Of a stretch of DNA of 41,879 bases, positions 1 to 41,879 are shown one piece after another; positions within the stretch are counted from its first letter, which is position 1; every line of letters starts with the position of its first letter. The stretch lies in the NCBI GenBank assembly GCA_031268095.1, contig JAIRXU010000006.1, positions 1 to 41,879 of the forward strand. The letters are read 5' to 3'. Under the pieces are notes generated by a model. The model did not search any database and was not told the origin of the DNA. It was given only the letters and a program-made list of their open reading frames with translations. The position numbers and the translations under genes are program-made. The DNA comes from Oscillospiraceae bacterium (lineage in GTDB: Bacteria; Bacillota; Clostridia; Oscillospirales; Acutalibacteraceae).

Positions 1-1
1 C

Positions 2-100
2 CACTCCCGCCGCCTTGCGAAAGACTTCGAAATCTCCGTTGAATCCGCCGAAACCATCGTTCGCATCTCCCATCTTCGCACCCTGCTGCGTCGGTCATAG
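2..100 (+). pseudogene. C-terminal end of an IS5-family transposase (cut by window edge)
   Basis: The first bases read as 32 codons and a TAG stop in one frame, with R-R-L-A-K-D-F-E at the start and H-L-R-T-L-L-R-R-S at the end. This is the typical last stretch of IS4/IS5-type DDE transposases, in which R-R-L-[AS]-K-D-[FY]-E is followed by a helix ending in L-R-R. Only the 3' end lies in the window, so whether the gene is intact cannot be judged. The element end is probably within the next 20-40 bases (about 101-130), but the other terminal repeat is outside the window. GC content is higher than in the sequence that follows. Confidence 0.6.
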
Positions 101-187
101 GGTTGAATACAGGTTCTAAGTGCTTTATATCTACACAAATGGGCAACCATTGTAAAGAATAGTAGATAAAAGCACTATTGGAATATA

Positions 188-212
188 GACAACCACAATG
201 GTTGTCCTTTTT
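188..212 (+). terminator. Hairpin with T-run in the leader of the 242-775 gene
   Basis: Arms GACAACC (188-194) and GGTTGTC (200-206) pair perfectly around a 5-nt loop and are followed by C and five T. It lies 30 bases before the start codon of the next gene, so it may terminate transcription from the IS side or act as an attenuator. A second copy of the pairing sequence occurs at about 142-153 (GGCAACCATTGT), so an alternative longer-range fold is possible. Confidence 0.4.
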
Positions 213-241
213 GTTCGGGGCAACGCAATAAAGGAGACCAC

Positions 242-775
242 ATGAACCCCAAAAAAGAAGACCTGCGTCAAAAGCTTCAGCAGATAAGTAAAGAAGCCGA
301 CTATAAAACTCAAAAAGAACCTTTTGGAATTGTCTTGTTGCTTCCGCTCATATTCGGGTTTGGTTTTATTTACTATGCTTCTGAGGTAGTTCTAGGCTTA
401 GAACAATGGACGCGAGATTTTGTTGACCGATACAGCAACACAACGCTTACTTTATTTACGTTAGCCGTAAAATTAGTGATTGCTTTTTTTTGCCTGCTTA
501 CAACTATATATGCATTTATGCGGAAGAAACGAGCCGTAGCAACAGCGCGCATAGCTCTGTGGATTTGGTTTGTTTTCATAGTATTTGAGATAATCGCGGG
601 GTATATCAACGTGTCGGACGTTTATGTTTCAGGCGGTTTCTCGCTAGGAGGCGGTCAGTTCTTTTATGCGCTTTTCACGGTGCCAATACTTATACTTTCA
701 ACGGCGGCGTTTGTCTATCTCATGCTATTTCTCAACCGCTCTAAGAGACTTGACGAAGTGCTAACAAAAAAATAG
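242..775 (+). CDS. Four-helix integral membrane protein of unknown function
   Basis: The 177-residue product has a charged, Lys-rich N-terminus (residues 1-26), four hydrophobic stretches suitable for membrane spans (about 28-50, 70-92, 100-122 and 138-163), and a short charged C-terminus. A clear ribosome site (AAGGAG) lies 6-7 bases before the ATG. I recognise no family; the shape resembles many small uncharacterised Firmicutes membrane proteins. It sits alone between the IS remnant and a strong bidirectional terminator, on the opposite strand to the broken surface-protein genes that follow. A-rich codon use matches the accessory region. Confidence 0.7.
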   Translation: MNPKKEDLRQKLQQISKEADYKTQKEPFGIVLLLPLIFGFGFIYYASEVVLGLEQWTRDFVDRYSNTTLTLFTLAVKLVIAFFCLLTTIYAFMRKKRAVATARIALWIWFVFIVFEIIAGYINVSDVYVSGGFSLGGGQFFYALFTVPILILSTAAFVYLMLFLNRSKRLDEVLTKK

Positions 776-807
776 AGGCTACCCAAAAGCGGATAGCCTC
801 TATTTTT
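771..807. terminator. Bidirectional Rho-independent terminator
   Basis: Arms AATAGAGGCTA (771-781) and TAGCCTCTATT (794-804) pair over 11 bp with no mismatch. A T-run follows on the plus strand and the A-run of the preceding stop region gives a T-run on the minus strand. It separates the converging membrane-protein gene (242-775) and the Ig-like fragment (812-1090), and its left arm overlaps the stop codon of the former. Confidence 0.85.
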
Positions 808-811
808 CAAG

Positions 812-1090
812 TTACATCCAAATCCAGCCGAACAAACGGATAATGTAGAACCATTGTAGAGGCGAAGGCGCGACCTTTACATTAAACTCAACATAACCTG
901 CGCTATTTTCAGCTCTTATTATTGCTGTTCCGGTTTTTATAAACCCTTTGTTTGAGGTTATCTTTCCGCTTTGGTCAACAGTAACATATTTATTGCTGCC
1001 GCTTCCTTTCGTTTGCGTCCATTGAGGGTCAGTTGGATTTCCATGTTAATGTGCCACCTTTCTTTATATTGGTGGTGGCAGTATAGCGGA
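812..1090 (-). pseudogene. Broken Ig-like (Big_2-type) surface protein, 3' end, with Trp-rich C-terminal tail
   Basis: Read on the minus strand, 1045-812 is open for 77 codons and contains the Big_2-like pattern Y-V-T-V-D-Q-S-G-K-I-T-S, then a strand ending E-F-N-V-K-V, and finishes P-L-Q-W-F-Y-I-I-R-L-F-G-W-I-W-M-stop. The beginning of the same Ig fold (N-I-K-K-G-G-T-L-T-W-K-S-N) is in another frame immediately upstream (about 1090-1022), so a frameshift splits the domain, and there is no start codon or signal peptide. A remnant of a larger exported protein; the tail matches those at 1237, 8961 and 13600. An out-of-frame 28-codon ATG ORF from 1045 was judged chance. Confidence 0.7.
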
Positions 1091-1188
1091 AAGCAAGACA
1101 AGCAGGCAAGGCGGGCCGTTAGAGCGGGCGGGAGCGAGTAGACACAGAGGGAAAGGGGTGGGGTGTGGAGTTATGGTGGCGTTGTAAT
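1091..1188. other. Non-coding stretch, purine/pyrimidine-biased
   Basis: Between two surface-protein remnants. The plus strand is G-rich with few C in 1120-1180; I see no credible start codon with a ribosome site and no RNA gene. Confidence 0.4.
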
Positions 1189-1225
1189 AAAAACCGCCGC
1201 AGACTGCATACAACAGCCTGCGGCG
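1189..1225 (-). terminator. Rho-independent terminator of the 1237-2175 gene
   Basis: CGCCGCAGACTG (1195-1206) pairs with CAGCCTGCGGCG (1214-1225) with one internal mismatch; the minus strand continues into GGTTTTTATT. It starts 12 bases after the stop codon. Confidence 0.8.
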
Positions 1226-1236
1226 TTCTATTTTCT

Positions 1237-2175
1237 CTAAAACCACATCCAGATAAACCCAAAGCACACAAAGAATAAAATCCAGTTCAAAGGCGTCGCC
1301 TCATACTTTGTGCTGAAAATATACTTTTTCGGGGTTGCCGGAGGGTCTGTGGGCGGGTGGGGCGGCGGATTTTCTGCCAGCCCTGCATAGGCGGCATTGA
1401 GCGCGGCAAGGGCGTTGTCAACTTGCGCTTGCGTGGCGCTGGGGTTGTTCGCCACGTTTTGCGCGTTACTAAGCGCGGTCTGGAACACAGACCAACTGGC
1501 ATCCGTATAGTTGCCCTTGGGCGTATCTTTTACGGCGTTAATGCGATTAGCCAGCGCGGTTTTATTGGCGGGCAGCGGCGTGACGCTCTCCTGCTCCCAT
1601 ACGGCATAAAGTGTGGCGTTCGCATCGGCGGTATAGCTTCCGCCCGGCTGGTATTGCGCGGTTGTGGCGGTGGCATTGGTCGCCCAACCCTTGAAAATAT
1701 ATCCCGAACGCGTGGGGATTGTGCCGCTCAATGTCAATGGCGCTCCCTGCGTCTTGGTCTGCGCGGCGGGCGCGCCCGTGCCGCCGTTGGCATTGTAGGT
1801 GATGGTGTGTGGGTCAATCGCAATAAACGTAATATTTTTACTATTCGCATATTGCTCGGCATGAGAACCGTGGTATCCATAGATAATCAAGGATTCGTTT
1901 GTTAAATTGCCATTTCTGAAAGCCCTATCGTCTATATAGGAAACAGAAGCAGGAATTGTAATGCTCACCAAGTTCTTTTGCGTAAAGGCATACTCCGCAA
2001 TACCCTTTGTCCCGTCCAAAAGAACAATGTTCGTGCCCTCAGGCATTATCTCGCCTTTGAATCCGTAGGCAATTTTGCCGACATAGACAACGCCGCTTGG
2101 CTGGTTATTATACCAAGGTGTTCCCGCCACGTAAGCTCCCTCAAATTGAGATATGTGGAGTGCACTATTTTTCAC
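1237..2175 (-). CDS. Surface protein with BspA-like leucine-rich and InlB B-repeat domains, N-terminus lost
   Basis: The reading frame gives 312 residues. Residues ~50-105 resemble BspA/LRR_5 repeats (I-P-A-S-V-S-Y-I-D-D-R-A-F), 123-192 form an InlB B-repeat (Y-N-A-N-G-G-T ... F-K-G-W-A ... T-L-Y-A-V-W), and 200-270 are an Ala-rich helical FIVAR-like segment. After a Pro-rich linker the protein ends L-N-W-I-L-F-F-V-C-F-G-F-I-W-M-W-F-stop. These domains are usual in exported adhesins, yet there is no signal peptide; the only available start is a GTG without a ribosome site overlapping the stop of the fragment at 2175-2348. It is most likely the 3' part of a frameshifted gene. The coordinates are the open frame, not a proven translation unit. 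Confidence 0.6.
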   Translation of the reverse strand: MKNSALHISQFEGAYVAGTPWYNNQPSGVVYVGKIAYGFKGEIMPEGTNIVLLDGTKGIAEYAFTQKNLVSITIPASVSYIDDRAFRNGNLTNESLIIYGYHGSHAEQYANSKNITFIAIDPHTITYNANGGTGAPAAQTKTQGAPLTLSGTIPTRSGYIFKGWATNATATTAQYQPGGSYTADANATLYAVWEQESVTPLPANKTALANRINAVKDTPKGNYTDASWSVFQTALSNAQNVANNPSATQAQVDNALAALNAAYAGLAENPPPHPPTDPPATPKKYIFSTKYEATPLNWILFFVCFGFIWMWF

Positions 2176-2348
2176 TACTGCAATACTCTCGGGGAAAGAA
2201 CTACATCGCTCATAAACGTGCCGGCGGCTGCAAGGCTGAAAAGGAAGCGCAAATCATCCTGCGTTTTATCCGTTTTGAAATATCCTTCCGCCCCATTCTT
2301 TGTTTTGGGAGGTGTTTTTAATACAACCTCAACACCAAATTCCAATTT
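2175..2348 (-). pseudogene. Upstream fragment of the same broken surface-protein gene
   Basis: Minus strand 2348-2175 is open for 57 codons in a different frame from 1237-2175, with protein-like content (F-K-T-D-K-T-Q-D-D-L-R-F-L-F, then D-V-V-L-S-P-R-V-L-Q-stop). No ATG and no ribosome site. Its TAG overlaps the GTG at 2175, consistent with a frameshift that split one gene. A small independent protein is possible but less likely. Confidence 0.4.
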
Positions 2349-2394
2349 CTATGCGGCAGGGCATGTTCCCCATTCCATATACCAAACTCTATAA

Positions 2395-4116
2395 TTATAA
2401 ACTTTCGTTCTTCTTTTCCAGCGTCAAACTAAGTGGCTTGTCTTGCTCAATGGTATTCTGCTGAACAAAATCCATCACCCGCAAATACTGGTCGCTGAAA
2501 TTAAATTCAATTTTTACTGATTTATCCTCATCGACATATATCCTGTCAATCAGTTCAACAAGCATGAGCCTGTCTAATGCTTCTATGTTCTGATATTTCA
2601 GGAACCGCTCGAAATACTCATTGTTGGCTTGAACGCCTTGGGCGGCTCTTAGTTGTTCAGCCGCCAGCGTCTGCAATGTTGCCCGTATTTGTTCCAGCTT
2701 CTTTTCAGTTTCTTCCCGGATACGCTGGTACTGTTCCCTTGATATATCGCCATTTTTCCAATCATGATAACTGGCATCTAATAAATGCGTTTCTTTCTCA
2801 AATTCCCTTTGGCAATTTTCTAATAGCTGATTTATCCTTAATGACTGCCGGTTAATCTCGGGACGGTCATTGATTTCCCCAACGATAGACTGCAAATTAG
2901 CAACAAGTCCGATTTGGGCTTGGATAACGGCAAGTACAATATTTTCTAAAGCATCAAATCTGATACTCCGCTTCCTTGTGCAATGTTCTTCCCCGGCAAG
3001 TCGATACGTCCGGCACACCAAATATTCATGACCTTTGGCACCGGTTTTCTTCATAGCCATCTGGCAATTTGGACAATAAACCAAGCCCGCAAAGTGATGC
3101 ACCGTACCAGTTTTAGTCACTCTTGAACGAGTGCTTCTGATTTGCGCCACTGTTTCAAATAGTTCATCAGACACTGTTTTTTCGTTACAGCCCTCTACAA
3201 TCACATAATCCTCTTTCTTGTTTGGGATTTGTTTGTGCCTTTTATGGTCAAATGAACTGGTTTTGCCTTGTACTGAACAGCCAATATTTGTTTTGTCATT
3301 AAGAATCGCCCTGACGGTTCCGGGCCACCATAAACCGCTATTTGTATCGCCTCTTGGATGATAATATTTTAAGCCAAGTGATTTTTTATATGCGGTCGGG
3401 TTCGGAATACCCAGCGCGTTTAGCTTTTTAGCAATGCCATAATCGGAAAGTCCGCTTTTGCTCCACAGAAATATTTTTTGCTTGACCGCTCCCGCCACTG
3501 GATCATAAAGCCACGGCCCACCGTCCGGATTGGGCAAAAAACCATACGGCGGAAACCCGCCATTGGGTTCGCCGTCCTCCCTTTTGATTGCTTGAATCGC
3601 CCGCACTTTTTTAGATGTCGTTCTTGAGTAATCCTCGGCGGCATTCAAAGCCGCGTAAACCTCCGCGCTTGAAATAGCGGTCGGGTCTTTATATGTATCG
3701 ATTTCGGGAATCCCGAGCGAAACAAACCGTAATTTATGTTTGAGCACAAAATCGTCTAAGGCCTTGATACCGTCCGCAATATTTCTTGCGTAACGGTTCA
3801 AGTCCTTGACAATCATGCAATTGACCACTTTGCTGGCAATGTCCGCTTCCAATCTGACGTAATCGCTTCGGTCAAAATCTGTCCCGGTTTTGCCATCATC
3901 AATATAAATATCGACAACTCGAAAATCATCAAATTTCCTTAGTGCCCGCGCTATCAGTTTAATTTGATTGACAATGCTTAAACTGACGGATTTTTTATCA
4001 TCTTTAGAAAGTCTGACATAAATACCAATCAACCATGTCGGTTTGCCCGATGATAGCTTGTCGAACAGGTTGGCATATGCCATAAGATTGGGTTTTAAGT
4101 TGTTGTGATTATCCAT
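2395..4116 (-). CDS. Large serine recombinase (site-specific integrase)
   Basis: The 573-residue protein has the large serine recombinase architecture. A resolvase catalytic domain spans about 29-175 with the nucleophile Ser37 in Y-V-R-L-S-K-D-D, followed by a Recombinase domain (~190-310) with G-G-F-P-P-Y-G-F. A zinc ribbon begins at C-P-N-C near 350 with further Cys pairs in V-C-R-T-Y and H-C-T-R-K, then a long coiled coil (~410-500) and a beta-rich C-terminus. Such enzymes integrate and excise phages and conjugative or mobilizable elements. The ribosome site GAGGAG precedes the ATG. It is the last gene of a minus-strand run of four and lies near the left edge of the element-like region, where such integrases usually sit; the attachment core was not identified. 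Confidence 0.93.
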   Translation of the reverse strand: MDNHNNLKPNLMAYANLFDKLSSGKPTWLIGIYVRLSKDDKKSVSLSIVNQIKLIARALRKFDDFRVVDIYIDDGKTGTDFDRSDYVRLEADIASKVVNCMIVKDLNRYARNIADGIKALDDFVLKHKLRFVSLGIPEIDTYKDPTAISSAEVYAALNAAEDYSRTTSKKVRAIQAIKREDGEPNGGFPPYGFLPNPDGGPWLYDPVAGAVKQKIFLWSKSGLSDYGIAKKLNALGIPNPTAYKKSLGLKYYHPRGDTNSGLWWPGTVRAILNDKTNIGCSVQGKTSSFDHKRHKQIPNKKEDYVIVEGCNEKTVSDELFETVAQIRSTRSRVTKTGTVHHFAGLVYCPNCQMAMKKTGAKGHEYLVCRTYRLAGEEHCTRKRSIRFDALENIVLAVIQAQIGLVANLQSIVGEINDRPEINRQSLRINQLLENCQREFEKETHLLDASYHDWKNGDISREQYQRIREETEKKLEQIRATLQTLAAEQLRAAQGVQANNEYFERFLKYQNIEALDRLMLVELIDRIYVDEDKSVKIEFNFSDQYLRVMDFVQQNTIEQDKPLSLTLEKKNESL

Positions 4117-4152
4117 GTTTCTCCTCTCTTGAATAACTCACAACCACAATAA

Positions 4153-4419
4153 CTACATTTTATCATAATTGCTCCGATTCGTTAAGTAGTTATTTAGTGC
4201 TTCGTCAAGGGTTCTCGTATTAGAAAATGAAACTTGCACCAGCGTTCCATACACTTTGAAGCAGTATGGATTGCCGATTTGGCATAAAAAAAGCTTTAAT
4301 CGTTCTTGCACCGGCAAGTCCGAATAAAGCTTGACTTCTGTTAGTTCTTGTAAGTCGCTTGGATTTACATCTTCTATGCTTAAGGCTCTTAATCGCTCTA
4401 GTTCTTGTCTTGAAATCAA
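4153..4419 (-). CDS. Small DUF6870-like protein
   Basis: The 88 residues begin with a helical R-Q-E-L-E-R-L-R-A-L segment followed by D-V-N-P-S-D-L, then L-P-V-Q-E-R-L-K-L-F-L-C-Q-I-G-N-P-Y-C-F. The phrase I-x-N-P-Y-C-F followed by a strand and a short helix is what I associate with DUF6870 proteins in Firmicutes mobile elements; function unknown. The start is TTG, supported by a GGGGG ribosome sequence about 10 bases upstream. It sits 36 bases before the integrase gene, so it is probably co-transcribed and might modulate recombination (inference). Confidence 0.6.
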   Translation of the reverse strand: MISRQELERLRALSIEDVNPSDLQELTEVKLYSDLPVQERLKLFLCQIGNPYCFKVYGTLVQVSFSNTRTLDEALNNYLTNRSNYDKM

Positions 4420-4458
4420 TATCCCAGCCCCCTTACATAAGCATTTCGTGGTTGCGTT

Positions 4459-4746
4459 CTACTTATATTCGGGCTTGCTTGCATTCATGCCTTCATTTCT
4501 TGCGAATTCCAGGTCAAAACGTAAATCATTTAACTTTAAGTACAAGGCTTTTGTTGCCTTATAATTGGTATTTTTACCGCTTTTGACATAATTCATTAAA
4601 ATGCCAATTAGTTCCTCAACAAAGACAGGCTGGATTAGCCCGTGTTCAATCTTGCTTTCTTCCTCTGCGGTTACAGATGTATTTAATATCTCACATTCAA
4701 ACAAAAATTCGATGATTTCATTCAACAATTCTTTCTTATCGTTCAT
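4459..4746 (-). CDS. Small acidic helical protein, unknown
   Basis: The product has 95 residues, mostly helical and acidic at the N-terminus (M-N-D-K-K-E-L-L-N-E-I-I-E-F-L), without membrane spans or Cys motifs. A strong ribosome site (GAGGGGGAAG) precedes the ATG. It is the second gene of the run 5218-2395, 12 bases after its predecessor. No family recognised; accessory protein of the integrase module by position only. Confidence 0.6.
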   Translation of the reverse strand: MNDKKELLNEIIEFLFECEILNTSVTAEEESKIEHGLIQPVFVEELIGILMNYVKSGKNTNYKATKALYLKLNDLRFDLEFARNEGMNASKPEYK

Positions 4747-4759
4747 TTTTCTTCCCCCT

Positions 4760-5218
4760 CTAACTATTTTCTACTACTAAGCCTAGAAAGTCGGCAAATT
4801 TATAGATTGCGCTTCGCTTTAGCTTTCTAAATTCATTACTAGCACTGCTGATACAATCCACTAAATCAACAATTTCATCTTCAAACTTACGATTGATAAA
4901 GCATTCCGCAATATAGATTTGCTCTTTTTCGGACAAAATGCTTTGCGCCCAATAGTAATTTGAAAGATACTTTTTTAGCTGGGCTTCCTTGTTTTCTTTC
5001 GTCTTTAGACCGAATTCATCTTTCCCAATTGGGATAAACGGCTGCTTTTGATAGTCCGCCGCAAAATCATAATTTACGGTCAACCCTTTTTGCGCGTTGA
5101 TTTTGGCTAACTCCCAAGCCATTTTTTCTAGCTGGACAAAAAAATCGTTTACTTTTTTCTTGGTTTCTTCAAAATTAAAATTCATATTTTGTACTGATAA
5201 TAGCTTATTGCTATACAT
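4760..5218 (-). CDS. Putative sigma-70 region 4/ArpU-like regulator
   Basis: The 152-residue product has an N-terminal helical part and a C-terminal segment (about 92-150) that reads like a sigma region 4-type helix-turn-helix: L-S-E-K-E-Q-I-Y-I-A-E-C-F-I-N, then R-K-L-K-R-S-A-I-Y-K-F-A-D-F-L-G-L. Phage ArpU-type late regulators share this layout; the assignment is by pattern and is moderate. The ATG has an AAGGGGG site 7 bases upstream. It is the first gene of a run ending in the integrase, preceded by a hairpin/T-run that could be an attenuator. Confidence 0.5.
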   Translation of the reverse strand: MYSNKLLSVQNMNFNFEETKKKVNDFFVQLEKMAWELAKINAQKGLTVNYDFAADYQKQPFIPIGKDEFGLKTKENKEAQLKKYLSNYYWAQSILSEKEQIYIAECFINRKFEDEIVDLVDCISSASNEFRKLKRSAIYKFADFLGLVVENS

Positions 5219-5244
5219 TAAAAATCCCCCTTATATTTTTCTGA

Positions 5245-5282
5245 TAAAAAAGACGGCGTAAAAATACTTTTACTACCGTCTT
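5245..5282 (-). terminator. Terminator or attenuator just upstream of the 152-residue gene
   Basis: AAGACGG (5250-5256) pairs with CCGTCTT (5276-5282), with an inner GTAAAA/TTTTAC stem. On the minus strand the hairpin is followed at once by a T-run (5245-5250). The T-run ends 26 bases before the ATG at 5218, too close for a simple upstream gene end, so attenuation is plausible. Confidence 0.6.
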
Positions 5283-5411
5283 ACTACGTTTTTTATTCAC
5301 TTTAGGCTTATCGCTTCATCAAACCAACCCCCATATTTTGATTTTAAGCATTTTACCAAAAAATCATGGGATTTTCAAATTATTCGACATGTTTCACACC
5401 CTTTCAAATGC

Positions 5412-5448
5412 AAAAAAAGAACCCACTTTCCTTAAAAAGTAGGTTCTT
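5412..5448 (-). terminator. Rho-independent terminator (minus strand)
   Basis: AAGAACC (5417-5423) pairs with GGTTCTT (5442-5448), with an inner ACTTT/AAAGT stem; a run of seven T follows on the minus strand. No gene ends just upstream on this strand, so it may be a second element of a leader or the relic of a lost gene. Confidence 0.6.
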
Positions 5449-5775
5449 CTCGCCATGAGATTTATTCTCATTGTACCAATTATAGCACTTGCACCTCATA
5501 AGTAAAGCCAAAGTGTCGTTAATAAACGAAAGCTTTCGTCAATTCGCGTTATTTCGCGCAGGGGGGTTTGCCTTGTCGGGGGAAAGGTGGAGATTTTTTG
5601 CCTACAGGATTCGAGCAAAAAAATACGACCTGACCTTGACAACGGAACAGAAAATATAATTGAAACAGGGACAAAAGGCATACTTGCCCTTTGTCCCTTA
5701 ATTACCGTTTCTTATTGTTGCCATAATACCATGTTCACTCGAACAAGAAAACAGTAATCTATGCCAGCAAGTTTG
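5449..5775. other. Intergenic stretch without a convincing gene
   Basis: I see only short open frames. One plus-strand frame ends F-F-A-Y-R-I-R-A-K-K-Y-D-L-T-L-T before a stop at about 5659, which could be a gene remnant. GGGACAAA (5668-5675) pairs with TTTGTCCC (5690-5697), with extra pairing inside, but no T-run follows on either strand. Confidence 0.35.
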
Positions 5776-5808
5776 CTAATGATGAACAAAAATAGCGTTC
5801 ATCATTAG
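5776..5808. terminator. Perfect 12-bp inverted repeat at the 3' end of the pilin-like gene
   Basis: CTAATGATGAAC (5776-5787) and GTTCATCATTAG (5797-5808) are exact reverse complements around a 9-nt loop; the right arm includes the stop codon of the 5805-6641 gene. The loop carries the T-run rather than the 3' flank, so it could be an mRNA-stabilising hairpin rather than a classic terminator. Confidence 0.45.
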
Positions 5809-6641
5809 ACACAAGTAGTATATGAAGTGTCTATTATACCAAGTATAATGTTTAAAATGGTTGGTAGAAAGAACAAAATAGCAATTAAAATCAGTCGTGC
5901 CTGAAGTCTAGAACTTGCTTTTTTCAATAGTTCGGCATCACTACTAAATATTGCTCCCAAGAAATCGTATGTACTATAAATAATTACCATAAGCGGAGCA
6001 ACAAGACGAATAATTTTTAATATTCCATCTAAATCATTTTTAAAACTCCCTAATAGCCCTAAACATGTGGCATTGCTAATTTCAACTGTTCCCGCTGCGG
6101 CGTCCCTGGTCATAGGCCCTTGAAACAAATAGTAGATATAAATTACTTCATTGTAAAAATTTTTTTTACTTGAATATAGGGTTATTATATATCGGCCAGT
6201 ATTTCTATCTTGCGTTGGTTTTTTACCATAAATTTCTTTTGGACAAAAATAACTTCCATTATTATAAAAATCCTTATGATTTATCTTGTCCACGAAATCA
6301 GCATATAAGGAAGAAGATCTAGTCTGTTTTATGGTAATGCTCTCTTGATTATCAATCACATCAAAAAGAGTATTGGCTAAATATCCTTGTTTCATTTTGT
6401 TTTTGTCATAAAAGCCTAAATCAGCGTCAATTAATTCACCCGCCAATTCAGTTGCATCTGATGCTTTATCCCAAAATTCAGTCCAAATACCATGCAAAGC
6501 ATTGCTAGATTCATACTCGCTAAATAAATATCTGCAAAAGATCTCGCTTTCCCCAACATTATTAGCTCTAACTCTATTCCCGCCCAGTAAAAGAGTTGTT
6601 GCCAATAGTAACGCCATAATCAATATTTTATTTGTCCTCAT
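5805..6641 (-). CDS. Secreted/membrane protein with VirB2/TrbC-like C-terminal double helix
   Basis: From the chosen start the protein has 278 residues: a signal peptide (M-R-T-N-K-I-L-I-M-A-L-L-L-A-T-T), a long extracytoplasmic region, and two hydrophobic helices at the C-terminus separated by a charged loop (I-F-S-S-D-A-E-L-L-K-K-A-S-S-R-L). Two helices with a K-K-A-x-x-R-L loop and a final F-F-L-P-T-I-L-N-I-I-L are shared with VirB2/TrbC-type pilin-like proteins of Firmicutes conjugation modules (family knowledge; inference here). Starts at 6650 or further upstream are possible; no strong ribosome site marks one. A divergent regulator gene begins 127 bases away. Confidence 0.55.
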   Translation of the reverse strand: MRTNKILIMALLLATTLLLGGNRVRANNVGESEIFCRYLFSEYESSNALHGIWTEFWDKASDATELAGELIDADLGFYDKNKMKQGYLANTLFDVIDNQESITIKQTRSSSLYADFVDKINHKDFYNNGSYFCPKEIYGKKPTQDRNTGRYIITLYSSKKNFYNEVIYIYYLFQGPMTRDAAAGTVEISNATCLGLLGSFKNDLDGILKIIRLVAPLMVIIYSTYDFLGAIFSSDAELLKKASSRLQARLILIAILFFLPTILNIILGIIDTSYTTCV

Positions 6642-6686
6642 ATCACACATCACTATATAGAATATATCATACTTTTTCCGAAAAGT

Positions 6687-6717
6687 GTATTCAAAAGAGT
6701 ATTCAAAATATGAATAT
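6687..6717. promoter_or_regulatory. Repeated operator-like sequence between divergent genes
   Basis: GTATTCAAAA occurs twice in tandem with a 12-bp period (6687-6696 and 6699-6708), and TGAATAT follows as an inverted partial copy (6711-6717). Repeats of about one helical turn between a divergent ribbon-helix-helix gene and its neighbour fit a cooperative RHH operator. Binding is inferred only. Confidence 0.4.
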
Positions 6718-6768
6718 ATCAATAATGTGACAAAAATACTACAATTAAGATATGAAGGGTATGATTGT

Positions 6769-6966
6769 ATGCAGAAATTTCAACCGACAACACCCAAGAG
6801 CGACAAAGTTGTTATATCAATCAGATTAGAAAGCAGTAAACTAGAAGCGATTGATGCTATTGCTAGTAAGATTAGAATTAGTAGAAATGAACTCATTGGT
6901 CAATGCCTAGATTATGCTTTGAAAAACATTGATTTTGAACCAAGATCAAAATCGAAAAAATCATAA
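6769..6966 (+). CDS. Ribbon-helix-helix DNA-binding protein
   Basis: A 65-residue product. Residues ~15-50 show the RHH pattern: a strand with alternating polar residues (V-V-I-S-I-R-L), helix A (S-S-K-L-E-A-I-D-A-I-A) and helix B (S-R-N-E-L-I-G-Q-C-L-D-Y-A-L). The ATG at 6769 was chosen because GAAGGG lies 9 bases upstream and it begins just before the domain; longer in-frame starts lack a ribosome site. CopG/Arc-type regulators often control plasmid and element copy or transfer genes. It diverges from the pilin-like gene and converges on the small recombinase. Confidence 0.75.
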   Translation: MQKFQPTTPKSDKVVISIRLESSKLEAIDAIASKIRISRNELIGQCLDYALKNIDFEPRSKSKKS

Positions 6967-6998
6967 CCAACTGAAGTTTTTCTTCAGTCGGGATAGCC

Positions 6999-7622
6999 TT
7001 AATTTTGTATTTCACTAACAGCTTGACACAAGCTGTAAAAAGCACTTTTCTTTTTCCCCAACATAGCTAGGGCAATATCGAGAGCTATCTCGTCATTAAG
7101 ATACTGCCTTGCGATATTTAGTTCTTCCTTGGTTCTTACCGCTTTCGGCCTGCCGCACGGCTTACCGTTTGCTTTAGCTACCGCAATGCCCTGGGCTTGC
7201 CTTGTCTTGATTTTATGCCATTCATTTTCAGCTTGATAGGCCAGGATATGAAGCAAAATATTACGGATAAACCTTGTGAGTAAACTATTGTCTGTTTGGT
7301 CTGTATCAAGTATAGGCGTATCCAGCACTTTTATGATAACGCCTTTTTCAACGGTTAATATGTACCACTCTTTGAGTATTCCGTCATAATCACGACTTAG
7401 GCGGTCAATATTTTCTATGTACAGGGTATCGCCCTTTTTGAGTTTCTTAACTAAATTGCGATATTTTGTTCTGACAGTGCTTTTGCCACTCTCTTTTTCG
7501 ACAACAATGTTTTTTCTCTCAATGCCAAGCGCGAGCATTCGTAGTACTTGCCGTTCTTCGTTTTGCTCCTCGGTAGAAACGCGCGCTAGTCCGTAGGTTA
7601 TACTGCCTGCAATCCCTGTCAT
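6999..7622 (-). CDS. Small serine recombinase (resolvase/invertase type)
   Basis: The 207-residue protein is a complete small serine recombinase. The catalytic motif Y-G-L-A-R-V-S-T-E-E-Q places the nucleophile at Ser16; E-N-I-D-R-L-S-R-D matches the conserved I-D-R-L-S-R segment, and a long E helix leads to G-R-P-K at about 157 and a C-terminal helix-turn-helix. Length fits Tn3 resolvases and Hin/Gin invertases rather than large integrases. AAAGGGG precedes the ATG. Its upstream region holds two paired near-palindromic sites and a consensus promoter directed at this gene, so it is the obvious candidate to act on them. Confidence 0.92.
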   Translation of the reverse strand: MTGIAGSITYGLARVSTEEQNEERQVLRMLALGIERKNIVVEKESGKSTVRTKYRNLVKKLKKGDTLYIENIDRLSRDYDGILKEWYILTVEKGVIIKVLDTPILDTDQTDNSLLTRFIRNILLHILAYQAENEWHKIKTRQAQGIAVAKANGKPCGRPKAVRTKEELNIARQYLNDEIALDIALAMLGKKKSAFYSLCQAVSEIQN

Positions 7623-7668
7623 GATGGTTTACCCCTTTGATTTTTTACCACCATTATAGTAAAAAATC

Positions 7669-7704
7669 GGTATTCCGCGAAAGGTGTACCTTTTGCGGAA
7701 TACC
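7669..7704. repeat. Recombinase-site-like palindrome 1, central GT
   Basis: GGTATTCCGCGAAAGGT (7669-7685), GT (7686-7687), ACCTTTTGCGGAATACC (7688-7704). The 17-bp arms are reverse complements with one mismatch around an asymmetric 2-bp centre, the layout of serine-recombinase crossover sites. Read on the minus strand it is also a hairpin followed by GATTTTTT, so it may in addition attenuate the recombinase transcript. Confidence 0.7.
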
Positions 7705-7709
7705 TCATT

Positions 7710-7738
7710 ATTATAATCTTTCTCCTTTTTCATGTCAA
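7710..7738 (-). promoter_or_regulatory. Perfect-consensus sigma-A promoter inside the site-flanked segment
   Basis: On the minus strand TTGACA (7738-7733), a 17-bp spacer and TATAAT (7715-7710). Transcription would start near 7703, inside palindrome 1, and run to the recombinase gene at 7622. No comparable promoter is seen for the plus-strand gene at 7913. The fully consensus promoter lies between two inversely oriented sites, so inversion would turn it towards 7913. Confidence 0.8.
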
Positions 7739-7814
7739 TAGTCACTTTCAAAAACGGCAAAACGCCAGTTTATTTGTCGGAATACGAACAAAAATAGTGC
7801 ATTATGTCTAGATT

Positions 7815-7850
7815 TTTATTCCGCGAAAGGTACACCTTTGGCGGACACGT
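7815..7850. repeat. Recombinase-site-like palindrome 2, central AC (inverse of site 1)
   Basis: The left arm TTTATTCCGCGAAAGGT (7815-7831) matches the site 1 left arm at 15 of 17 positions; the centre is AC (7832-7833) and the right arm begins ACCTTTGGCGGA. Read on the minus strand the core AAAGGTGTACCTTT is identical to site 1 read on the plus strand, so the two sites are in inverted orientation, 146 bp centre to centre. A lone half-site CGGAATAC lies between them at 7778-7785. Confidence 0.7.
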
Positions 7851-7856
7851 ACAAAC

Positions 7857-7880
7857 AACTTCATAATAGCCTATGAAGTT
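7857..7880 (+). terminator. Hairpin in the leader of the 7913 gene
   Basis: AACTTCAT (7857-7864) pairs with ATGAAGTT (7873-7880), followed by TTATTTTG. It lies between palindrome 2 and the ribosome site of the 7913 gene. A weak terminator or attenuator; it would moderate read-through in either promoter orientation. Confidence 0.45.
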
Positions 7881-7912
7881 TTATTTTGCCATAAAAAGGA
7901 GTAATCGCTATA

Positions 7913-8869
7913 ATGGGAAGATTTTGTCAAAACTGCGGCGCGTCACAATCTGACACAGCTAAATTCTGCGCAAGCTGCGGAGCGCAGGTGCTTGATGTCG
8001 CTGTGCCGCTGCCAAATTATCAATCGCATTATGAGCCACAACTTCACTTACCTGTCACGGCACCTGCAAAGAAAAAGCCGCTTTATAAGCGGTGGTGGTT
8101 CTGGTTGATTGTTGTTTTTGCTGTCGGAATTATTGGCAATATTGTGCAGTTGCTTGGTGGACAAGGCGATAACGGAAATAGTTCTACTGGCAACGTTGTT
8201 TTATCCGGCTCCACCAGCACAAGCAAAACGGTCACATCTGGCAATCGCCAGCAAGTATCTCAGCAACAGGTTGAATTTGCTTTGAATGAGTATGATGTCT
8301 ATGAAAATTCGACAGTTATAATCATATCGCACAATATTAATAGCTTGATTGATAATGTCTCTTATAAAAGGACGGCTCAATATAAATATATGGATTTAGA
8401 AACTACAGGAATTGTATCATTTAAGTATAATCCAGATACTAATGAATGGCAACGATATCCCGCAGGAGATTCGATATTCACACAAGAGGAAAAATGGAAT
8501 GTGAATGGCGAATGGGTTTTCTATGAATCATTTGGCACTACTTCATCAGGCAATCAACACTTCATTGATTTCAAGATTAACATTCGTAAAATTGACCCCG
8601 ACACCCCAGAAAATTATGGTATGCTTATAGTTTGCGACGTGTTTTATAATGGGAGTTTGCATTTTGCCCTCCGAGATATATTTGAGGAGTATAGCTATAA
8701 TGCATATCTAAAAAAGGGCGAAAAGGTGGTTGGAAGACATTCTTTTGAAATCAAGGAAAATTGGCCCCACATAACAAAGCTAACGATTATTCTTGATAAA
8801 GATGAAGGTGTTAGTCTTGGTGTGAGTTCCCCAGGCAATTATAGATCTTGTCCATGTGAACGAAAATAG
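7913..8869 (+). CDS. Zinc-ribbon membrane-anchored extracytoplasmic protein
   Basis: The 318-residue product starts with a zinc ribbon (C-Q-N-C-G ... C-A-S-C-G, residues 5-25), a Pro-rich linker, then K-K-P-L-Y-K-R-W-W-F-W-L and a single membrane span (about 62-80). A Ser/Thr-rich linker leads to a ~190-residue beta-rich domain that I do not recognise. AAGGAG lies 11 bases before the ATG. The K-P-L-Y-K-R-W-W-F-W-L anchor recurs in the 10213-10461 protein. The frame ends at 8869, but a Trp-rich tail lies just beyond in the -1 frame (8860-8961), so the natural C-terminus may be longer. The gene faces a putative invertible promoter. Confidence 0.75.
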   Translation: MGRFCQNCGASQSDTAKFCASCGAQVLDVAVPLPNYQSHYEPQLHLPVTAPAKKKPLYKRWWFWLIVVFAVGIIGNIVQLLGGQGDNGNSSTGNVVLSGSTSTSKTVTSGNRQQVSQQQVEFALNEYDVYENSTVIIISHNINSLIDNVSYKRTAQYKYMDLETTGIVSFKYNPDTNEWQRYPAGDSIFTQEEKWNVNGEWVFYESFGTTSSGNQHFIDFKINIRKIDPDTPENYGMLIVCDVFYNGSLHFALRDIFEEYSYNAYLKKGEKVVGRHSFEIKENWPHITKLTIILDKDEGVSLGVSSPGNYRSCPCERK

Positions 8870-8961
8870 CAAGCCAAGAAATCATTATTGATCTTTTAAA
8901 GAAAAGATCAAGTAAAAGGAACTTATTCTTTGTCTGCTTCGGCTTTATCTGGATGTGGTAG
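8860..8961 (+). pseudogene. Out-of-frame Trp-rich C-terminal tail of the 7913 gene
   Basis: In the -1 frame relative to the preceding CDS, 33 codons end S-K-R-N-L-F-F-V-C-F-G-F-I-W-M-W-stop. Eleven residues (F-F-V-C-F-G-F-I-W-M-W) are identical to the end of the 1237-2175 protein and the DNA is nearly identical too, so this is a real relic or a real alternative C-terminus. The overlap with the main frame ends in CGAAAATAG, an A-run directly before the stop, and GATCTTTT/AAAAGATC (8890-8909) can form a hairpin downstream. Frameshift mutation is the simplest reading; programmed -1 shifting is possible but unproven. Confidence 0.6.
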
Positions 8962-8990
8962 TAAAAAAACATCCAGGCAAAACCAAACCA

Positions 8991-9034
8991 AAACCGGCAA
9001 GCGAATGAAACAACGCTTGCCGGTTTGTTTTGTT
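8991..9034. terminator. Bidirectional Rho-independent terminator
   Basis: AAACCGGCAAGCG (8991-9003) pairs perfectly with CGCTTGCCGGTTT (9014-9026), with T-rich flanks on both strands. It separates the 7913 gene and tail from the converging minus-strand gene at 9053. Confidence 0.85.
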
Positions 9035-9052
9035 CATTGCTCCCTTGCGCGG

Positions 9053-9220
9053 TTATTTCTTATCATCAATTTTCGTCTTTCCGCCACACAAGGTACAAAG
9101 AACATAACGTTCCCCTTGGCAGTGATAGCATTTATCTTTGCCGTTCAGTTTGCCAGTCGCATCGCAACGGGGGCACTTCATTTTTCCGAGACCCTTACAC
9201 TGGTGACACTGTTTCGCCAT
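9053..9220 (-). CDS. Small DnaJ-type zinc-finger protein
   Basis: The 55-residue protein consists almost only of four Cys-x-x-Cys units resembling the DnaJ central zinc domain (CxxCxGxG): C-H-Q-C-K-G-L-G, C-P-R-C-D-A-T-G, C-Y-H-C-Q-G-E-R and C-T-L-C-G-G-K-T. They would bind two zinc ions. There is no J domain, so it is a stand-alone zinc-finger module, perhaps a protein-binding adaptor. The ATG at 9220 is preferred over upstream starts because AAAGGAG lies about 9 bases before it. It follows the M48 protease gene after a terminator. Confidence 0.75.
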   Translation of the reverse strand: MAKQCHQCKGLGKMKCPRCDATGKLNGKDKCYHCQGERYVLCTLCGGKTKIDDKK

Positions 9221-9256
9221 GATGTAAAACTCCTTTAAGCAAGTAAATTTTATCGC

Positions 9257-9299
9257 AAAAACGGCAAGCATTGGTTCAGTCCATGCTTGCCGTTTTTTT
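9257..9299. terminator. Rho-independent terminator between M48 and zinc-finger genes
   Basis: ACGGCAAGCAT (9261-9271) pairs with ATGCTTGCCGT (9283-9293), flanked by A- and T-runs, so it can work on both strands. For the minus strand it lies just after the stop codon at 9303. Confidence 0.8.
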
Positions 9300-9302
9300 G
9301 GC

Positions 9303-10208
9303 CTAATAAATCACTTTCTCTAGCTGCTCAATCCGAAGCGTAATATGAGGATGGGTGGCTTTGAACTGTTCCTTTACGCTCTGCGGCTTTTCAATGGCTA
9401 TGCTGTATAGCTTGATTAAAGCACCATTGAGTTCCTTGCCAAAGCCGCTTTTAAGCGCGAAGCCATCTGCCCGATACTCATTTTGACGACTCTTGTGCAT
9501 CAAAATTAATTCCCCAATAAAATTGATAACTTTCAGCGGATAATAAAATAGCACCTTAACCAAAGTGATAAGAAACCCGCCGTTTTCATGACGATTGATA
9601 AAGTCCGTTAGCTTGCCGAAGAAAAAAGACATAAAAAAGTTGCTGACCGTCATTAATAAAACCGCTTCGGTATCGTGATGCGCAAAATGCCCCAACTCGT
9701 GCGCAATTAAGCCTTTTAAGCAATCGTCATTGAGCAACTCAACGCTGCCCCTTGTCAAAACTAGCGTGCTTTTACCAAACGCAAAAGCATTGATGCTCAT
9801 ATCTTCTTTGATATAAAGATTGATGGTTTCCGGTAAGTTTTCGGACTTTTCAAGTGCCGCAGCATAGACTTCCGCAAATAGCGGTAGTAGTCGCTCTTTT
9901 TCTGATTTTAACCGTAGCGGTCTTATCCCCGATACCCTGCGCCATAGCTTTTCGGCAACATTCGAGAAAGCAATCATTGTCGTAATAATATAAATCGGGA
10001 AAAAAGCTATAAAGAAAAAGAGATAAAATAAGTACCACGCCACATAAGCGCCATTGCCGCTCGTTCGCGCGGGATTATTAGGTCGCGATTTAGCTTGTGG
10101 CATCTGTGACGGCTGTGCTGGTGCAATCGGCACTGGTGCGCCACAGCTTGCACAAAATTTCGCAATATCAGGCAAGGACGCGCCGCAGTCTGGACAGAAC
10201 TTAGCCAT
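9303..10208 (-). CDS. Zinc-ribbon M48-family membrane metalloprotease
   Basis: The product has 301 residues from the ATG at 10208, chosen because GGAGGG lies 8 bases upstream and it begins exactly at the zinc ribbon. C-P-D-C-G ... C-A-S-C-G (residues 5-23) is followed by a membrane span (55-80). An M48 (HtpX/Ste24-like) domain carries H-E-L-G-H at 170-174, N-E-Y-R-A-D with the third ligand Glu244, and the late T-H-P-H segment near the C-terminus. Two further hydrophobic segments (about 183-200 and 212-238) are typical of the family. Such proteases act at the membrane in protein quality control or processing. A zinc ribbon fused to M48 is uncommon; it shares the module with both neighbours. 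Confidence 0.88.
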   Translation of the reverse strand: MAKFCPDCGASLPDIAKFCASCGAPVPIAPAQPSQMPQAKSRPNNPARTSGNGAYVAWYLFYLFFFIAFFPIYIITTMIAFSNVAEKLWRRVSGIRPLRLKSEKERLLPLFAEVYAAALEKSENLPETINLYIKEDMSINAFAFGKSTLVLTRGSVELLNDDCLKGLIAHELGHFAHHDTEAVLLMTVSNFFMSFFFGKLTDFINRHENGGFLITLVKVLFYYPLKVINFIGELILMHKSRQNEYRADGFALKSGFGKELNGALIKLYSIAIEKPQSVKEQFKATHPHITLRIEQLEKVIY

Positions 10209-10212
10209 GAAA

Positions 10213-10461
10213 TTACCCTCCCACGCTGTTTTCAAGCGGTATAATGACATTGACAATGATATTGGCAATTAAGCCAACAACAGCAAAGGCAATCAACCAA
10301 AACCACCATCGCTTATACAATGGTTTCTTTTGGTTAGGCGACGGTATTGGTGGCCCGGATTGTTGAATCACAAGCTCTTGTGAGGTCGCATGACCGCAGG
10401 AAATGCAAAATTTCGCGTTCGGGGTTAAGGTTGCGCCGCAGTTTTCACAAAAATTTGTCAT
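10213..10461 (-). CDS. Short zinc-ribbon single-span membrane protein
   Basis: The 82-residue product has a zinc ribbon (C-E-N-C-G ... C-I-S-C-G, residues 5-22), a linker with S-P-N-Q-K-K-P-L-Y-K-R-W-W-F-W-L, and one membrane span to the end. The linker and first turn of the span nearly match the 7913 protein, so the two are paralogues in which this one has no extracytoplasmic domain, either by truncation or as a real short form. The ribosome site AGGGGG precedes the ATG. It sits 4 bases before the M48 gene and 13 after the coupling ATPase, so all are probably one transcript. Confidence 0.75.
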   Translation of the reverse strand: MTNFCENCGATLTPNAKFCISCGHATSQELVIQQSGPPIPSPNQKKPLYKRWWFWLIAFAVVGLIANIIVNVIIPLENSVGG

Positions 10462-10474
10462 CAGTTTTATCCCC

Positions 10475-11857
10475 CTAAAATGGTTTATTTATGTTTACGC
10501 GCGTGTGAAGCATTTTATCACGCGAAACAAAAATTGCTTGCCCGGTTCCCAATAACTTAATATCGTCCGGGTGATAAAGATACTCGCGGGTTTTTCGCAG
10601 CGAACCCAAATTCGTGCTTTGCGCTTCGCCGCTCTCGCCCGTGATTTGATACGTCGCTTGCAAAGTTTCTCGGGTACCGACGACATTTGCCCAATGCTCG
10701 GCATTGACAGAGCTGTTTTGACGTAAAACAATATAGTTGTTACAATTTTCAATAACTTGCTCTGTGAACTGCTCTGACACTTGCCCCAAATCTGATAGGC
10801 TTTGCGTTGCTAAAATACAAGTTACATTCGCTGACCGCGATTTATTCACGAGGTCAAGTAACGCCCCGCTGGCATAGGTGTTAATCTCATCCATGATGTA
10901 AAAAATACGTTTTTTCTTTTCGTGGTAAAAATGACTGACGGCTTTTTTGCTGTCGATAATAATCAAATTGCCAATCAGCGGTGATGTTTCGGGATAAAGC
11001 AGCGGATTCAAGATAAACAAAATCACGGCGTTTTCCTGTAAGGCCGTGTAAATATCAATCCCGCTTTCGTCAAAGATTTTTCCCAAGTCGCTATCCCGAA
11101 TGGTCGCAAAGCGGGCAGCCGCACCCTCGGCAATTTCGCCACTGACTTTGGCTAAAGCCACATCTTCAAGGTGTTCCTCTTTGCTGATTAACTTTTTTTC
11201 GCTAATATCTTTGCTCAATTTAACAAAACTCGCTTTGGGTAAATATTGTGTCAGGCTGTCCAGCGAAATCGCAATATCCTGCATTGCCAAGAGCCGACAC
11301 AGCCGCCCAATATAGCGTTCTGTGTTGTATTTGTAGTGCGGCTCACTCCAGCTTGTCATGTTAATCAGCATATCTTTAATCACATCGGTGCTGGTGTTCT
11401 TGAACGGATTGTATTTATCGCTGGCAGTTGGGTCATTCAGATTGATCACATAAATTTTTCTATCGGGGCAAAGCTGTCTTGTCATTTCAAGGAGTGACCC
11501 TGCGTTGGTGTCGCCCTTGCCGTCAATAATTAGCATGGGATAATCAAATTGTGCGCCCGCCTGCAAAAAATTTGCCAGCGCGACGGTTTTACCGCTCCCA
11601 GTTGTACCGCAAATAAAAACGTGCTTGGCATCGCTGGGGATAAACACGTTTTTTCGGTTGGCAGTGCCAATAAATACGGATTCTTCGGCGGGCTTATAGC
11701 CCGCAAAGCGCGGCTTGTTTCGCGCTTGCTCATAGTCACGCACAAAATCAAAGACATCACTTTTATCCCGCTTGCCAAAAATCATTCGGATTAAGCCCAT
11801 AAAAACACCCCCGGTTGCTAAAATTACAACAACACCAAAAATATCAATGCCCGACAT
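10475..11857 (-). CDS. VirD4/TraG-like type IV coupling ATPase
   Basis: The 460-residue protein has an N-terminal membrane segment (about 5-25), Walker A G-T-T-G-S-G-K-T at 84-91, and Walker B I-M-D-E-I-N in the second half. The later motif A-T-Q-S-L-S-D-L corresponds to the conserved Gln-containing motif of VirD4/TraG/TrwB-type ATPases. Such coupling proteins bring the relaxosome to a conjugation channel and pump DNA. It is short for the family and lacks a large all-alpha domain insertion. Its ATG overlaps the end of the replication-relaxation gene by 14 bases, so the two are translationally linked. No VirB4 ATPase, VirB6 or relaxase was seen in the window, so the element is probably mobilizable rather than self-transmissible, or the rest has been lost. 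Confidence 0.85.
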   Translation of the reverse strand: MSGIDIFGVVVILATGGVFMGLIRMIFGKRDKSDVFDFVRDYEQARNKPRFAGYKPAEESVFIGTANRKNVFIPSDAKHVFICGTTGSGKTVALANFLQAGAQFDYPMLIIDGKGDTNAGSLLEMTRQLCPDRKIYVINLNDPTASDKYNPFKNTSTDVIKDMLINMTSWSEPHYKYNTERYIGRLCRLLAMQDIAISLDSLTQYLPKASFVKLSKDISEKKLISKEEHLEDVALAKVSGEIAEGAAARFATIRDSDLGKIFDESGIDIYTALQENAVILFILNPLLYPETSPLIGNLIIIDSKKAVSHFYHEKKKRIFYIMDEINTYASGALLDLVNKSRSANVTCILATQSLSDLGQVSEQFTEQVIENCNNYIVLRQNSSVNAEHWANVVGTRETLQATYQITGESGEAQSTNLGSLRKTREYLYHPDDIKLLGTGQAIFVSRDKMLHTRVNINKPF

Positions 11858-12485
11858 ATGCCAAAACGTCCTCTAACTGCCAAACTTCAATGTTGGAGTA
11901 TTCACCAGCAAAAATTTGCAGCAATGATTTTACTTTGCTGTTGTTCGTAATCCAAATTTGCTTATCATACTTTAAGTAGTTTTCTCTAATGTTTTCTTCC
12001 ATGCGGTCTTTTGGCTTGGGGCTTAGCTCAATTTCAACGGCAATGCGCTTACTATAATCATTTGCATTCACGACAAAATCCGGCTGATGCTTTCTGATGC
12101 CAAAGCCATCCCTAATATGTAGTTCTTTTTCGCTCTCAATCTTCGCAAAGGAAACACCATGCTTTAGGCAAAAGAAAACAACCGCGTCTAGAACATGGGT
12201 GTCATGGGCAATACGATCAACGCGGATTTTATCCTCGCGCTTGCTTACCCCGAGCAAAACCCGCCCCTTGTGACTTAGCGTATACAAATACGGGATGCCA
12301 TACAAGTATTTTTTTCTGGTCAGATAACCCGCTTCAAACAGCTTTTTTAATCTGCGGTCGGTAGCTCTGGCACCCTCGAACCCGCACAGCGTTTTAATAT
12401 GCCGCCCCAAGCAAAACCGGAAACGGTGGACTAACCGCAAAATTTCTAAATCCCGCGTTTGTAGCTCTAAACCTTTCGCACTCAA
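11844..12485 (-). CDS. Replication-relaxation (Replic_Relax) family protein
   Basis: The product is 213 residues. The N-terminal half is a winged helix (R-D-L-E-I-L-R-L-V-H-R-F-R-F, then the wing Y-L-Y-T-L-S-H-K-G). The C-terminal half carries K-H-Q-P-D-F-V-V and I-A-V-E-I-E-L-S ... K, spaced like the D / ExE / K residues of a PD-(D/E)XK nuclease-like fold. Replic_Relax proteins are found on Firmicutes plasmids and integrative elements beside coupling proteins and are thought to act in relaxation at the transfer or replication origin. The start is TTG at 12485, supported by AAGGGGGG six bases upstream. The upstream region contains a perfect 19-bp inverted repeat. Confidence 0.75.
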   Translation of the reverse strand: MSAKGLELQTRDLEILRLVHRFRFCLGRHIKTLCGFEGARATDRRLKKLFEAGYLTRKKYLYGIPYLYTLSHKGRVLLGVSKREDKIRVDRIAHDTHVLDAVVFFCLKHGVSFAKIESEKELHIRDGFGIRKHQPDFVVNANDYSKRIAVEIELSPKPKDRMEENIRENYLKYDKQIWITNNSKVKSLLQIFAGEYSNIEVWQLEDVLAYVGH

Positions 12486-12612
12486 AAAATCCCCCCTTAC
12501 TTTCTTTACTTACCTACACACTCCCTATCTATCCACTCTCTACACTCACACACTACCTACCAACCACCGCCCACCTTACAACACAGCACAACAAACAGAA
12601 TAATTCTCACGT
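12486..12612. other. C/A/T-rich tract lacking G, upstream of the Replic_Relax gene
   Basis: About 110 bases of the plus strand contain almost no G (CACTCC, CTATCTATCC, CTCTACACTC). Strand asymmetry of this sort is seen at some replication and transfer origins, but no iterons are evident. No gene seen. Confidence 0.35.
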
Positions 12613-12670
12613 TGTGAAAGAGGGGTCACGGGTCTTTTTGCATAAAAATAGCCGTGACCCCTCTTTCACA
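12613..12670. repeat. Perfect 19-bp inverted repeat, candidate oriT or terminator
   Basis: TGTGAAAGAGGGGTCACGG (12613-12631) and CCGTGACCCCTCTTTCACA (12652-12670) are exact reverse complements around a 20-nt loop that begins GTCTTTTTGC. Long perfect repeats beside a relaxation-type gene are typical of oriT regions. The T- and A-rich loop is not followed by a T-run outside the stem, so it is not a standard terminator. Confidence 0.55.
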
Positions 12671-12854
12671 CAAGCCAAAATTCTGCTTCAAAGTGTTGTG
12701 GCGTAAGGGTTTTGGGCGGTGGTTGCTTTCTAGTCCATCTTTATGCGCCCTGCGGTGTCATTAGAACAGGGTTGGTTTTGACGCGCAGGAATAGGGTGGC
12801 AGTGGGACAGGCAAAGAAAAACCAAGCGTTTAAGCTTGGCTTGGATAATTTATT
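12671..12854. other. Intergenic stretch with a short hairpin
   Basis: No gene with a ribosome site. CCAAGC (12822-12827) and GCTTGG (12834-12839) form a small hairpin whose minus-strand flank is TTTTTC, a possible weak minus-strand terminator. A plus-strand frame across 12845-12890 encodes an aromatic-rich stretch (L-L-W-L-W-F-F-F-G-L-V-Y) that may be a decayed copy of the Trp-rich tail. Confidence 0.35.
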
Positions 12855-13600
12855 GTGGTTGTGGTTTTTCTTTGGTTTGGTATATGGCTTAGCGGATATA
12901 CCACCAATCCATCAACCCATACAAACTGCCATCCACAAAATTTGTCTAGCGGAATCCAGATAAAAGTGAATTCCGCAAGTGGTAACACCATGCAAGTGGA
13001 AGTGGGTACAGCTGTCACCGTAACCTACACGGCAAGCCAGACGGGGGGCGCGAGCGGTACGGCCAACTCGACGGGGATCGAGCTGACCTTCAACGAGTCG
13101 GTGACGGGACTGACGGCGGGCGACATCACGATGACGAACGATACCGGCGCCGCCGTAAAAGGCGCGCTGAGCGGCTCGGGCACGACTTGGACGATCGCGC
13201 TTTTCCGAGTGGGCGCGCAGGGGAACGTCACGGTGAGCGTGGCCAACTTTGGCACCTACGTCGTGAACACCCCCCCGCTGCCCGTGGCGATTTACAAAGG
13301 GCCATCCAATCCGGTGAAGTTCGCCAATCCATCCTACACCGTGATTTACAGGCAAACGACGCAGCTTAACGCTTCCGGCACAGGCTTGACCTGCGAATCC
13401 GACAATCCGCGGATTCAGGTCGACGAAAAAGGAAAAATCACATCCGTGAAAGCGCCTGCCTTCTCCTTCAATAGGCGTCAGAGCGCGACCATTACCGTCA
13501 CCGACGGCGAGAGCAGCGACACCTGCGCACGGTGAGCGTCACCTACGCCTGGTGGCAGTGGCTGATCCTGATCTTCCTGTTTGGCTGGCTCTGGTATTGA
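12855..13600 (+). pseudogene. 3' part of an Ig-like domain surface protein, frameshifted before its Trp-rich tail
   Basis: The frame 12855-13535 contains a bacterial Ig-like repeat from about 13010 (S-T-G-I-E-L-T-F-N-E-S-V-T-G-L, then G-N-V-T-V-S-V-A-N-F-G-T), followed by a Big_2-type domain (I-Q-V-D-E-K-G-K-I-T-S-V). It then stops at 13535; in the -1 frame the sequence continues T-V-S-V-T-Y-A and ends W-W-Q-W-L-I-L-I-F-L-F-G-W-L-W-Y-stop at 13600. Restoring one base before 13530 would join them. The first ~150 bases are AT-rich and encode no recognisable domain, whereas the Ig part is GC-rich like the host, so the gene was probably cut by insertion of the element at about 12,990-13,040. The start coordinate is only the open frame limit. 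Confidence 0.65.
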
Positions 13601-13687
13601 TGATTGACATCTGACGCGACAGACGCAGAGAGTGAGCGGCGCGGCAACAGTTCGCTGGCCGGCCAGTTTATCACGGGCAGAAAAGAA

Positions 13688-13725
13688 AACCCGCCAGAGC
13701 CACAACACTCTGGCGGGTTCATTTT
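13688..13725. terminator. Rho-independent terminator between converging remnants
   Basis: AACCCGCCAGAG (13688-13699) pairs perfectly with CTCTGGCGGGTT (13708-13719), followed by CATTTT on the plus strand; the minus strand continues TTTTCTTTT. It ends the Ig-like gene and, on the other strand, the 13762 fragment. Confidence 0.85.
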
Positions 13726-13761
13726 AGGCAAGCAACAGCCGTCGCCCAGCCCCCACTTATT

Positions 13762-13929
13762 TCACATGAAAGGAAAACGCCGCGCCGCCGCGCCCGCTTG
13801 CGTCACTTTCAGCGGGCGCAAAGCCTTCCCTCCGGCAAGCGCCTCCCGCAAAGCGTCCGCGTCGCCGATATGACAGCCCAAAATAGCGACAAAAACGGCG
13901 TCCCCAACCCCAACCCCTTGTCGCGTCGG
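13762..13929 (-). pseudogene. Unidentified C-terminal protein fragment
   Basis: Minus strand 13929-13762 is open for 55 codons in protein-like composition, with D-A-V-F-V-A-I-L-G-C-H-I-G-D, then A-L-R-E-A-L-A-G-G-K-A-L-R-P-L-K-V-T and R-R-F-P-F-M-stop. No start codon follows the preceding in-frame stop and there is no ribosome site. I do not recognise the family. It lies between the 3' end of the zinc-ribbon gene and a terminator, so it may be the remains of a downstream operon gene. Confidence 0.35.
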
Positions 13930-13974
13930 TCACCGCCAAGCTTGCCTGACCGCCAGGCTCCCTTGCGATCATAC

Positions 13975-15384
13975 TCACTGCGAAGCTATCCACACACGAT
14001 AAGCGGCAATCCCCGGCGCAATGTCCACCAAGGAGGCGCCGCAAAGATGTTCACCTTCCGTAATTGCTTGCTTCAAGATATTTTCGCGTGTATCCCCAGT
14101 GTCAGCTGTACGGAGCGCCTCTTGGATGTAGGGGGCGGCGGCATGGATGCCGCGCACCTCCTCATCTGATTCAAACCATGTACCGGAGCCGCCATAGATT
14201 TCAGCCTCAAAAGCCTCGCCAAAGCCAACCCAATACTCTATCTCGTTTTCCGTCATAGCGTCACAAATTTGTTGGTCGGTGTACCATCTGCGGAGGTTTC
14301 CCGCGCTCGAGCCATAATTCCCCTCCGGGATGGTCAGCTTGTCCAGGCCCATGCGCTCACTTACCGTCGCAAGGCCCTGCGGCTTGTCTGCCGGGGTGGT
14401 CGCTTGCGGCGGAGCGGTGGTTGCTGCGCCTGTTTTGTCTGTCTCAACCTGCAAAGCCGCCATCGCCAGCAGAACGACCGCGCTCTGCGACAGGCTGCCG
14501 TCGCTTGCTTTATAGAGGGCGTTACCCGCTTCGTCATAGCGGTCCGCGAACAAATAAAAGTGAGGCGTTTCACGGTCGGCCTGCAAATCAGGTCTTCCGA
14601 TGTAATATGCGTAAGGGAACATGGTTTCGGTGTCCGTGTTGTAAGCCCAATATTTTCCCTGCTGATCCGACACAACAAAGATGTCTATTTCACTTCCGCT
14701 CTTTACAACAAATTCGCCCGGTTTTCCTGGCGTGGCGGGGAGATCATTGAAATTGGTTGCAATGGTGAATGCAAACGCCAAAAGCGTAGGCTCAAGGTTT
14801 GGCAGCGTGTCTGGCGGGGAGGTTTCTTCCCGCATATAATACTTCTGCCAAAGAGCATTCGCTTCTTTGTGTTCCGTTTGTTCCGAGGGGGTTTCCAGTG
14901 TCGTTAGCGCGGCGTTTCGTATGTACCGATACAAGTCTTCGCTGCTCGCTTCAGACCGAAACGTAGCATAGCACGCGACGAGGCTGCTTTTCGCCTGTTT
15001 TGCCCCTTCTTCCCATTGTTTGCCGCTGCCGTGCTTTTCTGTATCTCCGTAAATTGCCCAGGCCATGGTATCACAGAAACCCACCCAACGAGGGTCTTCG
15101 TTTTTGATTCCTTTGAATCTGTCATTTTCGTTCCCGCTGGCGGCAATAGCAACGATAAGCAGAATCAGCAACGCCGCAGGGAGCAGCAGCAGCCACAGCA
15201 GCTTTTTCTTGCTTTTTTTCGCGGGAGCGAGTTCAGCGGCAGGCAGGGATGCTGCATCCGGCGGGAACTGTGCCGCGGGCGGTGCGTCCGGCTCCGCTTG
15301 CGTTGCCGCAACCGCGTTCCCGCAGCCGGGGCAAAAGCGGGCGTCGGCTTCCAGCTGCTTGCCGCAGTTAGGACAAAAATTCAT
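13975..15384 (-). CDS. Zinc-ribbon membrane protein with a duplicated extracytoplasmic domain
   Basis: The 469-residue product has a zinc ribbon (C-P-N-C-G ... C-P-G-C-G, residues 4-22), an Ala/Pro-rich linker, a K-K-S-K-K-K basic cluster and one membrane span (about 61-83). The outer part contains two related units: W-V-G-F-C-D-T-M-A-W-A-I-Y-G at about 100 and W-V-G-F-G-E-A-F-E-A-E-I-Y-G at about 385, each followed by a helical region, separated by a Thr/Pro-rich linker and a beta-rich part. The family is unknown. The ATG at 15384 is preferred over 15390 because GAGAGGG would be 2 bases from the latter but 7-8 from the former, and because it forms an ATGA overlap with a small upstream ORF. 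Confidence 0.75.
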   Translation of the reverse strand: MNFCPNCGKQLEADARFCPGCGNAVAATQAEPDAPPAAQFPPDAASLPAAELAPAKKSKKKLLWLLLLPAALLILLIVAIAASGNENDRFKGIKNEDPRWVGFCDTMAWAIYGDTEKHGSGKQWEEGAKQAKSSLVACYATFRSEASSEDLYRYIRNAALTTLETPSEQTEHKEANALWQKYYMREETSPPDTLPNLEPTLLAFAFTIATNFNDLPATPGKPGEFVVKSGSEIDIFVVSDQQGKYWAYNTDTETMFPYAYYIGRPDLQADRETPHFYLFADRYDEAGNALYKASDGSLSQSAVVLLAMAALQVETDKTGAATTAPPQATTPADKPQGLATVSERMGLDKLTIPEGNYGSSAGNLRRWYTDQQICDAMTENEIEYWVGFGEAFEAEIYGGSGTWFESDEEVRGIHAAAPYIQEALRTADTGDTRENILKQAITEGEHLCGASLVDIAPGIAAYRVWIASQ

Positions 15385-15485
15385 CTCCATGCCCTCTCAT
15401 TCAGCTGCCCGGCAGAATAGGGCGAAAGCAGGGGTATGGGCGCGGCTTGCGGCATGGCAGCGGTTGCCTTGGCTTTGTGGGTCAT
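15381..15485 (-). CDS. 34-codon ORF translationally coupled to the zinc-ribbon gene
   Basis: An ATG at 15485 has the strongest ribosome site of the region (AAGGAGG, 10 bases upstream). The frame encodes 34 residues rich in Ala and Pro (M-T-H-K-A-K-A-T-A-A-M-P-Q-A-A-P) and ends in a TGA that overlaps the next start codon (ATGA, 15384-15381). This suggests a leader ORF that delivers ribosomes to the membrane-protein gene, or a true small protein. No similarity recognised. Confidence 0.5.
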   Translation of the reverse strand: MTHKAKATAAMPQAAPIPLLSPYSAGQLNERAWR

Positions 15486-15516
15486 GATGGGGCGTCCTCC
15501 TTATAATAAAGGTCCC

Positions 15517-15522
15517 GTTATA
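15517..15522 (-). promoter_or_regulatory. Extended -10 promoter for the small ORF and zinc-ribbon gene
   Basis: The minus strand reads TGATATAAC, a TGN extension followed by TATAAC. Transcription would start near 15510, about 25 bases before the small ORF. No good -35 box at 17 bp, as is usual for extended -10 promoters. Confidence 0.35.
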
Positions 15523-15686
15523 TCATCTGCATTGCATTCGGCGGAAGGTAAAGTTGGGTGAACACGACGAAAAACCCCGTGCGTCCCCCGTTTGACCTCA
15601 CAAATAAACCGCGCTATCCCGTTTGCCCGACGCATCCCGCACATCGTCACCTGTTTGCGGCAACGGAACGATTGGAGCGTGGCATA

Positions 15687-15723
15687 CCCGCAGAAAAGGA
15701 AAATACAGGAAACTTTCTGCGGG
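15687..15723. repeat. 10-bp inverted repeat downstream of the S1 gene
   Basis: CCCGCAGAAA (15687-15696) and TTTCTGCGGG (15714-15723) pair perfectly over a 17-nt loop. It lies 62 bases after the stop of the S1 gene on the minus strand, without a T-run, so it may stabilise the mRNA end. The remaining intergenic DNA (15523-15784) shows no gene. Confidence 0.4.
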
Positions 15724-15784
15724 GCAAAACAAAACCACCCCGGCGTCCGCCGTTCGCGCGGTGTTTCGGGTTTCGGCGTTGTGG

Positions 15785-16288
15785 TTATTTGTGCCCCCGG
15801 CGGGAGGAGGAGCCGCTGTACCGGGTGTCGCCCCCCCGGCGGAGGGTGGAAATCTTTTCATCGCTGGTCTGCTTGAACTGCGTCATCATGTCCTCGAAGC
15901 TCTGCGGCCCACCGGGCGAGGACCGCTGCCCTTGCCAAACGTTAGGCGAAGACCGGCGGACAGGGCGTGGCCGAGAAGGGCCGCCTGCGGGCCGGGGAGC
16001 GGCGGAGACTGGGGGCCGCTCCGGCCGGGGCGCGGGGTTGCCGGCCGGGGAGGGATCCATGGCCTTCTTGATGGATAGGCTGATCTTCCCCTCGTCGCTG
16101 ATGCTCAGTACTTTAACGCGTACTTCCTGACCCACAGTCAAATGATCCCGGATGTTGGTGACATACGTCTGCGCGACCTCCGAAATATGTACCATGCCGG
16201 TTTTTCCGTCACCAATGTCCACAAATGCCCCGTACTCGATGATTCCGGTTACTTTTCCGTCCATCAGAGCGCCAACCTCTGCCTGCAT
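15785..16288 (-). CDS. S1-domain RNA-binding protein (YabR-like)
   Basis: The 167-residue product has an S1 domain at residues 3-77 (V-G-A-L-M-D-G-K-V-T-G-I, then G-A-F-V-D-I ... G-M-V-H-I-S-E-V ... V-K-V-L-S-I-S-D-E-G-K-I-S-L-S-I). It is followed by a disordered Pro/Arg/Ser-rich tail with basic patches ending S-S-S-R-R-G-H-K. S1 proteins of this size (YabR, general stress protein 13) bind RNA and ribosomes; in Bacillus subtilis yabR follows divIC, as here. The ribosome site AGGAGG is 12 bases from the ATG, slightly long. It is the last gene of the sporulation/division operon. Confidence 0.88.
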   Translation of the reverse strand: MQAEVGALMDGKVTGIIEYGAFVDIGDGKTGMVHISEVAQTYVTNIRDHLTVGQEVRVKVLSISDEGKISLSIKKAMDPSPAGNPAPRPERPPVSAAPRPAGGPSRPRPVRRSSPNVWQGQRSSPGGPQSFEDMMTQFKQTSDEKISTLRRGGDTRYSGSSSRRGHK

Positions 16289-16337
16289 AAAAAGCGATAG
16301 CCTCCTATTGTTTCAAAAGTTCGGATGGCTCCTATCT

Positions 16338-16724
16338 TCATTCCACGATGGAACGATCCACATACACCCACTCACCCGGAAGCACCAGTCCGAGCTGTTC
16401 CCGCGCCGCTTGCTTGATGTAAGACGCAAAGACCTGGGGATCCTGCGTCTGGAGAATGACCTCCAGCGCCTGGTTTTCCGCGTTGACCCGGTCAACTTCC
16501 GCCCGGACCTGGGCTTCCTCCCGCCGGATCTCCGCCGTCTGCCGCAGTCCTTTGCCGACGGCGACGCTCACCAACAGGACAAACAACAGCAACCCGACGC
16601 AGAGAATTTTACTGCGCGGATGCTGCTTTTTTTTGCTTGCGCCGGGATTTGCCCCGGTTTGCCCGCCGACGGGGCACCCTGCGGGGTGTGCCTGCCGCTG
16701 GTTGGTTGTTTGCGTGACCGCCAT
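16338..16724 (-). CDS. divIC: Septum formation initiator, DivIC/FtsB family
   Basis: The product has 128 residues from the ATG at 16724; an upstream in-frame ATG overlaps the ribosome site and was rejected. The cytoplasmic part is basic and Gln-rich, a single span lies at about 42-60 (L-C-V-G-L-L-L-F-V-L-L-V-S-V-A-V), and it is followed by a coiled coil (R-Q-T-A-E-I-R-R-E-E-A-Q) and the typical R-E-Q-L-G-L-V-L-P-G-E segment, matching the family's R-x-x-L-x-x-x-x-P-G-E. DivIC works with FtsL and DivIB in the divisome. Position between yabQ and the S1 gene is conserved in Firmicutes. Confidence 0.9.
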   Translation of the reverse strand: MAVTQTTNQRQAHPAGCPVGGQTGANPGASKKKQHPRSKILCVGLLLFVLLVSVAVGKGLRQTAEIRREEAQVRAEVDRVNAENQALEVILQTQDPQVFASYIKQAAREQLGLVLPGEWVYVDRSIVE

Positions 16725-16817
16725 GCGCAGAATTACCCTCCGCTCCCACATCTTTATCTTTCGTTTTTCTTGTTTTGGTTTCCGTATGATGATTATACAC
16801 TATCCCCTTTGCCTTTT

Positions 16818-17267
16818 TCAAGGGGAAAAGCAAATTTTTTTAAAAAATTTTCGGCATCCGCCATAAAACCGCCGAAAAAGCTTCGCCGCCCACCGAAATG
16901 GCAGCGAAATGACCCAAACGACAGCCAACACCGCCCGCCGCACGGCCCGAACGGTCCACTCGCTTGCCCGCAGCGCCACGGTTCCCAGGGAGAAATAATA
17001 CACCAGCCAGCCCAGGATCTCGCCGCCGACGCCATAGGAGCGCCAGCCGCCGTCGCTGACGGCGAGGAAAAAGAAGAAGCTCAGGACGGTGCAGCACAGA
17101 AAATAGAAAATGTCCTGCGCCAGCAAATACCATCGGCCCCGCGCGAGCAGCAGCCGGACCACACGGAACAGGTCGTAGAGAATCCCCAGCGCGAAGCCGA
17201 AGCCGAAAGCATACAGGAACACCCGCGTCTGGTCGGCCATGGACGGCAGGTACGGCACCAGCTTCAT
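16818..17267 (-). CDS. yabQ: Spore cortex biosynthesis protein YabQ
   Basis: The 149-residue protein has about four hydrophobic segments and the family hallmark G-I-L-Y-D-L-F-R-V-V-R near residue 28, followed by a membrane region with D-I-F-Y-F-L. YabQ is a multi-span membrane protein needed for spore cortex formation in B. subtilis. Its ATG overlaps the yabP stop codon (ATGA), so translation is coupled. The C-terminal part is basic (R-R-F-Y-G-G-C-R-K-F-F-K-K) and cytoplasmic. Confidence 0.92.
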   Translation of the reverse strand: MKLVPYLPSMADQTRVFLYAFGFGFALGILYDLFRVVRLLLARGRWYLLAQDIFYFLCCTVLSFFFFLAVSDGGWRSYGVGGEILGWLVYYFSLGTVALRASEWTVRAVRRAVLAVVWVISLPFRWAAKLFRRFYGGCRKFFKKICFSP

Positions 17268-17575
17268 CGGAACACCTTACTGAAGAAACCGCCGCTTTGG
17301 CGCGGTGTATCCTCCTGATACGTCAGCGAAACAATCTTGCCTTCCAGCAGCAGTTCGCCCACCTCTACGCTCAGGCGGTTGATGTGCAGGTCGTCTCCCC
17401 GCACCGTCAATTCCCCCAGGTCCGTGAAGACCGTCACGGTGTGTTCGTCGAAGCTGTCAACGTCCGAAACCCCGGATACCGTGAGCAGCCGCCGGTCCTC
17501 CATCATTACGGTATGCGGCATCACCGCACTCTTTTTTTCATCCGCCGCGTTCGCGTGATTTGCCAAATTTGCCAT
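17264..17575 (-). CDS. yabP: Sporulation protein YabP (YabP/YqfC family)
   Basis: The 103-residue protein contains the YabP/YqfC core: L-T-V-S-G-V-S-D-V-D-S-F-D, then T-D-L-G-E-L-T-V-R-G-D-D-L-H-I and L-E-G-K-I-V-S-L-T-Y at the end of the core. It is expressed in the mother cell and conserved in spore formers. AAGGAGG lies 8 bases before the ATG. In B. subtilis yabO (S4 domain) precedes yabP; here galK takes that place, and a separate promoter with sigma-E features sits in between. Confidence 0.93.
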   Translation of the reverse strand: MANLANHANAADEKKSAVMPHTVMMEDRRLLTVSGVSDVDSFDEHTVTVFTDLGELTVRGDDLHINRLSVEVGELLLEGKIVSLTYQEDTPRQSGGFFSKVFR

Positions 17576-17595
17576 GCAATCGCCTCCTTGCCGCC

Positions 17596-17623
17596 AGTCT
17601 ATGCGGCGCGGGGCGGAAATATG
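17596..17623 (-). promoter_or_regulatory. Sigma-E-like promoter for yabP-yabQ-divIC-S1
   Basis: Minus strand: CATATT (17623-17618), 14-bp spacer, CATAGACT (17603-17596). This matches the sigma-E consensus (-35 KMATATT, -10 CATACAnT) at all but one -10 position with the correct spacing. It lies just after the galK stop, 21 bases before yabP. Mother-cell expression of yabP is known in B. subtilis; the match here is by eye. Confidence 0.6.
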
Positions 17624-17628
17624 TCCGG

Positions 17629-18906
17629 TCAGAGTAAGCGAATCCCGCCGCTCGGACGGATTTCCAGCACATAGCAGCTCCCGCCGCCGAACACTTGCTC
17701 CATTTGGCAGCGGTATGTTTCCAGCAGCGCCAGCGGCACGAAGGCCTGGATGGTCCCGGCAAACCCGCCGCCGTGCACCCGCCAGGCGCCAGCCTCCCCT
17801 AGGATGGCTTCGCTCAGCGCCAGCGCCAGAGAGACCGGCTGGGCCGGGGGCGTCCGCCCGGTGTAAACATTCTGGTTATACATACAGGAGGACCGGCCGC
17901 TTTCCCGGATCAGCGTTTTAAAATCCTCAAAATCTCCCCGCTGGAGGGCTGCCGCCTGCCGGTCCACGCGTTCATTTTCTGCGAAGAAGTGCAGTGTCCG
18001 CAGCAGCGCCCGGTCGCCGGTTTCCTCCCGGATCCGCGGCAAATCCGCCAGCACCTCCGCCCGGCTGGTTTCCCGCAGGACAGATTTGCCAACGGCCTGC
18101 GCCACGCTCTCCATTTCTCCGCGCACCGCGCCGTAATCCTCTGTCAGATCGGCGTGAGAGCCGCCGGAATCCACGATGCACAGCGCGTGTCCGCAGGATG
18201 CGAAATCGAACGGCACGGGCTGAATCGCCGGGGCGCTGGTGTCCCCAAAGTCAATCGCGACGAACCCGCCGACAGCGCAGGCCGTCTGGTCCATCAGGCC
18301 GCAGGGCTTGCCGAAGAAGCGGTTCTCCGCGTACTGGGCGATTTGGGCGATGACGGGGGCGGGGACTTGGCCGTCGTTATAGAGATGATTGAGAATCGTG
18401 CCCAGCAGAACCTCGAACGCCGCGGAGGAAGAAAGTCCCGATCCGCTGAGAACGTCTGACATCGTCGCGGCTTCGAAACCGCCGATTTTGTAGCCCCGCT
18501 GGACAAATCCTGCGCAAACACCCCGCAGCAGAGCGACGGACCGCCCTTCTTCCGAAGCCCGGGGCAGGAGGCTGCGGGTGTCCACTTCGTCCCGGTCGTG
18601 CCCGGCGGATTTGACGACCGCCATGCCGTCTTCCCGCTTGGCCGCGACGGCGATGGCGTCGAGGTTGATGCTGGCCGCCAGAACCTTGCCGCAGTTGTGG
18701 TCGGTGTGATTGCCGCCGATCTCCGTCCGGCCCGGCGCGCTGAAGGCCGCAACCTCTGCCTGCGTACCGAAAAGTTCGGCGAAAGTCGCCGCCGTTTTCA
18801 GCAGCCGCTCGGTTTGATAGGCCGCCTGACCGCCGTAGACGGCCTCTAAGGGAGCCTGCCAAGCGCCGGTTTCCAGCCCGCGCACAAAATGCCTGTATTC
18901 TGTCAT
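17629..18906 (-). CDS. galK: Galactokinase (GHMP kinase)
   Basis: The 425-residue product phosphorylates alpha-D-galactose at C1 with ATP, the first committed Leloir step. All three GHMP motifs are present: G-R-T-E-I-G-G-N-H-T-D-H (59-70, substrate binding), G-S-G-L-S-S-S-A-A (155-163, phosphate loop) and G-G-G-F-A-G-T near residue 370. The motif 1 form with E-I-G-G-N-H-T-D-H is usual in Clostridia. The length is slightly above the ~390 typical. AAGGAGG precedes the ATG, which overlaps the stop of the TVP38-like gene by 4 bases. galT and galE are not in the window. Confidence 0.93.
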   Translation of the reverse strand: MTEYRHFVRGLETGAWQAPLEAVYGGQAAYQTERLLKTAATFAELFGTQAEVAAFSAPGRTEIGGNHTDHNCGKVLAASINLDAIAVAAKREDGMAVVKSAGHDRDEVDTRSLLPRASEEGRSVALLRGVCAGFVQRGYKIGGFEAATMSDVLSGSGLSSSAAFEVLLGTILNHLYNDGQVPAPVIAQIAQYAENRFFGKPCGLMDQTACAVGGFVAIDFGDTSAPAIQPVPFDFASCGHALCIVDSGGSHADLTEDYGAVRGEMESVAQAVGKSVLRETSRAEVLADLPRIREETGDRALLRTLHFFAENERVDRQAAALQRGDFEDFKTLIRESGRSSCMYNQNVYTGRTPPAQPVSLALALSEAILGEAGAWRVHGGGFAGTIQAFVPLALLETYRCQMEQVFGGGSCYVLEIRPSGGIRLL

Positions 18907-19730
18907 TTGGATGAATGCCTCCTTTTTGGGGAACGTTCGTCATTATTTTTGGGGGAATCCTTCCTTGGCGCTGCCGCCGCGGCCTCTTTTTGCTGGCGGC
19001 GGATGGTGGAATCCAGCAGCAGGTTGACGCCGATGACCGAGACGCCAGAAAGGGTAAAGAGGATCACCAGGGGGATCAGGAACTGGGACGACAGCGGCTG
19101 GAAGGCGTAGCTGCCGGCGATGCTGTAAGAGATCAGCTTGGGCAGGAACCCCAGCAGGGAAATCAGCACGAAGTCGATGTAATCAAACTCCATCGCGCCG
19201 TAAATCTGGCTGACAGCGTTGACCGGGAAACTGGGGACCACTCGGAAAAGGAACAGCAGCCAGGGATTGCCTTTCCCGTCCCGCTCAAGGAAGGTCCGGA
19301 TTTCCGCGTTGAACCGCAGCAGCCGCTGCAAGTTGCCGCCGCCCAAATGCCGTCCCCAAAGATATTTCAGTGACACGAGCAAAATGAAGCCCAGGATGTT
19401 GATGGCAAAACTCATATACATCGGCAGCACCGCGCCGGTGATAATGCACATCACCGAGGTCGGGAAGATCGAGAGTACGCTTTTGACGATATAGAGCATC
19501 AGCACGACCGCCAGAATGAGCCAGACGTTCCGCAAGTTCAGCACGGAATTTTCCAGCTCCAGCAGCTGGTCTTCGTATACTGTGTACCACCCCTGCATAT
19601 CCGGCGACTGCGCGTAAAACAGCAGCGCCACCAGGACCCCTGCCAGCAGCAACAAAACAGCGCCGATCAGATTGATCAGCGACCGCCGGCCATGCCTGCG
19701 GGCTTCCTCTTTATTGCGCTTGCGTTTCAC
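18903..19730 (-). CDS. TVP38/TMEM64 (DedA-superfamily) membrane protein
   Basis: The 275-residue protein has a basic N-terminus, about six hydrophobic spans, and a central region with the VTT-domain signatures F-P-T-S-V-M-C-I-I-T-G-A and F-R-V-V-P-S-F-P-V-N-A-V-S, the latter with the conserved Arg and Pro. The C-terminus is a charged Lys/Arg tail. Such proteins act as lipid scramblases or transporters in the DedA superfamily; the precise substrate is unknown. The start is GTG at 19730 with a weak ribosome site. It is first in the operon leading to galK, driven by a clear promoter. Confidence 0.85.
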   Translation of the reverse strand: MKRKRNKEEARRHGRRSLINLIGAVLLLLAGVLVALLFYAQSPDMQGWYTVYEDQLLELENSVLNLRNVWLILAVVLMLYIVKSVLSIFPTSVMCIITGAVLPMYMSFAINILGFILLVSLKYLWGRHLGGGNLQRLLRFNAEIRTFLERDGKGNPWLLFLFRVVPSFPVNAVSQIYGAMEFDYIDFVLISLLGFLPKLISYSIAGSYAFQPLSSQFLIPLVILFTLSGVSVIGVNLLLDSTIRRQQKEAAAAAPRKDSPKNNDERSPKRRHSSK

Positions 19731-19793
19731 GGCATCACACTATCTTTTCAGTCTGGAAGGGGATACACAACCAAAGAATAAAAATACTTTTTT

Positions 19794-19822
19794 ATTATAC
19801 TGCATTTTTCCGGGGAGGTCAA
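19794..19822 (-). promoter_or_regulatory. Sigma-A promoter of the TVP38-galK operon
   Basis: Minus strand TTGACC (19822-19817), 17-bp spacer, TATAAT (19799-19794). The predicted start near 19787 leaves a leader of about 57 bases before the GTG. Confidence 0.75.
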
Positions 19823-19902
19823 GGGGAAATCTGGCGCGGTGAGTCAATTTTTTCCGCCGCGCAACAAGTGAAAATGGTTCCGCCTGGAATTCACCGTGTT
19901 CG

Positions 19903-20619
19903 TCAAACCAAGGCGCTTTCCAGTTCGACGGACTCCCCGTGGGTCAGCACACGCACCGACAGCCCCGCCGCCTGCGCCGGGCGGACGAAATCCGCGGGGT
20001 CAGCGGTGTTTTCCGCGAACATGCCGTAATGATTCGGGATCGCCAGCTTCGCCCCGGAGCGCAGCGAGACCAGAACGGCCTCTTCCGCGTTCATGTTGCC
20101 CCAGCGGCCGTTAATGCAGCAACAGATCACGTCTGCCTGTACGTCCGCGCCGATTCCTTCGCCGTAGAGGGTGTCGCCGGTGATATACAGCCGCCCGCCG
20201 TCCCAAACGATCACCAGGCCGACGCTGTCCGGCGTATGGTCTGCGGCGACCGCCTCCACCCGGAAGCCTTCCGCCTCGGTCGTTTCGCCCCGGCGCAGAA
20301 CGGTGATCCGGTCCTCCGCAATGCCCTTCCCCAGTGCCAGCAGGGCTGCTTTGCAGCTCTCCGGGCAGAGGAATCGCACCCCCGCGCAGTCCAGTTCGCG
20401 GATAAAATCCGTGTCCAGATGGTCCATGTGGTCGTGGGTGGCGATGTAGTAGTCGGGCCGGGCCTCAGCAGGGGAGATGGGCGGTGGCACGAGCCGCCTG
20501 AGACCTTCGGGGCTGTGTTCAACCATGTCGGACAGGTAGGGATCAATATAGATGCGTTTGCCGCCGAGGATGAGTTCATAGCCGCCCTGGCCGAGCCAGC
20601 GAAGCGCTGCGGTTGCCAT
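19903..20619 (-). CDS. UlaG-like metallo-beta-lactamase-fold hydrolase
   Basis: The 238-residue protein shows the full MBL-fold motif set: I-D-P-Y-L-S-D near the start, H-D-H-M-D-H-L-D at about 62, A-A-D-H-T-P-D, I-T-G-D-T-L-Y-G and N-H-Y-G-M-F. The last is characteristic of the UlaG (L-ascorbate-6-phosphate lactonase) branch, which opens sugar-acid lactones, though many homologues are uncharacterised. AAGGAGG precedes the ATG. It follows GNAT, SDR and dgoD on the same strand, and a lactonase-type role fits a sugar-acid locus (inference). A possible own promoter has TATAAT at 20674-20679 but a poor -35. Confidence 0.85.
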   Translation of the reverse strand: MATAALRWLGQGGYELILGGKRIYIDPYLSDMVEHSPEGLRRLVPPPISPAEARPDYYIATHDHMDHLDTDFIRELDCAGVRFLCPESCKAALLALGKGIAEDRITVLRRGETTEAEGFRVEAVAADHTPDSVGLVIVWDGGRLYITGDTLYGEGIGADVQADVICCCINGRWGNMNAEEAVLVSLRSGAKLAIPNHYGMFAENTADPADFVRPAQAAGLSVRVLTHGESVELESALV

Positions 20620-20700
20620 AGGGACGCCTCCTTTTACTATTTTGACATATAATTCATATATTTATGACACAATATTATAACATAATACCGGTATTTCAGG

Positions 20701-21207
20701 TCAGAGCGTCAGTTCAAATTCCAGACGGTACACCGAAAACCCCATTTTTTCATGCAGCCGGACCGAGGCTTCGTTGGCGCGGCCGGTGCCGGAGCGGAGC
20801 GCAGTCGCGTTCTGCCGGACGGCTTCTGCGCAGGCGAAAGCAATGAGCTCCGCCGCGAGGCCTTGCCGCCGAAAGGATTCCTCGACGTAGAGATCCTGAA
20901 TCTCCGCCGCCAGGAAGCCGTTTGTCCCGCCGTAATAGGTGACCCACAGATAAGCGGCGGGGCCGCCTTCCGCGGTCTCGAAGAGCAGGGCACAGCTCCG
21001 CGCGTCCCCGAGACTCTCCCGCAGCGCACCAAGGTACCCTTCTGTCTGTGCAGGATCCGCGAACCAGGCGGCGCGGTAGTCTTCGTAGGGATTCCGCCGC
21101 GCCCAAGGGCAGTCGCAGGCGTAGTTGATCCGGCAGTGCCGCTCCAGGAGATACCCCCGGTCGCGGTCCGGATCAGCCGTTCGGCGGCGCAGATCCATGA
21201 ACGTCAC
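20701..21207 (-). CDS. GNAT-family N-acetyltransferase
   Basis: The 168-residue protein has the GNAT core: a strand L-W-V-T-Y-Y-G-G, motif A with L-Y-V-E-E-S-F-R-R-Q-G-L-A (acetyl-CoA pyrophosphate loop R-x-x-G-x-A), and the C-terminal L-H-E-K-M-G-F segment. The substrate cannot be told. The GTG at 21207 overlaps the SDR stop by 4 bases (GTGA); an ATG three codons further in is also possible. Confidence 0.85.
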   Translation of the reverse strand: MTFMDLRRRTADPDRDRGYLLERHCRINYACDCPWARRNPYEDYRAAWFADPAQTEGYLGALRESLGDARSCALLFETAEGGPAAYLWVTYYGGTNGFLAAEIQDLYVEESFRRQGLAAELIAFACAEAVRQNATALRSGTGRANEASVRLHEKMGFSVYRLEFELTL

Positions 21208-22031
21208 CGCACCTTTCCCCAGCCGTACCCCGCCTCGGGGGAAGCGTCCTCCGGCATGGCGGGGAGGGAAAGGCCGCCGTCAACGGTGAGAGTGACGCCT
21301 GTGATATAAGACGCGTTGTCGCTGACGAGGAAGGCGATGGCCTCGGCGACTTCCCGCGCCATGCCGAAGCGTCCCAGCGGCACCTTTTCGGCCCATTCCC
21401 GGTGCAGGTTCGCGTGGTCGTCCGGCCCCCGGACGCTGATCATTCCCGGCGCGACGCAGTTGACACGGATGCCATGGGGCGCCAGTTCCAGCGCCTCTGA
21501 CTTTGTGGACCGGACGATGGCCGACTTCAGCCCGCCATAGACCGCATCGGTCGGGAAGGCGACGAGGGCATGCGTGGAGGCGATATGAACGATGCTGCCC
21601 CGGATGCCGCGCCCGGTCATTTCCCGCGCGGCGGCGGCGGCGCAGAGCAGCATGGCCCGGTAATTGCAGGCGTACATTTCGTCGATTCGCTCCGCAGTTG
21701 TCTCCGTCAGGGGATAGAGCCGTGTGACGCCCGCGACGGTAACGAGCGCATCCAGCCGGCCCAAATCAGCGGTAGCCTGCGCGACGGCGGCCGACGGCGC
21801 GTCGGCGTCCTGCATTGTTGCCTGATAATAGAAGCAGCGCCGCCCCAGGGCTTCGATCTCCGCCTTGGTTTCGTCGGCGGCCTCCCGGGCGGATTGGTAG
21901 GTGAACGCGACGTCGTAGCCTTGGCGAACCAGCGCCAGCGCCGCCGCACGGCCGATCCCCCGGCTCCCGCCAGTAATCAGCGCGGCCTTTCCCGGGCCGC
22001 AGGGGGATTCATACATGGTATTGCGGGACAT
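21204..22031 (-). CDS. Short-chain dehydrogenase/reductase
   Basis: The product has 275 residues from the ATG at 22031, chosen over GTG 22040 because GGAGG lies 8 bases before the ATG but next to the GTG. Classical SDR features are complete: T-G-G-S-R-G-I-G (20-27, cofactor loop) and the Asn123-Ser152-Tyr165-Lys169 tetrad (Y-G-G-L-K). The C-terminal I-T-G-V-T-L-T-V-D-G-G is typical of the FabG-like group. The substrate is unknown; 63 bases downstream of dgoD, a sugar-acid or keto-acid dehydrogenase is likely by context. Confidence 0.9.
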   Translation of the reverse strand: MSRNTMYESPCGPGKAALITGGSRGIGRAAALALVRQGYDVAFTYQSAREAADETKAEIEALGRRCFYYQATMQDADAPSAAVAQATADLGRLDALVTVAGVTRLYPLTETTAERIDEMYACNYRAMLLCAAAAAREMTGRGIRGSIVHIASTHALVAFPTDAVYGGLKSAIVRSTKSEALELAPHGIRVNCVAPGMISVRGPDDHANLHREWAEKVPLGRFGMAREVAEAIAFLVSDNASYITGVTLTVDGGLSLPAMPEDASPEAGYGWGKVR

Positions 22032-22094
22032 ATACGGCACCTCCGATGAATGATAGAGAAGATGGAGAGGGGAATGCCGGAACGCAGGGGAAGA

Positions 22095-23243
22095 TTACCA
22101 CTCACTGACGCTGCCGTCCTCGTTGCGCCACTGCGGGCTGAGCCAGTGGTGAGGATGCTTGGCCGCCTCCCGGATAGCATCTTCGTTGACCTCGATGCCC
22201 AGGCCCGGTTTGTCGGTGCGGTGAACGTAACCGTCGCGGAACGCGAAGGGCGAAGCGTCGGCCAGATAGCGGAAGCCTTCGTGGCCGCCGTAATTGTGCA
22301 AGTCCAGGCTCTGCTCCTGGATGAAGGCGTTGTGGGTGCAGAAGTCCAGCTGGAGGCAGGAGGCCAGGGCGATGGGGCCCAGAGGGCAGTGCGGCGCAAC
22401 GGCGACGTCGAAGGCCTCCGCCATGGCCGCGATTTTCTTGACCTCCAGGATGCCGCCCGCGTGGCTCAGGTCCGGCTGGATGATATCCACTCCGCCGCCG
22501 GTGATCAGATTTTTGTAGCCCCAGCGGGTATAATTGCGCTCGCCTGTGGCGAGGGGAGTGGACCCGTGCCGCCGCAGCTCGGCAAACGCTTCTTCGTTTT
22601 CCGTCAGCACCGGCTCTTCAACGAACAGCAAACGGTACTGTTCCAATTCCGCCAGCAGCACCCGCGCCATGGCTTTGTGCATCCGCCCGTGAACGTCCAT
22701 GGCGATATCGACGCCGTAGCCCACCGCCTCGCGCATGGCGGCCACCCGCTGGGATACCGCGTCAATCTTCTGGTAACTGTCGATCCATTCGTATTCGGAC
22801 ACCGCGTTCATTTTAATCGCCCGGTACCCCAGCTCCTGCCGCGCCCGGATGGATTGGGCCGCGGCTTCCGGCGTACCGCCGTCCGCGCCGCAGTAGACAC
22901 GGATTTTGTCCCGGACGGGCCCGCCCAAGAACTCATACACTGGAAGATTGTAGTATTTTCCCTTGATATCCCAGAGCGCCTGTTCGATCCCGGACATGGC
23001 GCTGGAGAGAACCCCGCCGCCGCGGTAGAAGCCGCCGCGGTAGAGCACCTGCCAGATATCCTCAATGTCTCCCGCGCGGCGGCCGATCAGCAGCGGCGCC
23101 AGTTCCCGCACGCAGGCTTCCACCGTGTCCGCATGGCCTTCCAGGATCGGCTCGCCCCAGCCCTCAATCCCGCTTTCGGTGGTGATTTTGAGGAACAGCC
23201 AGCGCGGCGGCACCTGAAACAGTTCGAACGAACGGATTTTCAT
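22095..23243 (-). CDS. dgoD: D-galactonate dehydratase
   Basis: With the ATG at 23243 (GGGAGG 9 bases upstream) the protein has 382 residues, the length of the E. coli enzyme. It begins M-K-I-R-S-F-E-L-F-Q-V-P-P-R-W-L-F-L-K-I, the DgoD signature, and keeps the enolase-superfamily metal ligands Asp183, Glu209 and Glu235 with the catalytic His185 (M-D-V-H-G-R) at the same positions, as well as A-P-H-C-P-L-G-P-I-A-L. It dehydrates D-galactonate to 2-keto-3-deoxy-D-galactonate. The kinase (DgoK) and aldolase (DgoA) are not in the window. A good promoter lies in the intergenic region shared with the divergent glycyl radical enzyme. Confidence 0.93.
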   Translation of the reverse strand: MKIRSFELFQVPPRWLFLKITTESGIEGWGEPILEGHADTVEACVRELAPLLIGRRAGDIEDIWQVLYRGGFYRGGGVLSSAMSGIEQALWDIKGKYYNLPVYEFLGGPVRDKIRVYCGADGGTPEAAAQSIRARQELGYRAIKMNAVSEYEWIDSYQKIDAVSQRVAAMREAVGYGVDIAMDVHGRMHKAMARVLLAELEQYRLLFVEEPVLTENEEAFAELRRHGSTPLATGERNYTRWGYKNLITGGGVDIIQPDLSHAGGILEVKKIAAMAEAFDVAVAPHCPLGPIALASCLQLDFCTHNAFIQEQSLDLHNYGGHEGFRYLADASPFAFRDGYVHRTDKPGLGIEVNEDAIREAAKHPHHWLSPQWRNEDGSVSEW

Positions 23244-23282
23244 CGTCTGCATCCTCCCTTTCTGAATCTTTTGACCGGGAGT

Positions 23283-23311
23283 ATCATACCATATCTGCAC
23301 GGGGAAATCAA
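23283..23311 (-). promoter_or_regulatory. Promoter of the dgoD operon
   Basis: Minus strand TTGATT (23311-23306), 17-bp spacer, TATGAT (23288-23283). It lies about 40 bases before the dgoD start and back-to-back with the promoter of the glycyl radical enzyme gene. Confidence 0.65.
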
Positions 23312-23334
23312 GATGAAATTCGCGAAAGTTTTTC

Positions 23335-23363
23335 TTGCATTTTTGATTGGGATCTCGTATAAT
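23335..23363 (+). promoter_or_regulatory. Promoter of the glycyl radical enzyme gene
   Basis: TTGCAT (23335-23340), 17-bp spacer, TATAAT (23358-23363). The two divergent promoters lie within about 80 bases, so one regulator could control both operons. Confidence 0.7.
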
Positions 23364-23432
23364 GAGGGGAGCATATCAGTCGGTATGCATAAAAACTCTA
23401 AAAAAGCAAGTGGAGATTTGAGGAGGCCGCCA

Positions 23433-25604
23433 ATGATGCTAACGTATCGGGAGAAAGTTGACGTTCTGCGCCAGCAGAAGGAGCGCGAAACCCAGAAGAA
23501 GCTGAAGACCTTTACCCGCCCCGGGTTCTTTGACACCGACGACAAGGGCTGGGTGGTGCCGCCGGAGGATTGGGCGTTTGAGCTGGAGTGGAACCACCCC
23601 AGCGGCGTTTTCGGCCCAAAGGCCTGGGCCGACAATTTTTACCGGATGCTGGACGTCCATCCGCCCTATATTGATCCGTATTGCTCTCTGGCCGGAGCGT
23701 ATATGGATAAGCTGGAGTGGCACAGCTGGGGCGGCTGGCGGCCGGAGCCGGAATTCAATCCCCCCGCGCTGGGCGAGCTGCGCGAGCTGCACCGGACATA
23801 CGATCTGGTGTCTGGCCTGGGCGGGTCCCACCATTTTCATCATGACGTAAAGAACATCGGTTTCCCGTTGGGGTTCGGCGGGATCCTGGAGAAGATCCGG
23901 CACTACCAGGAGATTCACCGGGACGACCCGGAGAAGCTGGAGTTCCTCCAGGGAGAAGAGACCGTCGTCCGGGGCATCCAGCTCTGGATCCGTCACAACG
24001 CCGAGGCCGCGCAGGCGGCGGCGGCCATCCAGGAGGATCCCGACCTCAAGGCCAACCTCGAGGAGATCGCGGCGATGAACTTCCGGCTGATCGACGCGCC
24101 GCCGGCGACGTTCCGCGAGGCCTGCCAGTGGCTGACCTGGTTCCTGGTCCAATCGAGCATTTTCAACGGCTCCGGCGCGGGCGGGAACTTGGAAGAACTG
24201 CTGACAGACTTCTACGAGGCCGATCTGGCGGCCGGCCGGATCACCGAGGACGAGGCGACGTACCATCTGGCGTGCCTGTTCCTCAAAGACACGCAGTATT
24301 ATGAGATCGGCGGCGTCTGGCCGGACGGCACGGACCGCACCAACGCGGTGTCCTATATGGCCATTGAGGCTGCCCACTGGCTGAAGATCCCGACGGCCCT
24401 CTGTCTGCGGGTGCACGAAACCATCGACCGGGCTTTCCTGCGCAAAAGCGTGAAATACCTGTTCGAGGATAAATGCGGTAACCCGTCCTACATTGGAGAC
24501 CGCTGTATGGTGGAAGGCTTCATGAAAAACGGCTACACCGCCGAGGTGGCCCGGACGCGGGCGAAGGTTGGCTGCAATTGGTGCGCGCTGCCGGGGACGG
24601 AATACACCCTCAACGATGTGGTCAAAATCAACATGGGAAAGGTGTTCGAAGTCGCGCTGCTGGAGCTGATGGAGACGGAGGAGCCGTCGGTGGACCTGAT
24701 GTGGCAGCTGTTCGATAAGCATCTGGACATTGCGATCGATACGATCAAGAAGACGGTCGATTTCCAGTACGACCTCCAGCACTTCATGCGGCCGGAAATG
24801 GCGCTGAACTTCATGTGTCACGGGCCAATCGAGCGGGGGCTGGACGTCTCGAACGGCGGGGTGGACAACTACAATTTCTGCATTGATTTCGTTGCCCTGG
24901 GGACCGTCGCCGATTCGTTCGCCTCGATGGAGCGCGCCGTTGAGGACGAGGAAGTGATGAACTGGCAGGACCTCTTCTCCGCGCTGCGGGAGGATTGGGA
25001 AGGCCGGGAAGATATGCGGCTATATATGAAATCTATCCCGCGCTACGGGTTTGGCAACACCCGCGCCGACGAATATGCCGTTGAGATCGTCAACCGCCTG
25101 AACTATCACACGAAGAAATGCAACACCCCCAAGGGTTTCAACTGCATTCCGGGGCTATTCTCCTGGGCCAACACCATCGGCATGGGCCGCGCCGTCATGG
25201 CAACGCCCAATGGCCGCAAGGCCTACACCCCCGTCACCCACGGCGCCAATCCCGAGCCCGGCTTCCGGGAATCCGGCGCGCTGACCGCCATGGGGGTGGC
25301 GGTGGCCTCCGTCCAGCCCCGCTGGGGCAACACCGCCCCCATCCAGCTGGAGATTGACCCCGTGTTGGCCAAGGGCGAAGAGGGCATTGACAACATCATG
25401 GCCTGGCTGCTGACATACTGCAACGACTTGGGCGGCTCGCTGGTGAATATCAACATCATCGACAAGGAGAAGCTCCTCGACGCTTACGAGCATCCGGAGC
25501 GTTACCCCGATCTCATCGTCCGCATCACAGGCTTTTCGGTCTATTTCTCCACGCTGTCCCAGGATTTCCGGAAACTGGTGGTGGAGCGGATCATCCAAAA
25601 CTGA
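23433..25604 (+). CDS. Glycyl radical enzyme of unassigned specificity (PFL-like)
   Basis: The product has 723 residues from the ATG at 23433 (GAGGAGG 6-7 bases upstream; ATG 23436 is equally possible). The open frame extends further 5', but that part is antisense to dgoD. The PFL domain covers most of the protein, and the C-terminal Gly-radical domain carries V-R-I-T-G-F-S-V-Y-F with the radical Gly700. The thiyl cysteine is Cys381 in K-V-G-C-N-W-C-A-L-P-G-T-E-Y. Diol dehydratases, choline lyase and hydroxyproline dehydratase have G-C-V-E and PFL has C-C; here it is C-N-W-C, without the Glu that acts as base in dehydratases. The reaction therefore cannot be assigned. The activase follows, and dgoD diverges. 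Confidence 0.9.
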   Translation: MMLTYREKVDVLRQQKERETQKKLKTFTRPGFFDTDDKGWVVPPEDWAFELEWNHPSGVFGPKAWADNFYRMLDVHPPYIDPYCSLAGAYMDKLEWHSWGGWRPEPEFNPPALGELRELHRTYDLVSGLGGSHHFHHDVKNIGFPLGFGGILEKIRHYQEIHRDDPEKLEFLQGEETVVRGIQLWIRHNAEAAQAAAAIQEDPDLKANLEEIAAMNFRLIDAPPATFREACQWLTWFLVQSSIFNGSGAGGNLEELLTDFYEADLAAGRITEDEATYHLACLFLKDTQYYEIGGVWPDGTDRTNAVSYMAIEAAHWLKIPTALCLRVHETIDRAFLRKSVKYLFEDKCGNPSYIGDRCMVEGFMKNGYTAEVARTRAKVGCNWCALPGTEYTLNDVVKINMGKVFEVALLELMETEEPSVDLMWQLFDKHLDIAIDTIKKTVDFQYDLQHFMRPEMALNFMCHGPIERGLDVSNGGVDNYNFCIDFVALGTVADSFASMERAVEDEEVMNWQDLFSALREDWEGREDMRLYMKSIPRYGFGNTRADEYAVEIVNRLNYHTKKCNTPKGFNCIPGLFSWANTIGMGRAVMATPNGRKAYTPVTHGANPEPGFRESGALTAMGVAVASVQPRWGNTAPIQLEIDPVLAKGEEGIDNIMAWLLTYCNDLGGSLVNINIIDKEKLLDAYEHPERYPDLIVRITGFSVYFSTLSQDFRKLVVERIIQN

Positions 25605-25616
25605 GCTGGACGGCAA

Positions 25617-25642
25617 AGGGGCGGCGGGAGACTGCCGCCCCT
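25617..25642. repeat. Hairpin between the glycyl radical enzyme and activase genes
   Basis: AGGGGCGGC (25617-25625) pairs perfectly with GCCGCCCCT (25634-25642) without a following T-run. It lies 12 bases after the stop codon and may limit read-through or protect the upstream mRNA, giving less activase than enzyme. Confidence 0.5.
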
Positions 25643-25781
25643 ATCGTTGGTTACGGCCTGGGGCTTCGGCTGGCCGAAAAATGAGATTTCGGTGCCTTGA
25701 CGCCCTGCGCGCCTTGGCGCAAAAAGACGGCACGAAACAGAGCCGCTATGAAGATTGACGTGACATAAACGGAGTGATATG

Positions 25782-26690
25782 ATGAACGACGAGCGAGGCG
25801 TGATTTTTGATATCCAGCGCTACTGTGTCCATGACGGACCCGGAATCCGCACGACAGTGTTCCTCAAAGGCTGCAATTTGCGGTGTTTTTGGTGTCATAA
25901 TCCGGAGTCCTACCGCACCGGGCAGGACCTGCTGTTCTATCCCAATAAGTGCATCGCCTGCGGCAAGTGCTTCACCCTCTGTCCCTTGGGGTGCCACAGT
26001 TTGACGGAGGAAGGGGAGCACCGCATCGACCGGGCGCGCTGCACTGTCTGCGGGGTCTGCGCAAAACGTTGCTTCGCCGGGGCGCTGAGCCTCAGCGGGA
26101 AGGAGAGCAGCGTGGCTGAGGTGATGAAAACCGTCGGGGCAGACGCGCCGTTTTACCGCAACTCCGAGGGAGGGCTGACGTGCTCCGGCGGGGAGCCGCT
26201 GCTCCAGGCTTCCTTCGTGGCCGCGCTGCTGCGGGAAGCCCGGGCGCAGAGGATCCATACGGCGCTGGACACGGCGGGGAACGTGCCCTGGGAGGCCTTT
26301 GAAGCGGTGCTGCCCCACACCTCGCTGGTCCTGTTCGACCTCAAGTGCATGGACCCGGCGCGGCACCGGGAGGTCACCGGCGCGGACAACGGCCGGATCC
26401 TTGAAAACCTGGCCCGGCTGGGGAAGGGGAAGGTTCCGCTGTGGGTCCGTATCCCCGTGATCCCCGGCGTGAACGACACAGAAGAGAACATGGTCGCGGT
26501 GGCCGCGTTCCTGCGGGCCCTGCCGATGATCCGGAAGCTGGAACTCCTGCCGTATCACGCTCTGGGCGCGTCGAAACACGAAAGTCTAGGCGGCATATAC
26601 GAACATAAGGAACTGAAAGCGCCGGCCAAGGAACGGTTGCAGGAACTGGCCGGCTGTTTTGCGGGAGCAGATTTCCCCGTGACGGCGTGA
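25782..26690 (+). CDS. Radical-SAM glycyl radical enzyme activase
   Basis: About 302 residues. The radical-SAM cluster motif C-N-L-R-C-F-W-C lies near residue 30, directly after G-P-G-I-R-T-T-V-F-L-K-G, and a two-cluster ferredoxin insert follows (C-I-A-C-G-K-C-F-T-L-C-P and C-T-V-C-G-V-C-A-K-R-C). The SAM-binding T-C-S-G-G-E-P-L is present. Activases with the extra 4Fe-4S insert serve non-PFL glycyl radical enzymes, fitting the partner upstream. Of two adjacent ATGs the second (25782) has the better spacing to GGAG. It abstracts the hydrogen from Gly700 of its partner (family knowledge). Confidence 0.92.
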   Translation: MNDERGVIFDIQRYCVHDGPGIRTTVFLKGCNLRCFWCHNPESYRTGQDLLFYPNKCIACGKCFTLCPLGCHSLTEEGEHRIDRARCTVCGVCAKRCFAGALSLSGKESSVAEVMKTVGADAPFYRNSEGGLTCSGGEPLLQASFVAALLREARAQRIHTALDTAGNVPWEAFEAVLPHTSLVLFDLKCMDPARHREVTGADNGRILENLARLGKGKVPLWVRIPVIPGVNDTEENMVAVAAFLRALPMIRKLELLPYHALGASKHESLGGIYEHKELKAPAKERLQELAGCFAGADFPVTA

Positions 26691-26770
26691 CGGAATGTCA
26701 ATATCAAAGCATAAGAATAGAAGCAACGGAAAAGTGCCGCCTGTCACGGGGAAATTGGCGCGAAGAAAAC

Positions 26771-26811
26771 GCCCCGGTCCGCCGGTTGCGCGGGCCGAGG
26801 GCTGTTTTTTT
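26771..26811 (+). terminator. Rho-independent terminator of the glycyl radical enzyme operon
   Basis: A GC-rich hairpin around CGGTCCGC / GCGGGCCG (with one G-T pair), extended by GCCC / GGGC, ends in a run of seven T (26805-26811). Confidence 0.75.
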
Positions 26812-26838
26812 GTTGCATTCGCTCCATGCAAAGATGGA

Positions 26839-28227
26839 TTATTTTTCGACCGTGGCCTCGCAAGAATAAAATGAGGCGCTGCGGGCGTCCCAATCGTCGA
26901 TGGCGGTAATTTTGACGGTGTAGGTTCCGGCGGGGAGGGAAGGATCCAGCGGGAGGGTGACGGTCTGGGCGCTGGCGCGTTCGCCAAGGAACGTGTCCGC
27001 GGCGCAGCGGTAGGTGACCGTCTTTCCGAAGTGGCTGGTGGCTTCCAGTTCATAGGCGGCGATGCGTCCGTCGTCCCTGGCGGCCGGGAACGTGATCCCC
27101 AGGCGTTTGCCCCCGTTTTCCGACGGGAAGAGGATCACTTCAGCGCTGCCGCCGGGGCAATACGGCGGGGTGTTGCCCGTCTGCCGGGCTTCCGGGGTAT
27201 AAGGGAACCGTTCCGCGCGCAGCGGCAGCAGCAGCTTCCACTCGCGCTCCCGGTAAGCCTCTTTGATATTCCAGCGCTCTACTGTCAGTTCGCTGCCCCC
27301 AAGACGAAGCAGGACAAGGTACGGCTGGGCGTTGGCCTGCGCCGGGCGGAGCGGGTCTTCCGAAACAAGATCCCGCGCGGGGTCATAGTACCCCGGCTCC
27401 AGCAGCACACCGGAGAGTCCCTGCAGCCCGATGGCGGTGAACTGGCCCTGCCAGAGCATCCGTTCGTCTACCTGTGGGCGCTGCGTTTGGCCGGAGACCG
27501 AGATGACGCCGGGGTATTTCGCCAGCAGGTCCCGCAGCGCCTGATTTCCCGTGCCCTGCCCGCTGCCGGCGACGGTATCCGCCGGAGGCTGGTGGGTGAG
27601 GACGAAGATGGGGCGGCCCGTCTCTGTTTCCTGGGCGGCCTGGGCCAGCCGCTCTTCCAGCCAGCGCAGCGTTCCGGCGGTGTAAGCGTCGGAGGGTTCG
27701 CGCCGGTCCGCGCTCAAAGCGATGAAATGCGTCCCGTTGACGACCAGGTGCGCGCAGGGTGCCTGATCCAGCGCCCGCTGGAAAGTCCGCTGGGCCGCCG
27801 CGGAAGAGAATGCCCCCGCGACGTCCTGTTGCCCCATGGCGCTGAGCAGCACCGGCTGGATGGCCGCGTCCTGAAAGATCTCCTCGATGGCCTGGCGGTA
27901 CGTCTGGGCGCTCCGGCCGCCCGTGCGTTCCCCCAGATCCCCGGCGAAGAGAATCACCTGGACCTGCTCTTCCCGCAGCAGTTGCAGCGCCGCGCGGAGG
28001 TTGCCTTCATTTTGTTTGTCCGAGCCCAAGTGGCTGTCGCTCAGCAGGGCGATGCGCAGGGGTGCGGCGCCTTGGAGCGGAACGCTCAGCGCCTCCGTCG
28101 GCCCCTTGGCGGGACGGATGAGCCCATACAGCAGAAGCGCCGCCGCCAATAGCACAGCCGCCGCCGCGCCCAGCGCCAAGCCCAGCCGCAGCCGGGGCCG
28201 CCGCCGCAGTTGTTCCAATTGATTCAT
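26839..28227 (-). CDS. Membrane-anchored calcineurin-like phosphoesterase with altered metal site
   Basis: The product has 462 residues from the ATG at 28227 (GGAGG 8 bases upstream; TTG 28233 rejected). After a basic start there is one membrane anchor (about 15-36), then a metallophosphoesterase fold: L-L-S-D-S-H-L-G, F-A-G-D-L-G-E and L-T-H-Q-P-P are kept. The usual G-N-H-D is G-Q-Q-D and the usual G-H-x-H is G-Q-T-Q, so three metal-binding positions have changed, two of them His to Gln in the GHxH loop. A beta-rich C-terminal domain follows (about 330-462). It is probably catalytically impaired or a binding protein. It is placed outside the membrane by the anchor. Confidence 0.8.
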   Translation of the reverse strand: MNQLEQLRRRPRLRLGLALGAAAAVLLAAALLLYGLIRPAKGPTEALSVPLQGAAPLRIALLSDSHLGSDKQNEGNLRAALQLLREEQVQVILFAGDLGERTGGRSAQTYRQAIEEIFQDAAIQPVLLSAMGQQDVAGAFSSAAAQRTFQRALDQAPCAHLVVNGTHFIALSADRREPSDAYTAGTLRWLEERLAQAAQETETGRPIFVLTHQPPADTVAGSGQGTGNQALRDLLAKYPGVISVSGQTQRPQVDERMLWQGQFTAIGLQGLSGVLLEPGYYDPARDLVSEDPLRPAQANAQPYLVLLRLGGSELTVERWNIKEAYREREWKLLLPLRAERFPYTPEARQTGNTPPYCPGGSAEVILFPSENGGKRLGITFPAARDDGRIAAYELEATSHFGKTVTYRCAADTFLGERASAQTVTLPLDPSLPAGTYTVKITAIDDWDARSASFYSCEATVEK

Positions 28228-28272
28228 CCCCAAAACCTCCCATTCCTCTCTCTCCTATAAACTGATGGTATT

Positions 28273-28301
28273 ATTGTATCATGAAATCGGCAAAAAGTAA
28301 A
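28273..28301 (-). promoter_or_regulatory. Probable promoter of the phosphoesterase gene
   Basis: Minus strand TTTACT (28301-28296), 17-bp spacer, TACAAT (28278-28273), about 45 bases before the start codon. Confidence 0.45.
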
Positions 28302-28374
28302 TGGCCAGAACGCAGAATCTTTTGCGCGCTGGTTCCACGGGAAGGTTCGCGACGAGAATTCACAAATATTTTAC

Positions 28375-28403
28375 TTGAAGATAATCGACAAATGTGCTAT
28401 AAT
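28375..28403 (+). promoter_or_regulatory. Sigma-A promoter of the fusion-ligase operon
   Basis: TTGAAG (28375-28380), 17-bp spacer, TATAAT (28398-28403). The start codon at 28492 leaves a leader of about 80 bases. Confidence 0.75.
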
Positions 28404-28491
28404 CTATACGATTTCAACACAAAATCAAGAAAATGTGTATAGTTTGTGTCTTGGCTTTGAACAAACATTTTCTGAAAGGAGACCGAGACGT

Positions 28492-30969
28492 ATGAAATTG
28501 GCTGTTTCTACTCTTGGCTGCACTGACCAAACCTGGCAGGAAATCGTGACGCTGTCGAAGGACATTGGTCTGGACGGGATTGAACTGCGGGGCTATCAGC
28601 AGATTCCGGTGTCCGAAGTGCTCCAAGCCATTGACCGCCTGCGTACGGGGAGCCTGGAGATCGCCTGCATCTCCTGCAACAGCCGGCTGCACGATGTGGC
28701 GCGGCTGGACGAGGCGCTGGAGGAAGCGCGCGGCAACATTCGGCTGGCCGGGCAGCTGGGGGCGCGGTTCGTCCGGGTGCTCAGCGGCTGCGCGGAAGGC
28801 GGCGAAGAAACTGACGCGCAGATTCTGGAGGCGGTGCGGGGCTTGCTGCCCCTGGCCGAGGAATGCGGCGTGACGCTGCTGCTTGAGAGCAACGGGATTT
28901 ATGCCGACACAAAACGCTTGAGCGACCTGCTCAACGCCCTGGAGAGCGACCACGTCGGCGCGCTCTGGGATCTGCATCATCCCTACCGCTACTACGGGGA
29001 GCGGCCGGAACAGACGGTCCAAAACCTGGGACCCTACATCAAGCATATCCACTGCAAGGATTCCGTTCTCCTGGACGGCAAGGCGGTCTTCCGCATGATG
29101 GGCGAAGGAGATCTGCCCCTGAAAGACTGTTTCCGGGCGCTGAGGTCGATCAAGTACGACGGATACGTGACCTATGAATGGATGCGCCAAAGCGCGCCGG
29201 GGCTGGTAGACAGCGGCGTCGTTTTCCCGCATTTTGTGCGGTTCATGCAGCCGTACCTTCACCGCAGCCGCGCCGCAGCCGTGCCGCGGCTCTATGACAA
29301 CGAAAGCAAAACCGGGCAGTACCTCTGGCCGAAGCTGCGTCAGCTGGACCTGACGCTGCCGGAAGCGCTGGAGACCGTTGCCCGGACGTTCCCTGACCAG
29401 CCCGCCCTGCGTACGGACGACGCGGCCTGGACCTACGGCGAGGCGCTGGCGGAGGTCGATCGGGTGGCCAGGGCGCTGATTGCGCTGGGTGTGCGCCCCG
29501 GGGCTCATGTCGCCGTCTGGGCGACCAATGTGCCGGAATATTTCTTCGCGTTCTGGGCCTGCGCGGCCGTCGGCGCGACGCTGGTGACCATGAACACCGC
29601 CTACAAACTTCATGAGGCGGAATACCTTCTGCGTCAGGCGGACATTCATACCCTGATCCTGATCGAAGGCTTCAAGGATTCCCATTATGCCCAGATCCTC
29701 CAGGCGCTCTGTCCGGAACTGGAGACGCCGGAACCGGGGACGTCACTGCACGCGAAGGCGCTGCCCTTCCTGCACAATGTCATTACCATCGGCTTTTCAA
29801 TGCCGGGCGGTGTCCGCTGGGAAGATTTCCGCGCCCGGAGCGGCGAGGTTGCCCCGGAGAGCCTGCGCGCCCGCAAGGCGATGGTCCGGCGGGACGACGT
29901 CGTCAATATCCAATATACCTCTGGGACCACCGGTTTCCCCAAGGGCGTGATGATTACCCACGCCAACGTCCTCAACGGCGGAAAGTTCATCGGCGACGCC
30001 CTTGACTTCTCCACCGCGGACCGGATCATCATGATACTGCCCATGTTCCACTGCTTCAGTATTGTCGCGTCCATGCTGGCCGCCGTGACGCACGGCACCG
30101 CGATGCGGCTGATTCCGGCGTTTTCTCCCGCGAAAGCACTGAAGATCATCAACGACGAAAAAATCACCGTTTGTCACGGCGTCCCGACCATGTTCCATGC
30201 CATGCTGGCCCACCCGGACAGCACGGCGACGGACTTCAGTTCCCTGCGCACCGGCGGCGTCGGCGGCGCCAGCTGCCCGCCGAAACTCCTCCGGGAAATT
30301 CAGTCACGCATGGGGTTGCCGGAACTCGCCGTCGGCTTTGGGATGACGGAATCTTCCTCTATCTGTACCATCACGGACCGCTTCGGCCCCTTTGAGGCGA
30401 TGGCCAATACCGTCGGTCCGCCGCTGCCCGGCGTCGAATGCAAGATCATCCATCCCGAGACGGAAGAGGAACTGCCCGACGGCGCGGACGGCGAACTGCT
30501 CATGCGGGGGTTCAACGTGATGCAGGGGTATTATAAATTCCCGGAGGCCACCGCCGCCACCCTCACCGAGGACGGCTGGCTGCATACCGGCGACATGGCC
30601 CGGCGGGACGCGGATGGGAACCTCAAGATCACCGGCCGGATCAAGGACATGATCATCCGGGGCGGGGAGAATATTTATCCCAAGGAACTGGAGGACTTTT
30701 TCTTTGGCCATCCGCAGATTTTCGACGTGCAGGTCGTCGGTGTGCCGGACCCCGGCTACGGCGAAGAAGTGTTCGCTTGGGTGATCCGCAAGCCCGGGGA
30801 GGAGCTGACGGAAGAAGAGATCCGCGCCTATGCCCTGGACCGAATCGCCAAGCACAAGGTTCCGCGCTATATCCGTTTCACCGACAGCTTCCCCATCAAC
30901 GCTTCCGGCAAGGTGCTCAAGTATAAATTGCGCGCCATGGCGGTGGAAGCGCTGCATATCGCGCTGTAA
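28492..30969 (+). CDS. Fusion of xylose-isomerase-like TIM barrel and acyl/aryl-CoA ligase (ANL family)
   Basis: The 825-residue protein starts at ATG 28492 (AAAGGAG upstream). Residues 1-270 form a sugar-phosphate isomerase/epimerase (AP endonuclease 2-like) barrel with probable metal ligands Glu132 (L-L-E-S-N-G), Asp160 (L-W-D-L-H-H-P), His187 (H-I-H-C-K-D) and Glu229 (T-Y-E-W). Residues ~290-825 are an adenylate-forming ligase: Y-T-S-G-T-T-G-F-P-K-G at 475, G-M-T-E-S-S, L-H-T-G-D, G-R-I-K-D-M-I-I-R-G-G-E-N-I-Y-P and the catalytic Lys807 in A-S-G-K-V-L-K. Both active sites look intact. The fusion suggests that one chain isomerises a polyol or sugar acid and activates an acyl group; the substrates are unknown. 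An E2-type acyltransferase gene follows. Confidence 0.9.
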   Translation: MKLAVSTLGCTDQTWQEIVTLSKDIGLDGIELRGYQQIPVSEVLQAIDRLRTGSLEIACISCNSRLHDVARLDEALEEARGNIRLAGQLGARFVRVLSGCAEGGEETDAQILEAVRGLLPLAEECGVTLLLESNGIYADTKRLSDLLNALESDHVGALWDLHHPYRYYGERPEQTVQNLGPYIKHIHCKDSVLLDGKAVFRMMGEGDLPLKDCFRALRSIKYDGYVTYEWMRQSAPGLVDSGVVFPHFVRFMQPYLHRSRAAAVPRLYDNESKTGQYLWPKLRQLDLTLPEALETVARTFPDQPALRTDDAAWTYGEALAEVDRVARALIALGVRPGAHVAVWATNVPEYFFAFWACAAVGATLVTMNTAYKLHEAEYLLRQADIHTLILIEGFKDSHYAQILQALCPELETPEPGTSLHAKALPFLHNVITIGFSMPGGVRWEDFRARSGEVAPESLRARKAMVRRDDVVNIQYTSGTTGFPKGVMITHANVLNGGKFIGDALDFSTADRIIMILPMFHCFSIVASMLAAVTHGTAMRLIPAFSPAKALKIINDEKITVCHGVPTMFHAMLAHPDSTATDFSSLRTGGVGGASCPPKLLREIQSRMGLPELAVGFGMTESSSICTITDRFGPFEAMANTVGPPLPGVECKIIHPETEEELPDGADGELLMRGFNVMQGYYKFPEATAATLTEDGWLHTGDMARRDADGNLKITGRIKDMIIRGGENIYPKELEDFFFGHPQIFDVQVVGVPDPGYGEEVFAWVIRKPGEELTEEEIRAYALDRIAKHKVPRYIRFTDSFPINASGKVLKYKLRAMAVEALHIAL

Positions 30970-31010
30970 GATCCGCAAGATTCCAATTTTTTAGAAAGCA
31001 GGATGCTATT

Positions 31011-31964
31011 TTGAAAGAAGCGAAAGAATACCAGGGCAAGCAGGGGTTCGAGGTGCTCAGTGCGGAGCGCTTCGGCCTGCAGCGGAAGATCGTTGCCAAT
31101 ATGACCACCGAATCCTGGGACAACGTCCCTCACTCCAGCGGCCTCTATGAACCGGACGCGACGGATTTTCTGGCTGTCTACCGGCGCCTGCGGCAGCAGC
31201 CCGCCTGGAAGGGCATCAGCCTCAACACCCTGATGCTTTATGTCGTGACCCAGGGACTGATTGCCTGTCCCGCCCTCAATGCCCACATCGACTTCCGCCG
31301 GGGGCTGGTCTACGGCAAGATTGAGCAGTATGCCGACGTCAATATTTCCATGCCCATGGGCCTGCCCAACGGCACCATGATGACCATCAACGTGCACAAC
31401 TGCGAGCGCAAAACCCTGCGTCAGCTCCAGGATTATGTGGAGGACGTCCGCCGCCGGATGGCCAACACCAACCTGGATGACGCGCTGTTTGAAGTCGCTT
31501 TCGCGGACACGATGCAGAAGCTCAAGCGGCTGCGGCTGCTGAAGGTCGCGGGCCGGCTGTTGGGCACGAAGGTCGCCGCCGGACCGATCAACAAGCTCAA
31601 GGGCAAAGAAAAGAAGGACTACAAGGCTCTGCCAAAGACAGAGCGCCTGACCAAGGAGGACATTGAGCAGGGAACCATTGTCGTATCAAACCTCGGTTCC
31701 GTCTACCGCGGAGGCAGTTACCTTCCGCCAACGCTGCTGGAAATCATCCCGCCGCACGTTGCGGCCCTAGCCATCAGCACCACCGTCGAGAAGCCCGGCG
31801 TCGTCACTCACCCGGACGGTACGAAGACGATCGAACCCCGCGTGTTCCTGCCCATCTGCTTGGCGATGGACCACCGAGCGCTGGACTTCGGCGACGTAAT
31901 CCCGTTTGTCAGGCGGCTGGACGAAATTTTCCAGCATCCAGAGGAAATGGAGACCTGGCTATAA
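31011..31964 (+). CDS. E2-type (CAT-like) acyltransferase without lipoyl domain
   Basis: The 317-residue product matches the catalytic domain of 2-oxoacid dehydrogenase E2/chloramphenicol acetyltransferase: N-A-H-I-D-F-R-R-G, I-S-M-P-M-G-L-P-N-G, G-T-I-V-V-S-N-L-G-S and A-M-D-H-R-A-L-D-F-G-D, where His and Asp form the catalytic HxxxD. There is no lipoyl or E1-binding domain, so it is not a dehydrogenase subunit; it probably transfers an acyl group from CoA. The start is TTG at 31011 with AGGATG upstream. It is 41 bases after the fusion ligase, which could supply the acyl-CoA, and is followed by a terminator. Confidence 0.88.
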   Translation: MKEAKEYQGKQGFEVLSAERFGLQRKIVANMTTESWDNVPHSSGLYEPDATDFLAVYRRLRQQPAWKGISLNTLMLYVVTQGLIACPALNAHIDFRRGLVYGKIEQYADVNISMPMGLPNGTMMTINVHNCERKTLRQLQDYVEDVRRRMANTNLDDALFEVAFADTMQKLKRLRLLKVAGRLLGTKVAAGPINKLKGKEKKDYKALPKTERLTKEDIEQGTIVVSNLGSVYRGGSYLPPTLLEIIPPHVAALAISTTVEKPGVVTHPDGTKTIEPRVFLPICLAMDHRALDFGDVIPFVRRLDEIFQHPEEMETWL

Positions 31965-31974
31965 CACCAATCAT

Positions 31975-32007
31975 CCCCGCTCTTTTTCGGAGCGGGGAAT
32001 TTTTTTT
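31975..32007 (+). terminator. Rho-independent terminator of the ligase/acyltransferase operon
   Basis: CCCCGCTC (31975-31982) pairs with GAGCGGGG (31990-31997), followed by AA and eight T. Confidence 0.9.
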
Positions 32008-32115
32008 GCAACGCGCGCTCCTCCGGCGCACACATTTCCGTCCGGTGCATATGATATAATACGGTTATAAGCGGGGCGGAAGTCAGACAGCGGGGACCGC
32101 AGAAGGGGGAGTGTC

Positions 32116-32826
32116 ATGGCACGGACATTGTATCGGCCGCTGGGACAGTTCCGGGTGCCGCGGTTCCGGCTGGCCGCCGGGCAGCGCCTTTCCGGGCGGC
32201 GTCTTTCCGGCCGGCGGAGCGGCGGCAGATGGCTCAGGGCCGCCGTTGCCGTGGTGCTGGCCGCGGCTGTCTTCCTGTTTTTGGACGCGCGCGCCAAGCC
32301 GCAGATCCGCGCCCTGGCCGAGACCGCCGCCCGGCAGCAGGCGACCGCCGCCGTCACCCAGGCGATTGAGGACGTGCTGATCGAGGAAGGCGTGACGTAC
32401 GAAAGTTTGGTTGCTATTGCCGTGGACGCCGACGGGGTTCGCTCCATCCAGACGGACACCTATCACATTAACTTGCTAAAGGGAAAAATCAACGCGGCGG
32501 CGGAAACGGCGGTGGCGCTGCGGGACGCGAAGCTCCGGCTGCCGCTGGGCGCGCTGCTGGGCAGCGATCTCTTCGCCGGATGGGGGCCGAAAATCGGCGT
32601 TCCACTGACGATGACCGGGCATGCGCTCTCGACCATCAGCAGTGACCTTTCCTCCGCCGGACTGAACCAGACGCTGCACCGGATCATGATGCAGATGCAC
32701 GTGTCGCTGTCGGTCATTCTGTCGGGCGAGATCGTGACGGTTGAGTTAGAGACCGCTGTTTGTTTGGCGGAAACGGTAATTGTCGGGTCCGTACCCAACG
32801 GAGTGGTGGCGGGGATCCGGAGCTAA
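32116..32826 (+). CDS. yunB: Sporulation protein YunB
   Basis: The 236-residue product has a basic N-terminus, one membrane span (about 40-57) and the YunB pattern: A-x-x-A-I-x-D-V-L shortly after the span, then Y-E-S-L-V-A-I, D-G-V-R-S-I-Q-T-D-T, the conserved L-P-L-G-A-L-L-G-S ... G-P-K-I-G-V-P-L segment, and a C-terminal V-E-L-E-T-A-V-C-L-A-E-T-V-I-V-G. YunB is a mother-cell sporulation protein of the sigma-E regulon in B. subtilis. GGGGGAG precedes the ATG. Upstream, CATATGATA resembles a sigma-K -10, but I could not find a convincing sigma-E promoter. Confidence 0.9.
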   Translation: MARTLYRPLGQFRVPRFRLAAGQRLSGRRLSGRRSGGRWLRAAVAVVLAAAVFLFLDARAKPQIRALAETAARQQATAAVTQAIEDVLIEEGVTYESLVAIAVDADGVRSIQTDTYHINLLKGKINAAAETAVALRDAKLRLPLGALLGSDLFAGWGPKIGVPLTMTGHALSTISSDLSSAGLNQTLHRIMMQMHVSLSVILSGEIVTVELETAVCLAETVIVGSVPNGVVAGIRS

Positions 32827-32834
32827 CCGTCTGA

Positions 32835-34256
32835 CTACTTCTTCCGCGAGCCGATTTCCGGCAGGACCGTCAGCTGACGGTCGGCGTGTTTGCGGCGCAA
32901 GGCAGCAATCCGCAGGCCGATCCAGAGCGCTACGATGGCGGCGGCGGCAGCCAGGATCGCCTTGAAAACCGGGGTTTTCACCGCCTCCTGCGCGGCCGCG
33001 AGCAGCACCATGACGGCGCTGCGGTTGATGGTATCCTGCGCGGCCAGATTGATTTGAAGGAATTCCTGCCCGGCATAAAGTACGCGGGCTTTGCCAATGA
33101 GCTGCCCTTCGGCAACGGGCGCGTCCAGGGATTCCGGGAGGGATTCCGGGATGGCCTCAATCTTGATGCTGCCGCTGCCAACGCCTTCCGGCACCAGCGC
33201 GGAAAGATCTTTTTCCGCCACCAGCTGGACGTGATCCGCCGCGCGAGAGAGGTTGACCGGAACTTCCGTTACCATCATGCCCTTTGTCACGACCTGCCGC
33301 AAGCGGATATGGTCAAAGGTCCATTCCAGCAAGGCTTTGCAGTCAACAAAAGCGGTGTTTTCGTCCACTTTATCGTTGTCGATGTCGGCCATCTGTCCGC
33401 GCATCACAACGCAGAAATAATGGTATCCGTTGCGGTCGGCTTTGGCGGCAATGCAGTCGCCTGCCAAATCGGTGGTGCCGGTTTTGCCGCCGCTGACGTC
33501 TTTACAGTAGTAATCCGGAATGCCGGGGTTCATCATCTTGTTGGTATTGACCAAAGGCCGGGAGGCATGCAGGTTCGTTGCGGGGACAGTATAGTTCCGG
33601 GTGCCGATGATTTTTTCAAACACCGCGTTGCCCCGGAAATCGGCGCTGAGGGCATAGGCGAAGAATTTCGCGATGTCCGCCGCCGTGGTATAGTGCCCTT
33701 CTTCGTCGAGGCCGTGCGGATTTTGGAAGCGGGTGCCCTCGCAGCCGAGCCGCCGGGCCAAGTCGTTCATTTTTTCAACAAAAGCGGGGATGTCGTTTGG
33801 GCAGACATAGTCGGCCAGGATCGCCGCGGCTTCGTTGGCGCTGGGCAGCAGCAGGCAGTAAAGCAAGTCCTCCAGGCTGAGGATTTCCCCGGGCAGAATT
33901 CCGGCGTTGGAGCTGTTGGTTCCGTCGAACATGCGGATGGTGTATTCTTTGACGGCGAGCGTTTTCTTGATGTCCGTGCAATTTTCCAGGAAGGCAATCG
34001 CCGTAACGACTTTGGTCAGGGAGGCGGGGGCGGTCCGCCGCGTTTCGTTCTGGGAGAAGATGACGCTGCCATCGTCCAGGCTGGTGAGGATAAATACCTC
34101 GGAAAGGCCCGTTAGGCCCGGAATGTCCCGCAGCAATGTATTGAAGGCCGCGCCGGCTGGCAGCGCGCCGGCCAGCGCCAAGGCGGCGGCCAGCAGAGCG
34201 ATCAGGGGGAATCGGAGGAACTTCAAAAATTTTTTGTGATTTCTGCGATTTTGCAT
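32835..34256 (-). CDS. D-alanyl-D-alanine carboxypeptidase (PBP5/DacF type)
   Basis: The product has 473 residues from the ATG at 34256, where a signal peptide begins (basic start, then P-L-I-A-L-L-A-A-A-L-A-L-A-G-A-L-P-A-G-A-A); the frame continues further 5' but that part is antisense to the next gene. The penicillin-binding triad is complete: S-L-T-K at 79-82, S-A-N at 139-141 and K-T-G at 258-260. A beta-rich domain follows, then a hydrophobic helix near the C-terminus (about 425-448) and a basic tail, so the protein is anchored at both phases of export. It trims D-Ala from cell-wall or cortex stem peptides. It converges with yunB with 8 bases between stops. Confidence 0.92.
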   Translation of the reverse strand: MQNRRNHKKFLKFLRFPLIALLAAALALAGALPAGAAFNTLLRDIPGLTGLSEVFILTSLDDGSVIFSQNETRRTAPASLTKVVTAIAFLENCTDIKKTLAVKEYTIRMFDGTNSSNAGILPGEILSLEDLLYCLLLPSANEAAAILADYVCPNDIPAFVEKMNDLARRLGCEGTRFQNPHGLDEEGHYTTAADIAKFFAYALSADFRGNAVFEKIIGTRNYTVPATNLHASRPLVNTNKMMNPGIPDYYCKDVSGGKTGTTDLAGDCIAAKADRNGYHYFCVVMRGQMADIDNDKVDENTAFVDCKALLEWTFDHIRLRQVVTKGMMVTEVPVNLSRAADHVQLVAEKDLSALVPEGVGSGSIKIEAIPESLPESLDAPVAEGQLIGKARVLYAGQEFLQINLAAQDTINRSAVMVLLAAAQEAVKTPVFKAILAAAAAIVALWIGLRIAALRRKHADRQLTVLPEIGSRKK

Positions 34257-34287
34257 AGACAAGCCACCCCCAAATGTAGTATCATAT

Positions 34288-34316
34288 ATTGTATCACGTT
34301 TTGAATGAAAATGGAA
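34288..34316 (-). promoter_or_regulatory. Probable promoter of the carboxypeptidase gene
   Basis: Minus strand TTCCAT (34316-34311), 17-bp spacer, TACAAT (34293-34288), about 30 bases before the start codon. Confidence 0.45.
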
Positions 34317-34364
34317 CTGTTTTGCGGCAAAATTTCCGCAGGATCTTGAGGAGGGGCAAACGCC

Positions 34365-35045
34365 ATGATTTACGTTACGGGAGACACGCACGGGGACTTC
34401 ACCCGGTTCCAGCAGCCGGAACTGAAAAAGCTCAAGAAGGGCGACACGCTGCTGATCTGCGGGGATTTCGGGTTTCTTTGGGACGGATCCAAGGCCGAGC
34501 AACGCATCCTGAAAAAGTTGGGGAAGATGAAATACCAAATCTGTTTCATCGACGGGGCCCATGAAAACTTTGAACTGCTTCTGCGCTACCCGCTGGAGGA
34601 ATGGAACGGCGGCCAGGCGCGGGTGATCAGCGGGCGGCTGCGCCACCTTGCCCGCGGCCAGATCTTCACCATCGAGGGGAAGACCGTCTTCACCATGGGC
34701 GGCGGCGTGAGCCCGGACGACGACCTGCGCGCTTACGACCCCAACCGCATGCGCTGGGAGATCCCCTCCCGGGAGGAGCTGGCCGAGGCGACGCGCACCC
34801 TCGAGCAAGCGGGGGGAAAGGTGGATTATATCGTTACACACGAGCCGCCGCTGAAGATCAAAGGCTTCCTGCAGCTCAAAAGCGGGATTCACACCACCGA
34901 GGCCACGGGCCTGAATACCTATTTCGAAGAGTTGGGCAAGGTCGTCCGCTTCTCGCGCTGGTTCTTCGGCTCGATGCACACGGATAAGTATATTGCCTCG
35001 ACCCACATTTCCCTGTTCCGCAAGATCGTCCGCGCGGATCAGTAA
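34365..35045 (+). CDS. Calcineurin-like metallophosphoesterase
   Basis: The 226-residue soluble protein has the metal-binding blocks V-T-G-D-T-H-G-D, I-C-G-D-F-G-F-L-W, G-A-H-E-N-F (for G-N-H-E), I-V-T-H-E-P-P and F-G-S-M-H-T-D at the expected spacing. In contrast to the 26839-28227 protein the metal-binding His residues are present. The substrate is unknown. GAGGAGGGG precedes the ATG; it diverges from the carboxypeptidase gene. Confidence 0.88.
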   Translation: MIYVTGDTHGDFTRFQQPELKKLKKGDTLLICGDFGFLWDGSKAEQRILKKLGKMKYQICFIDGAHENFELLLRYPLEEWNGGQARVISGRLRHLARGQIFTIEGKTVFTMGGGVSPDDDLRAYDPNRMRWEIPSREELAEATRTLEQAGGKVDYIVTHEPPLKIKGFLQLKSGIHTTEATGLNTYFEELGKVVRFSRWFFGSMHTDKYIASTHISLFRKIVRADQ

Positions 35046-35052
35046 AAAGCAA

Positions 35053-35090
35053 ACGGCCCGGAGCAAGCGCCTCCGGGTCGTGTTTTTTTT
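35053..35090. terminator. Rho-independent terminator between converging genes
   Basis: ACGGCCCGGAG (35053-35063) pairs with CTCCGGGTCGT (35071-35081) with one G-T pair, followed by a run of eight T; the minus-strand flank is TTGCTTTTTA, so it may serve both genes. Confidence 0.85.
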
Positions 35091-35091
35091 G

Positions 35092-35871
35092 TCAGTTTCC
35101 CGTGCTGATGTAATGCCGGACGCCGAAGCGCCAGAGCAGCAGGCAGGGCAGTAGGTAGACGAAGCCCAGCAGCGGGGTCAGCATGTAAAGCGTCGGGTGA
35201 GCCGCCGCCCGGCCGGTGAGGTAGAGCAGCGGGAGGTAGTTGAAGCAGCCGAAGGGGAGGAGGAAGGTAAAGAACCGCATAATCCATTTGGGATAGATTG
35301 TCAGCGGATAAGCGGCAATTTCCCGCCCGCCGTCGGTGAAGATGTTGATGAATTCCAGTCCTTCCACCGTCCAGAAACACACCACCGCGCCGAGGATGAA
35401 CACGCCCGTGAAGACCGCCACGCCGCTGAGGATCATCAGTACCAGTGTCAGGATTTTCGCGGCGGTCCAGGTGACGTCAACCCAGGACACCGCCAGGCCC
35501 AGCACCACCAGGCTTTGGGCCAGCCGTCCGGCCCGCGTCAACTCGAAGTTCGACCCCATCACCTGGAGCACCGTCCCGCGCGGGCGCAGCAGCAGCCGGT
35601 CAAAGTCCCCGCTTTTGATCTGCCGCTGGAAGATATCGAAGCCCCGGGCGAAGCATTCCGTCAGGGCGAAGGACGTTCCCACCACGGCGAAGCACAGCGC
35701 CGCTTCCCCGAAGCTCCAGCCGCCGATGGAGCCGAAGCGCCGGAACAGCAGCGCCATCCCCGCGAAAGCGAAGAACGTCACGAAAAACTGCCCCAGCAGG
35801 TTCAGCCAGAACGACAAACGGTACTGCATAAACGAGCGGATGACCATGCGCAGATATTTGAAATAGATCAT
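35092..35871 (-). CDS. ABC-2 family exporter permease, subunit A
   Basis: The product has 259 residues from the ATG at 35871 (AAAGGAG 7 bases upstream); a longer frame extends 5' but lacks a ribosome site. Six hydrophobic segments and the pattern F-D-I-F-Q-R-Q-I-K-S-G-D-F-D-R-L-L-L-R-P match the DUF990/ABC-2 permeases that pair with a second permease and an SLGQRMR-type ATPase. Both partners are encoded just upstream on the same strand (36567 and 37453). The substrate is unknown. An XRE regulator gene lies between the two permeases on the opposite strand. Confidence 0.85.
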   Translation of the reverse strand: MIYFKYLRMVIRSFMQYRLSFWLNLLGQFFVTFFAFAGMALLFRRFGSIGGWSFGEAALCFAVVGTSFALTECFARGFDIFQRQIKSGDFDRLLLRPRGTVLQVMGSNFELTRAGRLAQSLVVLGLAVSWVDVTWTAAKILTLVLMILSGVAVFTGVFILGAVVCFWTVEGLEFINIFTDGGREIAAYPLTIYPKWIMRFFTFLLPFGCFNYLPLLYLTGRAAAHPTLYMLTPLLGFVYLLPCLLLWRFGVRHYISTGN

Positions 35872-35958
35872 AAGGGCTCCTTTCCCAAACATCAGAAAAA
35901 CGCGGCGCAGATTCCATCCCCGCTTGAATTTGTGTGCTGTGCCTCTCCCGCCGCTTGA

Positions 35959-35990
35959 TTGCGTTTCCGCCGCCGCTGTGGTATGATACC
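35959..35990 (+). promoter_or_regulatory. Promoter with palindromic operator for the XRE gene
   Basis: TTGCGT (35959-35964), 17-bp spacer, TATGAT (35982-35987). GGTAT-G-ATACC (35980-35990) is a perfect palindrome over the -10 box and could be an autoregulatory operator. It lies in the divergent gap between permease A and the regulator. Confidence 0.5.
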
Positions 35991-36010
35991 AAGGAAAGGA
36001 GTTGATCGAA

Positions 36011-36565
36011 GTGACAACAAAACTTACGGACCTGACGGTTACGCCCGCGTCGGTGGGAAACCAGATCGCGCTGCTGCGCAAAGGCAGGGGCCTGACCCAG
36101 CAGGAACTGGGCGAACGCATCCATGTGACCTTCCAGGCGGTCTCGAACTGGGAGCGGGGGGAATCCCTGCCGGACACGGCGCTGCTGCCGCTGCTGGCCG
36201 ACGCGCTGGACACCACGACAGACGGCATTCTCTGCGCCGGGGCGCGGGCCGCGCGGTTCAAAGGCAAACGGCTGGCGGCGGACATGCGGGAAGGGATCAC
36301 GTGCCTTGCGCGGATGGAAACGCTGCTGGGCCGGCAAAATCCGGTGTACCGCCACGCGGCGGAAGGCTTGAGCGCGGGGCTGAATACGGACGCTCAGGCG
36401 ATGCTGGACGACGAAACGCTGCGGGAATGCCTCGTCGCCGAAGCGGTGATTCAGAGCATGCTGGCGGGCTATTATTTCGACTTGGCGGAAGTCCGGCAGA
36501 CCTTCCGCCACGAGAAGTGGTTCCTGGCGGTGCGGGACTATGCGGAGAAATGCGGCATGGGATAA
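36011..36565 (+). CDS. XRE-family transcriptional regulator
   Basis: The product has 184 residues from the GTG at 36011; TTG 36002 is rejected because it directly abuts AAGGAG, which is 9 bases from the GTG. An HTH_3 domain lies at about 14-68 (I-A-L-L-R-K-G-R-G-L-T-Q-Q-E-L-G, then F-Q-A-V-S-N-W-E-R-G-E-S-L-P-D). A helical C-terminal region (80-184) of unknown ligand preference follows. Embedded on the opposite strand between two permease genes, it is probably the local repressor. Its stop is one base from the permease B stop. Confidence 0.88.
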   Translation: MTTKLTDLTVTPASVGNQIALLRKGRGLTQQELGERIHVTFQAVSNWERGESLPDTALLPLLADALDTTTDGILCAGARAARFKGKRLAADMREGITCLARMETLLGRQNPVYRHAAEGLSAGLNTDAQAMLDDETLRECLVAEAVIQSMLAGYYFDLAEVRQTFRHEKWFLAVRDYAEKCGMG

Positions 36566-36566
36566 C

Positions 36567-37370
36567 TCAGCCGCCTTGGATCACGACCTTTTTCAGCACC
36601 CGCCCGAACGCCCAATACCCCAGCAGCACCAGCCCCACGACCCAGGCCAGCTGGATCCCGAGCTGAACCAGCGCGTCGGATCCGGCGATGTTGCCGGAAT
36701 AGAGGCGAAAGGGGAGGTCTACCGCGTAGCGGAAGGGGAAGAAGTTGAGCACCTGCTGGAGGGGTTTCGGCATCAAGGGGATGGGGATCACCGAGCCCTG
36801 AAGAAACTCCGACGCGATGCCGATGATCAGCCGCGCGCCGACCGGCGAGAGCGTGATGAACGTCAATATGTAAACAAACATGCTCACCGCCGCCACCAGC
36901 AGCAGCGACAGCGCCAGCGAGAGCAGGAACAGCGCCGCCGCTTTCGGCCCGGCGGGGAGGTGCATCCGCCAGCGGGCGGGGAGGAAGACGGTGATGATCA
37001 GAATCGGCCCGCAGCGCAGCAGCACGGAACTCAGCCGCAGCGCCACCAGCCGGGCATACCAAACCGCATACATGTCATAGGGACGGCAGAGCTCGTAAGC
37101 CACATGACCGTCGGTAATCCCGGAGAGCAGTTCTCCGTCCTGCCACCAGAGCATAATAATCGCCAGGAAAGCCTGCTGGAGCCAGAGGTAAGTCACCAGA
37201 TCCTCCCAGGGCATCGGCGGTTCCTGCGCGCTGGAACGGTAAAATGCGTCGTAGGTCAGGATGAAGACGAAGCCGAAGGCGAATTGCGTTGCCACCCCGG
37301 CCCAGGCCGCGGCCCGGTATTGGAACCCCGCAATGAGGCGCATCTTGAATAACGCGGCGTATTGGCGCAC
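36567..37370 (-). CDS. ABC-2 family exporter permease, subunit B
   Basis: The 267-residue protein has six hydrophobic segments, with an amphipathic loop D-G-H-V-A-Y-E-L-C-R-P-Y-D after the second span that parallels the loop in subunit A, as is usual for these paired permeases. The start is GTG at 37370 with AGGAGG 7 bases upstream. The ATPase gene ends 82 bases upstream on the same strand. Confidence 0.85.
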   Translation of the reverse strand: MRQYAALFKMRLIAGFQYRAAAWAGVATQFAFGFVFILTYDAFYRSSAQEPPMPWEDLVTYLWLQQAFLAIIMLWWQDGELLSGITDGHVAYELCRPYDMYAVWYARLVALRLSSVLLRCGPILIITVFLPARWRMHLPAGPKAAALFLLSLALSLLLVAAVSMFVYILTFITLSPVGARLIIGIASEFLQGSVIPIPLMPKPLQQVLNFFPFRYAVDLPFRLYSGNIAGSDALVQLGIQLAWVVGLVLLGYWAFGRVLKKVVIQGG

Positions 37371-37452
37371 GAGAAAGCCTCCTTTCGGTAGGATCCTTGG
37401 CAGGATAAAAACAGATCAAAGATCACGGTCGTTCTGAAAGCGGGCGCGGTGC

Positions 37453-38430
37453 TCAAATGCCGTGTTCCTGATAGAGGCCCGCAATGATTTCTTCCACCGG
37501 TGTGCTCTCGCTGGTCATGTCCAGGATGTTCAGCTCCCGGCCCAGGTCGCTCAGCGCGGCGGAGACCGTCGTTTGGTCCGTGTCCAGCCGGTAGACGGCC
37601 CGCTCGCCGCTCCAGGACGCCAGATCCGCGCCCGCCAGAACCACCGGCGTTTCGTGCTGCGCGAAGGTCACCGTCAGGGTGCGGCGGCGATCGAACCGCT
37701 GCTTGATCGCCGCCATGGAGCCGTCGTGCAGGATTTTCCCCTTGCCGATCAGCAAGATCCGGTCGGTCAGGGCCTCGATGTCGTTTTGATCATGCGTAGT
37801 GAGAATGACCGTCAGCTTCCGCTCGGCGTTGATGGTTTTGATGAACTTGCGCACCGCCAGCTTCGAGACGGCGTCCAGCCCGATGGTCGGTTCGTCGAGG
37901 AAGAGAATCTGCGGACTGTGCAGCAGCGAGGCCGCGATTTCCGCCCGCATACGCTGACCCAGGCTGACCTGCCGCAGCGGGGTGTGTAAGAATTCCGCCA
38001 GATCCAGCGTCTCGGTCAGCAGATTCAGCGTCTGGCGGTAGCTGTCCGCCGGGATTTTATAGACGTCTTTGAGCAGGTCAAAAGAGTCGGCGATCGGCAC
38101 GTCCCACCAAAGCTGGGTTCGCTGGCCGAAGACGACGCCGATGTGTTTGACGTAGTCCCGCCGCTGCTTCCAGGGGGTGAATCCCATGATTTCGCAGGCG
38201 CCCGCGTCCGGGACGAGAATGCCGCTCATGACCTTGATGGTGGTGGATTTCCCTGCCCCGTTGGGGCCGATGTAGCCTACGATTTCGCCGTCGCCGATGT
38301 GGAACGACACATCGTCCAGGGCGTGAACTTCCTTATACTCCCGATGAAACAGCGAGGCCAAGGCAGCCTTCGCGCCCTTGCCGCGTTTGACCACGCGAAA
38401 GGTCTTGTGGATATGCTGTACAGTGATCAT
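37453..38430 (-). CDS. ABC-2 exporter ATP-binding protein
   Basis: The 325-residue product has Walker A G-P-N-G-A-G-K-S (55-62), the signature V-S-L-G-Q-R-M-R-A-E typical of this exporter group in place of L-S-G-G-Q, Walker B I-L-F-L-D-E-P-T-I-G-L-D and the H-loop T-T-H-D. A C-terminal domain of about 90 residues follows the NBD. It energises the two permeases encoded downstream. AGGAGG precedes the ATG. Confidence 0.92.
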   Translation of the reverse strand: MITVQHIHKTFRVVKRGKGAKAALASLFHREYKEVHALDDVSFHIGDGEIVGYIGPNGAGKSTTIKVMSGILVPDAGACEIMGFTPWKQRRDYVKHIGVVFGQRTQLWWDVPIADSFDLLKDVYKIPADSYRQTLNLLTETLDLAEFLHTPLRQVSLGQRMRAEIAASLLHSPQILFLDEPTIGLDAVSKLAVRKFIKTINAERKLTVILTTHDQNDIEALTDRILLIGKGKILHDGSMAAIKQRFDRRRTLTVTFAQHETPVVLAGADLASWSGERAVYRLDTDQTTVSAALSDLGRELNILDMTSESTPVEEIIAGLYQEHGI

Positions 38431-38484
38431 GGACGCCTCCTATTCTGTCATCGGGCGAAAAGGCCGGAAAAAAGCGTGTTAAAA

Positions 38485-38513
38485 AGAATAACACCGCAGC
38501 AGGGACTTGTCAA
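38485..38513 (-). promoter_or_regulatory. Sigma-A promoter of the ABC exporter operon
   Basis: Minus strand TTGACA (38513-38508), 17-bp spacer, TATTCT (38490-38485), about 50 bases before the ATPase start. Confidence 0.7.
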
Positions 38514-38577
38514 GGGGATGGAAATATTTTTTGACCTCCCCTCCGGGCGTATCGGGCGCGCCGCACGGAACTGCCAT

Positions 38578-38630
38578 AAAAAACTTGCCGCCAAAACAGA
38601 CCGGCTGTTTCAGCGGCAAGGAAGTTGGGC
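38578..38630 (-). terminator. Rho-independent terminator of the 38646 gene
   Basis: CTTGCCGC (38584-38591) pairs with GCGGCAAG (38623-38630), with an inner AAACAG/CTGTTT stem; six T follow on the minus strand. Confidence 0.85.
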
Positions 38631-38645
38631 AGCGGACGGCTTGGA

Positions 38646-39581
38646 TTAATTCCAGCTGCCGGCGTACATGGGGTATACGGCCTTGGCAATGTCGATTTCG
38701 AGGCCTTCGTATTCCATGGTCATGGTGGAGAAGCGGAACGCGTCGTATTCAATCGGCTGCATGACGTAGGCAAAATCGGAAAGGAAGCTGACGCCGTCGA
38801 TATAATGCCCGGTGATGCCGTTCCAGGCCCACCACGCGCGGGTTTCCAAGCTTACGGTGTGCTTGTTCAGATCTTGGGTCGCTTCGAACTGATAGGTATG
38901 CCGGGTTTCGTGCAGGACCGCCTTGAGCAGAACGGGCCAAGGGGAGTAATCGACCAGACTGTCCACTGCGCCGGAGAGTGAGGTTTTGTCCACGTAGATC
39001 TGATTGTCAAGCGGGTCATACATCGCTCCGGCGCCGCCGAGATCTTCCCATGCCAGCGCGGGTTTCGCCGAGGTGCCTAGGATCTTCTGCACCTGCGCGA
39101 AATACTTGGTCAGAATATCTTTCTTTTGCGCCGGGGTGCTCTTGTCCCAGGCTGCCTTGGCGTACTGCTTGTCCTTCAGCAGCGCCAGCGCCGCTGCCTG
39201 CATTTTCAGGTCGGCGGTTTTTTCCTGTTCCCGGGTGACGGCGGAAGTCCCGCCGGGCTGCATGCCGAAGCTCTGCGCGGTGCGTGCTTGCAGGGCCTTG
39301 GCGTAGCGGTCGCGCTCGCCCCAGTAGTTTGCCAGCGGATCGGCGCCGGTCAGGACATAGCGCACTTCGTTGGCATGGCTCATCGTCAGCCCGATCGCAA
39401 CTTGGAAGGGCGCGAGGGGCAGCAGCTGCCGCCGGATACTCGCATATTCTTCGTCAGTGATGACGACGGGGGCCGACGTTTGGGCTGGCTGGGCCGCGGC
39501 GGCATGGGCGGGCACAGCCAGCAGGCCCGCGGCCAGGCACAGGGCCAGCAGGACGGAGAGGATGCGTTTCGTACGATTCAT
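38646..39581 (-). CDS. Secreted protein with HExxH zinc-peptidase-like motif
   Basis: The 311-residue protein has a typical signal peptide (M-N-R-T-K-R, then I-L-S-V-L-L-A-L-C-L-A-A-G-L-L-A-V-P-A-H-A, cleavage near 26-28). The mature part has helical segments with V-L-H-E-T-R-H-T-Y-Q at 222-231, giving His224-Glu225-His228, and a downstream M-Q-P-I-E-Y-D-A-F-R-F whose Glu could be the third ligand. This is a gluzincin-like arrangement, but I do not recognise a named peptidase family; protease activity is inferred. AAAGGAGG precedes the ATG. Confidence 0.75.
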   Translation of the reverse strand: MNRTKRILSVLLALCLAAGLLAVPAHAAAAQPAQTSAPVVITDEEYASIRRQLLPLAPFQVAIGLTMSHANEVRYVLTGADPLANYWGERDRYAKALQARTAQSFGMQPGGTSAVTREQEKTADLKMQAAALALLKDKQYAKAAWDKSTPAQKKDILTKYFAQVQKILGTSAKPALAWEDLGGAGAMYDPLDNQIYVDKTSLSGAVDSLVDYSPWPVLLKAVLHETRHTYQFEATQDLNKHTVSLETRAWWAWNGITGHYIDGVSFLSDFAYVMQPIEYDAFRFSTMTMEYEGLEIDIAKAVYPMYAGSWN

Positions 39582-39613
39582 AGGGGTCCTCCTTTTGTTT
39601 TTGGATGGTTTCT

Positions 39614-39642
39614 ATTATACATCAATATTTGCCAAAGATCAA
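39614..39642 (-). promoter_or_regulatory. Sigma-A promoter of the secreted HExxH gene
   Basis: Minus strand TTGATC (39642-39637), 17-bp spacer, TATAAT (39619-39614), about 32 bases before the start codon. Confidence 0.75.
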
Positions 39643-39777
39643 TCCCCGGGCGAAATAATTTGAACGAATACCGTGGGGGCTTCTGCGGGTATCCGGTGAC
39701 GGCCTGTTGCTGTCCGGTGTTTTCCGGATGTTTTGAAATTTTTCTGGCCTCGTTTCAGGCCGCCCGTTTTTCACGGA

Positions 39778-39804
39778 ACCTTTCCCCGGCCCGGGAATAC
39801 AATA
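39778..39804 (+). promoter_or_regulatory. Possible sigma-K-like promoter of the Cys/Pro/Gly-rich gene
   Basis: AC at 39778-39779, 16-bp gap, AATACAATA (39796-39804). Sigma-K promoters have AC at -35 and CATAnnnTA at -10; only the first C differs. The match is short, so chance is possible. The rest of 39643-39847 shows no gene. Confidence 0.3.
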
Positions 39805-39847
39805 GGAACAGGACAATGCCGCCTGGCAGCCGTCCTCATCACGCATG

Positions 39848-39884
39848 CCCGCGTAACTTACATCGTTTCTTTTCGTTACGCGGG
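39848..39884 (+). repeat. 10-bp inverted repeat in the leader of the Cys/Pro/Gly-rich gene
   Basis: CCCGCGTAAC (39848-39857) and GTTACGCGGG (39875-39884) pair perfectly over a 17-nt loop, 8 bases before the ribosome site AAAGG. An mRNA stem or a protein-binding site; no T-run. Confidence 0.45.
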
Positions 39885-39906
39885 ACCAACGAAAGGAACA
39901 AGCTCC

Positions 39907-40353
39907 ATGTCTACAACAACCTCCGCCTGCTCCTGGTGGAACGATCCTTGGGCGTCCAAGGGGAAGTGCTGCCGGTGCGGTTTGAGTTTTAACCGCTGCC
40001 GCTGCGGCGGCCGGCCTCCCTATCCGGGGGATGGCTGCTGGGGCGACGGCCTTTGGTCCCGTCCGCCCTATCCGCCGACGCCCGGTCCAGGTCCGTTCCC
40101 GCCGAACCCCGGTCCCGGCCCCGGTCCGTTCCCGCCGAACCCCGGCCCCGGCCCCTGTCCGCCATTCCCGGAGCTGCCGGATTACGAATGTTGCTGGAAG
40201 CCCGGCTATGGGTACGGCTGCGGCTGCAACAGCGGCAACCGGCCCGGCGGGGGATATCCACCCTATTGTCCGCCTGTGTATGACAACGGCCGCTGCCGCT
40301 GCTGGTGCCAGTGCAGCGACTATCCCCGTCCCCTGTACGGATCCCAGGCATAA
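39907..40353 (+). CDS. Cys/Pro/Gly-rich low-complexity protein, possible spore-coat component
   Basis: The 148-residue protein starts M-S-T-T-T-S-A-C-S-W-W-N-D-P-W, then C-C-R-C-G and C-R-C-G-G, a Pro/Gly repeat with two copies of P-G-P-G-P-F-P-P-N-P-G-P-G-P, and a C-terminal part rich in Cys, Tyr and Gly (C-G-C-N-S-G-N, C-R-C-W-C-Q-C). There is no signal peptide or membrane span. Cys- and Tyr/Gly-rich cytoplasmic proteins in spore formers are often coat or exosporium components that cross-link; that is an inference. The ATG at 39907 is chosen from AAAGGAAC upstream; a longer 5' frame lacks a ribosome site. Confidence 0.65.
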   Translation: MSTTTSACSWWNDPWASKGKCCRCGLSFNRCRCGGRPPYPGDGCWGDGLWSRPPYPPTPGPGPFPPNPGPGPGPFPPNPGPGPCPPFPELPDYECCWKPGYGYGCGCNSGNRPGGGYPPYCPPVYDNGRCRCWCQCSDYPRPLYGSQA

Positions 40354-40356
40354 CCA

Positions 40357-40389
40357 AACGAGCCTCCCGGACCGGGGGGCTCGTTTTTT
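40357..40389. terminator. Rho-independent terminator between converging genes
   Basis: AACGAGCC (40357-40364) pairs with GGCTCGTT (40377-40384) with further CCC/GGG pairing inside, followed by six T. Confidence 0.85.
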
Positions 40390-40398
40390 GTTTTGCGT

Positions 40399-41733
40399 TT
40401 ATTCTGCCGCCGCACTGTGCCGCCCCGGGCGGAGAAGGGGGACATCCAGGCAGCTGACCGCGCGTCCGGCGGGATCCCGCTCCTGCCGCGCGGGGCAGGG
40501 TTCGCCGTCGATGAGGATGGACCGCCATGTCCCGGGGAAGCAAACCCGCCAGCGGAAGGAGGGGCCGTCCGGAAGGTCGAGCGCGGTGCGAACCGCGCCT
40601 TCCTGCCGGACATGGATCCGGCCGCCAAGGACGGGCACGTCCCGCAGTTCTGCCCACCCCTCCGGCAGGCCGGAAAGCGTCCGCAGAACGCCGGGTTCCG
40701 GCGCCGTCACGCCCGCCGCCAGCTGCGCCAGGGAGGACAGCGCGGCGAAGGATACCTCCGGATACTCCCGGCGGGGTAGTTTTGGCGAACAGAGCGCCCG
40801 CAACGCCCGGAGCCCCTCGGCTTCCCGCCCCCGCCCGAAGCAGAGCTGGGGCAAGTACGTTTTGCCTTCCGTGTTCTTCATCCCGTGCGCGAGCACGTTG
40901 TCCAGCGCCTCAGGCAATTCTGGCGCGCCGTCCAGCAGACCGAAATAGATCGGCAGGAAGTTGCCTTCATCGTAGTATTGCGCGCGGAACCGCCCGTCTT
41001 CCTCCAGCGCGCCGTAAAAGCGCCGCCGCTGCGGGAAATACCACTGCGCCAGATAGCGCCGCCGGACGTCCGCCGCCCGCGCCGCCGTCTCCCGGGCCCG
41101 CGCCGTTTCTCCGCGCCGCGCCAGGATGTTCGCGTAAGCTTGAAGCCCGGCAAACATGGCGCCCGGCAGATCGCCGCCCAGGGCGGGGGAGCGCCTGCTT
41201 TCGTTATAGGAGCCCAGGCCCCGCCGCCCGTCGGTCTTCCGGTGCTCGGGCCAGCCGTCGCCGTCCCGGTCCCAGCGGGCCATGAAGCGGGTGCAAGTAC
41301 TCTCATAGAACCGCAGGAAAGGATGTTCCAGGTACCGGCCGTCGCCCGTCCAGCAATATTCCGCCCAGCAGGCCTGGAGCAGGTCAAAATTGGCGGGCAG
41401 GTTATACCAAAAGTCCTCGTCGCTGGCGTAGTCCACTGGAGCGGGGCCGCCGGTTTTGGCAATTTCCCAGTACATACAGTCGTCCCGGCTGTCGGCGCAG
41501 CTTTCCGCGAAGCGGCGGAACATGTTGTACGTATGTTCCGTCAGGCCCAGCAGGGCAGCGCCCGCCCGCTGGTGCGCCGCGTCCCGGATGCAGAACGCGT
41601 CCCGTCCCGGCAGCGCCGCTTCATACCAGAGACCTACCGGGTCCCCGCCGTTGTGCGCATAGGACAGCGCGCGCTCCCGCGCCCAGGCGAATCCCGCTTC
41701 CAGCAGAGGATCTGAGCAGCGGAAAGAAACCAT
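40399..41733 (-). CDS. (Alpha/alpha)6-barrel glycoside hydrolase-like protein
   Basis: The product has 444 residues from the ATG at 41733 (AAAGGAGG upstream). The helical repeats carry aromatic and acidic motifs typical of six-hairpin glycosidases (trehalase/GH63/MGH1-like): P-G-R-D-A-F-C-I-R-D near 42, D-E-D-F-W-Y-N-L-P-A-N-F-D near 105, R-W-D-R-D-G-D-G-W-P-E-H near 150 and D-E-G-N-F-L-P-I-Y-F-G near 245. No signal peptide, so it probably acts on an imported oligosaccharide in the cytoplasm. The family and catalytic acids cannot be fixed by eye. The upstream gene ends 14 bases before it, so they form an operon. Confidence 0.7.
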   Translation of the reverse strand: MVSFRCSDPLLEAGFAWARERALSYAHNGGDPVGLWYEAALPGRDAFCIRDAAHQRAGAALLGLTEHTYNMFRRFAESCADSRDDCMYWEIAKTGGPAPVDYASDEDFWYNLPANFDLLQACWAEYCWTGDGRYLEHPFLRFYESTCTRFMARWDRDGDGWPEHRKTDGRRGLGSYNESRRSPALGGDLPGAMFAGLQAYANILARRGETARARETAARAADVRRRYLAQWYFPQRRRFYGALEEDGRFRAQYYDEGNFLPIYFGLLDGAPELPEALDNVLAHGMKNTEGKTYLPQLCFGRGREAEGLRALRALCSPKLPRREYPEVSFAALSSLAQLAAGVTAPEPGVLRTLSGLPEGWAELRDVPVLGGRIHVRQEGAVRTALDLPDGPSFRWRVCFPGTWRSILIDGEPCPARQERDPAGRAVSCLDVPLLRPGRHSAAAE

Positions 41734-41747
41734 GGAATGGTCCTCCT

Positions 41748-41879
41748 TTATTTCGCCTGATATACCCAGCAGAAGCGGCCCAGGGGCGCGGCGTCGCCGT
41801 ATTGATAGAAGTCCATGATGTCTCCGTCGTGCTGCATATTGTCGCTCCACTTGAATTGCAGTGTGAAACCGCCGCTGGT
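41748..41879 (-). CDS. C-terminal end of a protein cut by the window edge
   Basis: Forty-three codons and TAA: G-G-F-T-L-Q-F-K-W-S-D-N-M-Q, then H-D-G-D-I-M-D-F-Y, G-D-A-A-P-L-G-R-F and C-W-V-Y-Q-A-K at the end. It is beta-rich and coding by composition. Family not recognised; position upstream of the hydrolase suggests a carbohydrate-related partner. Confidence 0.7.
   Translation of the reverse strand, partial: TSGGFTLQFKWSDNMQHDGDIMDFYQYGDAAPLGRFCWVYQAK

Follow-up and report, generated by a model that had tools for sequence, protein, structure and literature searches.

A small serine recombinase gene and a zinc-ribbon gene flank a segment that very probably acts as a compact invertible-promoter switch, in which the recombinase would flip a promoter between its own gene and the zinc-ribbon gene. 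The segment lies in the window, i.e. the whole stretch of 41,879 nucleotides that was analysed. The initial annotation had proposed an invertible promoter under the control of the adjacent serine recombinase, and two results lent support to it: the segment is reversed in a second locus of the same genome, on contig 53 (C53), and the 2-bp centres of the paired sites are complementary in six out of six loci. The features of the switch in the window are, by position:

6999..7622, minus strand: small serine recombinase of 207 aa, presumed invertase (PF00239, E 7.7e-22; motifs RVST with S16, and IDRLSRD)
7653..7658, minus strand: TATAAT beyond the invertible segment, at a distance of 15 nt to the site 1 core; its -35 element would fall in the arm of site 1
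7674..7699, plus strand: recombination site 1, 26-bp core (12+2+12), centre GT at 7686-7687; full palindrome 7669-7704
7700..7819, no strand: inner part of the invertible region, 120 bp, in C53 opposite in orientation to the other loci
7710..7738, minus strand: promoter TTGACA-17-TATAAT, 12/12 consensus, now facing the recombinase gene
7820..7845, plus strand: recombination site 2, 26-bp core (12+2+12), centre AC at 7832-7833, one arm mismatch
7857..7888, plus strand: weak hairpin with T-run located after site 2 and before the downstream gene, ACTTCATA-loop-TATGAAGTTTTATTTT; putative attenuator or insulator
7913..8869, plus strand: zinc-ribbon protein of 318 aa with one apparent membrane segment, assigned by eye (PF13240, E 3.8e-7); ribosome-binding site near 7896-7901

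Site pair and promoter in the window

The core of site 1 reads TCCGCGAAAGGT-GT-ACCTTTTGCGGA and that of site 2 TCCGCGAAAGGT-AC-ACCTTTGGCGGA, with a spacing of 146 bp between the two inverted sites. Both had been described as near-palindromes with 17-bp arms around a 2-bp centre. The description applied to site 1 with one mismatched arm position, but not to site 2, where 11 of the 17 arm positions pair and only the 12-bp arms pair well. The inverted orientation with complementary centres was confirmed. A repeat search yielded a 29-nt inverted repeat pair that is 93% complementary, and the centres are GT and AC. The site pattern matched these two sites only in the window, with no match in 100 shuffles. 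A generalised site with up to one mismatch was found at four places in the 2.56-Mb genome, i.e. the pair of the window and a pair on C53. At two mismatches there were 11 matches compared to 12 for a reversed control pattern, which is chance level.

The promoter between the sites runs on the minus strand from 7738 to 7710 and agrees with the consensus at 12 out of 12 positions. As annotated, it faces the recombinase. The additional claim that the zinc-ribbon gene lacks a visible promoter was nearly right. A TTGCCA-17-TATAAT match (11/12) is present at 7886-7914 and overlaps the start codon; it is probably a chance match, and RNA from it would begin inside the zinc-ribbon gene. The TATAAT at 7653-7658 is a candidate for a weak private promoter of the recombinase.

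Related loci

Relatives were sought with the recombinase in 1445 genomes, counting repeats and searches of the own genome, at cut-offs from 1e-30 to 1e-50. Besides the window the switch loci comprise C53 (L006) of the own genome, L007, L011 (genome G285), L042 (G450) and L054 (G928, from another family of the same class). L007 probably belongs to the same genome as G401, because the two agree in contig positions and in sites. The isolate name of L007 points to a probable origin of these Clostridia in the termite gut. Close relatives of the recombinase were 64-76% identical, while the other matches listed at 1e-30 reached at most 51% identity. Thus the switch clade is rare in this sample. In a plasmid collection of at least 5000 records the best place of each record was below 60% identity to the recombinase, with the best rows at about 42%. 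The same limit applied to the best place of each of 128 phage records, with the best row at 43.5%. In viral contigs the recombinase query retrieved one distant relative of 41% identity without a site pair; neither the exact site pattern nor a profile of five recombinases gave a match there. A degenerate site occurred as a single copy in each of two viral contigs, and among the sequences searched it was paired only at the six switch loci.

The spacing of the sites is 146 bp in the window and C53, 147 bp in L007 and L042, and 148 bp in L011 and L054. Both sites share the half-site consensus TCCGCNAAANNT in all six loci. Strand exchange by serine recombinases occurs at the 2-bp centre. The centres are GT/AC in the window and L011, AG/CT in L054, and AT/AT in C53, L007 and L042. 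Through these three types the centre of site 2 is the reverse complement of the centre of site 1 in every locus, a relation that inversion demands. Complementarity was preserved in 12 of 720 reassortments among the loci, a figure that is not a probability because the loci are related. Since the centres of the window, L011 and L054 are asymmetric and the sites inverted rather than direct in all three, direct repeats, i.e. the layout for deletion or resolution, are excluded for these loci. The palindromic AT centres of the other half would neither enforce inversion nor bear on the question of direct versus inverted repeats.

As expected of an inverton, the inverted repeats enclose a promoter in six of six loci. 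Each time a TTGACA-17-TATNNT promoter is located near one end of the inner segment, and the distance from its end to the site core is 10 nt in five loci and 19 nt in L042. A TATAAT at 13-15 nt from the site core is present in all loci except L054, which has TATGCT at this place (by eye).

The recombinase clade

The catalytic residues are intact, and S16, R51, D73, R74 and R77 are invariant among the five intact recombinases. The recombinase of C53 (L006, G000:C53, 3157-4574) ends prematurely at about 120 aa, where pieces of a tyrosine integrase follow (PF00589, PF14659). In a tree the six switch recombinases formed one clade with a support of 100/100 against 36 other rows, which were 33 more distant relatives, Gin, Cin and the Sin/bin3 chain. 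A branch with a support of 99/90 put Gin, Cin and L008 on one side and the switch clade, Sin and 32 relatives on the other; because of long branches the exact placing is unsure. Long branches were seen with Sin, L008, which groups with Gin and Cin, and L040, and deep placings are unsure accordingly.

The closest solved chain by sequence was 2r0q with an E of 5.7e-20 and 75.1 bits. It is listed as 'Tn552 DNA-invertase bin3' and is also known as Sin. The next was the Gin-type chain 4m6f with 48.7 bits. Among the matches to solved chains, the near kin of 2r0q carry the names Sin and 'putative plasmid resolvase'. By the tree branch and the scores against solved chains the window recombinase does not belong to the Hin/Gin lineage. 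We regard the enzyme as a putative invertase by its sites that is closer to Sin by score and not placed with Hin/Gin.

Inverted pairs of 24 nt upstream of the recombinase were detected in four of six switch loci and in none of the 33 more distant recombinases; the scan is of limited sensitivity, as L042 and L054 were under its threshold, and for two of the 33 controls the upstream sequence was limited to 224 and 184 bases, so that the absence among the 33 counts for less than the figure suggests. The degenerate site was absent from all 33 more distant relatives.

The reversed copy at C53

The initial annotation had recommended a search for the inverted form in related assemblies. It was found in the genome of the window itself, where the inner segment of the C53 locus is reversed between colinear flanks. 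Like the site geometry, the promoter and the complementary centres of the six loci, this reversal is a direct reading of the DNA. In a BLAST of 7623-7912 against the own genome, C53 was matched on opposite strands, minus for the inner piece (E 1.2e-6) and plus for the right flank (E 4.3e-6). The comparison of the inner segments of C53 and L007, its nearest relative, gave a score of 71 in the inverted and 6.5 in the direct orientation with a shuffled maximum of 9.5. The inverted alignment is full-length with 97 of 119 aligned positions identical. The flanks align directly with scores of 50.5 and 21.5, the shuffle control being on the inner segment only. At either end the match between C53 and L007 reaches into the inner half-site, with identity in 117 of 146 alignment columns, which places the breakpoints of the inversion in the site cores.

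When C53 was compared with all other loci, the inverted score exceeded the direct score in five of five pairs, four times above the maximum of 100 shuffles. In the 10 pairs without C53 the direct score was always the higher one. Seven of these pairs exceeded the shuffle maximum, and the three below it all involve L011. The inner segment of L011 rose above the shuffles with L007 only and not with the window, C53, L042 or L054.

Both orientations thus exist among related loci, C53 being reversed and the other five not, and each locus was seen in one orientation. Because its inner segment is reversed, the C53 promoter faces the zinc-ribbon genes, whereas in all five loci with an intact recombinase the promoter is aimed at the recombinase. 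As the sole reversed copy is a diverged paralogue with a truncated recombinase, C53 documents a past inversion. The C53 switch is probably locked with the promoter toward the zinc-ribbon genes.

Downstream genes and the surrounding element

In six of six loci a gene on the matching strand follows site 2. The downstream genes of the window and C53 code for zinc-ribbon proteins with an apparent membrane segment; in C53 the look-alike (by eye) of the zinc-ribbon protein of the window is the second gene downstream. L007 has Listeria-Bacteroides/InlB repeats (PF09479, E 1.9e-58), L011 and L054 have NPCBM (E 9.7e-8 and 1.6e-6), and L042 had no Pfam family with matches at chance level only. The products across the loci are zinc-ribbon membrane proteins, InlB-type repeats, NPCBM proteins and one lipoprotein, where signal peptides, lipoprotein starts and membrane segments were assigned by eye. 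This variety fits a switch cassette that may have been joined to different envelope proteins. A weak leader hairpin with a T-run in front of the gene is kept in all six loci with -2.9 to -7.8 kcal/mol and G-T pairs in three. A scan of 7000-8300 with Rfam yielded no family. In the stretch that was scanned, the loci do not share a promoter of the downstream gene itself.

The region from 2395 to 12485 has a lower GC than the DNA from 13001 onward. It is probably an integrative mobilisable or conjugative element that bears the switch and contains:

2395-4116: large serine recombinase
10475-11857: TrwB/TraD-like coupling ATPase
11844-12485: Replic_Relax protein

A comparison of 1901-2500 with 12301-13400 for att repeats of the element showed no exact repeat with a length from 10 to 20 bases, and the ends were not found in these stretches. 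Genes for M48 peptidases are present near the switch in the window, and sequence similarity suggests them in C53, L007 and L042 as well. At 9303-10268 a zinc-ribbon is joined to an M48 peptidase and 10213-10461 codes for a further zinc-ribbon protein (by eye), so that several zinc-ribbon genes cluster on the element. The C-terminus FSTKYEATPLNWILFFVCFGFIWMWF of the protein encoded by 1237-2175 is like that of the downstream gene of L007 (by eye), which possibly reflects a pool of exchangeable surface genes.

Discussion

According to the mechanism we propose, the small serine recombinase, as the presumed agent, would bind both inverted 26-bp sites and exchange strands at the 2-bp centre, and the promoter segment would flip. 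Flipping may be current and reversible, and expression would track the orientation. In the orientation seen here the recombinase would be transcribed and the zinc-ribbon gene would be off. After inversion the zinc-ribbon gene would be transcribed and the recombinase would be left without its strong promoter. The output of recombinase may be damped at three levels. Recombinase bound to the site just downstream of the transcription start would cover the start and repress its own promoter. The site 1 hairpin with its T-run in the recombinase leader would lower the output. Finally, the other state would leave the recombinase dependent on the weak private promoter at 7653-7658, whose TATAAT could support weak expression in both states. 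A puzzle is that a recombinase made mainly in the present state should cause the other state to accumulate, yet the five intact loci show the present state, and the recombinase of the one locus in the other state is truncated. This could be explained by strong damping, by a cost of the downstream protein or by the small sample.

Three other explanations for the site pair were weighed. Inversion may be rare and without a regulatory role, a by-product of the recombinase sites, while the promoter serves the recombinase alone. The uniform aim of the promoter in the five loci with an intact recombinase and the truncated recombinase of the sole reversed copy speak for this explanation. Against it stand a gene on the right strand after site 2 with a conserved leader hairpin in front in six of six loci and the lack of a conserved promoter of that gene in the scanned stretch. 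Moreover, the products resemble membrane, secreted or lipoproteins, in part by eye, as would fit a regulated gene. We consider the explanation improbable. Even less probable is a role of the palindromes as operators or accessory subsites in a res-like resolvase site for resolution of cointegrates or multimers and for repression of the enzyme's own promoter, without inversion. The listing of the kin of 2r0q as Sin and a plasmid resolvase would agree with it, and so would the position of site 1 just downstream of the promoter, as for an autoregulatory operator. On the other hand, the centres are non-palindromic in three of six loci and all three are inverted, not direct, and C53 carries the intervening segment in reverse. 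Furthermore, the subsites of res are uneven, and two near-equal 26-bp sites 146-148 bp apart are unlike them. A resolvase with a res site was rejected on account of the inverted GT/AC and AG/CT centres and the reversed C53 segment, sites in direct orientation not having been found at these loci.

The hairpins may also act in RNA, where site 1 with its T-run would be an attenuator of the recombinase and the palindromes would not be recombination sites. The RNA of site 1 folds with -15.0 to -30.1 kcal/mol across the six loci, and the longest T-run thereafter is 3 to 6. This would not explain why the segment is reversed, why there is a second site of the same core or why the centres are complementary, and we attach almost no credence to it. 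A pure RNA attenuator was rejected because it does not explain the reversal, but a site 1 hairpin or attenuator can coexist with inversion as an additional feature. A MITE was rejected as well: in the own genome the segment matched only itself and, in reverse, C53, and dispersed copies were not seen. We favor the view that the site pair belongs to an invertible-promoter switch.

The sites of Hin and Gin are palindromes of the 26-bp type with a 2-bp centre. The switch resembles Hin, Gin and Cin in its small serine recombinase and in palindromic sites in inverted orientation. It differs in that Gin and Cin fall outside the clade, although on long branches, and in that the segment is only about 146 bp and a bare promoter is flipped. 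The Mpi protein of Bacteroides fragilis is described as a serine recombinase that inverts promoter segments for surface products (PMC5903667, PMC4747536). Mpi is a master enzyme for at least 13 scattered regions, whereas the genome here contains no more than two site pairs at up to one mismatch, one in the window and one at C53. The NCBIfam model of Mpi scored 32.4 bits with the window recombinase at a cut-off of 272, which does not mark it as a master invertase. Across the own genome the model had nine matches below the cut-off, and the window recombinase ranked third.

In Clostridium difficile the RecV-type switches (cwpV, flagellar) are reported to be small invertible regions that control surface genes (PMC5903667, PMC5386303, PMC2784873, PMC7446863). 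RecV is given there as a tyrosine-type recombinase (PMC5903667), in contrast to the serine enzyme of the switch, and is not reported there to be driven by an invertible segment. A PhaseFinder-type survey of gut invertons reports promoters enclosed by inverted repeats in the vicinity of invertase and surface genes; in general, the promoter of an inverton could not regulate the invertase nearby, and one potential exception was of the tyrosine type (PMC11892184). In contrast to those invertons, the serine recombinase gene stands directly before the inverton promoter here. The literature searched, i.e. titles and abstract openings with most subscription journals outside its scope, held no description of this system.

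Taken together, invertible promoters and serine enzymes that flip them, such as Mpi, are already known. What is unusual is that a dedicated serine recombinase appears to be among the two targets of the promoter, which would couple switching to the supply of enzyme. A more general model, to which we give even chances, is that of a feedback-coupled cassette. One flipping promoter would serve by turns its own small serine recombinase and a gene for an envelope protein, and the flip toward the latter would strip the recombinase of its strong promoter and stabilise that state. Mobile elements of Clostridia would carry the cassette, consisting of recombinase, sites, promoter and leader hairpins, with various surface or membrane genes attached to it, and in each lineage sites and centres would change together. 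The switch would be a minimal natural toggle of about 0.3 kb plus one gene, and it provides well-defined sites for an invertase clade for which we found no description. It suggests mobile-element-borne phase variation of envelope proteins in Clostridia that probably live in the termite gut.
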